Below the pieces are notes generated by a model. It ran no database searches and was not told where the DNA came from. It worked only from the letters and a program-made list of their open reading frames with translations. This document shows positions 1-64,000 of a DNA stretch of 64,000 nucleotides, one piece after another. Source of the DNA: Bacteroidota bacterium (GTDB taxonomy: Bacteria > Bacteroidota > Bacteroidia > Bacteroidales > Lentimicrobiaceae); assembly GCA_009773455.1 (NCBI GenBank), contig WSXU01000011.1, positions 1-64,000 on the forward strand. The letters run 5' to 3'. The position numbers and the translations under genes are program-made. Each line of letters starts with the position of its first letter. The stretch's first letter is position 1.

Positions 1-22
1 CGGAAATGATGTTGGTTAGCGT

Positions 23-41
23 ATGGCGCCTTTGGCGCCAT
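23..41. repeat. Short perfect inverted repeat at window start
   Basis: The arms ATGGCGCC and GGCGCCAT are perfect complements around a TTT loop. It lies in the first 170 bases, where I find no gene I can name; frame 3 is open only to about position 83. It could be the tail structure of a gene outside the window. No function is assigned. Confidence 0.35.
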
Positions 42-170
42 GGTCGTCAGGTAGTTTATCCCAATTACTATCGGGAAGTCTGACCACTCCGACTAAAGAT
101 AAGGTACTGACAGGCACCTTTCTTATTTAATATTCCGGCCATAGTCGGGAATCAGAAAATACAAAATAAA

Positions 171-198
171 AAAACCGGACTTTCGTCCGGTTTTTTTT
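171..198. terminator. Bidirectional intrinsic terminator
   Basis: A 10-bp stem (AAAACCGGAC / GTCCGGTTTT) with a TTTC loop is flanked by A and T runs on both sides. It lies about 30 nt beyond the stop of the minus-strand TPR gene, so it should end the sigma/TPR transcript. It may also end whatever reads in from the left edge. Confidence 0.85.
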
Positions 199-228
199 GT
201 CTTATCAATGACCTTTGTGCGGGTGTGG

Positions 229-990
229 TTACTTGCGGCCCAGTTTTTCTAGAATTTTGTTAGCTTCCTTGTTGTGGTAGTTTTTCTGGTCGGCCGCGAT
301 CTTGCGGAATTGTTCAACGGCATAATCAATCTGCTCGTTCTTTAGGTAGCACAGCCCGAGATACCATTCGGCATGCTCTACATAGAGGTTGTTCTTGTCA
401 TCGATGATGTACCTGAACGCTTTAACGGCGTCGTCGATACGATTGGTCTCGATGTAAGAGATCCCATTGTAGAACCATACTGCGATATTGGAGCTGTCCT
501 TATCAAGTATTTCAGCAAACAGCAGGGAAGCTCCCTGGAAGTCTTTTTGCTGGAACTTAAGAATAGCCTCCACAATGTTCGCATTGCCCGAACGGGTTAG
601 TTCAATAGTACGATCTGTGTCATAGTACATACTGAACAGTTTCTCTGCCGTGTAGGAGCGCTGCTGAGTCAGCAGGATGGCACCTCCGGCAATCATCAGA
701 ACAGCGATAGCTGCAGCTGCAACTAACTGCCACCTGCGTGGCTGCATTCTGACGATCTTAGTTGTTGCCTCTTTCTGCTTTGACTCGTTAAAGACACTGA
801 TTAACTTGCGTCGGAATTCAACAACGTCTTCGTCAAGAAGAATGTTGTCAAGATCCTTGTCAAGCTTCAGTTCACCGGAAAGTTCGGCATTGGTTTGTAA
901 TTCCTTGCCAAACCACCTGAGTTCATCCTCATTCATTTCCCCGGCTATGAATCTCTCGATCAGCTGGGAATACTTGAGTTTTCTAGTCAT
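229..990 (-). CDS. Single-pass membrane TPR protein, putative anti-sigma factor
   Basis: This 253-residue protein probably restrains the ECF sigma factor encoded just before it. From the ATG at 990, residues 1-85 are a charged cytoplasmic segment containing the pattern GEMNEDELRWF, like the short helical N-termini of Bacteroidota anti-sigma proteins. Residues about 88-107 form one hydrophobic helix, and the rest is a periplasmic domain with two to three TPR-like helical pairs. The ATG at 990 overlaps the sigma stop in the 8-base string ATGACTAG, which implies translational coupling; an upstream in-frame start would overlap the sigma gene by over 100 bases. No zinc-binding anti-sigma motif is visible. 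The anti-sigma role is inferred from topology and operon order. A plain TPR scaffold partner of the CHAT protein is the main alternative. Confidence 0.75.
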   Translation of the reverse strand: MTRKLKYSQLIERFIAGEMNEDELRWFGKELQTNAELSGELKLDKDLDNILLDEDVVEFRRKLISVFNESKQKEATTKIVRMQPRRWQLVAAAAIAVLMIAGGAILLTQQRSYTAEKLFSMYYDTDRTIELTRSGNANIVEAILKFQQKDFQGASLLFAEILDKDSSNIAVWFYNGISYIETNRIDDAVKAFRYIIDDKNNLYVEHAEWYLGLCYLKNEQIDYAVEQFRKIAADQKNYHNKEANKILEKLGRK

Positions 991-1564
991 CAGACAGGAA
1001 TTTATGGCACTTGGGGTCATTGATAATTCTCTTTTTAAGTTCCTCTTTGCAGAGGTATTTTCGTGTTTTTGCGTATTTCTCAGTCTTGTAACCCATTTCA
1101 ACCGCTATTTCTCTCAAAGATAGCTTTTTCATAAACAGCAGGAGCACTTTCTGACAATCGTCATGTAAAGTTAAAAAATGCTGCTGATATAACCTGTATT
1201 TTTCAACCTCATCATCGTAGATTTCCTCCATCACTTTATCGGGTAATTCCACAAATGATTCAATATCGCTGAATTCACGGGCAAACTGCTTGCGACGGCT
1301 TAGTTTTTGCAACCATAAATTCCTGCAGACTGAATACAGGTAAGTACGAAAAGAACTGCTTAACTCAAACTGATTGTCCCTTATTTTTTTGAAAATAACA
1401 ATCAGGCTATCCTGAAAAATATCTTCGGCATCTTCTTCATTACCACTATTCTTAACCACCAGGTATTTTATCGTGGGAAATAACTCCTGATAAATATACT
1501 TGATGATAAAATCACTCCTCAACCGTAAGCCTTCGATGATTGCCTCATCCGAATAGTGGATCAT
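983..1564 (-). CDS. ECF-type RNA polymerase sigma factor
   Basis: The 193-residue protein has the two-domain layout of extracytoplasmic-function sigma factors. Region 2 lies around residues 30-100, with the helix EDAEDIFQDSLIVIFKKI and the segment FRTYLYSVCRNLWLQK. Region 4 lies around residues 130-175, with LSLREIAVEMGYK as the helix-turn-helix. There is no extra C-terminal domain. It is the first gene of a two-gene minus-strand operon and overlaps the membrane TPR gene by 8 bases. The secreted repeat proteins and TPR-CHAT gene are transcribed away from it, so they are the natural candidate regulon, though this is inferred. Upstream on the minus strand is a weak TACCTTTT -7-like element with no convincing -33 element. 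Confidence 0.92.
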   Translation of the reverse strand: MIHYSDEAIIEGLRLRSDFIIKYIYQELFPTIKYLVVKNSGNEEDAEDIFQDSLIVIFKKIRDNQFELSSSFRTYLYSVCRNLWLQKLSRRKQFAREFSDIESFVELPDKVMEEIYDDEVEKYRLYQQHFLTLHDDCQKVLLLFMKKLSLREIAVEMGYKTEKYAKTRKYLCKEELKKRIINDPKCHKFLSDD

Positions 1565-1717
1565 GATCTGTTTCTTTATCCGATTAAGTCAAAAAGGTAA
1601 TACGTGATTTTTTGATTTTTTTTCAACCCCTGATCAATGTAAAATAATATATCAATCTCAGGTCGGATCATTAAAATTCTTTGCATTTCTTTTGTTTGTT
1701 CACATTAATTTTTTAGA

Positions 1718-1744
1718 TTTGTTGAAAAAAAGTTAATAACTTTG
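1718..1744 (+). promoter_or_regulatory. Bacteroidota-type promoter for the repeat-protein gene
   Basis: A -33-like TTTG (1718-1721) is followed after 15 bases by TAACTTTG (1737-1744), matching the -7 consensus TAnnTTTG. The spacer is shorter than the usual 19 or so. If used, it gives a 5' leader of about 310 nt before the ATG at 2061. It could instead be the site for the neighbouring ECF sigma factor; the sequence alone does not tell. Confidence 0.45.
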
Positions 1745-1812
1745 GCAGTAAATTTTTAAATCACTGAGTTCTTTACAACAGAAAAAGGCAAACCACAAAG
1801 TAAAAAAGCGTT

Positions 1813-1838
1813 GAAAGTACCGGTTTTACTGGCCTTTC
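1813..1838 (+). promoter_or_regulatory. Hairpin in the long 5' leader
   Basis: An imperfect stem pairs GAAAG with CTTTC and CCGG with CTGG around a TTTTA loop. It is followed by CGATTTTG, a weak T-rich tail. It could act as an attenuator or an RNA-stabilising element in the leader of the repeat-protein gene. Seen by eye only. Confidence 0.3.
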
Positions 1839-2060
1839 GATTTTGATTCAACTTTATGAAAGAAATTTTCCGGCTTTTAGTCATGCAATTTTTTTTACAT
1901 TCTCCCGATTTACTGCTATAACCATGCGTGACTTCATCAGCCCGAATCCTTACTTTTCAACATAATTAATGTCAACAACTTCAAAAAGTAACTAATCCCT
2001 AAGAAATAACCATAAAACCACAAAACCAAACTATGATTATTTACCAAAACCCCGTGAAAA

Positions 2061-2654
2061 ATGAAAAACAAAACAGTGCATTGGATGGTCTCCATAGCAG
2101 CAGGCGTGTTGCTATGTGGCCAGGTGCTAGCTCAGGCCGACATTGGCGGACCGGGCCAGTACCACTTCTATGTGAACAAACCGATCCCTTCATTTGACCT
2201 GAAGTTGAATGACAACTTCGGGACCAATATTCTGAAAGCTACTACAGCAATTCCATCAGAATTTACATTAAGTGAGAAAACCAACCCTCCTACAATGGGA
2301 GGTTCAAGTGCCGGCGATGTTAATGGTACATTTGTTCCATCAACACGCTATATTGATTTACAACTACTAACTACCAATCCTCCTACAATGGGTGGCTCAA
2401 GTGCCGGCGATGTTAATGGTACCTTCGTACCGTCGACCCGCCATAATGTGTCACAGCTATTTGCTACCAACCCTCCAACGATGGGTGGTTCAAGTGCCGG
2501 CGATGTTAATGGTACTTTTGTACCGTCAACCCGTCATAATGTGTCACAGCTACTTGCTACCAATCCACCAACAATGGGTGGCTCCAGTGCTGGCGATGTT
2601 AATGGTACATTTGTTCCGTCAACCCGCTTTCATGAAGTCACAGCAACTACGTAA
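2061..2654 (+). CDS. Secreted four-repeat peptide protein of the CHAT locus
   Basis: This 197-residue protein has a signal peptide (residues 1-24, ending VLA before Q25). A short domain at about residues 26-73 resembles the N-terminus of the next gene product; both share NKPIPS and a following beta-rich pattern. Four exact copies of a 23-residue peptide follow, starting TNPPTMGG and ending TFVPSTR, at residues 74-96, 105-127, 136-158 and 167-189. Eight-residue linkers such as HNVSQLFA separate them, so the period is exactly 31 residues. The protein ends eight residues after the last copy and has no T9SS sorting domain, so it should stay in the periplasm unless exported otherwise. I recognise no named family. 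It looks like a truncated, repeat-expanded paralogue of the next gene. Function is unknown; substrate or ligand of the CHAT protein is my inference. Confidence 0.8.
   Translation: MKNKTVHWMVSIAAGVLLCGQVLAQADIGGPGQYHFYVNKPIPSFDLKLNDNFGTNILKATTAIPSEFTLSEKTNPPTMGGSSAGDVNGTFVPSTRYIDLQLLTTNPPTMGGSSAGDVNGTFVPSTRHNVSQLFATNPPTMGGSSAGDVNGTFVPSTRHNVSQLLATNPPTMGGSSAGDVNGTFVPSTRFHEVTATT
2280..2627 (+). repeat. Four in-frame 69-bp repeats on a 93-bp period
   Basis: The units are 2280-2348, 2373-2441, 2466-2534 and 2559-2627, each encoding the same 23 residues. The DNA copies differ at several codon third positions (for example GGA GGT, GGT GGC and GGT GGT for the Gly pair) with no amino-acid change. These are therefore selected coding repeats, not a recent slippage product. 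Confidence 0.95.
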
Positions 2655-2996
2655 CGAGGTTAATGCAGTTAAGTGTTTTTATGGTAAAAAACAGGGGGCT
2701 AATTAGCCCCCTGTTTTTTTTTGGAATAATCTGCAAGAAATGGTATTACCTTTTTCATATTTTAAGATAAAGGGGAGTAGAGATCTGGTTTGTCAAAACC
2801 GAAAGAAGGATAAATCAGGTTTTTACAAAGTAATGAAGCTGCCGGCGAACTATCAGGTGAAAAACATGAAATCTTACGGTACAGAGCACAAAAATCTCTG
2901 CCGGCTTTTAAGGAAGACTTCACCTGAAGCCACATGAAGTGACCCTGGAGAAATACTACAACAAACAGTTTGTGAACAAACTTAAGCCACGTGAAA
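2655..2996. other. Intergenic region between the two repeat-bearing genes
   Basis: About 340 bases hold a terminator (2689-2722), then a weak TACCTTTT promoter-like site at 2747-2754 with TTTG 23 bases before it. A small inverted repeat follows (ACTTCA at 2917-2922 with TGAAGT at 2935-2940), close to the next start. A 65-codon open frame here has no family resemblance or ribosome-binding site, so I do not call a gene. Confidence 0.5.
2689..2722 (+). terminator. Intrinsic terminator after the repeat-protein gene
   Basis: The stem ACAGGGGGCT / AGCCCCCTGT encloses AATT and is followed by nine T residues, 35 nt after the stop at 2654. The paralogous next gene ends with a hairpin starting with the same ACAGGGGGCT string, which supports duplication of the whole gene unit. 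Confidence 0.9.
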
Positions 2997-4217
2997 ATGA
3001 AAAAAAGTTCTACAAAATTACTGACTACCTGTTTGACCCTTCTGCTGCTGACCGGTCAGGTATTTGCCCAATCAGATATCAGTGGACTGGTGTTGTACCA
3101 TCTTAAGGCCAACAAGCCCATTCCATCAGTTCAACTCAACCTGGTTGATCAGGCCGGTGTTGTAATTGCATCAGCAACCACAGATCTTAGTGGAGCCTAT
3201 ACTTTTACCAATGTTCCTTTCGGCAATTACACAATGACTGCCGTGACCAGCATTACCGCCGGTGGAATTACCATGGGCGATGCCTTTCTGATGTTTCTTC
3301 ATCTGTGCAACATTTATCCTTTTTCACCCATACAGGAACTTGCCGCCGATGTTGATGGCGATGGAACTGTTACCTGGGATGATTACTGGACGGTTGTCAT
3401 CGGATGGTTTGTTCAGGGATATCCCTTCCCCACCGGGCCATGGGTTTTCCAGGATGTAACAGTGGTTCACACCGGCGCAAAAACCAATCCGCCGACCATG
3501 GGTGGATCCAGCGCAGGTGATGTAAACGGAACTTTTGTTCCGTCAACACGTGATCTGGCGGCAATCCAGGCAACGTATACCGAAAAAATTGCCGGAAATG
3601 ATTTCAATGTCGAAATATTTGCGAAAGACATTACCGAAGCTTCAGCAATGGGTATGGTAATCAACTACCCTTCATCCAGTGTGGAGATTAAGGATGTTAC
3701 CTGCCAGATGGGCGATATCAATATGTCAGTCGTTAACGGACAAATCCGTATCAGCTGGGTTAATCAGACAACATCGGCAACCTCAGTAGATCCTGACAGC
3801 CCTGTTCTTGTGATACACGCAGGCACCATCAGTTCATATGATGGAAGTGATATAAAATTTGTTATCGATCCTGTCAGTCATTTCAGCAATTTCAAAGGCG
3901 AACAGATTGACACGCGTTATACACTTCCGCTGATCACAAATTCAGCAGCTTGTCTCAGTACGAATTATCCCAACCCGTTCAGCGGCAGCACCAACATCAT
4001 GTATACTCTGCCTTCAGACGCAAAGGTCAATATCAGCCTTTTCAATCAGCAGGGCCAGCTTGTAAAAGTGATCGCTGATACTGAAGCCGAAGCAGGAACG
4101 CACAATTTGGTTTTTGACAGTTACGGACTCGAAGCCGGTGTATATTATTACACCCTGAAGGCTACAGGAAGTTCAAATCTTAGTGAAACCAAACGAATGA
4201 TAATTACCCGTCAATAA
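2997..4217 (+). CDS. T9SS-exported protein with dockerin-like loop and one CHAT-locus peptide repeat
   Basis: This 406-residue surface or secreted protein has a signal peptide (residues 1-24). A carboxypeptidase-regulatory-like beta domain follows (about 26-85, with TTDLSGAYTFTNVPFGNY). A dockerin/EF-hand-like loop comes next (from residue 118, DVDGDGTVTWDDY), then one copy of the 23-residue peptide (163-185). A cohesin-like beta domain spans about 195-315. A C-terminal T9SS sorting domain starts at N323 (NYPNPFSG) and ends MIITRQ. I start at the ATG at 2997; the GTG six bases upstream is in frame but less likely. The context GTGAAAATGAAAAA closely matches that of the previous gene, so the two share an ancestor. 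The module order (dockerin-like, linker, cohesin-like, sorting domain) is common in Bacteroidota secreted proteins. The specific function is unknown. Confidence 0.85.
   Translation: MKKSSTKLLTTCLTLLLLTGQVFAQSDISGLVLYHLKANKPIPSVQLNLVDQAGVVIASATTDLSGAYTFTNVPFGNYTMTAVTSITAGGITMGDAFLMFLHLCNIYPFSPIQELAADVDGDGTVTWDDYWTVVIGWFVQGYPFPTGPWVFQDVTVVHTGAKTNPPTMGGSSAGDVNGTFVPSTRDLAAIQATYTEKIAGNDFNVEIFAKDITEASAMGMVINYPSSSVEIKDVTCQMGDINMSVVNGQIRISWVNQTTSATSVDPDSPVLVIHAGTISSYDGSDIKFVIDPVSHFSNFKGEQIDTRYTLPLITNSAACLSTNYPNPFSGSTNIMYTLPSDAKVNISLFNQQGQLVKVIADTEAEAGTHNLVFDSYGLEAGVYYYTLKATGSSNLSETKRMIITRQ
3483..3551 (+). repeat. Fifth copy of the 23-residue peptide repeat
   Basis: It encodes exactly the same 23 residues as the four copies upstream. 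It differs from the first copy at 16 of 23 codons, all synonymous. It lies in the linker between the dockerin-like loop and the cohesin-like domain. Confidence 0.95.
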
Positions 4218-4236
4218 TCATACTGGTTTTGTGGTA

Positions 4237-4268
4237 AACAGGGGGCTGACGGGTCCCCTGTTTTTTTT
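4237..4268 (+). terminator. Intrinsic terminator before the TPR-CHAT gene
   Basis: ACAGGGG pairs with CCCCTGT around the loop GCTGACGGGT, followed by a run of T, 20 nt after the stop at 4217. It isolates the T9SS gene from the TPR-CHAT gene, so the latter needs its own promoter or depends on readthrough. Confidence 0.85.
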
Positions 4269-4275
4269 GTCCCGT

Positions 4276-4309
4276 TTTGAACAATCTGGATTGTTTATTA
4301 TTACTTTTG
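4276..4309 (+). promoter_or_regulatory. Promoter candidate for the TPR-CHAT gene
   Basis: TTTG (4276-4279) and TACTTTTG (4302-4309, matching TAnnTTTG) are separated by 22 bases. The expected transcript start is about 30 nt before the ATG at 4348. This supports 4348 over the upstream in-frame start at 4231, which would lie inside the terminator. Confidence 0.6.
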
Positions 4310-4347
4310 TGACAAACGACTCTGTTTTTAATATTTCAGGTTCCTCT

Positions 4348-7300
4348 ATGGTCCGACCTCTCAAACGTCGCCTGAATTTTCTGATTAAGATCACCCTTCT
4401 GATGCTGTTCTGTATCGGCATGTTCATTGGTTGCACCGATGATAAGAAACCTTCCGGACGGATCGCTACAGCAACCAGAGGCGGCACCAGTTACCGTGAT
4501 ATATTAAACAAGGCAGACGATTTCATGGAGAAATCGGAATACGACAGTGCCTTTAAATATTATGAGGTGGCAAACACCATGCTTAGGGCTGAGAATAACT
4601 GGAAAGAATACCTGAAAATTCTTTTGAAAGAGGTAGATGCTTTAAGGTTGAAGGGAAATGCAAATGAAGCTTTTGGCAAAATATCAGAAGCCCGGAAACT
4701 GCTGGAAGATAAGTTTAGCAGCGATAAAGGATTCCAGGCTGATATCTTCCACAGGCAAGGCATACTGCTGATGGATAAGGGGAGTTTTGACAGTTCACTT
4801 ACAGCGTTTAATCAAAGTATAAGAATTCGCATCAGCGCTTCGGACGATAAGGATACACTGCTTGCGCCCAGTTATAATGGACTGGGTACCATTTACTTTT
4901 TTAATGGTGAATATGATGAAGCACTGAAGAATTATTCCAAAGCCTATCAACTGGCCCTTGGCAGAAGAATTCCTGAAGATAAAGATCTGGCAAGGTACGT
5001 TCAGAATATCGGAATTATATATGCTCAGCAGGGTGATTATCCCATGGCCGAGGACGCCATGACATCCTCCCTTGGTATCATTGAAAAGATTTCATTGCCC
5101 AATGATCCTGAACTTGCAAACCGCTACCTGAATATGGGGCGATTTCTGACCCTTGAGTATAATGTATCTGAGGCCATAACCTATTTCGAGAAAGCTGAAA
5201 AAATTCTGCTTGAAAAGGTAGGCGCCAACCATCCCGATCTGGGAAGCCTTTACCTCAATATCGGCCAAACATACATTCATCTGGCTGATTACGAAAAAGC
5301 ACTGACGTTTTTCAACAAAGCCCTTGCCATCGCCAGTGAAAATTTTGAACCGGGACATCCGAGTATACTTTCGATAAATATGAACATCGGTTACGTTTAT
5401 GAGAAGAAAGGGGAATATAAAAACGCACTGAAATATTATGAATTGAGTTTGCCTGAAGATAAAAACAATCCATCTGTAATAAAGACCTATTCAAATATGG
5501 CAAGCCTTTACAGTGCCATGAAGCAGCCCGAAAAAGCAGATGAATTCTACAATAAGGCCATCAGTATTGCCGTAAGTCAGTTTGGACCCGACCATCCCGA
5601 AACAGGCTTGCTGTATACGAGGTACGGCTATTTCCTCTCACAGGAAAAGCTGGAAGAAAAAAGCATAGTGTGGATAAGGAAAGCCCTTGAAATCAGCCTG
5701 AAAAATTATGGAAAGAAAAGCAGGGAGGTCTCAAACAATTTAACCCATATTGGAAATTATTACCTGATTAAGAACGACTTCCGCCAGGCCCTGAAGTATT
5801 ATCAGGATGCAATCATAGCCTATGTAAAGGATTTTAATGATATTTCCATTTCGTCAAACCCGGTGGTGAAATCGATCGAACCTGACCGCTACCTTGTGAA
5901 TGCCCTCAACGGGAAGGCAGAAGCCCTGAGTTTGCTCAATTCGGAGTCGGACCTCAAGAACAGCCTGGAAACCTATAAACTTGCTATCAAAGTAGTTGAA
6001 AAGCTTCGTTCAACATACCAGAATGAAGAGAGCAAACTGCTGTTGTCGGAGGAAGAACGCAAAACATTTCTGAGTACGGTGAAAGTGTCGGCCTCACTTT
6101 ACAAAATCACAGGAAAGAAAGAGTATCTTGAAGAAGCATTCCGATACTCCGACAAAGGAAAGTCTGCTGTACTCTTTGCCTCGCTGCAGGACATTGAAGC
6201 GCGTCAGTTTGGAAGGATACCCCAGAAAATTCAGGATGTAGAAAAGAAAATCAAGCTTGATCTTGGTTCATATCAGCGTTACACTTATGAGGAAAGACAA
6301 AAAACCCAACCAAATGAGGTAAAACTCAGGTTCTGGGAAACCAAAATATTCGAACTTGAATCAAGATACGACAGCCTTACAAGTGTTCTTGAAAAGGAAT
6401 ATCCCGACTATTACAGCCTCAAATACAAAGAACCGGATGTTTCTGTCGACAAGATCAAAAAACAACTTGATCCGGGCCGGGCAGTTATTGAGTATACAAT
6501 GACAGATACGGACATTTATCTGTTTGTAATTGACCAGAACAAATTTGAACTGATTACGCGAAAAATAGATTCCTCATTTATTAAAAACATTGCTGTGATG
6601 AGGGATGCTACCAGTTCGGGAGACCTGATGAGTGTCCGGATGGAAGATTACCTCAGATATACCAGCGCTGCTTATGCCTTATACCAGGACCTGATTGAGC
6701 CTTGCACCAAAATTGTTCCGGATAAAAAACTGATCATCATTCCTGATTCTGAGATCGGCTATGTCTCCTTTGATATGCTGCTGGATGCTCCTGCCAATCA
6801 ATCGAGGATGGACTTCAGGGATTTGCCCTTTCTGATCAGAAATTATGTGATCAGCTACAGCGCTTCGGCAACCCTCCAGTTTTCCGCATTAAACAAGGGC
6901 GAAAAGAAAGCAACACGCAATCTTCTGGCCATGGCTCCTTCTTACGAAAATCTTACCAATTTAAAGGAAAACGGGTTTATTGATGAGACCGGTAAAACGG
7001 TTTACCTGTTACCAATCCCGGGGGTTGAAGAAGAGATAAAAGGGATAAAAAAAGCGCTTTCCGGATATACTATTTCTGGAGAAGAAGCTACAGAAAAGAA
7101 TTTCAAGGAAATTGCCGGCAAATACAATATCCTTCACCTGGCGATGCATACCCTGGTGAACAACGAAAAACCCATGCTTTCGAAGCTTGTTTTCTACCAG
7201 AACAAAGACACCATTGAAGATGGAATGCTCAATACCTACGAGTTATTCGGCATGAACCTCAATGCCGGCCTTGCCGTGCTTAGTGCCTGTAACACCGGGA

Positions 7301-7695
7301 CCGGAAAGCTTATGAAGGGCGAAGGAATGATGAACCTGGCAAGGGGATTTATTTATGCCGGGGTACCTGGGATAGTGATGACCCTATGGTCGGTTGAGGA
7401 CCAATCCAGTGCTGAAATTGTCCGTAAGTTTTATGAGTACCTTGAGGATGGTATGTCGAAAGATGAAGCCCTGCGACAGTCAAAACTCGACCTGATCAAC
7501 CAGGGCGACCCCTTGCGTTCACATCCTTATTATTGGGCAGCGTATGTTACCATCGGAGATTATAGTCCGATGAAGCTTATCAAACCACTCTGGATCAGTC
7601 TCATGTTCGGCCTCATCGGACTAATTTCAATAACCGGAATCGCATTTCTTCTATTCAGAAAAAGGAAGGCCGGATCAGGCTTAGCCAGGCAGTAA
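4348..7695 (+). CDS. Envelope-anchored TPR-CHAT (caspase-like) protease
   Basis: This 1115-residue protein joins about ten TPR helical pairs (roughly residues 40-560) to a C-terminal CHAT domain (about 720-1075), a clan CD cysteine-protease fold related to caspases and separase. The expected catalytic pair is visible: His934 in LHLAMHTL and Cys981 in VLSACNTGTG. The ATG at 4348 gives a lipoprotein-type signal with lipobox FIGC (Cys29). The C-terminus has a hydrophobic helix (about 1081-1103) followed by RKRK, placing the body in the periplasm. Most TPR-CHAT proteins I know of are cytoplasmic, so this double-anchored form is notable. It follows the two peptide-repeat proteins, which are plausible substrates because clan CD proteases often cut after Arg and each repeat ends in Arg. 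Activity and substrate are inferred; a non-catalytic signalling role is possible. Confidence 0.88.
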   Translation: MVRPLKRRLNFLIKITLLMLFCIGMFIGCTDDKKPSGRIATATRGGTSYRDILNKADDFMEKSEYDSAFKYYEVANTMLRAENNWKEYLKILLKEVDALRLKGNANEAFGKISEARKLLEDKFSSDKGFQADIFHRQGILLMDKGSFDSSLTAFNQSIRIRISASDDKDTLLAPSYNGLGTIYFFNGEYDEALKNYSKAYQLALGRRIPEDKDLARYVQNIGIIYAQQGDYPMAEDAMTSSLGIIEKISLPNDPELANRYLNMGRFLTLEYNVSEAITYFEKAEKILLEKVGANHPDLGSLYLNIGQTYIHLADYEKALTFFNKALAIASENFEPGHPSILSINMNIGYVYEKKGEYKNALKYYELSLPEDKNNPSVIKTYSNMASLYSAMKQPEKADEFYNKAISIAVSQFGPDHPETGLLYTRYGYFLSQEKLEEKSIVWIRKALEISLKNYGKKSREVSNNLTHIGNYYLIKNDFRQALKYYQDAIIAYVKDFNDISISSNPVVKSIEPDRYLVNALNGKAEALSLLNSESDLKNSLETYKLAIKVVEKLRSTYQNEESKLLLSEEERKTFLSTVKVSASLYKITGKKEYLEEAFRYSDKGKSAVLFASLQDIEARQFGRIPQKIQDVEKKIKLDLGSYQRYTYEERQKTQPNEVKLRFWETKIFELESRYDSLTSVLEKEYPDYYSLKYKEPDVSVDKIKKQLDPGRAVIEYTMTDTDIYLFVIDQNKFELITRKIDSSFIKNIAVMRDATSSGDLMSVRMEDYLRYTSAAYALYQDLIEPCTKIVPDKKLIIIPDSEIGYVSFDMLLDAPANQSRMDFRDLPFLIRNYVISYSASATLQFSALNKGEKKATRNLLAMAPSYENLTNLKENGFIDETGKTVYLLPIPGVEEEIKGIKKALSGYTISGEEATEKNFKEIAGKYNILHLAMHTLVNNEKPMLSKLVFYQNKDTIEDGMLNTYELFGMNLNAGLAVLSACNTGTGKLMKGEGMMNLARGFIYAGVPGIVMTLWSVEDQSSAEIVRKFYEYLEDGMSKDEALRQSKLDLINQGDPLRSHPYYWAAYVTIGDYSPMKLIKPLWISLMFGLIGLISITGIAFLLFRKRKAGSGLARQ

Positions 7696-7730
7696 AACCT
7701 CCCTGTTATCATCTGCAGCACGAATATTTG

Positions 7731-7738
7731 TACTTTTG
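7731..7738 (+). promoter_or_regulatory. Promoter -7 element for mutS2
   Basis: TACTTTTG matches TAnnTTTG. It overlaps the most upstream possible start of mutS2 (7728) and so argues for the GTG at 7755. No clear -33 element is seen. Confidence 0.5.
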
Positions 7739-7754
7739 CCTGAAACAACCTACT

Positions 7755-10193
7755 GTGATTTACCCTGATACCTTCGATTCCAAAACGGGTTTTGATAAAA
7801 TCCGTGTTATGCTTGAAGGGATTTGTTTCAGCCCCTATGCCAAAAAGCTGGCCTCTGAAATAGCATTTTCCAATGATTTCAGTAAAATTTCAACGCTGAT
7901 CAATGAGGCGGCCGAGATGAAGTATATTCTTCAGTTTATCGGCAATTTTCCGTCACAGGACTATTATGATTTGTCAGAAGAACTTACCCGCGTAAGGCTG
8001 CCCGGAACATTTACCGACCCTGACACGATGATTGGCCTGAGACTTTCGTTAATCACCATTACCGACATTATCCGTTTTCTGAAACGGCTTGATGCTGTGG
8101 AGTTTCCACGGTTATCGGCACTCATCCCGGCAAATGTTCCTGATCCCGGCCTTATAAAAAAAATAGAACAGATTATTGATGAGAAAGCAGGCATAAGGGA
8201 TAAGGCGAGTGAAAAACTATATGGAATCAGGCGTGAAATCAGCAGCAAACTATCGGGAGCCGACAGGCGCATTAACCAGATCCTGGCTACGGCACGAAAA
8301 GACGGACTTACCGGCGACGATACAGAACTCACCATCCGGAACGGCCGGCTTGTTATCCCGGTTTCTGCATCGAACAAGCGGAAGATATCAGGATACATCC
8401 ATGATACCAGTGCTACAGGTCAAACAGTTTATATCGAACCTGCAGAGGTCTTTGAGATAAATAACGAAGTGCAGAATCTGAGGATTGAGGAACGGCAGGA
8501 AGTCATCAGAATCCTGACCGAGTTTACTGATTTCCTCAGACCACATATCCCTGGTTTATCAGAATTCTACAGGTTTCTGGGTGAAATAGATTTCATCCGG
8601 GCAAAGGCGGGCATGGCGATTAAGATGGATGCCGTTAAACCCATGCTGACCGACAGGCCTGTGATAAAATGGCAAAAAGCCATTCATCCGCTGCTCAATC
8701 AGAGCCTGAAGCAACAGGGCAGGAAGATCGTTCCGCTAGATATTGAACTCAATTCAGAGCAACGCATCCTGATCATCAGCGGCCCGAATGCCGGTGGAAA
8801 ATCAGTCTGCCTGAAGACCGCAGGCTTGCTCCAATACATGCTTCAGTGCGGGCTTCTGATTCCGGTTGGCGATGACTCGGAGGCCGGTATTTTCAGCAGT
8901 ATCTTTCTTGAGATCGGTGATGAACAATCACTTGAAAACGACCTGAGCACCTATAGCTCTCATCTGATCCACATCAGGACATTGCTGGAGAATGTCAATA
9001 ATACGACGCTGTTTCTTATTGATGAGTTCGGGGCAGGCACCGAACCCCAACTCGGTGGCGCTATGGCCGAAGCCAGTCTTGAAGCCCTGAGCCGGATGGG
9101 TGGCTATGGAATAGTTACCACCCACTACACTAACCTGAAACTGATGGCCGGCAAACAACCGGGCATAGTAAACGGGGCTATGCTCTATGACACAAAGGCG
9201 ATGACCCCTTTGTTCAGGCTCAGTATCGGAAAACCCGGCAGTTCTTTCGCGTTTGAGATAGCAAGGAAGATAGGGTTTCCTTCCGGGGTCCTGGAAGCCG
9301 CAACCGGTAAAATCAGCACTTCACAGCTTGATTTCGAGCATCAGCTTGCACAGCTGGAAGTGGACAAGAAGTTCATTGATCAAAAGACAACAGAACTCAA
9401 GGTTGCAGATGAGACGCTGGCTTCGCTGGTAGGAAGGTACGAGCAGTTACTGAACAGCCTGGAAACCCGGAAACAGGAAATCCTGAGAGAGGCAAAAACC
9501 AAAGCTCAGCAGATCCTCGACAATTCCAACAGAATTATTGAAAAAACCATCAGGGAAATAAAGGAAAACAAGGCTGAGAAGGAATCCACCCGGAAACTGC
9601 GTGAAATGCTTGATCAGTCAAAAGAAGAGATACTCAGCCAGACCTCTGATCCGAAACCATTGCCCGAACCGGTTCTTATTCCGGAAAACGAAGTCAGGCC
9701 CGGAGGACCTCCCCCGGGACCGCTAAGAGCCGGAAGCTTCGTAAGGATGGAAGGTCAGGAAGCCATCGGAAAAATTGAAGAAATAAGAGGTAAACAGGTA
9801 ACGGTTCAATTCGGATCATTGAGAATCAGGACCAAAATGGAGAGCCTGATAGCTGCAACCCACGATGAAATCAGAACATGGGAGGCCAACCAGAAATTCA
9901 GCAAACCCCCGGGTAGCGTATTTCACCAGCTGAATGACAAAATGGCCGATTTCAAAATGTCGATTGACATCCGGGGTAAAAAAGCTGAAGAAGCGCACGA
10001 AATCATTGCAAGGTATATTGATCAGGCCATTCTGCTGAGGGTTCACGAAGTCAGAATTCTACATGGTAAGGGTGATGGTATTCTCAGAAATATCCTGCAG
10101 TCATACCTTCGCGATGTTCCGGAGGTGGCCAGGTATGAAGATGAAAGCATTGAGCGCGGAGGACACGGAGTAACCCTTGTATATTTCAAATAA
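7755..10193 (+). CDS. mutS2: Endonuclease MutS2
   Basis: MutS2 is a MutS-family ATPase involved in suppressing recombination and in ribosome rescue in other bacteria; it is not the canonical mismatch-repair MutS. The product is 812 residues, about the family length. Visible parts are the MutS core and lever region, the Walker A motif GPNAGGKS at 343-350, Walker B LFLIDEFGAGTEP, a coiled-coil segment (about 520-640), and a C-terminal Smr nuclease domain from about residue 735, with DIRG and LHGKGDG motifs. I chose GTG 7755 because the protein then begins MIYPDTF, as in Bacteroidota homologues, and because a promoter element lies at 7731-7738. The leader would be only about 10 nt. It is monocistronic as far as can be seen. 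Confidence 0.93.
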   Translation: MIYPDTFDSKTGFDKIRVMLEGICFSPYAKKLASEIAFSNDFSKISTLINEAAEMKYILQFIGNFPSQDYYDLSEELTRVRLPGTFTDPDTMIGLRLSLITITDIIRFLKRLDAVEFPRLSALIPANVPDPGLIKKIEQIIDEKAGIRDKASEKLYGIRREISSKLSGADRRINQILATARKDGLTGDDTELTIRNGRLVIPVSASNKRKISGYIHDTSATGQTVYIEPAEVFEINNEVQNLRIEERQEVIRILTEFTDFLRPHIPGLSEFYRFLGEIDFIRAKAGMAIKMDAVKPMLTDRPVIKWQKAIHPLLNQSLKQQGRKIVPLDIELNSEQRILIISGPNAGGKSVCLKTAGLLQYMLQCGLLIPVGDDSEAGIFSSIFLEIGDEQSLENDLSTYSSHLIHIRTLLENVNNTTLFLIDEFGAGTEPQLGGAMAEASLEALSRMGGYGIVTTHYTNLKLMAGKQPGIVNGAMLYDTKAMTPLFRLSIGKPGSSFAFEIARKIGFPSGVLEAATGKISTSQLDFEHQLAQLEVDKKFIDQKTTELKVADETLASLVGRYEQLLNSLETRKQEILREAKTKAQQILDNSNRIIEKTIREIKENKAEKESTRKLREMLDQSKEEILSQTSDPKPLPEPVLIPENEVRPGGPPPGPLRAGSFVRMEGQEAIGKIEEIRGKQVTVQFGSLRIRTKMESLIAATHDEIRTWEANQKFSKPPGSVFHQLNDKMADFKMSIDIRGKKAEEAHEIIARYIDQAILLRVHEVRILHGKGDGILRNILQSYLRDVPEVARYEDESIERGGHGVTLVYFK

Positions 10194-10386
10194 GAACGGT
10201 CATTGGTCAGTTTCTAATTCATAACTACAGAAACCGGAACCAGGTGAAATCGGGAAAAGAACCTGAAATACATGATCAAAAATCCGGAATAACCCAATCT
10301 CCTACCCCACCCCTTGTCTCCTGTTCTCTTTCTTTGGCAGGGTTCTTGATATTCAGCAGGCAACATATATTAACCTGTTACAGATA

Positions 10387-10662
10387 ATGGAAGTCAAGTC
10401 AGAGAACCCAATCGTTTCAAAAATATTAACGACACTAAAATCACGTAATAACCTTAAGAATATTTCCGGTATTGCCCTGGGTATCATCGGCGGGTATCTT
10501 TATTACAGGTTTGTTGGCTGTTCATCGGGCGGATGTGCCATTACTTCAAATCCCTATATGAGTATGCTGTGGGGTGGTGTACTGGGCTACCTTCTGGCCG
10601 ATATCTTCAAGCTGAAGGATGCTAAAAAATCCGGTGAAGATTCCGGAGAAAAAGAAGTCTGA
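10387..10662 (+). CDS. Small DUF6132-like membrane protein
   Basis: This 91-residue protein has two hydrophobic segments (about 27-43 and 57-75) flanking a Cys-containing loop, VGCSSGGCAITSNPY. That matches the DUF6132 pattern found near thiol, sulfur or redox genes in Bacteroidota. The role is unknown; the CSSGGC pair could bind metal or form a disulfide. It converges on the MmcQ/YjbR gene with one base between the two stops. The 190 bases before it hold no other gene, only CT-rich sequence resembling other intergenic segments in the window. Confidence 0.7.
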   Translation: MEVKSENPIVSKILTTLKSRNNLKNISGIALGIIGGYLYYRFVGCSSGGCAITSNPYMSMLWGGVLGYLLADIFKLKDAKKSGEDSGEKEV

Positions 10663-10663
10663 T

Positions 10664-10990
10664 CTATTTTTTCCGGGGCTTTGCTATAAGCTTATAGGAA
10701 TGGTCAATCCATTCAATAATCAGCTTATCGCTGATACTGCCGTCAATTTCCACCGTATTCCAATGCACCTTGTTCATATGATAGCCCGGTTTCACCGACG
10801 GATACTGTTCGCGCAATTCAAGGGCTTTTTCGGGATTGCACTTCAGGTTAACTGACAAAGGTCCTTCAAGATCGGTAAGCGCAAACATTTTACCATTTAC
10901 CTTAAAAACAAGGGTTGTTTCATCGAATGGGAAATGCTCTGAAACATCTGGCAAAGTGAGACAGTACTCACGCAGTTGTTCTATATTCAT
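10664..10990 (-). CDS. MmcQ/YjbR family protein
   Basis: The 108-residue protein shows the YjbR-like pattern: LTLPDVSEHFPFD near the N-terminus, then FKVNGKMFAL, a LKCNPEKALELREQYPSV segment, and a C-terminal KPGYHMNKVHWNTV-to-helix region. The CyaY-like fold is thought to bind DNA in some members; the biological role is unclear. I chose the ATG at 10990 (MNIEQLREYC), since longer starts add residues with no family match. It stands alone on the minus strand, convergent with the preceding gene. Confidence 0.85.
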   Translation of the reverse strand: MNIEQLREYCLTLPDVSEHFPFDETTLVFKVNGKMFALTDLEGPLSVNLKCNPEKALELREQYPSVKPGYHMNKVHWNTVEIDGSISDKLIIEWIDHSYKLIAKPRKK

Positions 10991-11178
10991 AGGATATGTC
11001 TTATGATTTGAGAATGAAACCGGCTTGTAAAGATAGGGTTTCATTTTCACTGTCAGAATCAGCCGCATTAAGAAATTTTATCAACATAAATGTCTAAAGG
11101 ATTGTTCTTTAAGGCATTGAATACTTTCCATTGTCAGTAAATAATTGGACAGGGGGTACCGGTTTTTAAATTATTGGT

Positions 11179-11186
11179 TACCTTTG
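11179..11186 (+). promoter_or_regulatory. Promoter -7 element for the carboxyltransferase operon
   Basis: TACCTTTG is an exact TAnnTTTG match followed by GTG. The start of transcription would be near 11193, about 60 nt before the ATG at 11254. It excludes the upstream GTG at 11188 as a start. Confidence 0.55.
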
Positions 11187-11253
11187 TGTGCTTTTCCGGC
11201 AGCCTAGGCCGGAATCAGGGACATTAAACAGTACATTATCTAAATCTTCGGAT

Positions 11254-12801
11254 ATGTCATTGACCAAAAAAACGAGTGACCTCAAAAAGAGGATGCGTGA
11301 CGCGTTGATGGGAGGTGGCCAGGTAGCAATTGAGAAACAGAAAGCCACGGGTAAGATGACCGCCCGTGAGCGAATTATTGCGCTGGTAGACCCTAAATCG
11401 TTTCACGAGTACGACCTGTTTGTTGAGCATGCAGGTAAAGACTTTAACATGGGCGACAAGTACCTGCCCGGCGATGGTGTAATTACCGGTACCGGGACAA
11501 TCAACGGGTATCCCGTTTGTATCTATGCCCAGGATTTCACTGTGGCCGGTGGCTCACTTGGCTGGATGCACGCCAAGAAAATTACCAAGATCATGGATCA
11601 TGCCATGAAACTGAAGGTACCCATTATCGGTATCAACGACTCGGGAGGTGCCCGTATCCAGGAAGGGGTTAACTCCCTTGCCGGTTATGGAGAAATTTTT
11701 TACCGCAATACCCAGGCTTCCGGCGTTATTCCCCAAATCAGCGTTATTCTTGGCCCCTGTGCCGGTGGCGCTGTATATTCACCCGCGCTTACCGATTTCG
11801 TATTCGTGGTAGATAAGATATCCAAAATGTTTATTACCGGCCCGGAGGTGATTAAAACGGTGCTGGGCGAGGAAATTTCGATGGAAGAACTGGGCGGCGC
11901 CCGCGTTCAGAGCGAAATTACCGGAAATGCACATTTTTTTGCTGAAAGTGAACAGGAATGTTTTGATCAGATCAAAACCCTCTGCAGTTTCATCCCATGG
12001 AACAACATTAAAAAAGCAGAACCATTCCCAAAGAAACCGCCCCGCACACGCTCCTACAACATCGACAGCATTTTCCCCACCAACCCTCGCCAGCCTTACG
12101 ATGTTAAGGATATTATCCGCTCTGTGGTTGATGATTCGGAATTTTTCGAAGTTCAGAGCATGTTTGCAGCCAACATAGTGATCGGCTTTGCCCGCCTGAA
12201 CGGAAACACCGTCGGGTTTGTGGCCAATCAGCCTCTGGTGCTTGCCGGCGTGCTTGATGTTGACTCTTCGGATAAAGCAGCCCGTTTTATCCGTTACTGC
12301 GATGCTTTCAATGTTCCCTTGGTAACCCTGGTTGACCTTCCGGGATATCTTCCTGGTGTTGATCAGGAACATGCCGGAGTAATCCGTCACGGAGCCAAGG
12401 TATTGTATGCCTATTCAGAAGCCACTGTTCCCAAGATGACATGCATCCTCAGGAAGGCCTATGGCGGAGGCTATATAGCCATGTGCTCCAGCCACTTAAG
12501 GGCTGATTTCGTTTTCGCCTGGCCAACCGCAGAAATCGCTGTTATGGGTCCTGAAGGCGCTGCAAACATCATATTCCGGAATGAAATCAAGAATGCCGAA
12601 AACCCGGAAGAGATGCGGAAACAGAAGATCAAAGAGTACAAGGAAAAATTCGCGAATCCTTACGTAGCTGCTGCCTATGGTTACGTTGATGCAGTTATTG
12701 AACCTGCTGAAACCCGGAATATGCTGATCCATGCACTGGAAATTTCAGCAGAAAAGGTTGAAGTACGTCCGAATAAAAAACATGGTGTTCCACCTTTCTA
12801 A
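11254..12801 (+). CDS. Acyl-CoA carboxylase beta (carboxyltransferase) subunit
   Basis: The 515-residue protein belongs to the propionyl/methylmalonyl-CoA carboxyltransferase family, which transfers carboxyl between carboxybiotin and acyl-CoA. Family signatures are DSGGARIQEG (N-terminal crotonase-like half), GPCAGGAVYSPALTDF, and in the C-terminal half VDLPGYLPGVDQEH and KAYGGGYIAM. The length is typical. The start MSLTKKTSDL is chosen by family alignment and by the promoter just upstream. The biotin carrier gene follows after 9 bases. No biotin carboxylase is present here, so the holoenzyme needs one from elsewhere, or the pair could belong to a decarboxylase. A propionyl-CoA or methylmalonyl-CoA role fits Bacteroidota metabolism but is inferred. 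Confidence 0.92.
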   Translation: MSLTKKTSDLKKRMRDALMGGGQVAIEKQKATGKMTARERIIALVDPKSFHEYDLFVEHAGKDFNMGDKYLPGDGVITGTGTINGYPVCIYAQDFTVAGGSLGWMHAKKITKIMDHAMKLKVPIIGINDSGGARIQEGVNSLAGYGEIFYRNTQASGVIPQISVILGPCAGGAVYSPALTDFVFVVDKISKMFITGPEVIKTVLGEEISMEELGGARVQSEITGNAHFFAESEQECFDQIKTLCSFIPWNNIKKAEPFPKKPPRTRSYNIDSIFPTNPRQPYDVKDIIRSVVDDSEFFEVQSMFAANIVIGFARLNGNTVGFVANQPLVLAGVLDVDSSDKAARFIRYCDAFNVPLVTLVDLPGYLPGVDQEHAGVIRHGAKVLYAYSEATVPKMTCILRKAYGGGYIAMCSSHLRADFVFAWPTAEIAVMGPEGAANIIFRNEIKNAENPEEMRKQKIKEYKEKFANPYVAAAYGYVDAVIEPAETRNMLIHALEISAEKVEVRPNKKHGVPPF

Positions 12802-12810
12802 TTCAGACAT

Positions 12811-13137
12811 ATGGAAGAAAACAACGACTCCCCGGGATTCAAAACCCTGATCATCGACAACATCAAGTATAAAACCATGCTTACCAAAAAGTACATGGCC
12901 CGTAAGATGTACGAACCTGTCGATTATAAAAAGATAACGGCTTTCATTCCCGGAACCATCCTGAAAATCAATGTGAAGGAGGGAACAAAAGTGAAACAGG
13001 GAACAAAACTGCTTGAACTGGAAGCCATGAAAATGGTTAACATCCTGACTGCCCCGATCGATGGAGTAATTCTTAAAATAAATGTAAAATCAGGTGATAT
13101 GGTGTCAAAAAACCACATACTTGTTGAACTGGCCTGA
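12811..13137 (+). CDS. Biotin carboxyl carrier subunit of acyl-CoA carboxylase
   Basis: The 108-residue protein is a biotinyl-domain carrier. The C-terminal 75 residues form the lipoyl/biotinyl fold with the EAMKM motif at residues 71-75, so Lys74 is the biotinylated residue. The N-terminal 35 residues (with KYKTMLTKKYMARK) resemble the short extension typical of Bacteroidota carriers placed next to the beta subunit. It is co-transcribed with the preceding gene (9-base gap) and followed by a strong terminator. Confidence 0.92.
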   Translation: MEENNDSPGFKTLIIDNIKYKTMLTKKYMARKMYEPVDYKKITAFIPGTILKINVKEGTKVKQGTKLLELEAMKMVNILTAPIDGVILKINVKSGDMVSKNHILVELA

Positions 13138-13152
13138 GTTTATCACAATAAT

Positions 13153-13187
13153 AAAAAAGCCCGCCTGAAAAGAGCGGGCTTTTTTAT
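13153..13187. terminator. Bidirectional intrinsic terminator
   Basis: GCCCGC pairs with GCGGGC, flanked by an A run before and a T run after, so it works on both strands. It ends the carboxylase operon and, on the minus strand, the glsA-glsB-engB operon whose last stop is at 13241. Confidence 0.9.
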
Positions 13188-13240
13188 TGTCATCACATAC
13201 TGCAACAAATCAGTAAACGTAAAATCAAGTATGTAATCCT

Positions 13241-13861
13241 TTATTCGTTTTGCGACAGAAACCGCCCAAAATCACTATTCCCGCTAGCAATGAGAGCTAA
13301 AATCTCTTCACGGCCTTTGCCTGTTTCAGCTGAACTGACGAAATATTCAGGCATTTCTTCCCAATGCTCTTTCAGTTTGGCCGAAAAAGCAGCAGTTGCA
13401 GAGGCAACAGCATTGACTGTAAGTTTATCTGTTTTGGTAAACACGATGGTGAAGGGAAGCTGTTGCTCGCCAAACCAGTTGATAAAACTGATATCTGAGG
13501 CTTTAGGCTCGATCCTTGAATCAATCAGTATAAAGGTATTCACCAGGTTTGGTCTGCGCGTCAGGTACTTTCGTATCATCTCCTCCCATTTTTCCCGCTC
13601 TTTCTTCGAAATCCTGGCATAGCCATAACCCGGCAAATCGACAAGATACCATTCGTCATTCACCAAAAAATGATTGATGAGGCGTGTTTTACCAGGTGTG
13701 GACGATGTTCTGGCCAGATTCTTCCGTTCAAGCAGACGGTTTATCAGTGATGATTTTCCAACATTGGACCTGCCGATAAAAGCATATTCGGGCTTATCGG
13801 CAGCAGGGCATCTGGCAAGATCGGTATTGCTGGCAACAAAGTCAGCGGATTTTATCACCAT
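13241..13861 (-). CDS. engB: Ribosome biogenesis GTPase EngB (YihA/YsxC)
   Basis: EngB is a small GTPase needed for assembly of the large ribosomal subunit. The 206-residue product has all G motifs: G1 GRSNVGKSS (30-38), a G2 threonine in TSSTPGKT, G3 DLPGYG, G4 TKTD, and SAETG near G5. Length is as expected. It is the last gene of a minus-strand operon, one base after the glsB-like stop. Confidence 0.95.
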   Translation of the reverse strand: MVIKSADFVASNTDLARCPAADKPEYAFIGRSNVGKSSLINRLLERKNLARTSSTPGKTRLINHFLVNDEWYLVDLPGYGYARISKKEREKWEEMIRKYLTRRPNLVNTFILIDSRIEPKASDISFINWFGEQQLPFTIVFTKTDKLTVNAVASATAAFSAKLKEHWEEMPEYFVSSAETGKGREEILALIASGNSDFGRFLSQNE

Positions 13862-13862
13862 T

Positions 13863-14786
13863 TTATTCCGGTATCGTAAGGTGTCTTTCGATCTTCATAT
13901 CATAAATGTCGCTGATCTTGATTATGATACCCGTTTCTTCAACCAATCCAAAATCAGTATTGATGGCTGTACCAAAAAATTTCATGGTTGACGACAGGTT
14001 CATATAAGCATTTACCAGAGGTGGGATGTTTTCGCCCAGGGCCCTGACCTGTTGAATGAGCAACTTATAATCCTTATCGTAGACATCGTTTGGAAAAGCA
14101 TTCTTCAGTGTTTCTTCATCTGTATCCAATGGCATGGGTACAATCGGGCTTACAAGGTTCTCCTCATCGGCAAAATACTTTTTCATAAAGAAAAGTATGA
14201 GGTCACGCGCCAGCCTGTTATAGTCGGGGTACATGGTAATTTTACCAAAATAATAGCGCGCATCCGGATAAAGAAGAATGATGGCCCCTAACCCATCCCA
14301 GATGTTGTCGAGCGAATACATACCCTTTCTGATATTGTTGGTAGGCTGATATGCCGGCTGGACAAACGAACGACCCAGTTCAATTGTATAAGGAAGGTAT
14401 TCGTCAACAAATTTTTCGGAATATCTGAAAAGATGGAAAGTCGGTGTATGATATTTGCCATCAGAATCCTTGCTGAGAAATCTGCCATGCAGAAAACGGT
14501 ACCCGCCGACAATTTCCCTGTCTGCCGGGTTCCAGACGATAAGCTGCTCGAAAAGATGCTTACCGGTATCAAATTCATCCAGATCTATTGATAATCCGGT
14601 TCCACCACCGGCATCCCTGAATGTTATTTCACGCAGCCGGCCTATCTCCCTCATGACGTTCGGAGCGTTGGTGTTGTTCAATATATAGATCAGGTTGTTA
14701 CCGGCATTCGTCTTCCGGATGAGTTTATCGTCCGTGAGTTCCTTCAACAGTAACTCCCGGTCGACCGGAGGAATTATATTTTCCAT
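13863..14786 (-). CDS. glsB: GNAT-type N-acyltransferase, glycine-lipid synthase GlsB-like
   Basis: The 307-residue protein has the acetyltransferase-like fold of lipid-forming N-acyltransferases (OlsB/GlsB group). It carries REIGRLREITFRDAGGGTG near residues 45-65, IVGGYRFLHG, and ELGRSFVQPAYQ. In Bacteroides, GlsB moves a 3-hydroxy fatty acyl group to glycine and GlsA adds the second acyl group, making glycine lipids. The gene lies 11 bases after the matching O-acyltransferase, the same pairing as in Bacteroides. The exact amino-acid head group (glycine, ornithine or other) cannot be told from sequence alone. Confidence 0.8.
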   Translation of the reverse strand: MENIIPPVDRELLLKELTDDKLIRKTNAGNNLIYILNNTNAPNVMREIGRLREITFRDAGGGTGLSIDLDEFDTGKHLFEQLIVWNPADREIVGGYRFLHGRFLSKDSDGKYHTPTFHLFRYSEKFVDEYLPYTIELGRSFVQPAYQPTNNIRKGMYSLDNIWDGLGAIILLYPDARYYFGKITMYPDYNRLARDLILFFMKKYFADEENLVSPIVPMPLDTDEETLKNAFPNDVYDKDYKLLIQQVRALGENIPPLVNAYMNLSSTMKFFGTAINTDFGLVEETGIIIKISDIYDMKIERHLTIPE

Positions 14787-14797
14787 AATTGAGTTTG

Positions 14798-15664
14798 TTA
14801 CAGTGATTCAAAAATAAAAGGGGCATCCGGATTGGCCTCCAGTTTATATACATGTTCGCGGATCAGGGACGCCCAGGCGTTATCATTCATCCGCCTGTCG
14901 AAAGTAGCGGTCGGAATCGGTTTGCCAAAAGTAATCACGATCTCTTTGTCACTTTGCCTGAACATCTCATCAACAAGATAGAGCATCTCAATGTTCGCTT
15001 TCAGCCCCAGCCATTTCCGAAGATTTGCCAGATTGTAGAAGAAATTTGAGTTTCGTCCGCTGATGTGTACCGGCAGGATATTCCGGTTATATTTCTTTGC
15101 TTTGGAGAGGAAGGTTTTCTTCCAGTCCAGATCAATGATATTGCCCTTGATCTTACGTGAACAAAGGCCTGCAGGAAAATAGAGGATTGCCTTTTCAGAC
15201 GAAAATGCGTCATTAAACTGACCAATATTATCTGCATTTGAGCCATGCTTGTTGACGGGAATAAACAATGACCGCATATTCGGCAAATGCATTAAAAAAT
15301 CATTCGAGGGAACTACAAAATCCTCTCTTACCTTGCCAATGGCAAGCATAAGTGCCATACCGTCAAGACCGCCAAGCGGATGGTTTGAAACAGCGACAAA
15401 CCTGTCAGCTGAAAGGAGGTTTTCTTCGCCCTTCACAACAACTTTTACCTTGAATTCATCAAGTATTGCAGTTACGAATTCAAGACCTATCTCATTCCTG
15501 TGACGGTGAAGGGCTTCGTTCAGGGTATCCTGATGTATAACCCTTTTCAGGTAACGAATCAGGAATTTAGGAATTACTCTGAGGAGGCGCGGATTTTTCC
15601 CGGCGATAACACGCTCGATATCAATAAGCTTATCGCTCTGCACAACCACATCCTGATCTGCCAT
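14798..15664 (-). CDS. glsA: PlsC-family O-acyltransferase, GlsA-like
   Basis: The 288-residue protein is a lysophospholipid-acyltransferase-like enzyme. The catalytic motif is NHPLGGLDG (94-102), with His95 and Asp101; a second motif, FIPVNKHGSN, follows about 35 residues later, and the phosphate-binding-like FPAGLCSRK after that. The family role is acylation of the hydroxyl on the N-acyl chain made by GlsB. It is the first gene of the operon that continues to the GlsB-like gene and engB. It is divergent from the division cluster with about 290 bases between. No signal peptide; probably peripheral on the inner membrane. Confidence 0.82.
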   Translation of the reverse strand: MADQDVVVQSDKLIDIERVIAGKNPRLLRVIPKFLIRYLKRVIHQDTLNEALHRHRNEIGLEFVTAILDEFKVKVVVKGEENLLSADRFVAVSNHPLGGLDGMALMLAIGKVREDFVVPSNDFLMHLPNMRSLFIPVNKHGSNADNIGQFNDAFSSEKAILYFPAGLCSRKIKGNIIDLDWKKTFLSKAKKYNRNILPVHISGRNSNFFYNLANLRKWLGLKANIEMLYLVDEMFRQSDKEIVITFGKPIPTATFDRRMNDNAWASLIREHVYKLEANPDAPFIFESL

Positions 15665-15705
15665 GTGAAACTGAAATTAATTCTTTCCCATTAAAATTTA
15701 CTCTA

Positions 15706-15713
15706 CAAATTTA
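15706..15713 (-). promoter_or_regulatory. Promoter -7 element for the glsA operon
   Basis: On the minus strand this reads TAAATTTG, matching TAnnTTTG, about 40 bases before the glsA ATG. No convincing -33 element is visible. Confidence 0.4.
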
Positions 15714-15888
15714 GGCAATTCCGGCCTAGTTTCATGACAGAGAAAGCAAAATGTCAGGAATAGCCCTTCCAGGTGCATTATCAAGGCAACAAGACAGTAC
15801 CAGCCAATTATATATCTCTGTATTCCAAGACTATAAAAGCAATCTGAAGTCGAAAAACCCCTGTTTATTGAAAAAGTTATTAACATCA

Positions 15889-15918
15889 GTGGTAAAAAGT
15901 GGTAAAAAGTGGTAATTC
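15889..15918 (+). promoter_or_regulatory. MraZ operator: three 10-bp direct repeats
   Basis: GTGGTAAAAA occurs twice in tandem, followed by a third GTGGTAATTC. In other bacteria MraZ binds three or four direct TGGGN boxes on a 10-bp period before its own gene, and this array has the same period and position. A TATATTTA -7-like element follows at 15924-15931, so bound MraZ would block the promoter. Autorepression of the division cluster is inferred from family knowledge. Confidence 0.8.
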
Positions 15919-15956
15919 TATCCTATATTTACACCTCAATTCTGGCAAAATCTACC

Positions 15957-16421
15957 ATGATAGAAATAATTGGTGTACATGACTGTAAGGTTGATGCTAA
16001 AGGACGGCTGCTGCTTCCTTCTGCACTCAAAAGCCAGCTTGATGCCGTTATTTCGGAAGGATTTATACTGAAACGAAGCATTTTTCAGCCCTGCCTCGAA
16101 TTGTACCCCAGGTCAGAATTTGACAAGGCTGTGAAAAGGGTAAACAAGCTGAACCGCTTCCTGAAGAAGAACGCCGATTTCATCAGGGTATTTATGAAGG
16201 GTGTACATATCGTTGAGCTTGATAACACCGGCAGGTTGCTGATTCCCAAGGAACTGGCCGGGAATGCATTCATTACCAAAGATGTGGTACTGGCTTCTGC
16301 CTTGAATATGATTGAGATATGGGATAAAGAGAAATATGAGGCTTCAATCAGCGAGAGTCTGACAGACTTTTCACAACTGGCCGAAGATGTCATGGGTCAC
16401 ATGAATGAAACTGAAGATTAG
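15957..16421 (+). CDS. mraZ: Transcriptional regulator MraZ
   Basis: MraZ is the DNA-binding autorepressor that heads most division and cell-wall clusters. The 154-residue product has the two AbrB/MraZ-type swapped-hairpin domains: first half VDAKGRLLLPSALK, second half LDNTGRLLIPKELA. I start at the ATG at 15957 (MIEIIGVHDCKVD), because the upstream GTG at 15909 lies inside the operator repeats. It overlaps no gene, and rsmH follows 4 bases after the stop. Confidence 0.95.
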   Translation: MIEIIGVHDCKVDAKGRLLLPSALKSQLDAVISEGFILKRSIFQPCLELYPRSEFDKAVKRVNKLNRFLKKNADFIRVFMKGVHIVELDNTGRLLIPKELAGNAFITKDVVLASALNMIEIWDKEKYEASISESLTDFSQLAEDVMGHMNETED

Positions 16422-16425
16422 GAAG

Positions 16426-17334
16426 ATGTATCACAATCCGGTGCTGTTGGAAGAATGTATTGAAGGACTGGCCATCAGGCCGGAAGGCACCTATGTGGAT
16501 GTTACTTTTGGAGGAGGTGGTCATGCCAGGGAAATTCTGAAGCGTCTGACCTCAGGCAGACTTCTGGCCTTTGATCAGGATTCAGATGCAATGCAAAACC
16601 TGCCACAAGACGACAGGTTTATTTTTATCAACCAGAATTTCAGGTACCTGATCAATTTTTTAAGGCTCTATAAAGCCGTTCCTGTCGATGGGATTATAGC
16701 CGACCTGGGTATTTCTTCCCATCAGATAGATATGGCCGACAGGGGATTCTCCACCCGTTTCGATGCTGAGCTTGACCTCAGAATGGACCGCAAGTCCGGG
16801 CAATCGGCCAGTCAGGTTATTAATGAATATCCTCCGGAACAGTTAAAAAAAATATTTGCCGAATACGGTGAATTGAGCAATGCCTACCGGATTGCCAAAC
16901 AGATTGTTGAAGCCCGTGATAATGAAGAAATTACCACAACTACAAGGCTGAAGGAAGTACTGCTTCCGCTTGCTGAAAGAGGGAGGGAAAATAAATTCTA
17001 TGCACGCGTTTTTCAGGCCCTGCGGATTGAAGTCAACGGTGAACTGGATGTGCTGAAAGAGATGCTTCTTCAGACTCTCAAGGTTCTGAAACCCGGTGGC
17101 AGACTGGTGGTTATGTCATATCATTCACTCGAAGACAGGCTGGTCAAGAATTTTATCAAGACTGGAAATTTCGAAGGAACAGAAATAAAGGATTTCTATG
17201 GAAATCTGATTTCACCCCTGAAACCCCTGACCCGTAAGCCCATTGTCCCCGACGAAGAAGAGATCGAACTGAACAACAGGGCACGAAGTGCCAAATTACG
17301 TATAGCCGAAAGGAAGCCCTATGAACAAGATTAG
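16426..17334 (+). CDS. rsmH: 16S rRNA (cytosine1402-N4)-methyltransferase RsmH
   Basis: RsmH (MraW) methylates N4 of C1402 in the 16S rRNA decoding centre using S-adenosylmethionine. The 302-residue product begins MYHNPVLLEEC, the usual start. It shows the SAM-binding motif VDVTFGGGGHA, the family string DLGISSHQID, and the C-terminal SYHSLEDRLVKNF. The start at 16426 is preferred over 16405, which overlaps mraZ. Its 3' end overlaps the ftsL-like gene by 14 bases. Confidence 0.96.
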   Translation: MYHNPVLLEECIEGLAIRPEGTYVDVTFGGGGHAREILKRLTSGRLLAFDQDSDAMQNLPQDDRFIFINQNFRYLINFLRLYKAVPVDGIIADLGISSHQIDMADRGFSTRFDAELDLRMDRKSGQSASQVINEYPPEQLKKIFAEYGELSNAYRIAKQIVEARDNEEITTTTRLKEVLLPLAERGRENKFYARVFQALRIEVNGELDVLKEMLLQTLKVLKPGGRLVVMSYHSLEDRLVKNFIKTGNFEGTEIKDFYGNLISPLKPLTRKPIVPDEEEIELNNRARSAKLRIAERKPYEQD

Positions 17335-17737
17335 GAACACCGTACGGCCAAAAGCCAAAGAAAAGCCGGTCAGCAGGAAACGATTCAGGTCTTTCGAAAT
17401 GCTCAACAGCAAGATGCATGTAGGACGATCTGTTTCAGGGTTTCTTGACGGCAAATTCTTTTCACGCGAGAATCTGGCAAAACAGATTCCATTTCTCCTC
17501 TACCTGACTTTACTCGGTGTGCTTTACATAGCTAACTCATACAACGCTGAAAAGACCATTATCGACATCAGCAGAACAAAGAAGGAACTCGAAGAACTCC
17601 GGTTTTCATACATCACCAACAAATCGGATCTGATGTTCCACAGTAAGCAATCGGAAGTTGCGCTAAAACTGGTGAACAGCGGTATTAAAGAATCGCTGGT
17701 GCCTCCTTCCAAATTGTATGTAAAGGTCAGCAAATAA
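17321..17737 (+). CDS. FtsL-like cell division protein (FtsL_2)
   Basis: The 138-residue bitopic protein has a basic cytoplasmic N-terminus (about 1-55), one transmembrane helix (about 56-72), and a short periplasmic coiled-coil (about 73-110) beginning with NSYNAEKTI. Size, topology and position between rsmH and the PBP gene match the Bacteroidota FtsL_2 family, which is thought to join the FtsQLB-type complex. The primary sequence is not alignable by eye to E. coli FtsL. Confidence 0.85.
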   Translation: MNKIRNTVRPKAKEKPVSRKRFRSFEMLNSKMHVGRSVSGFLDGKFFSRENLAKQIPFLLYLTLLGVLYIANSYNAEKTIIDISRTKKELEELRFSYITNKSDLMFHSKQSEVALKLVNSGIKESLVPPSKLYVKVSK

Positions 17738-17739
17738 CA

Positions 17740-19842
17740 ATGGACAGCAACAAAAGGGACATCCTCCGTAAAGTGTACCTGGTTTACCTGGCAATGGCAG
17801 TGCTGGGCATAGGTGTTGTTGCCAGGGTATTCTATATCCAGTTTGTTGAAGGAGATGAATGGCGTGAAAAAGCAAAAAAACTCGGTGTCAGGTATGAAGA
17901 AATAAAAGCCATCCGAGGTAACATTCTGTCCTCTGACGGAAGCCTGATTGCTGCTTCCATCCCGGTTTTCGATCTGCGAATGGATGCCGGAAACACGCAT
18001 TACAATGACGATTTCTTTTATGAGAATGTAGATTCCCTCGCACTTTGCCTGTCGAACCTTTTCCAGGACAAGAGTAAACAGGATTACACGAAACTGCTGG
18101 TAAAAGCCCGTAAAAACAACAACAGATATCTGCTTCTGAAAAGGAACATCACTTATGCGCATCTGAAAAAAGTCAGGAAGTTCCCCATATTCAGGCTTGG
18201 CAAATACAAGGGTGGTATCATTGCTGAAGCACGCAACCGCAGAGAACTTCCATTTCGCTGGCTGGCTTTCAGGACAATAGGATGGGACAAGGAAGGTTCG
18301 GATAACGACATCGGACTTGAAGGGGCATACAGCAAAATCCTTGAAGGTGAAAGCGGCAGGCGGCTGATGCAGCGCATTGGAAATGGTGTTTACAGGCCAC
18401 TGAACGATGAAACGGAAATTGAACCCCGCAATGGCCATGATATTCTGACATCCATCGACATTAACATTCAGGATGTTGCCGAAGATGCTCTGATGAAGCA
18501 GCTGATTGCCAATGAAGCAGACCACGGCTGTGCCGTACTGATGGAAGTTGAAACCGGATTTATCGTTGCCATCGCGAATCTTGGGAAAAACAAGGAAGGC
18601 GAGTATGAAGAGAAATACAATTATGCCATTGGTGAGAGTTCAGAACCAGGCTCCACATTCAAACTTGCATCGCTGATCTCTGCCCTGGATGAAGGATTGG
18701 TTAAACTGACCGATACCGTTGATACACATGGCGGAACTGTCAGGTATGCCAACAGGATTATGAAGGACTCACATGAGGGCGGATACGGACGCATCAGTAT
18801 TCAGCGTGCTTTTGAATTGTCATCGAATGTAGGTATTTCAAAAGCAGTGTACAGGGCATACCACGATAAGCCCCAGCAATACATCGACAAGTTATACTCG
18901 ATGCGGCTTAACCAGAAACTCGGACTCGATATTCCGGGTGAAGGCAATCCCTCAATTAAAGATACGAAAAGCAGGATCTGGTCTAAAGTATCCCTTCCAT
19001 GGATGTCCATCGGATATGAAGTTGCCATCACCCCTCTACAGACACTCGCCTTCTACAATGCAGTAGCAAACAATGGTAAGATGGTCAAGCCTCAGTTTAT
19101 CAGGGAAATAAGGCTGGCCGGAGAAACTGTACAGACCTTTGGTCCGGTAACGCTTGTTGAGTCAATCACCAAAAATCCGGAAACTCTGCCGAAAGTCAGA
19201 AAGATGCTCGAAGGGGTTGTAGAAAAAGGAACAGCAACCAATCTGCGAAACCCGGTATACAAGATTGCAGGAAAGACGGGTACAGCACAGATTGCCCAGA
19301 ATAATGCAGGATACAACAAGTCTAACTACAAAGCATCCTTTGTGGGCTATTTTCCGGCTGATAACCCCAAATACTCCTGCATCGTGGTTATAAACAATCC
19401 CCGAAAGGGTGTCTATTACGGTGGTTCCATAGCCGGTCCGGTCTTTAAGGAAATAGCAGACAAGGTATATGCTACCCGTCTTGATCAGATAAAAAGGGAA
19501 ACCGACACCCTACCGGGAATACTTCCGGTATCTGCATCAGGGAATTTCAGGGACCTGGAAACCATCCTAAGAGAAATTAATGTACAGTGGAAAGGTGATT
19601 CACAGCAATATGATTATGCCAGATTAAACGGCAGCGACAGCAGCCTTACTATTGAACCAAAAGCTACCGGTGAATCACAGATTCCGGATGTTACAGGAAT
19701 GGGAGCCCGTGATGCTGTATACCTTCTTGAATCGGCCGGGTTAAGGGTGCAGGTAAAAGGGAGAGGACAGGTAAAGCGGCAATCGGTGCCGGCCGGATCA
19801 AAAGCCCGCAGGGGAAGCAGTTGCACAATAGAATTGGGATAA
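17740..19842 (+). CDS. ftsI: Division-type penicillin-binding protein with PASTA domain (FtsI/PBP3-like)
   Basis: The 700-residue transpeptidase cross-links septal peptidoglycan. It has one N-terminal transmembrane helix (about 13-33), the dimerisation domain, then the transpeptidase domain with STFK (Ser305 nucleophile), SSN (361-363) and KTGT (512-515). A C-terminal PASTA repeat (about 647-700) starts IPDVTGMGARDAV. PASTA-bearing FtsI is usual in Bacteroidota. The start lies 2 bases after the ftsL-like stop, and murE follows after 11 bases. Confidence 0.94.
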   Translation: MDSNKRDILRKVYLVYLAMAVLGIGVVARVFYIQFVEGDEWREKAKKLGVRYEEIKAIRGNILSSDGSLIAASIPVFDLRMDAGNTHYNDDFFYENVDSLALCLSNLFQDKSKQDYTKLLVKARKNNNRYLLLKRNITYAHLKKVRKFPIFRLGKYKGGIIAEARNRRELPFRWLAFRTIGWDKEGSDNDIGLEGAYSKILEGESGRRLMQRIGNGVYRPLNDETEIEPRNGHDILTSIDINIQDVAEDALMKQLIANEADHGCAVLMEVETGFIVAIANLGKNKEGEYEEKYNYAIGESSEPGSTFKLASLISALDEGLVKLTDTVDTHGGTVRYANRIMKDSHEGGYGRISIQRAFELSSNVGISKAVYRAYHDKPQQYIDKLYSMRLNQKLGLDIPGEGNPSIKDTKSRIWSKVSLPWMSIGYEVAITPLQTLAFYNAVANNGKMVKPQFIREIRLAGETVQTFGPVTLVESITKNPETLPKVRKMLEGVVEKGTATNLRNPVYKIAGKTGTAQIAQNNAGYNKSNYKASFVGYFPADNPKYSCIVVINNPRKGVYYGGSIAGPVFKEIADKVYATRLDQIKRETDTLPGILPVSASGNFRDLETILREINVQWKGDSQQYDYARLNGSDSSLTIEPKATGESQIPDVTGMGARDAVYLLESAGLRVQVKGRGQVKRQSVPAGSKARRGSSCTIELG

Positions 19843-19853
19843 AATCAGGAACA

Positions 19854-21329
19854 TTGAAAACACTCAAGGACATACTCTATAAGTGCAGGTTAAACCGGGT
19901 CATCGGTGATACTTCAGTGGAGATTGGCAGTATCGTCTTTGATTCCCGTAAAGCCGAAGCTGACAGTGTATTTGTAGCGGTAAGGGGAACCCTTACGGAT
20001 GGCCACCGATATATAGGACAGGTAATTTCGACGGGCGTCAGGGCAGTGGTTTGTGAAGAGATACCGGCAGAGATTCAACCCGGCATCTGCTATATTGAAG
20101 TAACAGACAGCAGTGAGGCGCTGGGCTTTATGGCTTCAAATTTCTATGACAATCCTTCACAGTCGCTGAATCTGGTTGGGATCACCGGCACCAATGGCAA
20201 AACTACCACTGCCACATTACTTTACAGACTTTTTCTAGGTCTTGGATTCAAAGCTGGCCTGCTTTCCACGGTCAGGAATATGGTCAACCTGAAGGAAATA
20301 CCTGCAACGCATACCACCCCCGATTCTGTTGAATTAAACAGACTGTTGAGGGCAATGGCAGACGAAGGATGTGAATACTGCTTTATGGAAGTCAGTTCAC
20401 ATTCAATCGTTCAGAACAGGATAGCAGGTCTTACGTTCAGGGGGGGAGTGTTCACCAACCTCACTCACGATCACCTCGACTTCCATAAAACTTTTGAGGC
20501 TTACCTGGCTGCTAAAAAACGATTTTTCGACACTTTGTCCGCCAAAGCCTTTGCCATAGTAAACATAGATGACCGAAATGGCAAAGTGATGGTACAGAAT
20601 ACCAAAGCCACCGTTAAAACACTTGCTGTTAAGAGCCAGTCCGATTTTCACTGCAGGATCATCGAAAACCATTTTGATGGTCTGCTGCTCAACATCAACG
20701 GCACAGAGCTATGGTGCAGGCTGGTGGGAACCTTCAATGCCTATAACCTGCTGAGCATCTATGCTGCAGCCCTGATGCTCGGGGTTAACAGGGAAGAATG
20801 CCTGACCATACTGAGCAAACTCGAATCCGTTGACGGAAGATTTGAATATCTGAAATCCCCGGATGGAGTAGTAGGTATAGTTGACTATGCCCATACACCG
20901 GATGCACTTTCGAATGTGATCGGTACCATCAACAACATCAGGCAGGGAGAAGGAAAACTTATAACAGTGGTTGGTGCCGGTGGCGACCGCGATAAGACCA
21001 AACGTCCGGTTATGGCGAAAATAGCTGCAGAGAACAGCAACCTGACCATTCTTACTTCCGACAATCCACGCAGTGAAAATCCGGAAGATATTCTTAACGA
21101 TATGCGCACAGGGATACCCGTCGATCGCTCAAGGTTCTGCCTGGTAATATCAGACCGGAAGGAAGCAATCAGGACTGCCTGTACCATGGCGCAGAGAGGT
21201 GACATCATTCTCGTTGCCGGAAAAGGTCATGAAACCTATCAGGAGATCAAAGGCGTGAAACATCATTTTGATGATCGTGAAGTACTCAGGGAATATTTTG
21301 GCATCAGTGAATCACAAATAGGAAAATAA
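19854..21329 (+). CDS. murE: UDP-MurNAc-tripeptide synthetase MurE
   Basis: MurE adds the third stem-peptide residue to UDP-MurNAc-L-Ala-D-Glu. The 491-residue product has the Mur ligase P-loop [11 protein letters not shown], the central ligase domain, and the C-terminal motif DNPR at 403-406, which marks meso-diaminopimelate specificity. I choose the TTG at 19854 (giving [10 protein letters not shown]): it has AGGA five bases upstream and lies outside the preceding gene, whereas the TTG at 19821 lies within it. No ATG fits the family start. Confidence 0.95.
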
Positions 21330-21340
21330 AACCAGAGGAT

Positions 21341-22594
21341 ATGCTGTACTACCTGTTCGATTATCTGGAAAAATTCTATGATTTCCCCGGAGCGGGAATG
21401 TTTCAATACATCTCGTTCAGGGCTGCATTGGCCATTATTACTTCACTAACCATTTCCCTGCTTTTCGGCAAATCGCTGATCAACTACCTGCGCAACAAAC
21501 AGGTTGGTGAAAGTGTAAGAGATCTCGGCCTTGAAGGCCAGAAGGAAAAGCAGGGCACCCCGACCATGGGTGGTCTGATTATCCTGAGTGCCATCATCAT
21601 ACCTACACTCCTGTTTGCAAAGCTCAACAACATCTATATTATTCTGATCCTGATCACCACCATCTGGCTGGGCTTCATCGGCTTTCTCGACGATTACATC
21701 AAGGTCTTCAGAAATGATAAAAAAGGGCTTGCAGGAAAGTTTAAAATTCTTGGCCAGGTAATCATCGGTGTCATTGTAGGATTTACCCTTTATGCCAATG
21801 ACGGAGTTGTAATCAGGGAAAAGATAGCAACCACCAGTTCCAGGTCATCTACTTCGTTAAGTGAATTTGAAAGAATCTCAGACCATGGTAAGAAATTCTC
21901 AAGAATCTCAAAGAAATCGACCAAGACAACCATCCCCTTCTTCAAGAACAATGAATTTGATTATGCCATCGTTCTGAAGCCCTTCGGCGAAAAGGCCATG
22001 AAATATGCCTGGCTCATTTTTGTACCGGTTGTAATATTCATTATCACGGCCATTTCCAATGGTGCAAATCTTACCGATGGGATTGATGGTCTGGCGACCG
22101 GCACGTCTGCGATTATCGGCGTAACTCTGGGTATCCTGGCATGGGTATCAGGCAACATCGTTTTTGCCGATTATCTGAACATTATGTATCTGCCCAATAC
22201 CGGGGAACTTACCATTTTTGTCAGTGCTTTTGTCGGAGCCTGTACCGGATTTCTCTGGTACAACACCTACCCTGCCCAGGTATTTATGGGCGACACCGGT
22301 TCACTCGCCATCGGAGGCGTAATCGCCGTGCTGGCGATCATGATCAGAAAAGAACTTCTGCTGCCGATCCTCTGCGGCATCTTCATCGCCGAAAACCTTT
22401 CAGTGGTGCTGCAGGTAAGCTATTTTAAAAGAACAAAACGAAAATACGGGGAAGGACGACGGATATTCAAAATGTCACCGCTTCATCACCACTTTCAGAT
22501 GCTAGGCTATGCCGAACCAAAGATTGTGCAGCGGTTTTTCATTGTGGGTATTATGCTGGCTGTTTTCACCATTATAACATTAAAGATCAGGTAA
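21341..22594 (+). CDS. mraY: Phospho-MurNAc-pentapeptide transferase MraY
   Basis: MraY transfers phospho-MurNAc-pentapeptide to undecaprenyl phosphate, forming lipid I at the inner membrane. The 417-residue protein is polytopic with about ten helices. It keeps the catalytic motifs [23 protein letters not shown] and [12 protein letters not shown], and a histidine-rich PLHHHFQ loop. It has the extra cytoplasmic loop (about residues 155-205, rich in Ser, Thr and Lys) typical of Bacteroidota MraY, so it is longer than the E. coli enzyme. It is followed after one base by murD. Confidence 0.96.
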
Positions 22595-22595
22595 G

Positions 22596-23939
22596 ATGCG
22601 ATTAAACCCCAGAGTAGTGATTTTAGGCGCCGGCGAAAGTGGAGTCGGCGCCGCACTGCTTGCCCGGAGCAAGGGGATAGAGGTATTTGTATCTGACAAA
22701 GGTCAAATCAGGGGTGATTACAGGAGTGAACTTGAATTGGCAGGGATAGCCTATGAAGAACAGCAGCACTCGGCCGAAATAATTCTTGAAGCAGATGAAA
22801 TCATAAAAAGCCCGGGAATCCCGGATCTGGCGCCGATAGTAAAAGCAGCGAAAGACAAAGGAATACCGGTGATTTCTGAAATCGAATTCGCATCAAGGTA
22901 TACAAGGTCAAAAAAGGTCTGCATCACTGGCAGCAATGGTAAAACAACCACCACAATGCTCACTTATCACCTGCTGAAATCCGCCGGGCTGGATGTGGGA
23001 CTTGCCGGTAATGTCGGTAAGAGCTTTGCCAGGCAGCTGACTGAAGGAGATCACGACTATTTCGTGCTGGAACTGAGCAGCTTTCAATTGGATGGTATGT
23101 TCAGTTTCAAAGCTGAGGTGGGCATACTGCTGAACATCACACCCGATCACCTCGACAGGTACGATTACTGCTTTGACAACTATGCAGCCTCAAAACTGCG
23201 CATCATCCGTAACCAGGCTGAACAGGATGCTTTTATCTGGTGCAGTGACGATGAAACCATTGTCAGTTTATTGAAAAACCTGGAAATGAAACAGGAATGC
23301 TACCAGATAAGCATAAAGGAAAAAATTAATCATGGCGCTTACGCAGACAATAAGGAAATAGTATTTAACCTAAAGGGGGAAACGTTCGATATGACATTAG
23401 AAGAACTGGCTTTACAAGGAAAGCACAACGTTTACAATTCGATGGCAGCAGGAGTTGCCGCCAAACTGGTCGGCCTCCGCAAGGAAACCATCAGGCAATG
23501 CCTGTCCGACTTTCAGAATGTCGAACACAGGCTTGAGTTCGTGGCCAACATTCATGGCATTGAATTTATCAATGACTCTAAAGCCACGAATATCAATTCT
23601 GTCTGGTATGCCCTCGAGAGTCTCAATAAAAAGGTTATCTGGATTGCCGGAGGCATAGATAAAGGCAATGACTATACAAAACTTTTCGAGCTTGTCAGTC
23701 AAAAAGTGAAGGCCATCGTTTGCCTGGGCATCGACAATGAGAAGCTGATCGAGGCCTTCAAGGACAAGGTGGAATTTATCATGGAAGCATCTTCAGCTGA
23801 AGAAGCAGTCAATACAGCCTATTACCTTGCCAGAAAGGGCGATACTGTGTTGCTTTCACCTGCCTGCGCAAGTTTTGACCTGTTTGAAAATTATGAAGAA
23901 CGGGGCAGGAAGTTTAAAGAGGCTGTAAAATCTTTGTAA
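22596..23939 (+). CDS. murD: UDP-MurNAc-L-alanine:D-glutamate ligase MurD
   Basis: MurD adds D-glutamate to UDP-MurNAc-L-Ala. The 447-residue product has an N-terminal Rossmann domain (VILGAGESGVG), the ATP-binding loop CITGSNGKTTTT, the ELSSFQLD motif, NITPDHLDRY, and the C-terminal domain ending LSPACASFDLF. Length and position are as expected. It is one base from mraY and 15 bases from ftsW. Confidence 0.96.
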   Translation: MRLNPRVVILGAGESGVGAALLARSKGIEVFVSDKGQIRGDYRSELELAGIAYEEQQHSAEIILEADEIIKSPGIPDLAPIVKAAKDKGIPVISEIEFASRYTRSKKVCITGSNGKTTTTMLTYHLLKSAGLDVGLAGNVGKSFARQLTEGDHDYFVLELSSFQLDGMFSFKAEVGILLNITPDHLDRYDYCFDNYAASKLRIIRNQAEQDAFIWCSDDETIVSLLKNLEMKQECYQISIKEKINHGAYADNKEIVFNLKGETFDMTLEELALQGKHNVYNSMAAGVAAKLVGLRKETIRQCLSDFQNVEHRLEFVANIHGIEFINDSKATNINSVWYALESLNKKVIWIAGGIDKGNDYTKLFELVSQKVKAIVCLGIDNEKLIEAFKDKVEFIMEASSAEEAVNTAYYLARKGDTVLLSPACASFDLFENYEERGRKFKEAVKSL

Positions 23940-23954
23940 TTCGTTAAAAAAACC

Positions 23955-25127
23955 ATGAGGGCAATCCTGAATAATATTAAAGGCGATAAGGTGATCTGGG
24001 CGGTTGTCCTATTGCTGTCGATTTTTTCGATTCTGGCTGTCTACAGCTCGACCGGAACGCTCGCTTATAAATATCAGTCGGGAAACACAGAGTATTACAT
24101 GATCAAGCACCTTGGAATCCTGATTCTCGGTTTTGTTCTGATGTATCTTGCCCACCAGGTAAAATACAAATACTACGCCCGGATTTCACAAATAGCCATC
24201 TATGCTTCAGTGCCTCTGCTTGCCTATACCCTTTTCTTCGGAACCAATTTGAATGAAGCCAGCCGCTGGTATACACTTCCCCTGATTAACCTCACCTTTC
24301 AGCCATCCGACTTCGCCAAACTTGCACTGATCATTTTCGTAGCGCGGCTTCTTGCCAAAAAACAGGATGAAGTGGAAGATTTCAGAAAAGGGTTCATCTC
24401 GGTTATGATACCGATCGTGATCATTACATTGCTGATTCTGCCGGCCAATTTTTCAACAGCTGCCATGATTTTCACCACCTGCCTTGTACTGATGTTTGTC
24501 GGACGGGTAAGATTAAGGTATATAGCCATTCTCGTCGGTGTAGGCATTATAGCTTTTATCATGCTGATCGCTGTAGCGGTGAATATGCCGAAGCTGAGCG
24601 GACGTTTCGGTACCTGGCAAAACAGGATTGAGAGTTTCCGGAGCGGCGACAGTGAGGCCAACTACCAGGTAGAACAGGCCAAAATTGCGATTGCTACCGG
24701 AGGAATTACCGGGAAAATGCCGGGAAATTCTACGCAGAAAAACTTTCTGCCCCACCCCTATTCGGATTTCATCTATGCCATCATTATAGAGGAATACGGA
24801 CTTATCGGTGGAATTGTTGTTGTACTGCTATATCTGATACTCTTCTACCGGGCCATCAAGATTGTAATTAAGAGTCCGCGAAATTTCGCGGCGTTTCTCA
24901 CTTTCGGGGTTTCGTTCAGCCTGATATTCCAGGCCATGGTCAACATGATGGTAGCCGTAAATATACTGCCGGTAACAGGTCAAACACTTCCATTGATTAG
25001 TATGGGTGGAACCTCAATATGGTTCACCAGTATTGCAATAGGAATCATACTGAGCGTAAGCCGTGAAATTGAAGAATCACAGGAAAAAGATATCCCTGTA
25101 AAAAATACAGAACATGTCGTTGCCTGA
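23955..25127 (+). CDS. ftsW: Septal peptidoglycan polymerase FtsW
   Basis: FtsW is the SEDS-family glycosyltransferase that polymerises lipid II at the septum with its partner PBP. The 390-residue protein has about ten transmembrane helices. Motifs include LNEASRWYTLPLINLTFQPSD around residue 100 (shortened here), FLPHPYSDFIYAI with the conserved Asp region, and GQTLPLISMGGTS near the C-terminus. Its end overlaps the murG start by 14 bases. Confidence 0.95.
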   Translation: MRAILNNIKGDKVIWAVVLLLSIFSILAVYSSTGTLAYKYQSGNTEYYMIKHLGILILGFVLMYLAHQVKYKYYARISQIAIYASVPLLAYTLFFGTNLNEASRWYTLPLINLTFQPSDFAKLALIIFVARLLAKKQDEVEDFRKGFISVMIPIVIITLLILPANFSTAAMIFTTCLVLMFVGRVRLRYIAILVGVGIIAFIMLIAVAVNMPKLSGRFGTWQNRIESFRSGDSEANYQVEQAKIAIATGGITGKMPGNSTQKNFLPHPYSDFIYAIIIEEYGLIGGIVVVLLYLILFYRAIKIVIKSPRNFAAFLTFGVSFSLIFQAMVNMMVAVNILPVTGQTLPLISMGGTSIWFTSIAIGIILSVSREIEESQEKDIPVKNTEHVVA

Positions 25128-26241
25128 AGTAAGAGTTATCATTAGTGGCGGAGGTACCGGCGGGCATATATTCCCGGCGATCGCCATTGCCGATGCCATC
25201 AGACAGGCCGAGCCATCGGCCCGAATACTTTTTGTAGGTGCTGAGGGGCGCATGGAAATGGAGAAGGTTCCGGCAGCAGGTTACGACATAGAAGGGCTCT
25301 GGATCAGCGGCTTTCAACGAAGCTTTACAGTCAGGAATCTGTTGATCCCATTCAAGATCATTCACAGCACACTCAAAGCCCGGCGTATCATCAGGCAGTT
25401 CAGGCCCGACGCTGCCGTCGGTGTTGGTGGCTATGCCAGTGGTCCAACCATCAGGGCCGCTGCTTCGATGGGCATACCAACCATTCTCCAGGAACAAAAC
25501 TCATATCCGGGCATAACGAATAAAATGCTTGCCGGAAAAGCCAAAAAGATTTGCGTCGCATATTCCGGTATGGAAAAATACTTCCCTGCCGAGAAAATCG
25601 TCATCACGGGCAATCCGGTTCGAAAAGACATTGTCAATCAGAAGAATCTGCGTGATGAAGCATTTCAGCATTTCGGGCTTGATCCCCTGAAGCCGGTTGT
25701 ACTGGCTGTGGGCGGAAGTCTCGGGGCAAGAACCATCAACCAGAGTATCCTGAATGGACTTAAAGAACTGGCGGGTGAGAATATCCAGCTGATCTGGCAA
25801 ACCGGGAAACTGTTTTCGGATCAGGCTGCCCGGTCTGTCAAACCGTTCGAAGAAAAAGGATTCAGGCAACTGGCATTTATTTCCAGAATGGACCTGGCCT
25901 ATGCTGCGGCCGATGTTGTTATTTCAAGGGCCGGGGCCATCGCCATATCAGAACTCTGTATTACCGCAAAACCTGTGATTCTGGTTCCATCACCGAATGT
26001 TGCTGAAGATCATCAGACAAAAAACGCCATGGCGCTTGTCTCAAAACAGGCGGCCATTATGGTTACTGACGCAGAGGCGCCTTCAGGACTGGTCAGTAAA
26101 ACCATATCATTGATCCGTGATAAGGAAAGAATGAATCGGCTTGGGCATAATATTTCATTGCTTGCCCAGCAGGAATCGGCGCAACGCATTGCAGGAATAA
26201 TACTTGAATGTATCAGGGTTAATAAAAAGTCGGAATTGTGA
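25114..26241 (+). CDS. murG: UDP-GlcNAc:lipid I N-acetylglucosaminyltransferase MurG
   Basis: MurG makes lipid II on the cytoplasmic face of the inner membrane. The 375-residue GT-B protein begins with the glycine-rich loop IISGGGTGGHIFPA, has QEQNSYPG in the acceptor site, the C-terminal domain start VLAVGGSLGA, and the donor-binding SRAGAIAISEL. Start and stop overlap ftsW (14 bases) and murC (4 bases, GTGA), so expression is coupled. Confidence 0.96.
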   Translation: MSLPEVRVIISGGGTGGHIFPAIAIADAIRQAEPSARILFVGAEGRMEMEKVPAAGYDIEGLWISGFQRSFTVRNLLIPFKIIHSTLKARRIIRQFRPDAAVGVGGYASGPTIRAAASMGIPTILQEQNSYPGITNKMLAGKAKKICVAYSGMEKYFPAEKIVITGNPVRKDIVNQKNLRDEAFQHFGLDPLKPVVLAVGGSLGARTINQSILNGLKELAGENIQLIWQTGKLFSDQAARSVKPFEEKGFRQLAFISRMDLAYAAADVVISRAGAIAISELCITAKPVILVPSPNVAEDHQTKNAMALVSKQAAIMVTDAEAPSGLVSKTISLIRDKERMNRLGHNISLLAQQESAQRIAGIILECIRVNKKSEL

Positions 26242-27605
26242 ATACCTCAACGCTGAAAACGTTCTATTTTCTGGGTATCGGAGGAATCGGTATGAGTGCC
26301 CTGGCCCGCTATCTGCATCTTGCTGGCAGCAGGGTGTCGGGGTATGACAAGACTCCAACTCCCCTGACCGCTGCGCTTGAAGCTGAAGGCATGGACATTC
26401 ACTACAACGACAGGCCTGACCTGGTCCCCGAAGACACCGATCTGGTGGTTTATACACCGGCTGTTCCTGCTGACCTGGGTGAATTTCTCCATATTGTGCG
26501 GAAGGGTTACAAAATGATGAAACGCGCTGAACTGCTCGGAGCCATCACATCAGAAAAGTCGACCCTGGCAGTAGCCGGAACCCATGGAAAAACTACAGTC
26601 ACAACCATGCTATCCCACATTCTTTTCCCGGGTAGCAAGGGTTGTACCTCTTTCCTGGGAGGAATTGCAAAGAACTACGATTCAAATCTGCTCCTCAATC
26701 CCGCCAGTCAGTTTATGGTAGCTGAAGCCGATGAATTTGACCGTTCGTTCCTTCGTCTTTTCCCCTGGCTCGCAGTAATTACATCCACTGATGCCGACCA
26801 TCTTGACATCTACAGGGATCATCAGCAACTAAAAGAATCTTTTGCGCTCTTTGCAGCGAATATTAAAGAAAACGGATTTCTGGTTGTTAAACACGGCCTG
26901 GAAATACCACTTCCCGAGGGTCGGAATATCTCAGCTTACAGCTATTCCGTGACAGGATCATCCGATTTCAGGGCAGAAAACCTCCGCCTTTCAGAGGGCA
27001 TTTACCGTTTTGATCTTAAAACTCCCGGAGAAAAAATCAAGGGGTTAATGCCATCCCTTCCGGGAATGTTCAACGTTGAAAACAGCATAGCTGCCGCTGC
27101 TGCCGCCTGGCTGGCCGGCAGCAGTGCCGATGAAATTATAAAAGGAATCAACACTTTCGAGGGTGTAAAAAGAAGGTTTGATTTCAGAATCAACCGCCCG
27201 GGATTGCTCTATATTGACGATTATGCGCACCATCCCGAAGAGTTGAAGGCATGCATTGGTTCTGTTCGGGCCCTGTATCCCGAAAGAAAAATCACCGGCA
27301 TTTTCCAGCCACATCTGTATACACGAACCCGAGACTTTGCCACTGGATTTTCAGAGAGTCTTTCAATGCTTGATAAAGTGATTCTGCTCGATATTTATCC
27401 GGCCAGGGAACTGCCTATCGAAGGAGTGACTTCAGCCATGTTGCTGAAAATGATCAAAACGACCGATAAACACCTGTGCACGAAGAATGAAGCGCTACAT
27501 CTGCTGGAGCATTCCAAGCCCGACATTCTGCTAACCCTTGGAGCCGGCGATATTGATCAGATGGTACCTCAGATTGAGCAATTATTCAGTAAAAAAGAAG
27601 CCTGA
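26238..27605 (+). CDS. murC: UDP-MurNAc:L-alanine ligase MurC
   Basis: MurC adds L-alanine to UDP-MurNAc. The 455-residue product begins at a GTG that overlaps the murG stop. Motifs are FLGIGGIGMSALA (N-terminal nucleotide fold), AVAGTHGKTTVTTM (P-loop), EADEFDRSF, and DDYAHHPEE. Its stop overlaps the ftsQ ATG by one base (TGATG). Confidence 0.96.
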   Translation: MNTSTLKTFYFLGIGGIGMSALARYLHLAGSRVSGYDKTPTPLTAALEAEGMDIHYNDRPDLVPEDTDLVVYTPAVPADLGEFLHIVRKGYKMMKRAELLGAITSEKSTLAVAGTHGKTTVTTMLSHILFPGSKGCTSFLGGIAKNYDSNLLLNPASQFMVAEADEFDRSFLRLFPWLAVITSTDADHLDIYRDHQQLKESFALFAANIKENGFLVVKHGLEIPLPEGRNISAYSYSVTGSSDFRAENLRLSEGIYRFDLKTPGEKIKGLMPSLPGMFNVENSIAAAAAAWLAGSSADEIIKGINTFEGVKRRFDFRINRPGLLYIDDYAHHPEELKACIGSVRALYPERKITGIFQPHLYTRTRDFATGFSESLSMLDKVILLDIYPARELPIEGVTSAMLLKMIKTTDKHLCTKNEALHLLEHSKPDILLTLGAGDIDQMVPQIEQLFSKKEA

Positions 27606-28399
27606 TGAAAAGAATTCTCTCGATACTGTTCTGGATTGCGATTGTTGCTGTTGTATGCAGCCTTTTCATCTTTGCCAATCAGCGGCAGAATAAACTTGTT
27701 TGCCCGGAATTCAGAATTGAAATTGATTATCAGAATGCGCCGGTATTGGTAACCCAGTCAAATATCAGGCAGGAGATTACCAGGCAGAAGATAAAAGTCA
27801 GGGGGAATGAAACAGGTGCCATTGAAGTTGAAAGAATCCGGCAACTGCTGAATGACAATCCCTTTATCAGGCAGGCAGCGCTTACCATTGGCGTCAACGG
27901 AGTGGTGAAAGCCTCTCTCACACAGCGAAACCCCCTCGTCAGGGTAATCGATCTTAAAGGAAGGCAATTTTATATCGATGATGAAGGTGCTCTCATGCCT
28001 TTGAGTCAGGAGTTTCCGGCAAGGGTTATCATAGCCAGCGGAAATATTAAACCTATTGGTAAAATAACCAAGAAATCAGGTCTGAAAAACGGACAGCCTC
28101 AATATAAGAATCTTCCGGCAGTTCTTCAGGAGATATATGTAACCTCCATGGCCCTGAGAAAAGAAGTCTTCAGCAATGCTTTCATTGAGCAGATTTATGT
28201 GAATGAAACCGGCGAATTGGAGCTCTTTCCGAAAATCGGGCAGCAGAAAATCATTCTGGGTGACACCACCAATATTGATGAGAAGCTGAAAAACCTTAAG
28301 GTTTTCTATCATGCTGGAATGAAAGAGGCAGGCTGGAATACCTACAAAACAATTAATCTCAAATTCAGGAATCAAGTTGTATGCACAAAAATTAAATAA
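27605..28399 (+). CDS. ftsQ: Cell division protein FtsQ
   Basis: The 264-residue bitopic protein has a short cytoplasmic N-terminus, one transmembrane helix (about 6-25) and a periplasmic region with POTRA-like and beta domains. FtsQ links early and late division proteins in the FtsQLB complex. Sequence similarity to proteobacterial FtsQ is weak, so the call rests on topology, size, the DIDEE-like FYIDDEGALMPLS segment and position before ftsA. Confidence 0.88.
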   Translation: MKRILSILFWIAIVAVVCSLFIFANQRQNKLVCPEFRIEIDYQNAPVLVTQSNIRQEITRQKIKVRGNETGAIEVERIRQLLNDNPFIRQAALTIGVNGVVKASLTQRNPLVRVIDLKGRQFYIDDEGALMPLSQEFPARVIIASGNIKPIGKITKKSGLKNGQPQYKNLPAVLQEIYVTSMALRKEVFSNAFIEQIYVNETGELELFPKIGQQKIILGDTTNIDEKLKNLKVFYHAGMKEAGWNTYKTINLKFRNQVVCTKIK

Positions 28400-28400
28400 A

Positions 28401-29663
28401 ATGGCAACTTCAGAAATAATCGTAGGTCTTGATATCGGCACTACAAAGATTGCAGCCATCGTCGGGCGGCGCAATGAAAATAATAAAATTGAAATACTGG
28501 GCTTTGGCAGGACCGAGTCGATCGGTGTTAAAAGAGGTGTTGTATCCAATATCGAGGATACCGTTCAGAGTATAAAAGTCGCCATAAAGGAAGCCGAAGG
28601 CAGATCAGATTCTGACATCGCCACTGTTAATGTGGGAATAGCCGGACAGCACATCAAGAGTATACAGTACAGGGGGTCTGTGATCAGACCCAATGCTGAA
28701 AACGAGATTACCCAGGCTGACATTGACGGGTTGACTGAAAATATGTACAAGCTTGCCATGAATCCGGGCGAAGATATCATCGATGTCATCCCGCAGGAAT
28801 ATACTGTTGATGGTGAATCCGGCATCAAGCAGCCCAAAGGAATGCTGGGTCATCAGCTGGAGGCCAATTTCCATATCATTACCGGACAAACGATGGCTGC
28901 CAAGAACATCTTTAAATGTGTAAAAAAAGCCAGCCTAGAAGTCGATTCATTGCTTCTGGAACCACTGGCCTCAGCTGAGGCTGTCCTGAGTGAGGAAGAA
29001 AAAGAAGCAGGCGTAGTACTTGTTGATATTGGTGGAGGAACCACCGACATCGCCATCTTCCAGGACGGTATAATCAGGCATACCGCCGTAATTCCGTTCG
29101 GAGGCGACATCATTACCGAAGACATCAAGGAAGGCTGTACCATCATTAAAAAGCATGCTGAAGACCTGAAGGTCAAATTCGGTTCCGCGCTGGCCAGCGA
29201 AAACAGGGACGAAGAGATTGTTGCTATCCCCGGCCTGCGTGGGCGCCCACCCAAGGAAATCACCTTAAAGAATCTTGCCAGTATTATTCAGGCAAGGATG
29301 GAAGAAATCATCGAGCATGTTTACTTCGAAATAAAGAATTCAGGTTATGAAAAAAAACTGATTGCAGGCATTGTTCTGACCGGTGGCGGAGCGCAGCTCA
29401 GGCACATTTCACAACTGACTGAGTTTATAACGGGCATGGATACCCGCATCGGCTACCCGAACGAGCACCTCGCTCCCGGTGTGCCGGAGGAGATGGCCAG
29501 TCCCATGTATGCAACCGGTATCGGTCTTGTAATCATAGGATTGCAGAGGTATGAAAAGGAATTGCAGAAATCCGAAAAACCGACAGCCAAGCCCAAAAAG
29601 CAGGCCAGGTTGTCTTTCTTCGATGGCATAAAAAAATTCTTTGAAGAAGACGGTGAAAACTGA
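28401..29663 (+). CDS. ftsA: Cell division protein FtsA
   Basis: FtsA is the actin-like protein that tethers FtsZ to the membrane and recruits the divisome. The 420-residue product starts MATSEIIVGLDIGTTK; the ATG at 28401 is one base after the ftsQ stop and is preferred over 28377, inside ftsQ. ATPase motifs are DIGTTKI (phosphate 1), VDIGGGTTDIAIF (phosphate 2) and IVLTGGGAQL (adenosine). The C-terminus has a basic/hydrophobic stretch (ARLSFFDGIKKFFEE) that fits the membrane-targeting amphipathic helix. Confidence 0.96.
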   Translation: MATSEIIVGLDIGTTKIAAIVGRRNENNKIEILGFGRTESIGVKRGVVSNIEDTVQSIKVAIKEAEGRSDSDIATVNVGIAGQHIKSIQYRGSVIRPNAENEITQADIDGLTENMYKLAMNPGEDIIDVIPQEYTVDGESGIKQPKGMLGHQLEANFHIITGQTMAAKNIFKCVKKASLEVDSLLLEPLASAEAVLSEEEKEAGVVLVDIGGGTTDIAIFQDGIIRHTAVIPFGGDIITEDIKEGCTIIKKHAEDLKVKFGSALASENRDEEIVAIPGLRGRPPKEITLKNLASIIQARMEEIIEHVYFEIKNSGYEKKLIAGIVLTGGGAQLRHISQLTEFITGMDTRIGYPNEHLAPGVPEEMASPMYATGIGLVIIGLQRYEKELQKSEKPTAKPKKQARLSFFDGIKKFFEEDGEN

Positions 29664-29750
29664 GATATTAACAAATGGCCTGTTGATAAAATCAGGTTAT
29701 TGAAGTAGCTGTAAACACTATTAATCACGTAATTTTAGGAGATCAAAAAT

Positions 29751-31340
29751 ATGCCAGATATGCTCAAATTCGACTTGCCTGTTAATCAGTCGTCCATTAT
29801 AAAAGTTATCGGTGTCGGTGGAGGTGGAAGTAACGCAGTTACGCACATGTTCAAGCAGGGAATCCGTGGTGTTGATTTTATGATTTGCAATACCGATTGC
29901 CAGGCACTTGATACCAGTCCTGTCCCGTTAAAGATACAACTCGGCAATAAAGGTCTGGGAGCCGGTTCTATTCCGGCTGTCGGAAAGGATGCCGCTACTG
30001 AAAATATTGATGATCTCCGGAAGATTCTTGAAAACAATACCAAAATGGTATTTATCACTGCCGGTATGGGTGGTGGTACAGGTACCGGTGCTGCTCCCGT
30101 TATCGCTTCACTGGCGAAGGAGTTGGGAATCCTTACAGTAGGAATTGTGACACTGCCATTTTCATTCGAAGGCCGCAAAAGAATTCAGCAAGCCAGATCA
30201 GGTATTGATGAATTACGTAAATCTGTTGATACCCTGCTCATCATCTGTAATGACAAACTTCGTGAACTGGATGGGGACCTGAAACTATCCGAAGCATTCA
30301 ACAAGGCAGATAACATTCTTACCGTTGCTGCCAAAGGGATTGCAGAAATTATCACTGTTACGGGCTACATCAACGTTGACTTTGAAGATGTTAAAACTGT
30401 CATGAAAGACAGCGGAAAAGCCATCATGGGATCCGGAATGGCCGAAGGTGAGAACCGAGCACTTGAAGCTGTTCAAATGGCCATGACATCGCCGCTGCTT
30501 GATGATGCCAACATCAGGGGTGCCAGCAATATTCTTCTGTATATCTCATCCGGAACCGCAGAAATTACCCTGGATGAAGTTATGGAGATTACCGATTACA
30601 TTCAGCATGAAGCCGGTTCCGGGGCAGATATTATCTGGGGCAATGGTACAGATGAAACCCTTGGCAATAAGATCAGCATTACTTTGATTGCAACAGGGTT
30701 TGATTCAAAAAACAGTCCGGAAGGACACAATACACGCCCGGATGTAATCGTTTACCCTTTGAATTCAACACCGGAGCAACCCCCAAAGCCGGCCGAACAA
30801 CCGAGACCTGAACCCGCTTCGGTTGAGGAGATCAGACTGGTCAACAGGGTTCCGGAGGAAGAAAAAATTGACCTTTCTTCTTTCCAGGAAGATAAAGCAG
30901 AACCATTGCGCACTTTCACATTTGAAATCAATTCTCCCCAACCTGACGGTTCTGCCCCGAAATCCGAGGAAAAATCAGCGGCTGAGAATTATGTATTCAC
31001 CCCTGTTAAACCCACCCGCCACCCCGAACCCGGCTTCGATTTCCTGCGCGATTACAGATCTGACAAACAGAAATTACAGGACGATGAAGATGAAGCGCAG
31101 AAACAGGAAGAAAGAGCCAATGTTAGGTTAGCCAAACTCAGGGAAGTAAGCATCAAGGTGAACACCCCGGAAGGACTGGCCGAACTTGAAAGTCAACCGG
31201 CTTACCTGAGGAGAAAGGTTGAGCTTCATGATAATCCGCCATCAGACAGTTCCGAAGTTTCGAAATATATGCTTTTTAAGACCGATAATAAGTCGGTGGA
31301 AATGAAACCGAATAATTTTCTGCATGACAATGTAGATTAA
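29751..31340 (+). CDS. ftsZ: Cell division protein FtsZ
   Basis: FtsZ is the tubulin-like GTPase that forms the division ring. The 529-residue product has the GTPase domain (about 12-330), with GVGGGGSNAV, the tubulin signature GGGTGTGAAP, and NVDFEDVKTVM. A long Pro/Glu-rich linker (about 330-440) and an Arg/Lys-rich C-terminal region follow. It is longer than the E. coli protein (383), as is usual in Bacteroidota. A clear AGGAG site (29738-29742) precedes the ATG. The 87-base gap after ftsA may hold a separate promoter, but I see no exact TAnnTTTG. Confidence 0.96.
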   Translation: MPDMLKFDLPVNQSSIIKVIGVGGGGSNAVTHMFKQGIRGVDFMICNTDCQALDTSPVPLKIQLGNKGLGAGSIPAVGKDAATENIDDLRKILENNTKMVFITAGMGGGTGTGAAPVIASLAKELGILTVGIVTLPFSFEGRKRIQQARSGIDELRKSVDTLLIICNDKLRELDGDLKLSEAFNKADNILTVAAKGIAEIITVTGYINVDFEDVKTVMKDSGKAIMGSGMAEGENRALEAVQMAMTSPLLDDANIRGASNILLYISSGTAEITLDEVMEITDYIQHEAGSGADIIWGNGTDETLGNKISITLIATGFDSKNSPEGHNTRPDVIVYPLNSTPEQPPKPAEQPRPEPASVEEIRLVNRVPEEEKIDLSSFQEDKAEPLRTFTFEINSPQPDGSAPKSEEKSAAENYVFTPVKPTRHPEPGFDFLRDYRSDKQKLQDDEDEAQKQEERANVRLAKLREVSIKVNTPEGLAELESQPAYLRRKVELHDNPPSDSSEVSKYMLFKTDNKSVEMKPNNFLHDNVD

Positions 31341-31356
31341 GCAGAATACCATTGAA

Positions 31357-31806
31357 ATGAGCCTTACAGACAAGATAAACGACGACATCAGGAAAGCAAT
31401 GCTGGCCCGTGAGAAAGACAAACTTGAAGCCTTACGGGCTGTCAAGTCAGCATTGCTGCTTGCCATGACCAGTGAAGGCGGAGGTAATATAACAGATGAT
31501 CTGGAAATTAAACTCCTTCAGAAACTTGTCAAGCAACGCCGCGAAACAGCTGAAGTTTATACTGGTCAGAACCGTGCCGATCTTGCGCAGGTTGAAACTT
31601 TTCAGGCGGATATTATTGCCGCTTACCTCCCTTCACAGCTTGGACCGGAAGAACTGAAACCTCTCATTTCTGCTATTATTGCTGAAACAGGCGCTTCCGG
31701 AATTAAAGACATGGGCAGGGTTATGGCTGCTGCTTCACAGCAACTGGCAGGAAAAGCCGACAACAAAGCAATCTCACTCATTGTAAAAGAACTACTCGGA
31801 CTATAA
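31357..31806 (+). CDS. GatB/YqeY domain protein
   Basis: The 149-residue protein matches the YqeY family, which resembles the tRNA-binding tail domain of GatB. It shows LTDKINDDIRKAMLAREK at the start, then VKQRRETAEVY and YLPSQL, and GIKDMGRVM near the end. Its exact role is not established; it may aid tRNA-dependent amidation. It follows ftsZ by 16 bases and closes the cluster before a terminator. Confidence 0.9.
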   Translation: MSLTDKINDDIRKAMLAREKDKLEALRAVKSALLLAMTSEGGGNITDDLEIKLLQKLVKQRRETAEVYTGQNRADLAQVETFQADIIAAYLPSQLGPEELKPLISAIIAETGASGIKDMGRVMAAASQQLAGKADNKAISLIVKELLGL

Positions 31807-32140
31807 CTTCATATTATGATCCCCCCACCAAAAAGGCTGCTTCGGCAGCCTTTTTCTTATATTTTTTTTTGATGTCTGATTAATATGGCTCTAAGTTGAG
31901 CGTAACAATCATCAAAAAAGATTTCACAGGATTGAATAATCATGATTAACATCTGATTAACAAGGGAATAGGCATATGAATGTGTATGTATTGAGTAATA
32001 GTGAAATTTGGGAATTTAAATTAAGAAAGATTTCGCAATTCTTATAATATTTGTATCTTTCGACATTGTTGAGGCGGGGATTTTTTCTATAGTTATAAGT
32101 TCTTTGATAATTGATTATTAACCATAAACTATTATTTTTT
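31807..32140. other. Intergenic region after the division cluster
   Basis: About 330 bases hold a terminator at 31830-31855, then AT-rich sequence before the DUF3857 gene. Only a degenerate -7-like TATCTTTC is seen (around 32054). No gene is visible. Confidence 0.5.
31830..31855 (+). terminator. Intrinsic terminator of the division cluster
   Basis: AGGCTGC and GCAGCCT close a stable TTCG tetraloop, with an A run before and five T after. It is 24 nt past the YqeY-like stop. Confidence 0.92.
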
Positions 32141-34138
32141 ATGCTAAGGAACATTCTTCTATCAGGGGCATTATTCATTTCAATATTGGTATGTGCTCAA
32201 AAACCTTCGATGAAATATGGTAAAATAGACCCTGCTCTTCTGTCAATGAAACAATATGATGCAGATACCAGCGCCGGGGCTTTGATCCTGGGCGACATCG
32301 GCGATATCAGTTACAACTATGACGAAAAAACAGGCTTCACGGTTGAATTGGTAAGGCATGTAAGAATTAAAGTTTTCAATTCAAAAGGCTTTCACACAGC
32401 AAATTTTAAGATACCCTATTACACTTCAGGTGATTTAAAAGAAAAAGTATCAAGAATTAAGGCAACCGCTTATAATCTGGATGCCGGAAACAAGATTGTG
32501 GAAACAGATATTGATAAAGCCAATATATTTACTGAAGAAATCAGTTCAAAAGAAAGAAGTCAGAATTTTTCGGTGCCCAACGTAAAAAACGGGACTGTTT
32601 TTGAGGTTGAATATCATATTATTTCTGACATCATCTGGGAGATCCGTACCTGGGAATTTCAATCCACTGTCCCTTCGCTGTTCAATGAACTGAGGGTCTC
32701 TATTCCTGAATATTTCATATTCAAAACCCTGATGAAAGGATATCTGACTCCGGTTGTTTCTGATGTCACCAACGATACACAAACCATTTTTATCACCAAT
32801 GATGATGGTTCCAAAAGTCCGATTCTTTGCAATAATCTGACCAAGAAATTGAAATTCGAGAACATTCCTGCGCTTAAGGAGGAACCATACATGAATGCAA
32901 TATCCAATTACATATCTTCCATTGAATTTGAAATAGCCTCGGTAAATCTGCCTTTTACTAAAAAAGACTATACGACAACATGGGAAAAGATCAGCTATAA
33001 CCTCTGGAATGATGAGGATTTCGGAACACAGCTGAAAAGAAATTGTCCGATAAAGGAAGAAGCCGAAATGCTGAAAACTGCCTACCCCGATCCGAAAGAG
33101 CGGATGATCAAAGCCTTCGAACTGATACGCAATTCGATGACATTTAATGACAGATACGGTATTTATATAACAAAAACACTTCGTAAAGCATGGGAAGACA
33201 AGAAAGGTAAAGCTTCTGATATCAATCTGCTTCTGGTTTCGTTGCTGAATGAAATTGGCATTGAAGCTGATCCTGTGATTCTGAGCACACGCAAAAACGG
33301 AATTCTGCATCCCGCCCAGATCATGCTGACCAAGTTTAACTATGTAATTGCTGAAGCACGCATCGGAACCGAGAAATTCCTTCTCGATGCAACCGACAAG
33401 AAGTTATCCTTCAGCCTGCTGCCTGAACGATGCTTAAATGGAAAAGGAAGAAGAATAACCCAGACTCCGGATCTGAACGATTGGGTTCCTTTATCGGTTA
33501 ACCAGCAAAATGAGAGGCTCCTTTATATGCAAACCACGGTTAAACCCGACGGTAATATCAGTGGAGACTTCAATTTGATGGAAACAATGTATTTTGCCTA
33601 TGACAGAGCCGAACTGATTAAGGAAGAAAACAGTGATGAAGATTACATCACTGAATTCGAGTCAGAAACCAATGGGCTTCAGATTAATGAATTTACCATC
33701 GAAAACATTGACGACAGAAGTCAGCCACTTGTAATGAAGTATAAGGCCGATTATCTGTTGAGTGACGGGAGTATTAAGGACATTATATATGTGAACCCTA
33801 CACTCGGTGAAGGAATAACATCCAATCCATTTACAACTGAAATTCGCGAATTTCCCGTTGATTTCATTCTTCCCTGGTCATCCAAAATAATCAACACAAT
33901 CACAATTCCTGATGGTTATACGATTGCTGAAATGCCCAAAAACGCTGTTATCAGCCTGCCTGATCAACTCGGGAATTACAGGTATACCATCGGTGCAACA
34001 GGGAACCAGATCCAGCTGATGTGTGTTGTTAATATCCGAACATCACAGATTATTTCCGCAAACTATCCCGATATCAGGGAATTCTATTCCAGAATCGTAG
34101 CAAAAAATGCAGAAATGGTTGTTTTGAAAAAAATCTGA
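32141..34138 (+). CDS. Secreted DUF3857 protein with inactive transglutaminase-like core
   Basis: The 665-residue protein has a signal peptide (about 1-19, ending VCA), an N-terminal DUF3857 beta domain (about 45-245), a transglutaminase-like domain (about 270-430) and a C-terminal DUF3858-type beta domain. Where active relatives have Cys before the Asp-containing helix, this one reads GKASDINLLL with Ala358, so the core is probably not catalytic. A FNYVIAEA segment and LLDATDK mark the His/Asp region. It is followed after 2 bases by a second family member that keeps the Cys. The start is the ATG at 32141; a TTG at 32111 would put ten extra residues before the signal peptide. Role unknown; envelope-located. 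Confidence 0.85.
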   Translation: MLRNILLSGALFISILVCAQKPSMKYGKIDPALLSMKQYDADTSAGALILGDIGDISYNYDEKTGFTVELVRHVRIKVFNSKGFHTANFKIPYYTSGDLKEKVSRIKATAYNLDAGNKIVETDIDKANIFTEEISSKERSQNFSVPNVKNGTVFEVEYHIISDIIWEIRTWEFQSTVPSLFNELRVSIPEYFIFKTLMKGYLTPVVSDVTNDTQTIFITNDDGSKSPILCNNLTKKLKFENIPALKEEPYMNAISNYISSIEFEIASVNLPFTKKDYTTTWEKISYNLWNDEDFGTQLKRNCPIKEEAEMLKTAYPDPKERMIKAFELIRNSMTFNDRYGIYITKTLRKAWEDKKGKASDINLLLVSLLNEIGIEADPVILSTRKNGILHPAQIMLTKFNYVIAEARIGTEKFLLDATDKKLSFSLLPERCLNGKGRRITQTPDLNDWVPLSVNQQNERLLYMQTTVKPDGNISGDFNLMETMYFAYDRAELIKEENSDEDYITEFESETNGLQINEFTIENIDDRSQPLVMKYKADYLLSDGSIKDIIYVNPTLGEGITSNPFTTEIREFPVDFILPWSSKIINTITIPDGYTIAEMPKNAVISLPDQLGNYRYTIGATGNQIQLMCVVNIRTSQIISANYPDIREFYSRIVAKNAEMVVLKKI

Positions 34139-34140
34139 CC

Positions 34141-36042
34141 ATGAGACATATATTCTGCTTTATTCTTAACGGCCTGTTGGGTTTTATTACCATCACAGGC
34201 CAGGTCAGCGCGCAGGAACTTGCTGTTTCAAACATTCCTGAAACCCTTCTCAGGGGGGCCAATTCAGTAGTCAGGGACCGGGCCGTAACGATTTCACTAA
34301 CCGGTGACGGACAATATATACACAGGGAAAGTATAAAACTGACCATAATAAATGAAAAGGCCCTTGACCTCGCACACCTGAAGATTTTCTATAACACGGG
34401 TGAAAAAGTAGTCTTCAGGACAGCTGCTGTTTTTAATTCCGACGGTGTTAAAATCAAATCAATAAAACAGTCTGATATGGCCGATTACAGTGCAGCAGGA
34501 GCTTCAACCATTTATAGTGATGCCCGGGTTATATATTATCAGATTGTGCCTGTAAGTTATCCTTTTACTGTATTCTATGACTATGAAATTGCATATAACA
34601 ATTTGTATTTCTTTGAAACATTTTCATCCTATATCTCCGATTACCAAAGTGTTGAGAATTCATCACTGACAATAATCAATACTGCAGGTATTCCGCTGAG
34701 TATAAAAAAGCAAAATATTCCAGAAAATGTCCGGATTGCTGAATCCGAAGCGACAGAAACCTGGAAATTCAGCAATCTGCCCCCCTTGACTGATGAACCA
34801 TTAATGCCTCAGTTAGTCGAAGTTGTGCCTTTGATAAGGGTTGCCCCTGTATATATTAAATATGATAATTTCGAAGGCAGGTCGGATTCCTGGGCCAATT
34901 ATGGGAAATGGATTGCAAGACTTTCGACCGGACGTAAAAGCCTGGGAGTTTCTACAGTATCGATGCTCAATCAAATGACATCGAAAGCGTCATCCCAAAG
35001 AGAGAAGGTCAGGATTATTTACAAATATCTACAATCCAAAACGCACTATATCAGCATTTCTCTCGGAATCGGAAGCATACAGCCACATGAAGCATTTTCT
35101 GTGGATGAACTCGGATATGGTGATTGCAAAGATCTGAGCAATTATATGGTTTCCATGCTTGATGCCGTTGGAATAAAATCCTATTACACCATTGTAAATT
35201 CAGGTGAAGGCCAGTATTCGTTTCAGAAAGATCAGCCGGGTCATCAGTTTGACCATGCCATTGTATGTGTTCCTTTGGGCAATGATACAACCTGGCTTGA
35301 ATGTACCAGTCAGATTAGCCCCTTTGGTTATCTGGGTACATTTACCGACAACAGGAATGTATTGGTTATCAAGGATGATTCAGGAGAATTGGTCAGGACA
35401 CCTGAATATACAATCAATGATAATTACATCAATTCCAGGATTGTAGTTGACCATAGTGCTGATGGCACTGCTGCCCATGGCACCATCAGTTTCAGTGGAT
35501 TGATGATGGACGATGAAGTTTTTGCAGCAAATAAGAACACAAAAGATCAGATCGCCTGGTTAAATAAAAGGCTGGATATAAAGGATTTTACCTTAATCAA
35601 TCATCGCTATAATATACTGGAGGACCCCAAACCAGTCATCCGGCTGGATGTTGAGCTTGCGCTGAAATCATTTTTTACCGGTGCCAACGGAAGATTGTTT
35701 GCATCCCTGAACCTGAACAATATGATTGATGTTCCAGCCAGGGTCAGATCCAGGAAACATCAGCTCTACATACCTTATTCTTACCAAAGTTCCGATACAG
35801 TTACCGTTAATATGCCTGCCGGATATAAGCCGGAGCAATTGCCCGTGAGTTCAGTTAATGATGAGCGATTCGGCAGTTACAGTATGAAAACGGTATACGA
35901 AGAAGGCTACATCATCTGTATCCGTAAATTTGAATTATTCAAAGGAACCCATGCCCCTGAAGAGTATAATGCATTCTATGAATTTATGCAGAAGGCTGCC
36001 ATTGCCGATTCCAAACAACTGGTGCTGATTCAGGAACCCTGA
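34141..36042 (+). CDS. Secreted DUF3857 transglutaminase-like protein, probably active
   Basis: The 633-residue protein has a signal peptide (about 1-25, ending VSA), a DUF3857 domain and a transglutaminase-like core. Cys329 lies in GYGDCKDLSN, His372 in QFDHAIV, and Glu387 in TWLECTS, where many papain-fold members have Asp. A C-terminal beta domain follows. Such proteins act in the periplasm or at the outer membrane as amide-bond enzymes or peptidases; the substrate is unknown. It lies 2 bases downstream of the Cys-less paralogue and ends at a strong terminator, so the two form a two-gene operon. Confidence 0.86.
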   Translation: MRHIFCFILNGLLGFITITGQVSAQELAVSNIPETLLRGANSVVRDRAVTISLTGDGQYIHRESIKLTIINEKALDLAHLKIFYNTGEKVVFRTAAVFNSDGVKIKSIKQSDMADYSAAGASTIYSDARVIYYQIVPVSYPFTVFYDYEIAYNNLYFFETFSSYISDYQSVENSSLTIINTAGIPLSIKKQNIPENVRIAESEATETWKFSNLPPLTDEPLMPQLVEVVPLIRVAPVYIKYDNFEGRSDSWANYGKWIARLSTGRKSLGVSTVSMLNQMTSKASSQREKVRIIYKYLQSKTHYISISLGIGSIQPHEAFSVDELGYGDCKDLSNYMVSMLDAVGIKSYYTIVNSGEGQYSFQKDQPGHQFDHAIVCVPLGNDTTWLECTSQISPFGYLGTFTDNRNVLVIKDDSGELVRTPEYTINDNYINSRIVVDHSADGTAAHGTISFSGLMMDDEVFAANKNTKDQIAWLNKRLDIKDFTLINHRYNILEDPKPVIRLDVELALKSFFTGANGRLFASLNLNNMIDVPARVRSRKHQLYIPYSYQSSDTVTVNMPAGYKPEQLPVSSVNDERFGSYSMKTVYEEGYIICIRKFELFKGTHAPEEYNAFYEFMQKAAIADSKQLVLIQEP

Positions 36043-36050
36043 TTTGAACA

Positions 36051-36089
36051 AAAACAACAGAGGCCGGAAAATCCGGCCTCTGTTGTTTT
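36051..36089. terminator. Long bidirectional terminator hairpin
   Basis: An 18-bp perfect stem (36051-36068 with 36072-36089) encloses AAA and is flanked by A and T runs. It separates the plus-strand DUF3857 operon from the minus-strand ribosomal operon, whose last stop is at 36106. Confidence 0.93.
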
Positions 36090-36105
36090 TGTATAATTCA
36101 ATGAC

Positions 36106-36942
36106 TTATGCACCAAGCATAAACCTTTTGAATGTGGTAACAGTAAGGTCCTTATCCATTTTACTAAGAAATTCACGAACGGATAATTTATTATCGCGTA
36201 CAAACTCCTGATTCAGCAGGGTACTTTCTTTATAAAATTTATTCAGTTTACCCAGGGCGATCTTTTCAACCATTTCTTCAGGTTTGCCTTCCTGGCGTGC
36301 CTGTTCTTTTCCGATTTCAATTTCGCGCTCAATAACATCTGAAGGAACATCATCCTTATCCACTGCAACAGGTGCCATGGCAGCAATCTGCATCGCAACT
36401 TCATGTCCGGCCTGATCAATACCTTCAACGCCGGCCTTGTTCAGTCCAAGAATGGTAGCAAGCCTGTTTCCGGGGTGATTGTATGCAAATACCCTGGGGG
36501 CACAGATAACTTCGAAATGCGCAAGCTCCATTTTCTCACCGGTTTTACCAACCATTTCGGTAATGTTATCCATTACTGAACGGCCATTCAGATCAAGTGC
36601 CTTGAATTCATCACTTGTTTTAGGTTGCTTTTCAATGGCTTTGGCCATGATCAGGTTGGTAAAATCAACAAATTCCTGGTTCTTTGCAACAAAGTCGGTT
36701 TCGCAGTTAAGCATAAAGATAGCAGCGAAATCCCTGGCTTCATTGGTGCGGGCAAGTACAATACCCTCATTGGCATCCTTGTCGGCACGTTTGGTAGCCA
36801 GTTTCTGACCTTTCTTACGCAGATAATCAATCGCTTTTTCAAAATCGCCGTCATTTTCCTGGAGTGCGTTTTTGCAATCCATCATTCCGGCTCCGGTCAT
36901 CTGACGCAATTTATTTACATCAGCAGCAGTAATATTAGCCAT
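36106..36942 (-). CDS. tsf: Translation elongation factor Ts
   Basis: EF-Ts exchanges GDP for GTP on EF-Tu. The 278-residue product begins MANITAADVNKLRQMTGAGM with the UBA-like N-terminal domain, the CKNALQENDGDFEKAI segment, and the signature FMLNCETDFVAKN. It is the last gene of the minus-strand operon, 25 bases after rpsB. Confidence 0.97.
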   Translation of the reverse strand: MANITAADVNKLRQMTGAGMMDCKNALQENDGDFEKAIDYLRKKGQKLATKRADKDANEGIVLARTNEARDFAAIFMLNCETDFVAKNQEFVDFTNLIMAKAIEKQPKTSDEFKALDLNGRSVMDNITEMVGKTGEKMELAHFEVICAPRVFAYNHPGNRLATILGLNKAGVEGIDQAGHEVAMQIAAMAPVAVDKDDVPSDVIEREIEIGKEQARQEGKPEEMVEKIALGKLNKFYKESTLLNQEFVRDNKLSVREFLSKMDKDLTVTTFKRFMLGA

Positions 36943-36967
36943 AAATAATTTCAGTTAATGGTTATTG

Positions 36968-37870
36968 TTATTTTCTGGGTCCACCCGGTTTTTTACCCAA
37001 TGGTTTCCTTACACCCGGTTTGCTCCTGCGGCCTTCTTCGCCACCTTCTTCACCCGCAACGGGTTTACGGAGGCGCTCTCCGGTTGCTGAGAACTCTTCG
37101 TCTTCTTCATCGTCAAGATCGAAACTTCTTGGACCGGTATACCCTTCTTCACGCTCATCTTCGGCACGTTTATCACGGTCTATCTTGCGTTCCATCAGGC
37201 CTTCCTCAATGGCGAGAACCATTTTTCCCACAATAAGTGAAATGGATTTTGAAGCGTCGTCGTTGGCCGGAATCGGGAAATCAACGATGTTGGGATCAGA
37301 ATTGGTATCAACAATAGCAAAGGTTGGGATGTTGAGTTTGCGGGCTTCGGCAATGGCAATATGCTCTTTGCTGATGTCCACAACAAAAATAGCGGCCGGC
37401 AAACGGCTCAGATCGGCGATTGAACCAAGGTTCTTCTCGAGTTTGGCACGTTCACGGGCAATCTGAAGACGCTCGCGTTTTGAAATATTGGTATAACTCG
37501 GGCTTGACATCAGCTTATCGATGGATGACATCTTGCGTACAGCCTTGCGGATGGTGGCAAAGTTGGTGAGCATTCCACCGGGCCAGCGCTCAGTTACATA
37601 AGGCATGGCAACAGTTTTTACATGCTCAGCAACAATTTCCTTCGCCTGTTTTTTGGTTGCTACAAAAAGAACCTTCTTACCTGACTTGGTGATTTGTTTG
37701 AGTGCAGATGCAGCCTCATCAATCTTGGCGATGGTTTTATAAAGGTCAATAATGTGAATACCGTTGCGCTCCATAAAAATGTACGGCGCCATATTCGGGT
37801 TCCATTTACGTTTCAGATGGCCGAAATGTGAACCGGCATCCAGTAATTCTTCAAAAGTTGTTCTTGCCAT
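36968..37870 (-). CDS. rpsB: 30S ribosomal protein S2
   Basis: S2 binds the head-body junction of the small subunit. The 300-residue product has the S2 signatures LDAGSHFGHLKRKWNPNM at the N-terminus and IPTFAIVDTNSDPNIVDFPI in the second half. Beyond the core (about 1-226) lies a roughly 74-residue charged tail, first Glu/Asp/Arg-rich and then Gly/Lys/Pro-rich, longer than in most relatives and probably disordered. A structured element lies just upstream (37909-37962). Confidence 0.96.
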   Translation of the reverse strand: MARTTFEELLDAGSHFGHLKRKWNPNMAPYIFMERNGIHIIDLYKTIAKIDEAASALKQITKSGKKVLFVATKKQAKEIVAEHVKTVAMPYVTERWPGGMLTNFATIRKAVRKMSSIDKLMSSPSYTNISKRERLQIARERAKLEKNLGSIADLSRLPAAIFVVDISKEHIAIAEARKLNIPTFAIVDTNSDPNIVDFPIPANDDASKSISLIVGKMVLAIEEGLMERKIDRDKRAEDEREEGYTGPRSFDLDDEEDEEFSATGERLRKPVAGEEGGEEGRRSKPGVRKPLGKKPGGPRK

Positions 37871-37908
37871 TTAAATTTTTGTTAATTGTTTACATTCTGT
37901 CAAAATCA

Positions 37909-37962
37909 ATTGCCAGGTAGCTCGGTTAAGCAGCTATGCTCAGTGGTTGAGGTCCTGGCAAT
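37909..37962 (-). promoter_or_regulatory. Cloverleaf-like RNA element before rpsB
   Basis: A 9-bp perfect outer stem (ATTGCCAGG / CCTGGCAAT) encloses two small hairpins, CTCA-ACCAC-TGAG and a TAGCT...AGCTA stem, forming a three-way junction. It lies 38 nt before the rpsB ATG in the rpsI-rpsB gap. Ribosomal protein leaders that bind their own product often look like this. An S2 autoregulatory leader is my inference. It is too short for a tRNA. Confidence 0.5.
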
Positions 37963-37986
37963 TTAGATACTAAACACAAATCGGAA

Positions 37987-38373
37987 TTAGCGCTTGCTGA
38001 ACTGGAATTTCTTACGGGCTTTCTTCTGTCCGGGTTTTTTCCTTTCAACCATACGCGGATCCCTGCGCAACAGTCCTTTTGCTTTCAGCGGGGGGCGGAA
38101 CTCAGGGTTTATTTCACAAAGTGCTTTGGAAATAGCCAGGCGAAGTGCTTCGGCCTGACCGGTAATACCACCGCCGTCAAGATTGACCTTGATATCGTAT
38201 TTGCCAAGAGACTCAGCAACTTCAAGCGATTGGGTTACAACATACTGCAGTGTTCCGGTCGGAAAATATTCTTTGTAATCCCTTCCGTTAACAGTGATTA
38301 TCCCATTGCCATCTTTCAGATATATACGGGCTACAGCAGTTTTCCTTCTGCCAAGGGTGTTGATCACTTCCAT
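37987..38373 (-). CDS. rpsI: 30S ribosomal protein S9
   Basis: The 128-residue product has the S9 features: LGRRKTAVARIYL at the start, YFPTGTLQYVV, the signature GGGITGQAEALRLAISKAL, and the conserved C-terminus KKARKKFQFSKR whose last Arg reaches the P-site tRNA. It is 2 bases downstream of rplM. Confidence 0.97.
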   Translation of the reverse strand: MEVINTLGRRKTAVARIYLKDGNGIITVNGRDYKEYFPTGTLQYVVTQSLEVAESLGKYDIKVNLDGGGITGQAEALRLAISKALCEINPEFRPPLKAKGLLRRDPRMVERKKPGQKKARKKFQFSKR

Positions 38374-38375
38374 AC

Positions 38376-38831
38376 TTATTTGATTGAATTAAGATTAATC
38401 AATTCGGGTTGCTGTGCCTGATGCGGATGCTCAGCACCTGCATATACCTTAAGGTTCTTGTAAATGGCATCACCCAGTTTGTTCGAAGGGAGCATTCCCC
38501 TTACTGCATACTCAATTACCCTTTCAGGATGTTTCTGCAGGATTTCCCAGGGCGTGGCAAAACGCTGTCCACCCGGATAACCGGTATGGCGGACGTAAAC
38601 CTTTTCAGTAAGTTTTTTGCCCGTGAGTTTTATCTTCTCTGCATTGATGATGATTACGAAGTCGCCACAGTCAAGATTCGGGGTAAAATTGGTCTTGTAC
38701 TTTCCCCTCAGGATATTGGCAACTTTACTCGACAAACGTCCGAGTGTCTGTCCTTCGGCATCAACCAGTACCCAGTTCTTCTGAATGGTAGCCGGCGTTG
38801 CTGACAAAGTTTTATAACTTAATGTGTTCAT
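38376..38831 (-). CDS. rplM: 50S ribosomal protein L13
   Basis: The 151-residue product has NWVLVDAEGQTLGRLSSKVA, FTPNLDCGDFVIIINA and the MLPSNKLGDAIYKNLKVY motif with adjacent GAEHPH, all typical of L13. It is the first gene of rplM-rpsI-rpsB-tsf, with a canonical promoter about 160 bases upstream and a long leader. Confidence 0.97.
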   Translation of the reverse strand: MNTLSYKTLSATPATIQKNWVLVDAEGQTLGRLSSKVANILRGKYKTNFTPNLDCGDFVIIINAEKIKLTGKKLTEKVYVRHTGYPGGQRFATPWEILQKHPERVIEYAVRGMLPSNKLGDAIYKNLKVYAGAEHPHQAQQPELINLNSIK

Positions 38832-38989
38832 TGGTTAAATTTTTTATTGAAAACAATAAAACAACCGTCCCAACAACTGATTCACGGGCATGAGATTCAG
38901 ATGCTTACGGCAGGGTCCTTTAGAGAGATAAGGTTTTCACGCTTCAGGTTACGGCCGTTCACGGACACACTTATGCTTTAAAAGGGGTG

Positions 38990-39020
38990 CAAAGGTAGAG
39001 GTTTTTTTTGATTTAACAAA
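38990..39020 (-). promoter_or_regulatory. Canonical promoter of the rplM-rpsI-rpsB-tsf operon
   Basis: On the minus strand, TTTG (39020-39017) is followed after exactly 19 bases by TACCTTTG (38997-38990). This is the ideal Bacteroidota housekeeping spacing of -33 and -7 elements. Confidence 0.85.
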
Positions 39021-39144
39021 TTTGTAAACAATTAATTGTTGATAAAGCAGGTTGAAAAATGAGCTGTATTGTATCAGTAAATTCCTGACCAATTGTTCCA
39101 GGCAGTCATCTTCAACAAATTTACAAGGTAACCCTTTAGTTTTC

Positions 39145-39152
39145 TACCTTTG
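39145..39152 (+). promoter_or_regulatory. Promoter -7 element for gldA
   Basis: TACCTTTG is an exact TAnnTTTG match 29 bases before the ATG at 39182. No clear -33 element. Confidence 0.55.
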
Positions 39153-39181
39153 CAACGCATATCAAATTCATTGCCTAACAG

Positions 39182-40093
39182 ATGTCCATTATCGTCAGCA
39201 ATATCAGTAAACAGTTCGGCCGGCAGCTTGCCCTCGACAATGTTTCATTCAGCATCAACCCGGGTGAAATCGTCGGATTGCTGGGGCCCAATGGTGCCGG
39301 AAAATCAACCATGATGAAGATCATCACCTGCTTTATTCCGCCCACTTCAGGCGAAGTAAGTGTGCATGGTTTCGACATCCGCGAGCAATCACTGGAAGTC
39401 CGGAAGAAAGTTGGTTACCTGCCTGAAAATAATCCGCTTTATACCGATATGTATATTAAGGAGTACCTCGGTTTTGTGGCAGGAATTCATCATCTTGGGA
39501 AAAGTTCCTCAAAACGGGTAGCTGATATGATGGAAGTAACCGGACTTATGCCCGAAAAGAGTAAAAAGATCGGTGCTTTGTCTAAAGGATACCGCCAAAG
39601 GGTCGGACTTGCTCAAGCCATGATCCATGATCCTGAAGTTCTGATTCTTGATGAACCTACTTCCGGTCTGGATCCGAATCAACTGGTGGAAATCCGAAAC
39701 CTGATCGCTGAGATAGGCAAACAGAAAACCATCATGCTTTCCACGCATATTCTTCAGGAAGTCGAAGCCATCTGCAGCCGGGCCATCATCATTAACCAGG
39801 GCAGAATTGTAGCCGACGACAGTACCGGTCACCTCCTCAGCAATGCCTCTGAGCGTGAACTGGTAATGGTTGAATTTGACCGTGAGGTCAGCATATCCGG
39901 TCTAAAAACAATCAAGGGAGTAATCACGGTTAAAAAACTGCAGGGGTTCTCCTGGCTGATTGAATCGGCAAAAGATCTCGATGTAAGGCAGGAAGTATTC
40001 AGGTATGCCGTTGATAATGGCCTCACAGTCCTTTCGATGCAGAAACAGGGCAATAGCCTGGAAGAGGTATTCCAGCAGCTGACGAAACCCTGA
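39182..40093 (+). CDS. gldA: ABC transporter ATP-binding protein GldA-like
   Basis: The 303-residue ATPase has Walker A GPNGAGKS (39-46), signature LSKGYRQRVG, Walker B VLILDEPTSGLDP and the switch STHIL. The C-terminal extension (about 220-303) matches the GldA type, the ATPase partner of GldF/GldG in Bacteroidota. In gliding species this transporter is linked to motility; in others its role is unclear. No gldFG genes are nearby, so the assignment to GldA rather than a generic ABC-2 ATPase is moderate. Confidence 0.8.
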   Translation: MSIIVSNISKQFGRQLALDNVSFSINPGEIVGLLGPNGAGKSTMMKIITCFIPPTSGEVSVHGFDIREQSLEVRKKVGYLPENNPLYTDMYIKEYLGFVAGIHHLGKSSSKRVADMMEVTGLMPEKSKKIGALSKGYRQRVGLAQAMIHDPEVLILDEPTSGLDPNQLVEIRNLIAEIGKQKTIMLSTHILQEVEAICSRAIIINQGRIVADDSTGHLLSNASERELVMVEFDREVSISGLKTIKGVITVKKLQGFSWLIESAKDLDVRQEVFRYAVDNGLTVLSMQKQGNSLEEVFQQLTKP

Positions 40094-40483
40094 GTTTTCT
40101 TGATGGAGTGAAAAAAGACGAGTGAGTGAGGGAGTGAGGAAGCAAGGGAGCGAAAAGAAGCGACTTAAGCGAGAAGAAGAGACTGAAAGCGGAAATAATG
40201 GAATATTGGAATGATGGAATGGTTGGGGTGTCGTGATATTGGACTTGTCCCGAATTTCGGACCAGTTGGTTGGCCGCTTGCCTGCCTACGAGGAAAGTTT
40301 AGGATTTCAGGTTTACCTTCAGAGAACTCTGCTTCCTCTGTTCAGAATAGGGATTTAAGATTAATGATTGATAATCAGACATTTTATTTTAGAAATTAGA
40401 AATTGGTTATTGGAAATTGGTTATATGTCATTCTAACCCCTTGTCTCCATTTCCCCTTGTCACCGTGTCTCTTCCTTAAAACC

Positions 40484-40585
40484 CGTAATCCAAAATCAGC
40501 AATTCGAAATCCAAAATCCGAACCGAAACGAAGCGGGGTTCACTGAAAATAAATCCGAAATCGGCAATCCACAATCCGAAATAAA
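40484..40585. repeat. Dispersed AATCCGAAATC-type intergenic repeat
   Basis: Units such as ATTCGAAATCCAAAATCCG and AAATCCGAAATCGGCAATCC recur with small changes. The reverse complement TCGGATTTCGGATT-like string appears again at 47450-47487. Function unknown. Confidence 0.6.
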
Positions 40586-40593
40586 ATAATCCT

Positions 40594-40601
40594 TACCTTT
40601 G
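40594..40601 (+). promoter_or_regulatory. Promoter -7 element for metK
   Basis: TACCTTTG is an exact match to TAnnTTTG. It implies a leader of about 120 nt before the metK ATG at 40728; I see no known riboswitch structure in it. Confidence 0.55.
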
Positions 40602-40727
40602 CAGTGCGTTAAAGACGCGATGGAAAAATTTGATTGATTGCAACCATTTAAAAAAATGCTAAAGCAATTCCTGCCGTTGATCATCCTTTCCGTTTAAACA
40701 TTTTCCTATAACTTAAATTTTGCTGAA

Positions 40728-42053
40728 ATGGCATATCTGTTTACTTCTGAATCCGTATCGGAAGGGCATCCCGACAAGGTTGCCGACCAGATCTCTGATG
40801 CATTGCTTGATGAATTCCTGAGATTTGACCCCAACTCCAAAGTAGCCTGCGAAACACTGGTTACCACCGGCCTGACCGTATGCAGCGGTGAAGTCCGCAC
40901 CGAAGGCTATGTTGACCTGCATAAAGTTGTCCGTAAAACCATTGCCGACATAGGCTATACCAAAAATGAATACCGGTTTGAAGGGGAATCCTGCGGAATA
41001 ATATCCACCATTCATGAACAGTCGCAGGATATTAACCGGGGTGTAGATCGCGAAAATCCCGAAGATCAGGGGGCCGGCGATCAGGGCATGATGTTTGGCT
41101 ACGCCACCCGCGATATGGAAAACCTGATGCCGATGCCCATCGAACTGGCTCACATCCTGCTTCAGAAACTGGCTGAGATCCGCAAGGAAGGTAAAGTGAT
41201 GACATACCTGAGGCCCGATTCGAAATCGCAGGTTACCATTGAATACGATGACAACAACCGCCCGGTCAGAATCGACACCATTGTAATTTCAACCCAGCAC
41301 GATGATTTCGCTGACAAAACATTGCCGGAGAAAGAAGGCGATGAACTGATGCGGCTGAAAATAGAAAAGGATGTCCGTGATATCCTTATCCCAAGAGCCA
41401 TTGCCGATCAGCCTGAAAGGGTTAGAAAGTTGTTTAATGATCATTTCACCTTACATGTTAATCCTACAGGAAAATTTGTAATTGGCGGCCCTCATGGTGA
41501 TACAGGCCTCACGGGACGAAAAATCATTGTTGACACCTATGGTGGCAAGGGAGCACATGGCGGAGGTGCATTCTCAGGCAAAGACCCCTCAAAGGTTGAC
41601 CGTTCAGCAGCCTATGCAGCCAGACACATCGCCAAGAATCTTGTCGCTGCCGGCATTGCAGATGAAGTACTAGTACAGGTTGCCTATGCCATCGGGATTG
41701 CCAGGCCGGTTGGTTTATACATTAATACATACGGCACTGCCCATATAAAGGATGATCAGGGTAAAACAGTGACCGATGGCTTCATTGCCGGAAAGGTAAA
41801 TGAGATCTTCGACATGAGGCCTTATGCCATCGTAAAGCGTTTCGGGCTGAGAAACCCGATATATACGCCAACGGCAACCTATGGTCACTTTGGCCGCAAG
41901 GACAGAACCGAAGAAGTGGAAGTCTATTTTACCAATGGTGATACATACGACAGGGTTGAAGATGGCAAACTTAAACACTTTAAAAAAGTAGAATTGTTCG
42001 CCTGGGAAAAAACCGACTATATTGATCGTATAAGAAAGTCATTCGGTCTCTGA
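40728..42053 (+). CDS. metK: S-adenosylmethionine synthetase
   Basis: MetK makes S-adenosylmethionine from methionine and ATP. The 441-residue product shows [22 protein letters not shown] at the start (ATP-binding His; given as the motif GHPDK), the signature [12 protein letters not shown], and [16 protein letters not shown]. It is longer than the E. coli enzyme (384), as is typical for Bacteroidota. It is monocistronic, between a -7 element and a strong terminator. Confidence 0.97.
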
Positions 42054-42107
42054 TTCAGGATGATAACATCCTGAGCAGACTTTAAAAACCGACCGGTCAC
42101 ATATTAA

Positions 42108-42139
42108 AAAAAGAGCCCCGCCTAGGCGGGGCTCTTTCA
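42108..42139. terminator. Bidirectional terminator after metK
   Basis: A near-perfect palindrome (AAGAGCCCCGCC / GGCGGGGCTCTT) has A and T runs on its two sides. It also serves the minus-strand T9SS gene ending at 42183. Confidence 0.92.
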
Positions 42140-42182
42140 CATTAAGTTAAACAAGTAGTCCAAGTATTACGAGCTTTGAGAA

Positions 42183-43316
42183 TTAACGCTTAACAACAAA
42201 TTTTCGTGTGATTCTAGCAGAATTATTTATTATCAGAGAGTAAAAGTAGATTCCGTTTTTAAGGTTGCTTACATTCAGGTTTGCTTTTCCAGATGTTTTA
42301 TCAAGAACAACTTCATCAATAATAGTGCCAAGAAGGTTTGTAACCCGAATTGAAGCTTTACCGGTTCCTGCCGGCATTGTATAATCGAAATTTACGCCGG
42401 AAGAGGCTGGGTTAGGATAGGCATTTGAAATGTCAGGTACATTCACTGTAACATCTCCTATCCCAACATAACCAACCGTATAATTGACCACGAACGACAA
42501 GCTGTCATTCGGGTTCTCAATATTGTATACTGTATACCTGACACTGGATGTGCCCTGAACACCACCATGAGTATAATCACCCCTGAAAGAATCATCGGTT
42601 AACCCGCTTGCGATAGTTACCGCTTCCGGGGTATCGTAAACAAAAGGAGGATAGCATGATGGACCCCAACAGATATTTGAACTTGTATTTTCAAGAAGTT
42701 TAAGGTCATATTTCTTCACCCTGACTGACACAGGTACGCTATTGATATTTTTTACAAGGGCCACTACTTCAACAGGGTCATGAGTAGGTTCATACAGGAC
42801 GGATATCTCCTGATCGTTAACCAACGGAGCACTGTTGTAAGTCAGTTCAAATGAATGCTCCGCAGCAACTGCCACGATATAGTTGACGATGAACCAGGTT
42901 GAATCGGCCGGGTTGCTCATATCAAAGAATGAATACATTACCCTGGATGAGCCTAAATTACCACTATGGGTATAATCACCACGGAAAGAACTGTTACTTG
43001 CTCCCGCATCAAGCCTGACAGTTTCAGGGCTTTCATAAACAAATGGCGGATAACAGGAAGTACCCCAGCAGAAATTGGCGTTTGTTCCATTTACAAGTGA
43101 AAGATCGGTACGTCTGACTTTTACATCCAGGCTGTTTGCCGTGTTGTTGGTAACTAACAATGAAAGTTCAACAGGATCATGGTCGGGACTACTTACAACA
43201 TAAACTTCTGATCCGTTACCAATGGCATTCTCATCTTCGAATAACAGCAAGGACTGCGCTTTCAGGCTGATTACAGCCAGAAAAATTATAGCTGAAAAGA
43301 GTAATATTTTTTTCAT
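42183..43316 (-). CDS. T9SS-exported protein with duplicated Cys-motif domain
   Basis: The 377-residue protein has a signal peptide (about 1-20, ending LKA), two tandem beta domains of about 115-125 residues, and a C-terminal T9SS sorting domain (from AYPNPASSG to FVVKR). Each beta domain carries the same signature: CWGxSCYPPFVY, then a PExV segment, SFRGDYTH, and a VNYxV strand near the end. The paired Cys within each motif may form a disulfide. The family has no name I can give. It is divergent from an Omp28-like T9SS gene with a 266-base shared upstream region. The ATG at 43316 is chosen because MKKILLFSA starts the signal peptide. Confidence 0.82.
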   Translation of the reverse strand: MKKILLFSAIIFLAVISLKAQSLLLFEDENAIGNGSEVYVVSSPDHDPVELSLLVTNNTANSLDVKVRRTDLSLVNGTNANFCWGTSCYPPFVYESPETVRLDAGASNSSFRGDYTHSGNLGSSRVMYSFFDMSNPADSTWFIVNYIVAVAAEHSFELTYNSAPLVNDQEISVLYEPTHDPVEVVALVKNINSVPVSVRVKKYDLKLLENTSSNICWGPSCYPPFVYDTPEAVTIASGLTDDSFRGDYTHGGVQGTSSVRYTVYNIENPNDSLSFVVNYTVGYVGIGDVTVNVPDISNAYPNPASSGVNFDYTMPAGTGKASIRVTNLLGTIIDEVVLDKTSGKANLNVSNLKNGIYFYSLIINNSARITRKFVVKR

Positions 43317-43582
43317 GACCTCAAGATTAGATTCCAATTAGTTATCAAATATTATGCTAAAGGTAATACCCAGCTCCCGGAAATATTGAAATAATGTTAA
43401 AATATCCCTGTAAATAAACACAATACATTAATATTGTGTTGTTATTTCAGGCAAAACTAAATATTAATGTCAAGGAATGGATCAAATTCTTAATTATTTT
43501 TTTTAAAAACTTTTCAACACCTATTTTCGGTTCATAAAAATGCTGATCTTTGCAACAACGAGATTCCCCTAAACAACACATT

Positions 43583-45256
43583 ATGAAAAAATTAGCACTA
43601 CTCACATTGTTAATAACCCTCTCTATCGCAGGGTTCAGTCAGTCGCAAAGGCTGGTTTTATTGGAGCATTTTACACAGGCAAGCTGTGGGCCATGTGCCA
43701 CCTACAATCCATCCATTCACACCCTGCTGGTAAACAATCCCGATAAGATCACCTCTATCAATTACCATACGAGCTGGCCGGGATATGATCCGATGTACAA
43801 TCACAACACGGTAGATGCCGGTGCCAGGACATCCTATTATGGGGTAACCAGCGTACCTAATTCGGTACTTGACGGAAATTATTACAATGGTCATCCAAAC
43901 GGATGGAACATCAATACAGTCAATTTGAGGTATGCTGTTCCTTCACCTTTCAATTTGTCGATAAACCAGCATCTTTCACCGGGCAACGACACATTGTTTG
44001 TAACCATGCTCATCGAAGCTACTGCTGATATTTCGGGACCTCTGAGCGCGTACATGACCGTTATTGAAAAGCACATTCATTTCAATACTGCTCCCGGAAG
44101 CAATGGCGAAAAGGATTTCTATAATGTGATGAAGAAACTGTTGCCGACCAAGACCGGCATTGCTCTTCCGACACCAATGCTCTCGGGTGATTATGCAATC
44201 ATTGAATCTTATTGGGTGCTTGCCAATGTGTATACCATTTCTGAACTGAGCGTGGTTGGATTTGTACAGAATCCTACCACCAAAGAAGTACATCAGTCGG
44301 CCAATCTTTCACTCACACCAATAACAGCCCTTCATGATAATGACGTTCAGATGACGGCTTTTACCAATATGGTTGACAAGTATTGTAAAACGGAATTCAG
44401 CCCGAAAGTTTCAATCCGGAATAATGGTAATGCTCCTCTGACAGAAATGGTAATCAAATACCAGGTCAACGATGGAGAGGTGCTGAGTCACACCTGGACC
44501 GGGAATTTGCCTTTCCTTGGTAAAACCGAGGTTGAACTTCCCCAGGTAACCTTTGACCTGCTTGCCAGTAACAATCTGAAGATTTATGCCGACCAGGTAA
44601 ACCAGGTTACAGATGAATATCACAAAAACGATACACTTAACCACAGTTTTGCACCCGCCGTCCAGGCATCACGAAATGTACAGGTTAAAATAAGAACCGA
44701 TAATTTCCCTGAAGAAGTAACCTGGGAAATCATCAGCAGCACGGGAGAAGTTGTTTTTGCCGGTGGACCTTACGCAGAACCTGGGACAGTCTATACTGAA
44801 GAGTCAGTACTCCCCTACGATGATTGTTATGAGTTCAGGGTATACGATGCCGGTGGAAACGGGCTATGCTGTACAAACGGAACCGGCTTCTACAGTCTGA
44901 AGTCGGGTTCAGTAACCGTAGCCCAGGGTACACAGTTCGGCGCAGAGGTTTTTGCACAGTTTGATGTAGTAAGTGTCGGAACTGAAAACATTTCCGGTGA
45001 AGCCGGATTCGAAGCTTATCCCAATCCCGCCAGTACAAAATTGTATATCGGATTCACTCAGGAAATGAACCGGAAAGTGAAGCTCAGCATCTACAATCAG
45101 CTGGGGCAGGAAGTTTATGTGGCTGACGGCGATTTACTGACCGGCGGATCTCAGAAACTGGAAATCAATACCGGCAGCTGGAAGCCCGGTATTTATTTGA
45201 TCAGGTTTGAAAACGGCAATGAAATCATCAGCAGAAAAGTTACTGTGAGTAAATAG
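43583..45256 (+). CDS. Omp28-related secreted protein with thioredoxin-like domain and T9SS tail
   Basis: The 557-residue protein has a signal peptide (about 1-19), then a thioredoxin-like domain with CGPC at 35-38 (Omp28-related family), a middle beta region (about 250-360), a further beta domain with Cys residues (about 380-460, CYEFRVYDAGGNGLCC), and a T9SS sorting domain (EAYPNPAST to KVTVSK). The CxxC motif suggests a redox or disulfide role outside the cell, but activity is not established for the family. The ATG at 43583 gives MKKLALLT; the upstream in-frame start has no signal-peptide logic. A degenerate -7-like GATCTTTG lies about 35 bases upstream. Confidence 0.87.
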   Translation: MKKLALLTLLITLSIAGFSQSQRLVLLEHFTQASCGPCATYNPSIHTLLVNNPDKITSINYHTSWPGYDPMYNHNTVDAGARTSYYGVTSVPNSVLDGNYYNGHPNGWNINTVNLRYAVPSPFNLSINQHLSPGNDTLFVTMLIEATADISGPLSAYMTVIEKHIHFNTAPGSNGEKDFYNVMKKLLPTKTGIALPTPMLSGDYAIIESYWVLANVYTISELSVVGFVQNPTTKEVHQSANLSLTPITALHDNDVQMTAFTNMVDKYCKTEFSPKVSIRNNGNAPLTEMVIKYQVNDGEVLSHTWTGNLPFLGKTEVELPQVTFDLLASNNLKIYADQVNQVTDEYHKNDTLNHSFAPAVQASRNVQVKIRTDNFPEEVTWEIISSTGEVVFAGGPYAEPGTVYTEESVLPYDDCYEFRVYDAGGNGLCCTNGTGFYSLKSGSVTVAQGTQFGAEVFAQFDVVSVGTENISGEAGFEAYPNPASTKLYIGFTQEMNRKVKLSIYNQLGQEVYVADGDLLTGGSQKLEINTGSWKPGIYLIRFENGNEIISRKVTVSK

Positions 45257-45274
45257 TAAGTTACAGTTATAAAT

Positions 45275-45309
45275 AAAAACCCTCCGGTTGAAATTTCCGG
45301 AGGGTTTTT
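45275..45309. terminator. Bidirectional terminator between omp28-like gene and hutU
   Basis: ACCCTCCGG pairs with CCGGAGGGT, with A and T runs on both sides. It lies 18 nt after the plus-strand stop and about 75 nt after the hutU stop on the minus strand. Confidence 0.92.
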
Positions 45310-45384
45310 ATTTTGAGAACCTGAGGATTGCTGGCAAGACCCTAAACTTTCAAAAGCGGAGTCAGAGTTTCAGCCTGACCCGTA

Positions 45385-47391
45385 TCAGAACAAACGATCG
45401 ATTAACCTATCATCGGCGAAGTTTGGCAGGGTAACTTTCAGCAACGGTTCGGCCTCCATGGCACGTTTTATGGCAAAAATGGCTTCTTCGTTCCTCGCCC
45501 ATGAACGCCTTGAAATGCCGTTGTTCACATCCCAGTGCAGCATAGAACGCAAACGACGGTCACTGTCTTCACTGCCATCGAGCAGCATGCCAAAGCCTCC
45601 GTTGATCACTTCTCCCCAACCAACACCACCACCATTGTGAATCGAAACCCAGGTTGCGCCGCGGAAGGAATCACCGATGACATTCTGTATGGCCATGTCA
45701 GCGGTAAAGCTGCTCCCGTCGTATATGTTTGAAGTTTCGCGGAAAGGAGAGTCGGTGCCTGAAACATCATGGTGGTCACGGCCAAGTACCACCGGAGCAC
45801 TTATCCGTCCAACAGCAATTGCTTTATTGAAAGCTGAAGCAATTCTTGTCCGGCCTTCGCAATCGGCATAAAGGATGCGTGCCTGTGAACCCACAACAAG
45901 GCGATTTTCCTTTGCGCCCTTTATCCAGCGGATATTGTCTTTCATTTGCTGACTGATCTCTGTGGGAGATGTGGCGGCAATTTCCTCAAGCACCTCCACG
46001 GCGATCTGGTCGGTGATATCAAGATCTTCGGGTTTACCGGAAGTACAAACCCAGCGGAAAGGTCCAAACCCATAATCGAAGCACATCGGCCCCATAATAT
46101 CCTGTACATAGGATGGATAGCGGAATTTGCCATCATCCTTGAAAATGTCAGCACCTGCCCTGCCCGACTCCAGCAGGAAAGCATTGCCATAATCGAAGAA
46201 ATACATGCCCTGTGAACACAGGGTGTTGATAGCCAGAACCTGCCTGCGCAGTGATTCCTGAACAAGTTTCTTAAACTCCTCCGGTTGACGCGCCATCATT
46301 TCATTTGAACTCTCATAGCTGAGACCAACCGGATAATAACCGCCGGCCCATGGATTGTGCAGCGAGGTCTGGTCAGAACCCATATCCACATGGATATTTC
46401 TCTCAGCCAGCCGCTCCCAGAGGTTTACAACATTTCCCAGATATGCAATGGAGCGGGCTTGTTTTTCGGATTGATATTTCAGGGCCAGGTCAATGGCTGT
46501 ATCCACATCGTCAGAAATTTCATCCACCCAGCCCTGGCTGTGGCGCTTGCGGGCGGCATGAGGATTGATTTCGGCGCAGATGGTCACCACCCCGGCAATA
46601 TTTCCTGCTTTTGGCTGGGCTCCACTCATGCCGCCAAGGCCGGAAGTCACAAACAATCTTCCCGCAATTCCCTGTCCTTTTTTATCGATCTTACGTCCCG
46701 CATTCAGCACAGTTATGGTTGTTCCGTGAACGATGCCCTGGGGACCAATGTACATATATGAACCGGCGGTCATCTGACCATACTGAGATACCCCAAGGGC
46801 ATTGAATTTTTCCCAGTCATCGGGTCCGGAATAATTCGGAATCACCATGCCATTGGTTACCACCACCCGCGGCGCATCTTTGTGTGAAGGGTATAGCCCC
46901 ATCGGATGACCCGAATACATCACGAGGGTCTGTTCTCCGGTCATCTCAGAAAGATACTTCATGGTAAGCAGGTATTGTGCCCAGTTCTGAAACACAGCAC
47001 CATTTCCGCCATAGGTGATCAGTTCATGGGGGTGCTGGGCAACCGCTGGATCAAGGTTGTTCTGAATCATCAGCATAATACCTGCTGCCTGGGCACACTT
47101 TGCCGGATAATCTCCGATCGGTCTGGCATACATCTTATAATCAGGACGAAACCTGTACATATAGATGCGGCCGTATCTCGTCAATTCACCGGCAAACTCC
47201 GGCGCCAGCACTTCATGATGCCTGGGATCGAAATACCTCAGTGCGTTGCGAAGGGCAAGCTTTTTCTCCTCCGGGTTGAGGATATCTTTTCTGACAGGTG
47301 CATGGCTGACCGATTGGTCGATTTGCTTTGGCAACGGAAGCACTTCAGGAATACCGGCAATAATTGCCTGCTGAAAATCAGTGTACTGCAT
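45385..47391 (-). CDS. hutU: Urocanate hydratase
   Basis: HutU converts urocanate to imidazolone propionate, the second step of histidine degradation, using bound NAD. The 668-residue product has the family strings YSGHPMGLYPSH, GQMTAGSYMYIGPQGIVHG, TSGLGGMSGAQ, QTSLHNPWAGGYYPVG and, in the active-site region, DYGFGPFRWVC. It is longer than the roughly 560-residue B. subtilis type and matches the longer group. No other hut genes are in the window, so the pathway is split. It is monocistronic, with its own promoter element. Confidence 0.95.
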   Translation of the reverse strand: MQYTDFQQAIIAGIPEVLPLPKQIDQSVSHAPVRKDILNPEEKKLALRNALRYFDPRHHEVLAPEFAGELTRYGRIYMYRFRPDYKMYARPIGDYPAKCAQAAGIMLMIQNNLDPAVAQHPHELITYGGNGAVFQNWAQYLLTMKYLSEMTGEQTLVMYSGHPMGLYPSHKDAPRVVVTNGMVIPNYSGPDDWEKFNALGVSQYGQMTAGSYMYIGPQGIVHGTTITVLNAGRKIDKKGQGIAGRLFVTSGLGGMSGAQPKAGNIAGVVTICAEINPHAARKRHSQGWVDEISDDVDTAIDLALKYQSEKQARSIAYLGNVVNLWERLAERNIHVDMGSDQTSLHNPWAGGYYPVGLSYESSNEMMARQPEEFKKLVQESLRRQVLAINTLCSQGMYFFDYGNAFLLESGRAGADIFKDDGKFRYPSYVQDIMGPMCFDYGFGPFRWVCTSGKPEDLDITDQIAVEVLEEIAATSPTEISQQMKDNIRWIKGAKENRLVVGSQARILYADCEGRTRIASAFNKAIAVGRISAPVVLGRDHHDVSGTDSPFRETSNIYDGSSFTADMAIQNVIGDSFRGATWVSIHNGGGVGWGEVINGGFGMLLDGSEDSDRRLRSMLHWDVNNGISRRSWARNEEAIFAIKRAMEAEPLLKVTLPNFADDRLIDRLF

Positions 47392-47428
47392 TTGTTGTTT
47401 CTTTACTGGAGGTTGGTAAATGGTGAAA

Positions 47429-47436
47429 CAAAGGTA
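47429..47436 (-). promoter_or_regulatory. Promoter -7 element for hutU
   Basis: The minus strand reads TACCTTTG, an exact match, about 38 bases before the hutU ATG. The -33 position is covered by a dispersed intergenic repeat (47450-47487) and lacks TTTG. Confidence 0.5.
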
Positions 47437-47603
47437 TGAAGGTTTTTTAATTGCGGATGGAGGATTGCGGATTTCGGATTTAAAATCAAATCTGATGAAA
47501 AGGGAATTTGCAGTAACAAACAGGATAAGTAATCAAAACAGGAAAAAAGCATCTGACATTGAGATATTGAAAATATATACTTTTACAGCTTAATCGAACC
47601 CGA

Positions 47604-49061
47604 ATGAACCATCTGCTGAAACAGGCCTTCGATCCTGATGAATTCCGTCGTGAAGGCCACCAACTTGTTGATTTACTGGCTTCATATCTGGAGGACTGCA
47701 GGGATAATAAGCCCATGCATGTTTTACCGCCTTCTGATCCAGATGCAATGGTCGGCTTCTGGACAAAGGATCTGAACAATCCCGGGTTTAACCTTCAGCA
47801 TTTCTACGATACCCTGATCCGGCAGGCCAACCACATTCACCATCCGCACTATATGGGACACCAGGTGGTTCCGCCGGCTCCTCTTGCTGCACTGACCGAA
47901 CTTACTGAAGCCCTGCTTAACAATGGTATGGCCATTTATGAGATGGGACCTTCCGCCACAGCCATTGAGAGGGTGGTATTGCGCTGGCTGGCCGCGAGAA
48001 TCGGAATGACAGGGCAGCCGGACGGCATTCTTACATCAGGCGGCTCAGTCGGCAATTTAACTGCCCTGCTGGCTGCCCGCCAGGTTAAGTGTGGCTACAA
48101 CATCTGGGATGAAGGAGTCCGTTCCGAGACACCACTGGCCATCATGGTTTCGGCTGAAGCGCACTACAGCATTGCCCGTGCTGCGAGGATCATGGGCATG
48201 GGTGAAAAAGGCCTGGTAAAGGTTCCTGTTAATTCAAGAATGCAACTTGATCCATTGTTACTTGATGAAATGCTTACCCGGGCTACCGGGCAAGGCCTCA
48301 AGGTGATTGCACTTGTTGGAAACGCCTGCAGTACCTCTACCGGCACTTTTGACCCTCTGGAGGAAATGGCTGACTTTGCCGATAAACATAGTCTGTGGTT
48401 TCATGTTGACGGTGCCCATGGCGGAGCTGCAGCAATGACTGAAAAATACCGTCACCTTACTTCAGGCATCGAACGGGCAGATTCCGTAGTCATCGATTTT
48501 CACAAAATGATGCTTACTCCGGCACTAACAACTGCCGTTTTATTCCGGAATGGCAGTCATTCCTTTGAAACATTTGCCCAAAAAGCGGCGTACCTGCTGG
48601 AGGGTAACGGGCAGAAGCCCTGGTTTGACGGAGCAGGCCGGACCCTGGAATGCACGAAAAAGATGATGGGCGTAAAGATCTATGCTATGATCAGGCTTTA
48701 TGGAGAACAGCTTTTTAAAGAATACATCACAACAACTTTTGACCTTGGTCATCGTCTGGCAGAGATGTTGCAACAAAAAAAGGGATTTGAGCTCGCAGTT
48801 CAGCCGGATGGAAACATTGTCTGCTTCCGCTACCGGCCGGTTCATTTCATGGGTAACATGAACCTATTAACTGCGACAGTCAGAAAAAAAATGCTTGAGG
48901 ATGCCCGGTATTATGTGGTTCAGACCAGTGTAAACGGACATATCTATCTCAGGGTTACCCTGATGAATCCATTTTCCACTGACGAACATCTGAATTCAAT
49001 GCTTCTCCTGGTTAAGACTCTTGCAGAATCTGTTGCAGACACAATTGACGATAAAAGATGA
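47604..49061 (+). CDS. Group II PLP-dependent amino acid decarboxylase
   Basis: The 485-residue enzyme is of the aromatic-amino-acid/diaminobutyrate decarboxylase fold (type I PLP). Lys301 in DFHKMM is the Schiff-base lysine, with FHVDGAHGG holding the PLP Asp and TSGGSVGNLTALLAAR the phosphate-binding loop. The substrate cannot be read from sequence; a basic or aromatic amino acid giving an amine is likely. It is followed by a lipoprotein and a second, divergent decarboxylase in the same orientation with gaps of 30 bases or less, so the three are probably co-transcribed. A TACTTTTA -7-like element lies at 47578-47585. Confidence 0.88.
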   Translation: MNHLLKQAFDPDEFRREGHQLVDLLASYLEDCRDNKPMHVLPPSDPDAMVGFWTKDLNNPGFNLQHFYDTLIRQANHIHHPHYMGHQVVPPAPLAALTELTEALLNNGMAIYEMGPSATAIERVVLRWLAARIGMTGQPDGILTSGGSVGNLTALLAARQVKCGYNIWDEGVRSETPLAIMVSAEAHYSIARAARIMGMGEKGLVKVPVNSRMQLDPLLLDEMLTRATGQGLKVIALVGNACSTSTGTFDPLEEMADFADKHSLWFHVDGAHGGAAAMTEKYRHLTSGIERADSVVIDFHKMMLTPALTTAVLFRNGSHSFETFAQKAAYLLEGNGQKPWFDGAGRTLECTKKMMGVKIYAMIRLYGEQLFKEYITTTFDLGHRLAEMLQQKKGFELAVQPDGNIVCFRYRPVHFMGNMNLLTATVRKKMLEDARYYVVQTSVNGHIYLRVTLMNPFSTDEHLNSMLLLVKTLAESVADTIDDKR

Positions 49062-49091
49062 TTAAATTTGCTCCGGTCCAAATTACATTTT

Positions 49092-49604
49092 ATGAAAAGT
49101 ATCAGTAGTATAATTATCCCGCTGGCCATTCTTGTCATAATAGTGGCAGGTTGTTCTATCCGAAACAATAAACAGGAGTCACAGGAGCCAAAAACAGAGA
49201 AAAAATCCGGTGTTTCATGGCTGCTTGCCGGTGATGTAAGTAAAGTATGGGCGATTGAATCATTTACAGTTGATGGCATAGACCAACTCAAAGGACTTGA
49301 GACATGCCAGCTGGATAATCTGGATGTTTACTGCAGAAACCTGGTTTATGAATCCATTGAAGGAAATACGCGTTGTAAAACCAATGATCCTGAAATCCGC
49401 CGCCATGGGAAATGGTCGTTAAATGCTGATTCAACGGCAATCGAGGTAAAACTGGGAACTGACTTGTTTTCGTTGCAAATCATAGAAATCTCAGAAAAAA
49501 AACTCCACTACCGTTCGAATGACAACAACCATGTTACTGAAGCCGTGCTGGTTGCCAGTGACTATAAGTTTGAGACCATCATTCAGGCTGATACAATTCA
49601 CTGA
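49092..49604 (+). CDS. Small lipoprotein between two decarboxylases
   Basis: The 170-residue protein has a lipoprotein signal with VAGC and Cys21. The mature part has alternating beta strands (WAIESFTVDGIDQL, RRHGKWSLNADSTAIEV, LFSLQIIEIS, KLHYRSND), as in lipocalin-like stress lipoproteins of Bacteroidota. No specific family is recognised. The ATG at 49092 is chosen because upstream codons break the signal peptide. It sits 30 bases after one decarboxylase and 3 bases before the other, so co-expression with amine metabolism is likely; any functional link is inferred. Confidence 0.72.
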   Translation: MKSISSIIIPLAILVIIVAGCSIRNNKQESQEPKTEKKSGVSWLLAGDVSKVWAIESFTVDGIDQLKGLETCQLDNLDVYCRNLVYESIEGNTRCKTNDPEIRRHGKWSLNADSTAIEVKLGTDLFSLQIIEISEKKLHYRSNDNNHVTEAVLVASDYKFETIIQADTIH

Positions 49605-49607
49605 TCC

Positions 49608-51050
49608 ATGAAAACCCCGGAAGAGTTCAGGGCTGAAGCGCACAAAATGGCCGACAGGATAGCCGACTATTTTCAGCAGATAGAGCAATATCCTGTTAAA
49701 TCCCTTGTAAAACCGGGGGAAATTGCAAGCCGCTTACCTGATTTCCCCCCTGATCATCCGGAACAGATGGATGATATTATGGAGGATTTCGAAGAGATCA
49801 TCATGCCCGGCATTACTCACTGGCAGCATCCAGGTTTCTTTGCATTTTTCCCTGCCAATTCAAGTTATCCCAGCGTGCTGGCAGAAATGCTTACAGCAGC
49901 CCTTGGACAGCAGGGGATGATATGGGAGACTTCGCCTGCTGCGGCAGAACTTGAACAAAGGGTAATGGAATGGTTAAAAACCATGTGCGGACTTCCGGCG
50001 GATTGGACGGGTGTTATTCAGGATACAGCCTCCGCCTCAACACTCACTGCGTTGCTGACTGCCAGGGAAAAGGCCACAGGATTCAGTGTAAATCATGATG
50101 GATTTGACAAGGAAAAGAAACTCAGAATCTATTGTTCAACAGAAACGCATTCTTCGATTGAAAAGGCAGCCAGAATTGCCGGGTTTGGCCGGAAAAACCT
50201 GGTAAAAATAGCTGTGGATGATAATTTTGCCATGAATCCTTCCGCGCTGCGTGATGCCATTACAAAGGACCTGAACGATGGCTGCAGACCATGCTGTGTC
50301 GTGGCTACCATCGGGACTACCAGTTCAACCGCTGTGGATCCGATCGCTGAAATCGGAAAAATCTGCCGTGAACATGATATCTGGCTCCATGTGGATGCAG
50401 CTTTTGCCGGAACCGCCCTGGTTCTGAACGAAATGCGCCACTTTGCCGATGGTCTGGAACTGGCTGACAGTTATGTCTTCAATCCCCACAAGTGGATGTT
50501 CACCAACTTCGACTGTTCGGCCTATTTTGTTAAGGACCCTGATCTGCTGATCCGTACTTTTGAAATTCTACCCGAATACCTGAAAACCCGTACCCGGGGG
50601 CAGGTTAATGACTACAGGGACTGGGGTGTGGCGCTTGGAAGACGGTTCAGGGCATTGAAACTTTGGTTTGTCATCAGGAATTTTGGTGTTGAAGGTATCC
50701 GGGATAAAGTCAGAAAACATCTTGATCTGGCTCAGTGGCTTGCAGGTGAAATCAATCAATCGCCGGAATTTGAGCTGCTTGCACCTGTTCCGTTCAGCCT
50801 GGTATGTTTCAGGTTCAGACCACTGCAAATCAGCGATGAATCCGCAATCGACAACCTCAACGAAAAACTTTTGCAGCTGTTAAACGCAAGCGGCCGGTTG
50901 TATATTACCCATACCAGACTGCATGGAAAATACACCCTGAGGATGGTGACTGCACAGACGAATGTGGAACGTATTCATGTTGAAAAGGCCTGGACACTGA
51001 TCAGGGCAACTGCCGGGGAATTGATAAAATCCGGGAACACCGGAGAATAA
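49608..51050 (+). CDS. Aromatic-L-amino-acid decarboxylase-like enzyme
   Basis: The 480-residue enzyme belongs to the DOPA/tryptophan/tyrosine decarboxylase branch. It shows THWQHPGFFAFFPANSSYPS near residue 70, the PLP Asp in WLHVDAAFAG, Lys295 in NPHKWMFTNFDC, and YRDWGVALGRRFRALKLWFV, all typical of animal and bacterial AADC. It decarboxylates an aromatic amino acid to an arylamine. Sequence identity to the neighbouring decarboxylase looks low, so they are distant paralogues, not a recent duplication. It is 3 bases after the lipoprotein. Confidence 0.9.
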   Translation: MKTPEEFRAEAHKMADRIADYFQQIEQYPVKSLVKPGEIASRLPDFPPDHPEQMDDIMEDFEEIIMPGITHWQHPGFFAFFPANSSYPSVLAEMLTAALGQQGMIWETSPAAAELEQRVMEWLKTMCGLPADWTGVIQDTASASTLTALLTAREKATGFSVNHDGFDKEKKLRIYCSTETHSSIEKAARIAGFGRKNLVKIAVDDNFAMNPSALRDAITKDLNDGCRPCCVVATIGTTSSTAVDPIAEIGKICREHDIWLHVDAAFAGTALVLNEMRHFADGLELADSYVFNPHKWMFTNFDCSAYFVKDPDLLIRTFEILPEYLKTRTRGQVNDYRDWGVALGRRFRALKLWFVIRNFGVEGIRDKVRKHLDLAQWLAGEINQSPEFELLAPVPFSLVCFRFRPLQISDESAIDNLNEKLLQLLNASGRLYITHTRLHGKYTLRMVTAQTNVERIHVEKAWTLIRATAGELIKSGNTGE

Positions 51051-51061
51051 AAAAGGTGGAT

Positions 51062-51664
51062 ATGAAAGAACAATGGGATGAACGCTATGCCTCACCGGAA
51101 TATATCTATGGTACTGAGCCAAACAACTGGCTGGCCGGAAAACTCTCGCAGCTAAGCCCGGGGTCGATTTTATTACCGGCAGAAGGTGAAGGGCGGAATG
51201 CGGTTTATGCTGCAGGTTTGGGCTGGGATGTATGGGCATTCGATCAGAGCGAAGAAGGCCGGAGGAAAGCCTTGAACCTGGCTTCTGCCCGAAAAACTAC
51301 CATCAGGTATGACCTACTGGATCTCACCGGTTTTGATCCCGGTGGGATAAAATTTGATGTCGTTGCGTTTATTTTCGTTCATATGCCAGTTGAAATAAGG
51401 GAGAATGTACACCGCCGGCTCACAGGATTTTTGAAACCGGGTGGTTATCTTATCCTGGAAGCGTTTACCAGCCGGCAGCTGGCCAACACTTCCGGTGGAC
51501 CCAAAACAGCATTGCTGTTGTATGAGAAAAATCAGATTATGGAGGATTTCCCGGACCTCGATTTTCTTGAATTTGCAGAAACAACGACAATCCTGGATGA
51601 AGGACCGCTGCATCAGGGGGAAGCCAGTGTTATCAGGCTTTTCGCCCGCAAACCCATGAAGTAA
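51062..51664 (+). CDS. Class I SAM-dependent methyltransferase
   Basis: The 200-residue protein has a DERYASPEYIYGTEPNNWL N-terminus, the SAM-binding motif I region LLPAEGEGRNAVYAA, and motif II-like FDVVAFIFVHMP with LKPGGYLILEAF after it. This matches TehB-like or thiopurine-type small methyltransferases. The substrate is unknown. It starts 11 bases after the decarboxylase stop. An amine product as substrate would fit the operon but is speculative. The ATG at 51062 has GGTGG just before it and is preferred over the GTG at 51056. Confidence 0.85.
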   Translation: MKEQWDERYASPEYIYGTEPNNWLAGKLSQLSPGSILLPAEGEGRNAVYAAGLGWDVWAFDQSEEGRRKALNLASARKTTIRYDLLDLTGFDPGGIKFDVVAFIFVHMPVEIRENVHRRLTGFLKPGGYLILEAFTSRQLANTSGGPKTALLLYEKNQIMEDFPDLDFLEFAETTTILDEGPLHQGEASVIRLFARKPMK

Positions 51665-51676
51665 TCCATTACAGCC

Positions 51677-52921
51677 ATGAAACATCTTCAGATAATATTG
51701 CTGACTTTTCTCCTGCTCTTTTCATCAACAGGATCAGAAATCTATGCCCGGGATGGTGGCAAAGAGGCCCGGTTGCAGCGGAAAGCCGCACGGATTCATG
51801 CAAGTGCATTAACCATCGACTCACACAATGATACACCCATGTGGTTTACCGACACATCCTTCAACTTCGGGGTCAACCACAAAGGAACACAGCACAGCAA
51901 CAGGGTCGACATTCCGAGAATGGAGGAAGGAGGGCTGGATGCAGCCTTCTTTGCTGTTTTTGTAGGTCAGGGTGACCGGACTCCGGCCGGAAACGGGAAA
52001 GCATTGAACAATGCCCTGAATACATTTGATGCTATTCATCAGAGTGTTATGCGTAACAGCATGAAATCCGCCATTGCGACCCGCTCTTCTGATGCCCGGG
52101 AACTTGAGAAAGAAGGGAAAAGAGCAGTCTTCATCGGACTTGAAAACGGTTACCCATTAGGAAGTGACCTTAGTAATGTGGAAAGGTTTTATTCACTTGG
52201 GGCCAGATATATCACTCTTTGTCATACACGGAATAACGACATCTGCGATGCTTCAACCGACAGCACAGAGCATAATGGAATCACCGCTTTCGGGAAGCAG
52301 GTAGTGCAGGAGATGAACCGGCTGGGTATGATGATTGATGTTTCCCATATCTCCGATAAATCGTTTTTTGATGCACTGGAACTGAGCAGGACACCGGTCA
52401 TTGCATCACATTCCTGTTCAAGGGCTTTGTGCGATAACCCCAGGAATCTTTCCGATGATATGCTGAAAGCCCTGGCTCTCAAAGGTGGAGTGATACAAAT
52501 GTGTATTCTGAGCAGTTACGTGAAAACGCCCCCACCCAATCCACAGCGTGATTCCGCCCAGCAGGCCCTGCGTAAGAAATACAACGGATTCAGGGACCTT
52601 TCAGAGGATGAAATGACCAGGGCCAGGCACGAATGGTACGAAACCGATGAAAAGTATCCGCAGGTTCTGGCAACCGTGAGCGATGTAGTTGATCATATTG
52701 ATCATATTGTGAAGGTTGCCGGTATCCGTCATGTCGGGATTGGAACTGACTTTGACGGCGGTGGCGCTGTATCAGGATGCGAAAACGTGTCGGAAATGGG
52801 CAATATTACCCTGGAACTGGTGCGCCGGGGATACAGCCGGAGAGAGATAAAACTCATATGGGGAGGGAATCTGCTGAGGGTTATGAGGGCAGTTGAACAA
52901 TATTCCGTAATACATTCCTGA
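51677..52921 (+). CDS. Exported M19 membrane-type dipeptidase
   Basis: The 414-residue zinc dipeptidase (renal dipeptidase family) has a signal peptide (about 1-24). The zinc-binding HxD is in IDSHNDTP, then GLENGY with the bridging Glu, DVSHIS, ASHSCSRALC, and GTDFDGGG. Such enzymes hydrolyse dipeptides, including D-amino-acid or beta-lactam-like substrates, in the periplasm. It lies 12 bases after the methyltransferase and may share its transcript. Confidence 0.93.
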   Translation: MKHLQIILLTFLLLFSSTGSEIYARDGGKEARLQRKAARIHASALTIDSHNDTPMWFTDTSFNFGVNHKGTQHSNRVDIPRMEEGGLDAAFFAVFVGQGDRTPAGNGKALNNALNTFDAIHQSVMRNSMKSAIATRSSDARELEKEGKRAVFIGLENGYPLGSDLSNVERFYSLGARYITLCHTRNNDICDASTDSTEHNGITAFGKQVVQEMNRLGMMIDVSHISDKSFFDALELSRTPVIASHSCSRALCDNPRNLSDDMLKALALKGGVIQMCILSSYVKTPPPNPQRDSAQQALRKKYNGFRDLSEDEMTRARHEWYETDEKYPQVLATVSDVVDHIDHIVKVAGIRHVGIGTDFDGGGAVSGCENVSEMGNITLELVRRGYSRREIKLIWGGNLLRVMRAVEQYSVIHS

Positions 52922-52964
52922 AACAAATCATTCAATAACACGTAATGTATTTACCAACATTAAC

Positions 52965-53651
52965 ATGACCGAGATTTTCGCAGTTTCACTGCTTGAAGAA
53001 TCAGCTTTTGAAAACTTGAGACCGGCCCTGATGACCCGGGTGCCGGAGGTTACGCGCATGAAAATCGGTTCATTTCTGCGCAGCAACGATGCCCAGCGTA
53101 GTCTGCTTGGTGAATTACTAGCCAGAAATCTGCTTACAAAAAAATGCGGGAATGATCTTCCTGACACACCATTTTCAACCGGTGAAAAAGGCAAGCCGGG
53201 GCCCGACGGATATCAAGGCGTCCACTTCAATATTTCACATTCCGGAAACTGGGTGGTGGTAGCATTGTCAGCAGATGCTGTTGGCGTTGATGTAGAAAAG
53301 ATGCGCAAGGTGCCTGAAGGGGTTGCCCACCGTTTCTTTTCAGAAAAGGAGAATAATCTGCTTAACGATGCAGCCGGAGAAGCTGAAAAGGCAGAAATTT
53401 TTTTCACACTGTGGACGCTGAAGGAGAGCTTTCTGAAAGCAATCGGCACAGGACTGACCAAGAGCCTGAGTTCGTTTACGGTTGTAAAAACCGGAAAAGA
53501 GGAATTCATCCTTGCCGATGATCCCGAAGCAGAAGGGTATTTTTTAAAGACTTTTTATCTGTGTGAGGGCTACAAACTGGCAGCCTGTGCGACTGCAGAC
53601 AGATTCACTGACCATGTTACCATACTGACTGTGGCGGATCTGGCCGGATAA
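52965..53651 (+). CDS. 4'-phosphopantetheinyl transferase (Sfp-like)
   Basis: The 228-residue enzyme transfers phosphopantetheine from CoA to acyl or peptidyl carrier proteins. Motifs are FNISHSGNWVVVA, GVDVEKM (Mg-binding Asp and Glu) and WTLKESFLKAIGTGL (Mg-binding Glu and CoA-binding Lys). It is of the Sfp/Gsp type rather than the short AcpS type. No carrier-protein genes are nearby. It stands in the plus-strand run between the dipeptidase and the patatin-like gene. Confidence 0.92.
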   Translation: MTEIFAVSLLEESAFENLRPALMTRVPEVTRMKIGSFLRSNDAQRSLLGELLARNLLTKKCGNDLPDTPFSTGEKGKPGPDGYQGVHFNISHSGNWVVVALSADAVGVDVEKMRKVPEGVAHRFFSEKENNLLNDAAGEAEKAEIFFTLWTLKESFLKAIGTGLTKSLSSFTVVKTGKEEFILADDPEAEGYFLKTFYLCEGYKLAACATADRFTDHVTILTVADLAG

Positions 53652-53688
53652 TTTCTACCTTTTTCACCCTTGAAACAGCCCGAAAATC

Positions 53689-54606
53689 ATGAACCCAAAA
53701 AACGTTGCACTTGTACTCTCCAGTGGTGGAGCCAGAGGACTGGCCCATATCGGGGCAATTGAAGCATTGGAGGAATGTGGTTACACCATCACCTCTATTG
53801 CGGGCACCTCGATGGGATCGCTTGTGGGGGGGATATATGCGAATGGCAGCCTTCCCGGGTTTCGTGATTTTATTACGGGCCTCAGTAAAGTGGGTGTACT
53901 AAGACTAATGGACCTTGCTGTAAGTAAAAGGGGCATCATTAAGGGTGAGAGGGTATTCAGTGAAATAAAAAAATTCATTGGTGATGGCAATATTGAAGAC
54001 CTTGCCATCCCTTTTACAGCAGTTGCCACTGACCTTTTCAATCACAGGGAAGTGATTTTCAGGCATGGAAACCTGTTGAATGCACTCCGGGCCTCTGCAG
54101 CGATACCGACCGTACTGCTACCGCAGCAACAGGAGCAGTCGTTCCTGGTTGACGGAGCCATCGTAAATCCCCTTCCCATCAATCGTGTTGAAAGAAAACC
54201 AGGCGACATCCTCATCGCCATCAATGTTAATGCACCCAGGAAGAACGCCATTAAGCAGTCAGTCTCCCCTGAAAAGAAATCCTATAATAGTATCCGGGAT
54301 TTTGTGAACAATAAATGGAACGGAATGCTTGCCGCACATCAGACCGATGAAAAACAAAAGCATGGTTTCTTTGACATTGTTAGCGGATCGTTCGAGATGA
54401 TGCAGTATAAACTTACGGAATCTGTGCTCAGGCAGCAGGAGGTGGATATGTTGGTGAACCTGCCGGTCAACCTGGCTGATATGTTTGAGTTCTACAGGGC
54501 TGAGGAACTGATAAAAACCGGCTATGATGCCACAAAAAAGCAATTGGCTGAAATGGATTCAAAAAACATTCAGCAACATGGGATCATTGAAGAATGGTTC
54601 ATCTGA
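53689..54606 (+). CDS. Patatin-like phospholipase
   Basis: The 305-residue serine lipase has the oxyanion motif SSGGARGLAHIGA (11-23), the nucleophile Ser41 in GTSMG, and the catalytic Asp155 in VDGAIVNPLP. It has no signal peptide, so it acts in the cytoplasm or at the inner membrane. Length is typical of the short RssA-like group. The C-terminal 100 residues are helical with no known domain. It converges on the hybrid kinase operon. Confidence 0.92.
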   Translation: MNPKNVALVLSSGGARGLAHIGAIEALEECGYTITSIAGTSMGSLVGGIYANGSLPGFRDFITGLSKVGVLRLMDLAVSKRGIIKGERVFSEIKKFIGDGNIEDLAIPFTAVATDLFNHREVIFRHGNLLNALRASAAIPTVLLPQQQEQSFLVDGAIVNPLPINRVERKPGDILIAINVNAPRKNAIKQSVSPEKKSYNSIRDFVNNKWNGMLAAHQTDEKQKHGFFDIVSGSFEMMQYKLTESVLRQQEVDMLVNLPVNLADMFEFYRAEELIKTGYDATKKQLAEMDSKNIQQHGIIEEWFI

Positions 54607-54609
54607 GAA

Positions 54610-54633
54610 ACCGTTAATCAGACCATTAACGGT
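54610..54633. terminator. Hairpin between convergent genes
   Basis: ACCGTTAAT and ATTAACGGT form a perfect 9-bp stem with a 6-base loop between the patatin-like stop and the kinase stop. It lacks a good T run, so it may be a weak terminator or an RNA end-stabiliser. Confidence 0.5.
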
Positions 54634-54641
54634 CAGGTACT

Positions 54642-57338
54642 TTATTTGTATTTGTCAAATTCCGTAATCAGGGTGTTTACTTCCGATTCAAGCTCAGTAA
54701 TCAGCACTTCCAGGGCTTCATCATCTGTTCCATGCATCAGTTCGATGCGTGTGGCTATATCAGCCAGTTCATGGCAGCAGATACTTCTGGCCGACCCTTT
54801 TATTGAATGGGCAACCAGCTTAACTTCCATAAAATGCTTCTGAGAATACGCCGTCTTCAGATCATTCAATAAATCAGGGTACGCTTCAGAGGAAACTGTA
54901 ATCAGTTCGCTCAATAGTTCTTCGTCGCCATCAAGTCGTTCGATCAGTTCATTCCTGTTAAAATGATCTGTTTCTGAACCCGGCGGCATGCCTGAATTCT
55001 TATATGTGATATCCGATACCTCAGTCAGCCAGACTTTTAGCACCCTGTTAATGGTTTCTTCAACTACCGGTTTCGATATATAATCATCCATTCCTGCTTC
55101 GATGCATCTGGCTTCCTCACCCTTGACTGTTCCTGCCGTAAGGGCAATGATGGGACAGCGCTTTCCACCCGGAGTCTCCAAATCCCTGATGCTCCGTGTC
55201 GCATCGTATCCATTCATAACAGGCATCTGAATGTCCATAAATACGAAATCAGGCCGGTTAAGCCGGTACTGCTCCACCGCTTCGGCACCGTTGGAAGCCT
55301 GTACAATTTCAGATTCCGGTAAAAGCCTGCTGATGATGGCCCTCGCAAGAATCATATTTGTTCTGTTGTCTTCAACTATCAGAATTCTGTATCTGTCGTG
55401 ATGTACCGATGGCTTCCTGCCTGAAGCATTCAGGGTGTTGTCAGTTTTCTCCCTGAAATCAGTTTCATTGACCTGTGTGAGTGCTGAAAATAGCTGTGTC
55501 ATTTTCACAGGTTTAACCATAGCCTGCCTTATGCCCAATCGCTGGCTTTCCTTACGGATTTCTTCATTGTCGGATGAGGTGTGGAGGAAAATCACCGGCT
55601 GCTGTACAACTGTCTGATCCAGCTTTTTCCTGATTGCCCTTACAGTATCGAGCCCGTTCATTCCCGGCATATGGTAGTCCATGATTATCACATCATAATG
55701 CCGGTCATCGCCGATCATTTCGAGCGCTTCATTTCCATTGGCCGCCAGGTCGCACCTTATCTGCTGACTTTCCAGCATCCTGCTTATTATCAGACGGTTT
55801 TTTTCATTATCATCCACGACCAGCACATCCCTTATCTTCCTAACATCACTGCCGATCAGCGGATCACCATGTTCAGCCATTGCTTTCATTGAAAAGAAGA
55901 ACCGGCTTCCTGATCCTACTGAACTTTCCAACTGTAGTGTTGAACCCATCATTTCGACCAGCCTGGCAGAAATTGCAAGCCCAAGACCAGTACCACCATA
56001 TTTCCTTGTGGTGGTAGTGTCGGCCTGGGAGAAAGATTCAAAAATTCTGTGCTGCTTATCCTTAGGTATTCCTATACCTGTATCTCTTACTGAGAACTGA
56101 AAAGATGATTCTCCGGTCGAATCATCTGCATCAGTGAACTCAATACTGAACTCAACTTCACCATTATCGGTAAATTTCAAGGCGTTCCCAAGCAGATTTA
56201 CCAGGATTTGCCTCAATCGCACCGAATCGGTATGAATGAACCTTGGCAACCCGGCAGGAATGTTCAGAAGCAGCTCCAGGCCTTTTTCATGGGCCTTAAA
56301 ACGCATCATATCGCTGATTTGCTCATACAGCTCTATCAGATCTGTCTTTTCAGGATTCAACTCCAGTTTACCTGCTTCAATCTTCGAAAAGTCCAGAATA
56401 TCATTCAGCAGATCAAGCAATGAATTTGCAGAATGATAAACTGTCTGCATGTACTGCAATTGTGTGCTGTTTAATTCGGTCTTCATCAACAGGTCAGAGA
56501 AACCAATGACACCGTTCAGCGGTGTCCTGATTTCATGACTCATGTTTGCCAGGAATTCTGATTTTGCGTAGTTCGCTGCTTCGGCTTCTTCTTTGGATTT
56601 GATGATGTCAGCTTCAGCCTTTTTTCTTTCGGTGATATCCACGAAAGATTCAACCAGACACTTCCTGTTATTAAAGGTAGAATGAACGATTGATTTCAGA
56701 ACCGGTATGTGTTCACCTTTTCTGTTCATCAGAACTTTTTCTCCGGAAACCAGGGTCTCCTTCAGATTGAGCAGTTTACAATCGCCGCATGGGGTAGGGC
56801 AAATAAAATCATGACATTTTTGCCCGATTATTTCGTCTTTTTCAGCACCAAAAAGGTCTGCACCCTTCCTGTTGATAAAAGAAATCTCACTGGTTTCAAC
56901 ATCAATAATTATTACACCTACCTCCTGTGAATCAAGTATTTCGCGCAGATAGAACTCGTTCTCCTTCAGGGAAATTTCCATTTGCTTACGCTGCTCAATC
57001 AGTTGGATCAGTGATCCAAACAGTAAATCCGTGTCTATTTCACCGGAATCAATGCTTCTTTCATCGGCAGCTGAGTTCAGGGCTGAAATTGCAGCCTGGA
57101 TCTTTTCAATAATTTCTTTACGGCCATCAGCATCCTGTTTCTGTTTCAGGTAAGCATCCCTGAGTTCCTGTGAGCTCAGGTCGAGGGAATGCTGCAGAAG
57201 CTTTATATCCTCATCGTTACTTTTATAGGTATCGCTGATGTCGCTCAGGAAATCTGATAATTCATCAGGCAGCCCTTCGGTTCGACCGAAATGCCTTTTT
57301 AGCTGGCGCAGAAGTAATTTATTGAGATCACTTTCCAT
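54642..57338 (-). CDS. Soluble hybrid histidine kinase PAS-HisKA-HATPase-REC-REC-HPt
   Basis: The 898-residue kinase has no signal peptide or membrane helix. Order: helical N-terminus (1-120), PAS (about 125-245) with a Cys cluster CHDFICPTPCGDC, a coiled linker, HisKA with His268 in SHEIRTPLNG, HATPase (about 370-490, with DTGIGI and GGTGLGLAI), REC1 (Asp554 in MDYHMPG), REC2 (Asp702 in MDIQMPV), and HPt (His844 in AHSIKGSA). A full phosphorelay is thus in one protein, with no DNA-binding output. The PAS Cys residues could bind a metal or sense redox. The FIST gene 12 bases upstream probably supplies the signal; the response regulator is elsewhere. Confidence 0.94.
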   Translation of the reverse strand: MESDLNKLLLRQLKRHFGRTEGLPDELSDFLSDISDTYKSNDEDIKLLQHSLDLSSQELRDAYLKQKQDADGRKEIIEKIQAAISALNSAADERSIDSGEIDTDLLFGSLIQLIEQRKQMEISLKENEFYLREILDSQEVGVIIIDVETSEISFINRKGADLFGAEKDEIIGQKCHDFICPTPCGDCKLLNLKETLVSGEKVLMNRKGEHIPVLKSIVHSTFNNRKCLVESFVDITERKKAEADIIKSKEEAEAANYAKSEFLANMSHEIRTPLNGVIGFSDLLMKTELNSTQLQYMQTVYHSANSLLDLLNDILDFSKIEAGKLELNPEKTDLIELYEQISDMMRFKAHEKGLELLLNIPAGLPRFIHTDSVRLRQILVNLLGNALKFTDNGEVEFSIEFTDADDSTGESSFQFSVRDTGIGIPKDKQHRIFESFSQADTTTTRKYGGTGLGLAISARLVEMMGSTLQLESSVGSGSRFFFSMKAMAEHGDPLIGSDVRKIRDVLVVDDNEKNRLIISRMLESQQIRCDLAANGNEALEMIGDDRHYDVIIMDYHMPGMNGLDTVRAIRKKLDQTVVQQPVIFLHTSSDNEEIRKESQRLGIRQAMVKPVKMTQLFSALTQVNETDFREKTDNTLNASGRKPSVHHDRYRILIVEDNRTNMILARAIISRLLPESEIVQASNGAEAVEQYRLNRPDFVFMDIQMPVMNGYDATRSIRDLETPGGKRCPIIALTAGTVKGEEARCIEAGMDDYISKPVVEETINRVLKVWLTEVSDITYKNSGMPPGSETDHFNRNELIERLDGDEELLSELITVSSEAYPDLLNDLKTAYSQKHFMEVKLVAHSIKGSARSICCHELADIATRIELMHGTDDEALEVLITELESEVNTLITEFDKYK

Positions 57339-57350
57339 GATGACATTCGT

Positions 57351-58493
57351 CTAGAGTTCCTTGAATAGGGTAATCGTCATTGTCTGGTTATGAAGTTCAC
57401 ACCGATGTCCGAATGGGGAGCCGGGGCAGATTTCTCCATAAGAATAAAAGCCTGTAATGGTTGGATGGGAGCCCAGCACTTCCCTGACTGCTTCCACTTC
57501 TTCTTCGACCCTTTGCTTGAGAACCAGTTTACGACCGACGCAGCTGATGAGGATGGCAAGGTCCGGGTCAGAAAGTCCCAGGCTGGAGCCTGACAATTCA
57601 GCGGCGCCGGAAGCACCTTCAACCAGTTTTTCAAAGCCTGCTTTCATCAGCCTGACATACTCACCTTCGGGGATGTCTCCGGCGAACGTCATACTTCCGT
57701 CTGTTTCACTCACCGAAAGGATTGTTCTGACCAGGATCACATCCGAATCCTTAAACCGCAGACTCAGCGGGAAGAGCAATGCAGAAGCCGGAAGTTCAGC
57801 CGCATGATGGCCGAGATATTTCTTATAGAGTTCCAGTGCCGGCTGTCCGTCGAGCTCGTACAATACGTTTGCACTTGACCTTGTAACCAATCTGTCAACA
57901 CCAAATGAATCCCATCCACCCATTGAACCATATCCAACCCTGATATTATTACCATAAAAACCTATGGCAACCACCATGTTTTTTGATACGATCTGATTGT
58001 GGACCAATACAGTTTCATTAAAATCAGCAGCATCACCTGCCAGGCCACCGGTTACCGGAATCCTCGCACCGAGTTTTGAACTCAGGCCTTTGGTAAGTTC
58101 ACTTCCGTTAATGTTAAGCCCTTCCGATAAAACCACTATATGAACGAGCCCTTCGGTATCAAGTTGATCTGCCAGCTTCTGACCTATTTCAAAGCTTTCC
58201 GATGTATGGTGAATGTCTTCCCTGACAACCCTGATCATGGTCTTTTCAAACCGGACAGCCGTGCAGACAATGCTTGAATTCCTTACTTCTTCCTGGCAAA
58301 TTTCGCCGGAAGTTGAGCATCCTACCAATTCAGCCTCAGGATACCTGATTCTTATGTTATCAACAATAGCTTTTTCGGACAGCAATTCCCTGTCGCCGAA
58401 AAGAAACACCAGTCCGGCATTCCGGCAATCATTCCGGTCGTTTTTTAAATGCCATCCATTGCTTCCGGTATACACCAGTTGTTCAGTCTTCAT
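57351..58493 (-). CDS. FIST domain sensor protein
   Basis: The 380-residue protein has FIST_N (about 20-225, with AELVGCSTSGEI and PVTGGLAGDAADF) followed by FIST_C (about 235-370, with FGHRCELHNQTMTI at the end). FIST proteins are thought to bind small ligands and act with signal-transduction partners. It lacks a signal peptide and sits 12 bases before a soluble hybrid kinase, the usual partner arrangement. I choose the ATG at 58493 (MKTEQLVYTG), as the upstream frame adds residues with no match. The ligand is unknown; amino acids are often suggested. Confidence 0.88.
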   Translation of the reverse strand: MKTEQLVYTGSNGWHLKNDRNDCRNAGLVFLFGDRELLSEKAIVDNIRIRYPEAELVGCSTSGEICQEEVRNSSIVCTAVRFEKTMIRVVREDIHHTSESFEIGQKLADQLDTEGLVHIVVLSEGLNINGSELTKGLSSKLGARIPVTGGLAGDAADFNETVLVHNQIVSKNMVVAIGFYGNNIRVGYGSMGGWDSFGVDRLVTRSSANVLYELDGQPALELYKKYLGHHAAELPASALLFPLSLRFKDSDVILVRTILSVSETDGSMTFAGDIPEGEYVRLMKAGFEKLVEGASGAAELSGSSLGLSDPDLAILISCVGRKLVLKQRVEEEVEAVREVLGSHPTITGFYSYGEICPGSPFGHRCELHNQTMTITLFKEL

Positions 58494-58658
58494 ATTCACC
58501 GGGAATAAGTTAAACAGTAACCGGAACCCAATGTGCCAGAGCACAGTTGGATAAACCGGCAAATGCCAATCGGGCAGGCTTTAGCCTACTGATTATTAAT
58601 AATTAAACTGAAAGAAAGTAACTGAAAAGAAATGGATAGTAACCACCTGATGAGGGTA

Positions 58659-59249
58659 TCAGATATCTTTTGAGTTTCTCAGGATAAGGTACAACAGGTC
58701 CTTGGCCCTGAAAATCCCTGCTTTCACTGTGCCGAGCGGCAGTTTCAGCCGGACGGATATCTCCTCGTAAGAGAGTTCTTCAAAATAGCGAAGCATAATT
58801 AACTTACGGTAGCGGGGATTAAGCTTGTCAACAATCTCACGCAATAACCGCTGTCTTTGATCCCTGATGAAATTTTCTTCCGGACCAAATGCGTGGTCAA
58901 CAATTTCAGGCTGCTGCCCGTTGTTCTGGCCCTTATCACGGGCACACGGATCATTTTTCTGTTTACGGAGATAATCAATGCAGTTGTTGGTTGCGATTTT
59001 AAACAACCAGGTACTGAAAGCAAAATCGGGTGAGAACCTGGCCAGATTCTGAAATGCCTTACTGAATGCTTCAATGGTAAGATCTTCGGCGATGACAGGA
59101 TCATTGACTTTTTTCAGCAACATATGGTAGAGCGAATCTTCATACAGCGACATCAATGCGGCAAATGCCTTCTGGTCGCCCTGTACAGCCCTGTCAACAA
59201 GCAGCAGGTCGCGTGAAACTGAATCTTTTGATGAATTTTCGTTTACCAT
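58659..59249 (-). CDS. ECF-type sigma factor
   Basis: The 196-residue sigma factor has region 2 (about 25-90; AEDLTIEAFSKAFQNL and FSTWLFKIATNNCIDYLRK) and region 4 (about 135-190; LRYFEELSYEEISVRLKLPLG then TVKAGIFRAK). It starts inside the end of the glycosyltransferase gene (7-base overlap, ATGGTAA), so the two are coupled. No anti-sigma gene is visible next to it. It resembles the SigE-like general ECF group of Bacteroidota. Confidence 0.93.
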   Translation of the reverse strand: MVNENSSKDSVSRDLLLVDRAVQGDQKAFAALMSLYEDSLYHMLLKKVNDPVIAEDLTIEAFSKAFQNLARFSPDFAFSTWLFKIATNNCIDYLRKQKNDPCARDKGQNNGQQPEIVDHAFGPEENFIRDQRQRLLREIVDKLNPRYRKLIMLRYFEELSYEEISVRLKLPLGTVKAGIFRAKDLLYLILRNSKDI

Positions 59250-60379
59250 TGTGTCTTCTTCGAAAACAATCCGGTGAAACCCAGGATAAGGTTAATCATC
59301 ATAAGTATTATTTCAAACAATGGTGAAAGTAGAAAAAAATGCTTTTCATTCAGTCTGATCATACTTTTTTTAACAATGATCAACTGACTGATTAAACGCA
59401 CCCCGAAAATCCCTGCAAGCAACATCCAGTCAACACGGAATATCAGCAGGGCTGTGAGCAAACCGAAAAAAGCCAGCTGGCTGAATGAAAAGAGGCCAAG
59501 AACCAGTTTGTGGCCGGGCCTGTATAAACGACCTGTTGTCAGATGCCTTTTTTTCTGCCTGAACCAGGATGAAAAAGTCTGCTTCGATTTCGAAAAGGTA
59601 TGCCCAGCAGCAAGCGGCTGAATTCTGGTGTTGCTTCCTCTGGCGACCTGATTGATAAAGAGATCATCATCACCTGAACTGATTTTATAGTGCTTTACAA
59701 AGCCACCGATATTGAAAAAAAGCGATTTCCGGTAAGCAAGATTACGTCCGACACCCATATAAGGCATCCCGGCAAGGGCAAGCGACATGTACTGGACTGC
59801 CACCATAAGGGTATCGTACCTGATGATTCGATTCAGAATTCCGGGTTGCGGTGCATATGGTCCGTACCCAAGTACGATCTCAGTTTTCCCGGTAAATACC
59901 GATTGCATGGATTCAATCCAGTCGGGGCCGGACGGGAAACAATCGGCATCGGCCAGAAGAACGAGATCATATTTTGCCGATTTTATGCCGATAGAAAGCG
60001 GAAATTTCTTTCCTGTAAAAAAGTTCAGGTTCTGGGTGATGTTTACCAGTTTAAGATGGGGATACTTATCAGCAAGTTCCCTTAACAGATAGTAAGTATC
60101 ATCATCCGAAGCATCGTTAACAACCACAACCTCAAATTCAGGATAATTCTGATCAAGTACTTTTGGGAGGAACCTGACAAGGTTATGATATTCGTTTTTT
60201 GCGCAAATGATTACTGAAACCGGTTCCTTAGAATCAGTAACCGGTCGTTTGGCATGATTATAAAAAGCAAGCCGGCTGAAAATAAACCAGTAATAAATTA
60301 ACTGGATAAGCAGGACTGCCATCAGGGCAACTATGAGAGGCCACCATTGTGAAGAAACAATACTTTGCAACCAAGCCAT
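59243..60379 (-). CDS. Membrane glycosyltransferase family 2
   Basis: The 378-residue protein has one N-terminal transmembrane helix (about 12-35), a GT-A catalytic domain (about 50-270) with VSVIICAKNEYHNL, VVVNDASDDDT, the metal-binding DAD in LLADADCFP, and the acceptor-side GDDDLFINQ, then two or three C-terminal helices (about 300-372). It probably builds a surface glycan or glycolipid; donor and acceptor are unknown. The ATG at 60379 (MAWLQSIV) is preferred because a -7 element lies at 60400-60407. It overlaps the downstream sigma gene. Confidence 0.9.
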   Translation of the reverse strand: MAWLQSIVSSQWWPLIVALMAVLLIQLIYYWFIFSRLAFYNHAKRPVTDSKEPVSVIICAKNEYHNLVRFLPKVLDQNYPEFEVVVVNDASDDDTYYLLRELADKYPHLKLVNITQNLNFFTGKKFPLSIGIKSAKYDLVLLADADCFPSGPDWIESMQSVFTGKTEIVLGYGPYAPQPGILNRIIRYDTLMVAVQYMSLALAGMPYMGVGRNLAYRKSLFFNIGGFVKHYKISSGDDDLFINQVARGSNTRIQPLAAGHTFSKSKQTFSSWFRQKKRHLTTGRLYRPGHKLVLGLFSFSQLAFFGLLTALLIFRVDWMLLAGIFGVRLISQLIIVKKSMIRLNEKHFFLLSPLFEIILMMINLILGFTGLFSKKTQW

Positions 60380-60399
60380 TATCCGGTTATTTTGATCGG

Positions 60400-60407
60400 C
60401 AAATTTA
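60400..60407 (-). promoter_or_regulatory. Promoter -7 element for the glycosyltransferase-sigma operon
   Basis: The minus strand reads TAAATTTG, matching TAnnTTTG, 20 bases before the ATG at 60379. The -33 region has no clear TTTG at the right distance. Confidence 0.45.
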
Positions 60408-60677
60408 CCCAAAGCACCTGAGAAATGGCATACAAGTTTTCAACAAGTACCAAAAAGTGCTTCACATTACAGCACGCATAAATAACCATTTACCAGGTAT
60501 TTTTTTCTGCGGCTACCATCAGGAAGCATACAATGGCACTTCCTATTCAATGTAAATAGCTGAAGTAAGGTCGTTTAATGGTCAATCGATTCAGCCCGGA
60601 AGAGCCTCTGATTCTCAATTGAATTTAGTATTTTTAGCGAAGAATTACTGTGGACTTATTTTCTTCAGGTTTCTCCA

Positions 60678-63623
60678 ATGCAACATACAACTTATGAAAT
60701 CCGGAATCAGATCCGGCAACTGGTCTTATGGGTTGCCTGCCTGATGCCTGTTTTGGTACAGGCTCAGATTAAGGAAACCGGTTTGCCTTTTATTAATAAC
60801 TATTCAAAATCGGTTTATAATGCCAGTACACAAAACTGGTCAGTGGCCCAGAGCAGCAAGGGTTATCTCTATTTCGGGAACAACGACGGCTTACTGGAAT
60901 TCGATGGTCAGCACTGGCAAACCTACAGCCTGCCGGTTCAGTCAATTATAAGATCTGTACTGGCAGTTGGAGACACCATTTACACCGGATCTTTTGAAGA
61001 AATAGGATACTTTGCACCTTCGCAGAATGGTGAACTGAAATTTCATTCGCTGGCTCATCTGATTCCCAGGCCATATAAAACATTTGGCGAAGTCTGGAAA
61101 ATCCACAGGACCGCCGAAGGCATTGTATTTCAGTCTTTCCTTTACATTTTCCTCTACAACAACAATAAAATCACTGTAATAAAACCAAAATCAACGTTTA
61201 CCTATTCATTTTATATTGGCGGAAAGTTACTGGTTGTGGATAAGGATAACGGGATTTTTGAGGTTACCAATGCCGGGCTCAGTTTCAGGTTTAACCATCC
61301 TCTTTTCCAGCTTGATGAAATCAGGTGTATCCTTGAGAAAAATCACAAAGAACTGCTGATTGGCACATTTAACAGGGGAATTTATATCCTTGATGAGAAT
61401 TCTCTGAAGCCGTGGGAAACGCCACTGGATAAAGAGCTGACCAACAATGCGCTTTATTCGGGCATACGCCTCAAAAATGGCTTTTTTGCCTTCGGATCCA
61501 TCCGCAATGGAATTTATATCACCAACAACGATGGCGTAATTTACCAGCATGTCAACCGGCAGAAGGGGCTTCAGAACAATACCATACTCAGCCTTTTCGA
61601 GGACAAAAGAAACAATCTCTGGCTTGGACTTGATAATGGCATTGATTACGTAGAGCTGAATTCACCTTTGAGTATCTACAACTACACCTACAATCTTGAA
61701 AGCACTTATTGTACAGTTGAGTACGGGGGATACCTCTATGCAGGAACCAACCAGGGACTTTACAGAATAGAACGCAGTGGCCTTTCGAACAGGTACACTG
61801 ACAGAAAATTTGAATTGATCAAAGGGACAGAAGGGCAGGTATGGTCGCTGAAGGTTATTAACAATAAACTGTTATGCGGCCACAATTATGGTTGTTTTCT
61901 TATCGAAGGAATTAAAGCAACCAGAATTTCAGGAATTTCCGGATTCTGGAATTTCCTGGAGTTAAATGAAAGAAACGACACCTTGCTGGCAGGCACCTAC
62001 AACGGTCTGGTTCTGATGATTAAAGACAAAACTTCCTGGAGGGTAGCCAATGTGGTGAGGGGTTTTTCAGAATCATGCCGTTTCCTCGAGCAGGATAGTG
62101 ATGGAAGCATTTGGATTGCCCATGGTTACAGGGGCTTGTTTCACCTAACCCTGAACCGGGATTATGCATCCGTTCGTTCGGTCACCCTGTTCAATAAAGG
62201 GTATGGGCTACCGGATCAGTTGCCCTATTATCTGAACAAAATCAATAACGAGATACTTATTTCAACCAGAGGAGGATTTTTTGCTTACAACAGGGAACGG
62301 AAAATATTCACAAAACAGGGCAATTACAACGAAATTTTCAGGCAACAGGACTATGTAAGCGAGATAGTGAAAGATGAGGAAGGCAATTTCTGGTATTTTT
62401 CGGCCAATAAAGTTGGCGTGTACCGACTGCTTGAAGACGGAAGTTATAATAACATTGAGATTCCTTTTTATCCGATCAATAAAACCCTGATTCCTTCTTT
62501 TGAGAATATATACCTGTACGACAAACAGAATATATACATCGGATCACAAAACGGACTTATACATTACAACCCTGAATTTGCCCTCGATTACAAGCGATCA
62601 GATCCGGTCTATATCAGGAATGTAACGTTTGGAAATACAGAAAGTCCGTTAACCATTCTGAACCCACCCCTGAAAGGTATAATCAATCCGAAGGAATCCG
62701 GTGACTCATGCCAGATAGAAGTTCCCTTTAAGATTAATTCCGTTTATTTCAGCTTTACCTGTCCGAGCTATGAACGGCAAAACAGTGTCCTCTATTCTTA
62801 CCGGCTGGCAGGGTTTGAAAAGACCTGGTCTGACTGGGATAAAAACAGTTTCAAGGAGTATACCAACCTCAGGGAAGGTGTCTACACTTTTGAAGTAAGG
62901 GCGCTGAATTCCTATTATTCAACCGGACCTGTAAGCACTTTCACCTTCAGGGTTGAACCACCGTTTCTCAGGTCGAGGCTTGCCTATGGGATGTATACCA
63001 TTCTTCTTATTCTGATTTTTGCTGGAAATATTTATTACCAGAAAAAAAGAATCGAAAAAGCCAGGGCTGCCGAATTGCTCAAACACGAAAAAGAGCTTAC
63101 CAGCCAGGCTTTGAATTTTCGTGAGCAGGCATTAATCCAGGAGAAGGAAATCTTTAGCCTCAGGAATGAAACCCTCCTGAACGAAATGAACCATAAAAAC
63201 AAGGAACTGGCAAATTCAACATTAAACCTGGTTCACAAAAACAAGATTCTGACCTCACTGAAATTCCACCTTTCTGACCTGATGAGTAAAGCAGGCGGGC
63301 AGGCCGACCAAAAACATGAATTGTCGGCCATCGTTCGCAAAATCAACAAGGAGCTCAGTAACGAAAAACACCAGGAAGCATTTGATTCCTACTTTGATGA
63401 GGTGCACCAGGATTTTATCAAGCGCCTGAAGGAAGTTCATCCCGACCTGACACCCAAGGAACTCAGGCTTTGTGCATACCTGAAAATGAATCTTTCTTCG
63501 AAGGAGATTGCTCCCCTCATGAACATCTCAGTAAGGGGACTTGAAATCAGCAGGTATCGGCTGAGGAAAAAACTCGGACTTGACCACCATGTAAATCTGA
63601 TTGATTTTATCATTTCCTTTTGA
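60678..63623 (+). CDS. Membrane sensor with beta-propeller, Y_Y_Y and LuxR-type HTH domains
   Basis: The 981-residue one-component regulator has a signal peptide (about 1-29), a large periplasmic sensor of two-component-regulator propeller repeats (about 35-640, with repeated NLWLGLDNGI-like units), a Y_Y_Y domain (about 675-760), one transmembrane helix (about 768-790), a cytoplasmic coiled coil (about 795-860), and a C-terminal LuxR-type helix-turn-helix (about 925-968, LTPKELRLCAYLKMNLSSKEIA). There is no kinase domain, so a periplasmic ligand would act directly on the HTH. Relatives often control polysaccharide use. It is divergent from the glycosyltransferase operon. The next gene downstream, at the window edge, has direct repeats before its promoter and could be its target. 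Confidence 0.92.
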   Translation: MQHTTYEIRNQIRQLVLWVACLMPVLVQAQIKETGLPFINNYSKSVYNASTQNWSVAQSSKGYLYFGNNDGLLEFDGQHWQTYSLPVQSIIRSVLAVGDTIYTGSFEEIGYFAPSQNGELKFHSLAHLIPRPYKTFGEVWKIHRTAEGIVFQSFLYIFLYNNNKITVIKPKSTFTYSFYIGGKLLVVDKDNGIFEVTNAGLSFRFNHPLFQLDEIRCILEKNHKELLIGTFNRGIYILDENSLKPWETPLDKELTNNALYSGIRLKNGFFAFGSIRNGIYITNNDGVIYQHVNRQKGLQNNTILSLFEDKRNNLWLGLDNGIDYVELNSPLSIYNYTYNLESTYCTVEYGGYLYAGTNQGLYRIERSGLSNRYTDRKFELIKGTEGQVWSLKVINNKLLCGHNYGCFLIEGIKATRISGISGFWNFLELNERNDTLLAGTYNGLVLMIKDKTSWRVANVVRGFSESCRFLEQDSDGSIWIAHGYRGLFHLTLNRDYASVRSVTLFNKGYGLPDQLPYYLNKINNEILISTRGGFFAYNRERKIFTKQGNYNEIFRQQDYVSEIVKDEEGNFWYFSANKVGVYRLLEDGSYNNIEIPFYPINKTLIPSFENIYLYDKQNIYIGSQNGLIHYNPEFALDYKRSDPVYIRNVTFGNTESPLTILNPPLKGIINPKESGDSCQIEVPFKINSVYFSFTCPSYERQNSVLYSYRLAGFEKTWSDWDKNSFKEYTNLREGVYTFEVRALNSYYSTGPVSTFTFRVEPPFLRSRLAYGMYTILLILIFAGNIYYQKKRIEKARAAELLKHEKELTSQALNFREQALIQEKEIFSLRNETLLNEMNHKNKELANSTLNLVHKNKILTSLKFHLSDLMSKAGGQADQKHELSAIVRKINKELSNEKHQEAFDSYFDEVHQDFIKRLKEVHPDLTPKELRLCAYLKMNLSSKEIAPLMNISVRGLEISRYRLRKKLGLDHHVNLIDFIISF

Positions 63624-63850
63624 AAAATTCCCAATCCGGCAACCGGATAAATTCTGATGCATCCTGAGCACATCTTTTGAATCAGACATTGCTAAAATGG
63701 TGTATCCGGAATGAATTTTCCGGTATAATTTCCCTGCACATTCCTCCATTTTTCAATCTTGTGATGTCCTGGAAAAATAACATCGCTGATGTGATCCATA
63801 ATTTAATAAAAATTTTAGTATTAATCTGTTTTATAATACTTTAAATTTAT

Positions 63851-63901
63851 CATGATGTAGTATTGATGTAATACTTTTTATCACATGATGAAATATTGAT
63901 G
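63851..63901 (+). promoter_or_regulatory. Two 18-bp direct repeats, candidate activator sites
   Basis: CATGATG-NNN-TATTGATG occurs at 63851-63868 and 63884-63901, offset by exactly 33 bp (about three helical turns). The second copy ends 11 bases before the -33 element, the usual place for an activator. The LuxR-type sensor upstream is a candidate binder; this is inferred. Confidence 0.6.
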
Positions 63902-63912
63902 GGACATTTTAC

Positions 63913-63943
63913 TTGAATTCGATGTCATTCATGATTATGTTTG
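63913..63943 (+). promoter_or_regulatory. Promoter for the truncated gene at the right edge
   Basis: TTG (63913-63915) and TATGTTTG (63936-63943) are 20 bases apart, fitting the -33/-7 layout. The leader would be about 40 nt. Confidence 0.6.
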
Positions 63944-63988
63944 TACAAACAAAAAGTGAATGCCACAAATATTTGACAATTCAGGACT

Positions 63989-64000
63989 ATGAAATCTGAA
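63989..64000 (+). CDS. Start of a gene cut by the window edge
   Basis: An ATG at 63989 follows AGGA (63983-63986) at a suitable distance and a promoter about 45 bases upstream. Only four codons (MKSE) are inside the window, so no product can be named. Confidence 0.4.

Follow-up and report, generated by a model that had tools for sequence, protein, structure and literature searches.

A near-invariant 23-residue peptide in exported proteins encoded beside an ECF sigma factor and a TPR-CHAT protease: a candidate recognition tag in Bacteroidales

Tandem units that are alike as protein and divergent as DNA are found in polyubiquitin and in peptide-hormone precursors such as yeast alpha-factor. The locus described here contains a gene, ORF1, whose tandem units behave in the same way, but, unlike in those systems, one copy of the repeated peptide also sits inside a larger T9SS cargo, ORF2, and release of the units is putative. 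To our knowledge, the DegS-RseA-RpoE pathway has no repeated exported tag. In that pathway, which PMC10028731 names, a protease and a membrane-bound anti-sigma factor relay an envelope signal to an ECF sigma factor, as is proposed here, although its protease belongs to a different family. The same source describes Craspase (Csx29, Csx30 and CASP-sigma), in which a TPR-CHAT protease is tied, as here, to a sigma factor and its controlling protein, and in which the cleavage site is located within a small flexible loop. Unlike in Craspase, the TPR-CHAT protein of this locus begins with a lipobox-like segment and carries a hydrophobic helix at its C-terminus, the candidate substrate is predicted to be exported, and the putative anti-sigma factor is a predicted membrane protein with TPRs. 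In PorA-PorXY-SigP of Porphyromonas gingivalis (PMC7712824), signalling runs from an exported protein that carries a T9SS C-terminal domain to an ECF sigma factor, which parallels the present arrangement; that system, however, uses a two-component relay and a PorA with a FimH-like domain, whereas at this locus the sigma gene has genes for a TPR-CHAT protease and a TPR membrane protein nearby.

The window, which is the whole stretch of 64,000 nucleotides that was analysed, holds the following genes and terminator-like elements at this locus:

229..990, minus strand: putative anti-sigma factor with one hydrophobic helix and C-terminal TPRs (start placed at an internal ATG)
983..1564, minus strand: ECF sigma factor (TIGR02937, 56 bits against 42.9)
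2061..2654, plus strand: ORF1, with a signal-peptide-like start, a short prealbumin-like remnant and four 31-residue units
2689..2721, plus strand: terminator-like hairpin and T run 3′ of ORF1, found by eye
ATG at 2997, stop at 4217, plus strand: ORF2, predicted T9SS type A cargo (prealbumin-like, dockerin-like, 23-mer, cohesin-like fold, sorting domain)
4236..4268, plus strand: terminator-like hairpin and T run 3′ of ORF2, found by eye
4348..7695, plus strand: TPR-CHAT protein with a lipobox-like start, TPRs, a CHAT domain with H934 and C981, and a C-terminal hydrophobic helix

The 23-mer TNPPTMGGSSAGDVNGTFVPSTR occurs in the window as five exact copies, four of them in ORF1 at a 93-nt step and one in ORF2:

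2280..2348, plus strand: peptide copy 1 (ORF1)
2373..2441, plus strand: peptide copy 2 (ORF1)
2466..2534, plus strand: peptide copy 3 (ORF1)
2559..2627, plus strand: peptide copy 4 (ORF1)
3483..3551, plus strand: peptide copy 5 (ORF2), between the dockerin-like and cohesin-like regions

These copies bear out the sequence-only reading, which had claimed five unchanged copies in two exported-protein genes and had counted 16 of 23 codons as different, all synonymously, between copy 1 and the ORF2 copy. Across the ten pairs, 8–17 codons differ per pair with no nonsynonymous difference, and every one of the 20 variable nucleotides is a third codon position; it is the peptide that is constrained, and not the DNA. 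An RNA or DNA function of the repeat is unlikely because the variation is confined to third positions, and no Rfam family reached the gathering threshold in positions 1–10000 of the window. To account for the five copies, a minimum of 26 substitutions is required, and the probability that all of them would be synonymous is about 5e-15, with a neutral synonymous fraction of 0.28 and a kappa of 2 assumed and substitutions taken as independent. The ORF1 copies differ among themselves at 8–9 codons per pair, and from the ORF2 copy at 13–17 of 23 codons, which approximates the 15.3 codons expected of two random encodings of the 23-mer given the codon usage of eight nearby genes. As such, the ORF1 and ORF2 copies of this genome are saturated at synonymous positions and were therefore not recently copied from each other, in line with the earlier claim that the copies are old, although copies in a second genome of the genus, G011, qualify that claim (see below). 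The 31-residue ORF1 unit joins the constant 23-mer to a variable 8-residue spacer, and the three spacers of the window have a pN of 0.24 at a pS of 0.28. When the window's genome was searched with the 23-mer (E up to 10), six matches were returned, namely the five copies and one 48%-identical sequence with an E-value of 1.2.

The constraint extends through the genus, where the peptide was matched in 17 of 19 genomes and in all 13 of the better ones; the two genomes lacking a match are split into 590 and 910 contigs and are 72% and 89% complete. In G004, a contig ends at the ECF and putative anti-sigma genes, and the remainder of the locus is therefore unseen. For ORF2, 384 segments of 23 codons were compared (19 sequences from 16 genus genomes, the one from G002 truncated at a contig end); the lowest pN is that of the peptide, 0.080 versus a median of 0.347, at a pS of 0.66 versus 0.75. 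ORF1 arrays are present in three of the 19 genomes, the window's own (G000, four copies), G011 (six) and G017 (three), and in all three the 23-mer has a pN of 0 at a pS of 0.42–0.47; the spacer pN is 0.089 in G011, and the single spacer pair of G017 shows no amino-acid change. Most genus genomes have a single peptide copy and no ORF1. ORF2 proteins, each with one peptide copy, were found in 16 genus genomes, and G001, G005 and G013 carry two ORF2 paralogues each, which are 49–50% identical overall and identical in the 23-mer, with 0.55 of the same-residue codons different; this agreement adds little, because all of them carry the commonest 23-mer. All 37 within-genome pairs among the 32 genus copies are identical as peptide, and the array-bearing genomes differ from each other by one or two residues (P3, V3, or L3 with V6). 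P3 is found in the window's genome alone among the 17 peptide-bearing genomes of the genus and is present there in both ORF1 and ORF2, but its sharing may need only two parallel events, because the ORF1 copies of this genome cluster in a tree of the 69-nt sequences (support 0.85).

Fourteen positions of the 23-mer (4, 8–10, 12–20 and 23) are invariant in the 32 genus copies, all of which end in Arg, and nine vary (1–3, 5–7, 11, 21 and 22), with most of the variation at 3, 6, 11 and 21. In 18 sequences from beyond the genus, positions 1–6 change freely, and the conserved columns are G8 (16 sequences), S10 (14), G12 (18), D13 (16), V/L14 (15), G16 (15), F/W/Y18 (14) and P20 (16), with a basic residue 2–4 positions after the Pro column in 15. 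The description of the peptide as fully constrained thus holds for the 14 invariant positions and is too strong for the other nine; free amino-acid variation among homologues, which had been named as refuting evidence, is absent at those 14 positions within the genus and present in the first six residues beyond it. A strict core pattern was matched 17 times, in 13 of the 247 genomes searched from the order, and its reversed control nine times, so chance core matches are to be expected at that level. Sixteen of the 17 fall in ORF1 or ORF2 genes of this locus (G067 being assigned to it by its ECF and anti-sigma genes, with the contig ending there), and the remaining one, in G226, lies in an unrelated ORF. 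The ORF2-like proteins L118, L121 and L123 of TPR-CHAT loci deviate from the core.

The neighbouring genes form a conserved locus that, judged from sequence, comprises an ECF sigma factor, a TPR membrane protein (the putative anti-sigma factor), a T9SS cargo and a TPR-CHAT protease; the domain assignments come from a comparison of five neighbouring proteins with Pfam and of three with NCBIfam. The ECF and putative anti-sigma genes overlap at 983–990 when the start is set at the chosen internal ATG, and the overlap of an ECF gene with a gene for a predicted one-helix membrane protein fits an ECF sigma/putative anti-sigma pair; Pfam returned no anti-sigma domain for the latter, its TPRs alone being above cut-off. 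The TPR-CHAT protein combines TPRs with a CHAT domain (PF12770, E 1.2e-57) bearing His and Cys, and is a predicted caspase-like protease. His930, His934 and Cys981 are invariant in all 36 TPR-CHAT proteins compared (35 chosen relatives and that of the window), and the His/Cys pair is presumably catalytic. Its N-terminal hydrophobic segment ends in a lipobox-like Cys, a residue found in that column in 20 of the 36. Hydrophobic segments and helices, together with this lipobox-like Cys, are the reason for placing the TPR-CHAT protein and the putative anti-sigma factor, provisionally, at the membrane. The window's genome has one TPR-CHAT protein, the single other match covering the TPRs alone, and PADLOC gave only a generic TPR match for it and nothing for ORF2 or the ECF factor.

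Among 20 loci picked by an ORF2 or peptide match (16 from the genus and four from other families), the ECF and putative anti-sigma genes are present in 18, TPR-CHAT in 19 and ORF2 in 19. Where the ECF gene is missing (two loci), the sequence starts no more than 400 bases from ORF2; the single locus lacking TPR-CHAT breaks off inside ORF2, and G017 is the only one lacking ORF2. The association of the peptide with TPR-CHAT and ECF genes that the sequence-only reading had raised is therefore found in these loci and in the placement of the core matches. Weaker ORF2 matches led to six further loci: G075 has all four genes, G067 has the ECF and anti-sigma genes up to the contig end, G030 and G069 have TPR-CHAT, and in G065 and G062 neither a TPR-CHAT nor an ECF neighbour was seen. 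A 140-residue middle part of ORF2 matched in 32 of 99 relatives at E 0.001, many of them weakly. TPR-CHAT relatives at E 1e-60 or better occur in 96 of the 247 genomes, and in 30 loci returned from that search an ORF2-like gene lies within about 1.5 kb in 20 and an ECF gene in 12; four of the 30 are genus loci whose ECF gene lies beyond about 1.5 kb, and ten have no ORF2-like gene within about 1.5 kb, some of them at contig ends.

The ECF operon and ORF2 also share a promoter-like element:

1575..1602, minus strand: TATTACCTTT-N12-GATAAA, 5′ of the ECF operon
2744..2771, plus strand: TATTACCTTT-N12-GATAAA, 5′ of ORF2

With spacers of 8–18 bases allowed, the element has 36 occurrences in 18 of the 19 genus genomes, versus one for the reversed control, and 100 shuffles of the window gave none. 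The spacing is 12 bases in 27 of the 36 (22 in the locus and five elsewhere), and this form stands 5′ of the ECF operon in 15 of the 19 genomes and 5′ of ORF2 in seven; no exact element was found 5′ of ORF1 in the window. The shared element suggests an ECF-dependent promoter, although ten bases separate the copy before the ECF gene from the ATG, an unusually short distance for a promoter.

The setting of the peptide differs between the two exported proteins. In ORF2, whose N-terminal domain is CarboxypepD_reg/SdrD_B-like (prealbumin-like), it sits between a dockerin-like and a cohesin-like domain in the aligned sequences:

3264..3386, plus strand: dockerin-like region (PF00404, 18.9 bits, under the 22.9 cut-off)
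3567..3926, plus strand: cohesin-like fold, residues about 191–310 (predicted structure, Foldseek)
3966..4205, plus strand: T9SS C-terminal sorting domain (TIGR04183, PF18962)

The sorting domain scores above the curated cut-offs (38.4 bits against 23 for TIGR04183 and 35.6 against 27 for PF18962) and marks ORF2 as a predicted T9SS type A cargo, which agrees with the earlier description of the neighbour carrying one copy as T9SS-exported. For ORF1, this domain (Por_Secre_tail, TIGR04183) gave no match up to E 1, and the protein should therefore remain periplasmic. EF-hand_5 matched ORF2 weakly (E 0.081). Pfam cohesin gave no match up to E 1, and the predicted structure has a cohesin fold, with Foldseek matches to cohesins at a TMt of up to 0.71, as for 6kgc. 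A natural deletion appears to separate the peptide from these domains. No match to ORF2 was found in G017, and its loss there is deduced from its presence in 16 other genomes. G017 ORF1, which adjoins TPR-CHAT and is opposite the ECF gene on a contig of 5958 bases, is a 137-residue protein with a signal-like start, a short NKPIP piece and three identical peptides; the peptide is retained without dockerin-like, cohesin-like or sorting domains.

Because relatives keep the peptide beside a sigma factor and a caspase-like protease, it may be a signal that the locus reads. The explanation that we favour, tentatively and at a probability of about 0.4, is that the 23-mer is an exported recognition tag that is bound or cut by TPR-CHAT and feeds the ECF sigma factor. 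The binding or cleavage determinant of the sequence-only reading likewise stays a putative role of the peptide. ORF2 would present one tag between its dockerin-like and cohesin-like domains, and ORF1 would stay in the periplasm bearing several. A membrane-anchored TPR-CHAT would bind the tag and perhaps cut near its conserved C-terminal Arg/Lys, and the TPR-bearing putative anti-sigma factor would relay the state of the tag (present, cut or exported) to the ECF sigma factor, which would drive its own operon and ORF2. Literature matches on TPR-CHAT proteases of Bacteroidota (titles and abstract starts, mostly open-access) reported no substrate among those listed. A near-invariant peptide beside the protease gene, repeated in an accessory gene and present even when its host protein is otherwise absent, is a concrete candidate ligand or substrate; if the proposal is true, a T9SS cargo, a caspase-like protease and an ECF sigma factor become linked, and the open question gains a simple peptide assay. 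A more elaborate version, which we consider distinctly unlikely, would make ORF1 a poly-peptide precursor from which a periplasmic TPR-CHAT releases or reads species-specific tags and so sets the ECF sigma factor, forming a peptide-tag export sensor. Neither a sensor of this kind nor this locus is described among the literature matches listed (mostly open-access), and a search on the letters of the motif listed matches that are all unrelated by title.

The main rival, which is somewhat unlikely on balance, is that the peptide is a structural element, a clasp or loop packing on the dockerin-like module, or between that module and the cohesin-like domain, with the ORF1 repeats acting in trans as multivalent scaffold-like ligands of such domains and without any part in sigma regulation. 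Its position between two domains, one of which has a supported cohesin-like fold, is what such an element would occupy, and proteins outside the locus have a looser GD[VI]NAS element after their dockerin-like regions, so part of the conservation may be structural. However, the peptide is far better conserved than the dockerin-like and cohesin-like sequences on either side of it, nearly all strict-core matches lie in this locus, and G017 keeps the peptide in a protein that has neither domain. In the AF2 model of ORF2 (six sequences), pLDDT stays under 50 across most of the dockerin-like region and of the peptide, so the model lends the clasp no structural support. A PDB sequence search with ORF2 matched the prealbumin-like and EF-hand parts, and none of the matches (best 60 of 96) covered the peptide.

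Two further readings of ORF1 compete with the recognition tag. It could be a multi-copy signalling-peptide precursor cut at Arg and in the spacers to release identical, species-specific extracellular peptides, as its signal-like start, its tandem peptides and spacers, the invariant terminal Arg, the identity of copies within and not between species and the nearby caspase-like protease gene would fit; the single embedded copy of most genomes makes this improbable. An adhesive or amyloid-like role, with ORF1 forming a surface or matrix beta-solenoid or fibre, is doubtful to much the same degree. AF2 folds the repeats as strands with pLDDT 62–78 in most ten-residue blocks, and FapC and CsgA are the top two Foldseek matches, but with a best E-value of 0.065 and probabilities of 0.06 and 0.09, and ORF2 carries one copy only. 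Since AF2 is known to yield false beta-solenoids for perfect repeats (PMC11795689), and the Foldseek matches are weak, the solenoid model is a probable artefact.

Copying between repeats may have left some trace. The fraction of codons that differ between ORF1 copies is 0.36–0.40 within genomes versus 0.43–0.45 between them, which makes some lineage-specific turnover of the arrays likely. The ORF1 and ORF2 copies of G011 are unsaturated, differing at 6–11 codons (a mean fraction of 0.40), and ORF1 copy 1 clusters with the ORF2 copy (support 0.84), so exchange between the two genes is possible there. Recent duplication, or the slippage and the gene conversion with codon bias that the sequence-only reading had named, may thus contribute in G011, but as a full explanation of the identity such copying is rejected for G000 by codon saturation (59–77% of codons differ between its ORF1 and ORF2 copies) and is very improbable overall, since in both G000 and G011 the spacers within these units do vary in amino-acid sequence where the 23-mer does not.

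The exact promoter-like element also occurs 5′ of porP-gldK-gldL in G000 and G015, and a like sequence does so in 17 of the 19 genus genomes. All 17 of these fit TAnnTTTG, which we take to be the Bacteroidota housekeeping −7 box, and 15 depart from the exact element, so the idea of SigP-like T9SS control was dropped. The terminator-like elements that follow ORF1 and ORF2 are one and the same 33-nt element, 85% alike.

The bipartite element, the promoter-like sequence that precedes the ECF sigma operon and ORF2, also occurs elsewhere in G000, the genome of the window:

C65:63016-63043, exact match upstream of porP-gldK-gldL
L156:1789-1816 (contig C19), before two tandem genes downstream

In the loci upstream of porP-gldK-gldL, the T9SS core operon (L165-L183), the exact match is found in G000 and in the related genome G015. 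Because this site fits the housekeeping -7 box as well, a link between the core operon and the sigma factor is at most possible. The tandem genes 3' of the L156 element are alike at their starts and encode secreted-looking proteins with no Pfam match at E 0.01.

Among the relatives, the putative anti-sigma gene of G017 consists of two overlapping reading frames (L075:3477-4092) and is thus frameshifted or misassembled there. The TPR-CHAT gene of G030 (L093:1583-4855) is broken into two ORFs, its match containing two stops, and a tandem TPR-CHAT pair adjoins the ORF2-like gene in G063 (L078:1716-8453) and G232 (L121). G069 carries an expanded dockerin-like family: the middle region of ORF2 matches this one genome 24 times, and several of the matches fall within open reading frames of very great length. 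In the window, the terminator-like hairpins 3' of ORF1 (2689-2721) and ORF2 (4236-4268) are 85% alike over 33 nt.
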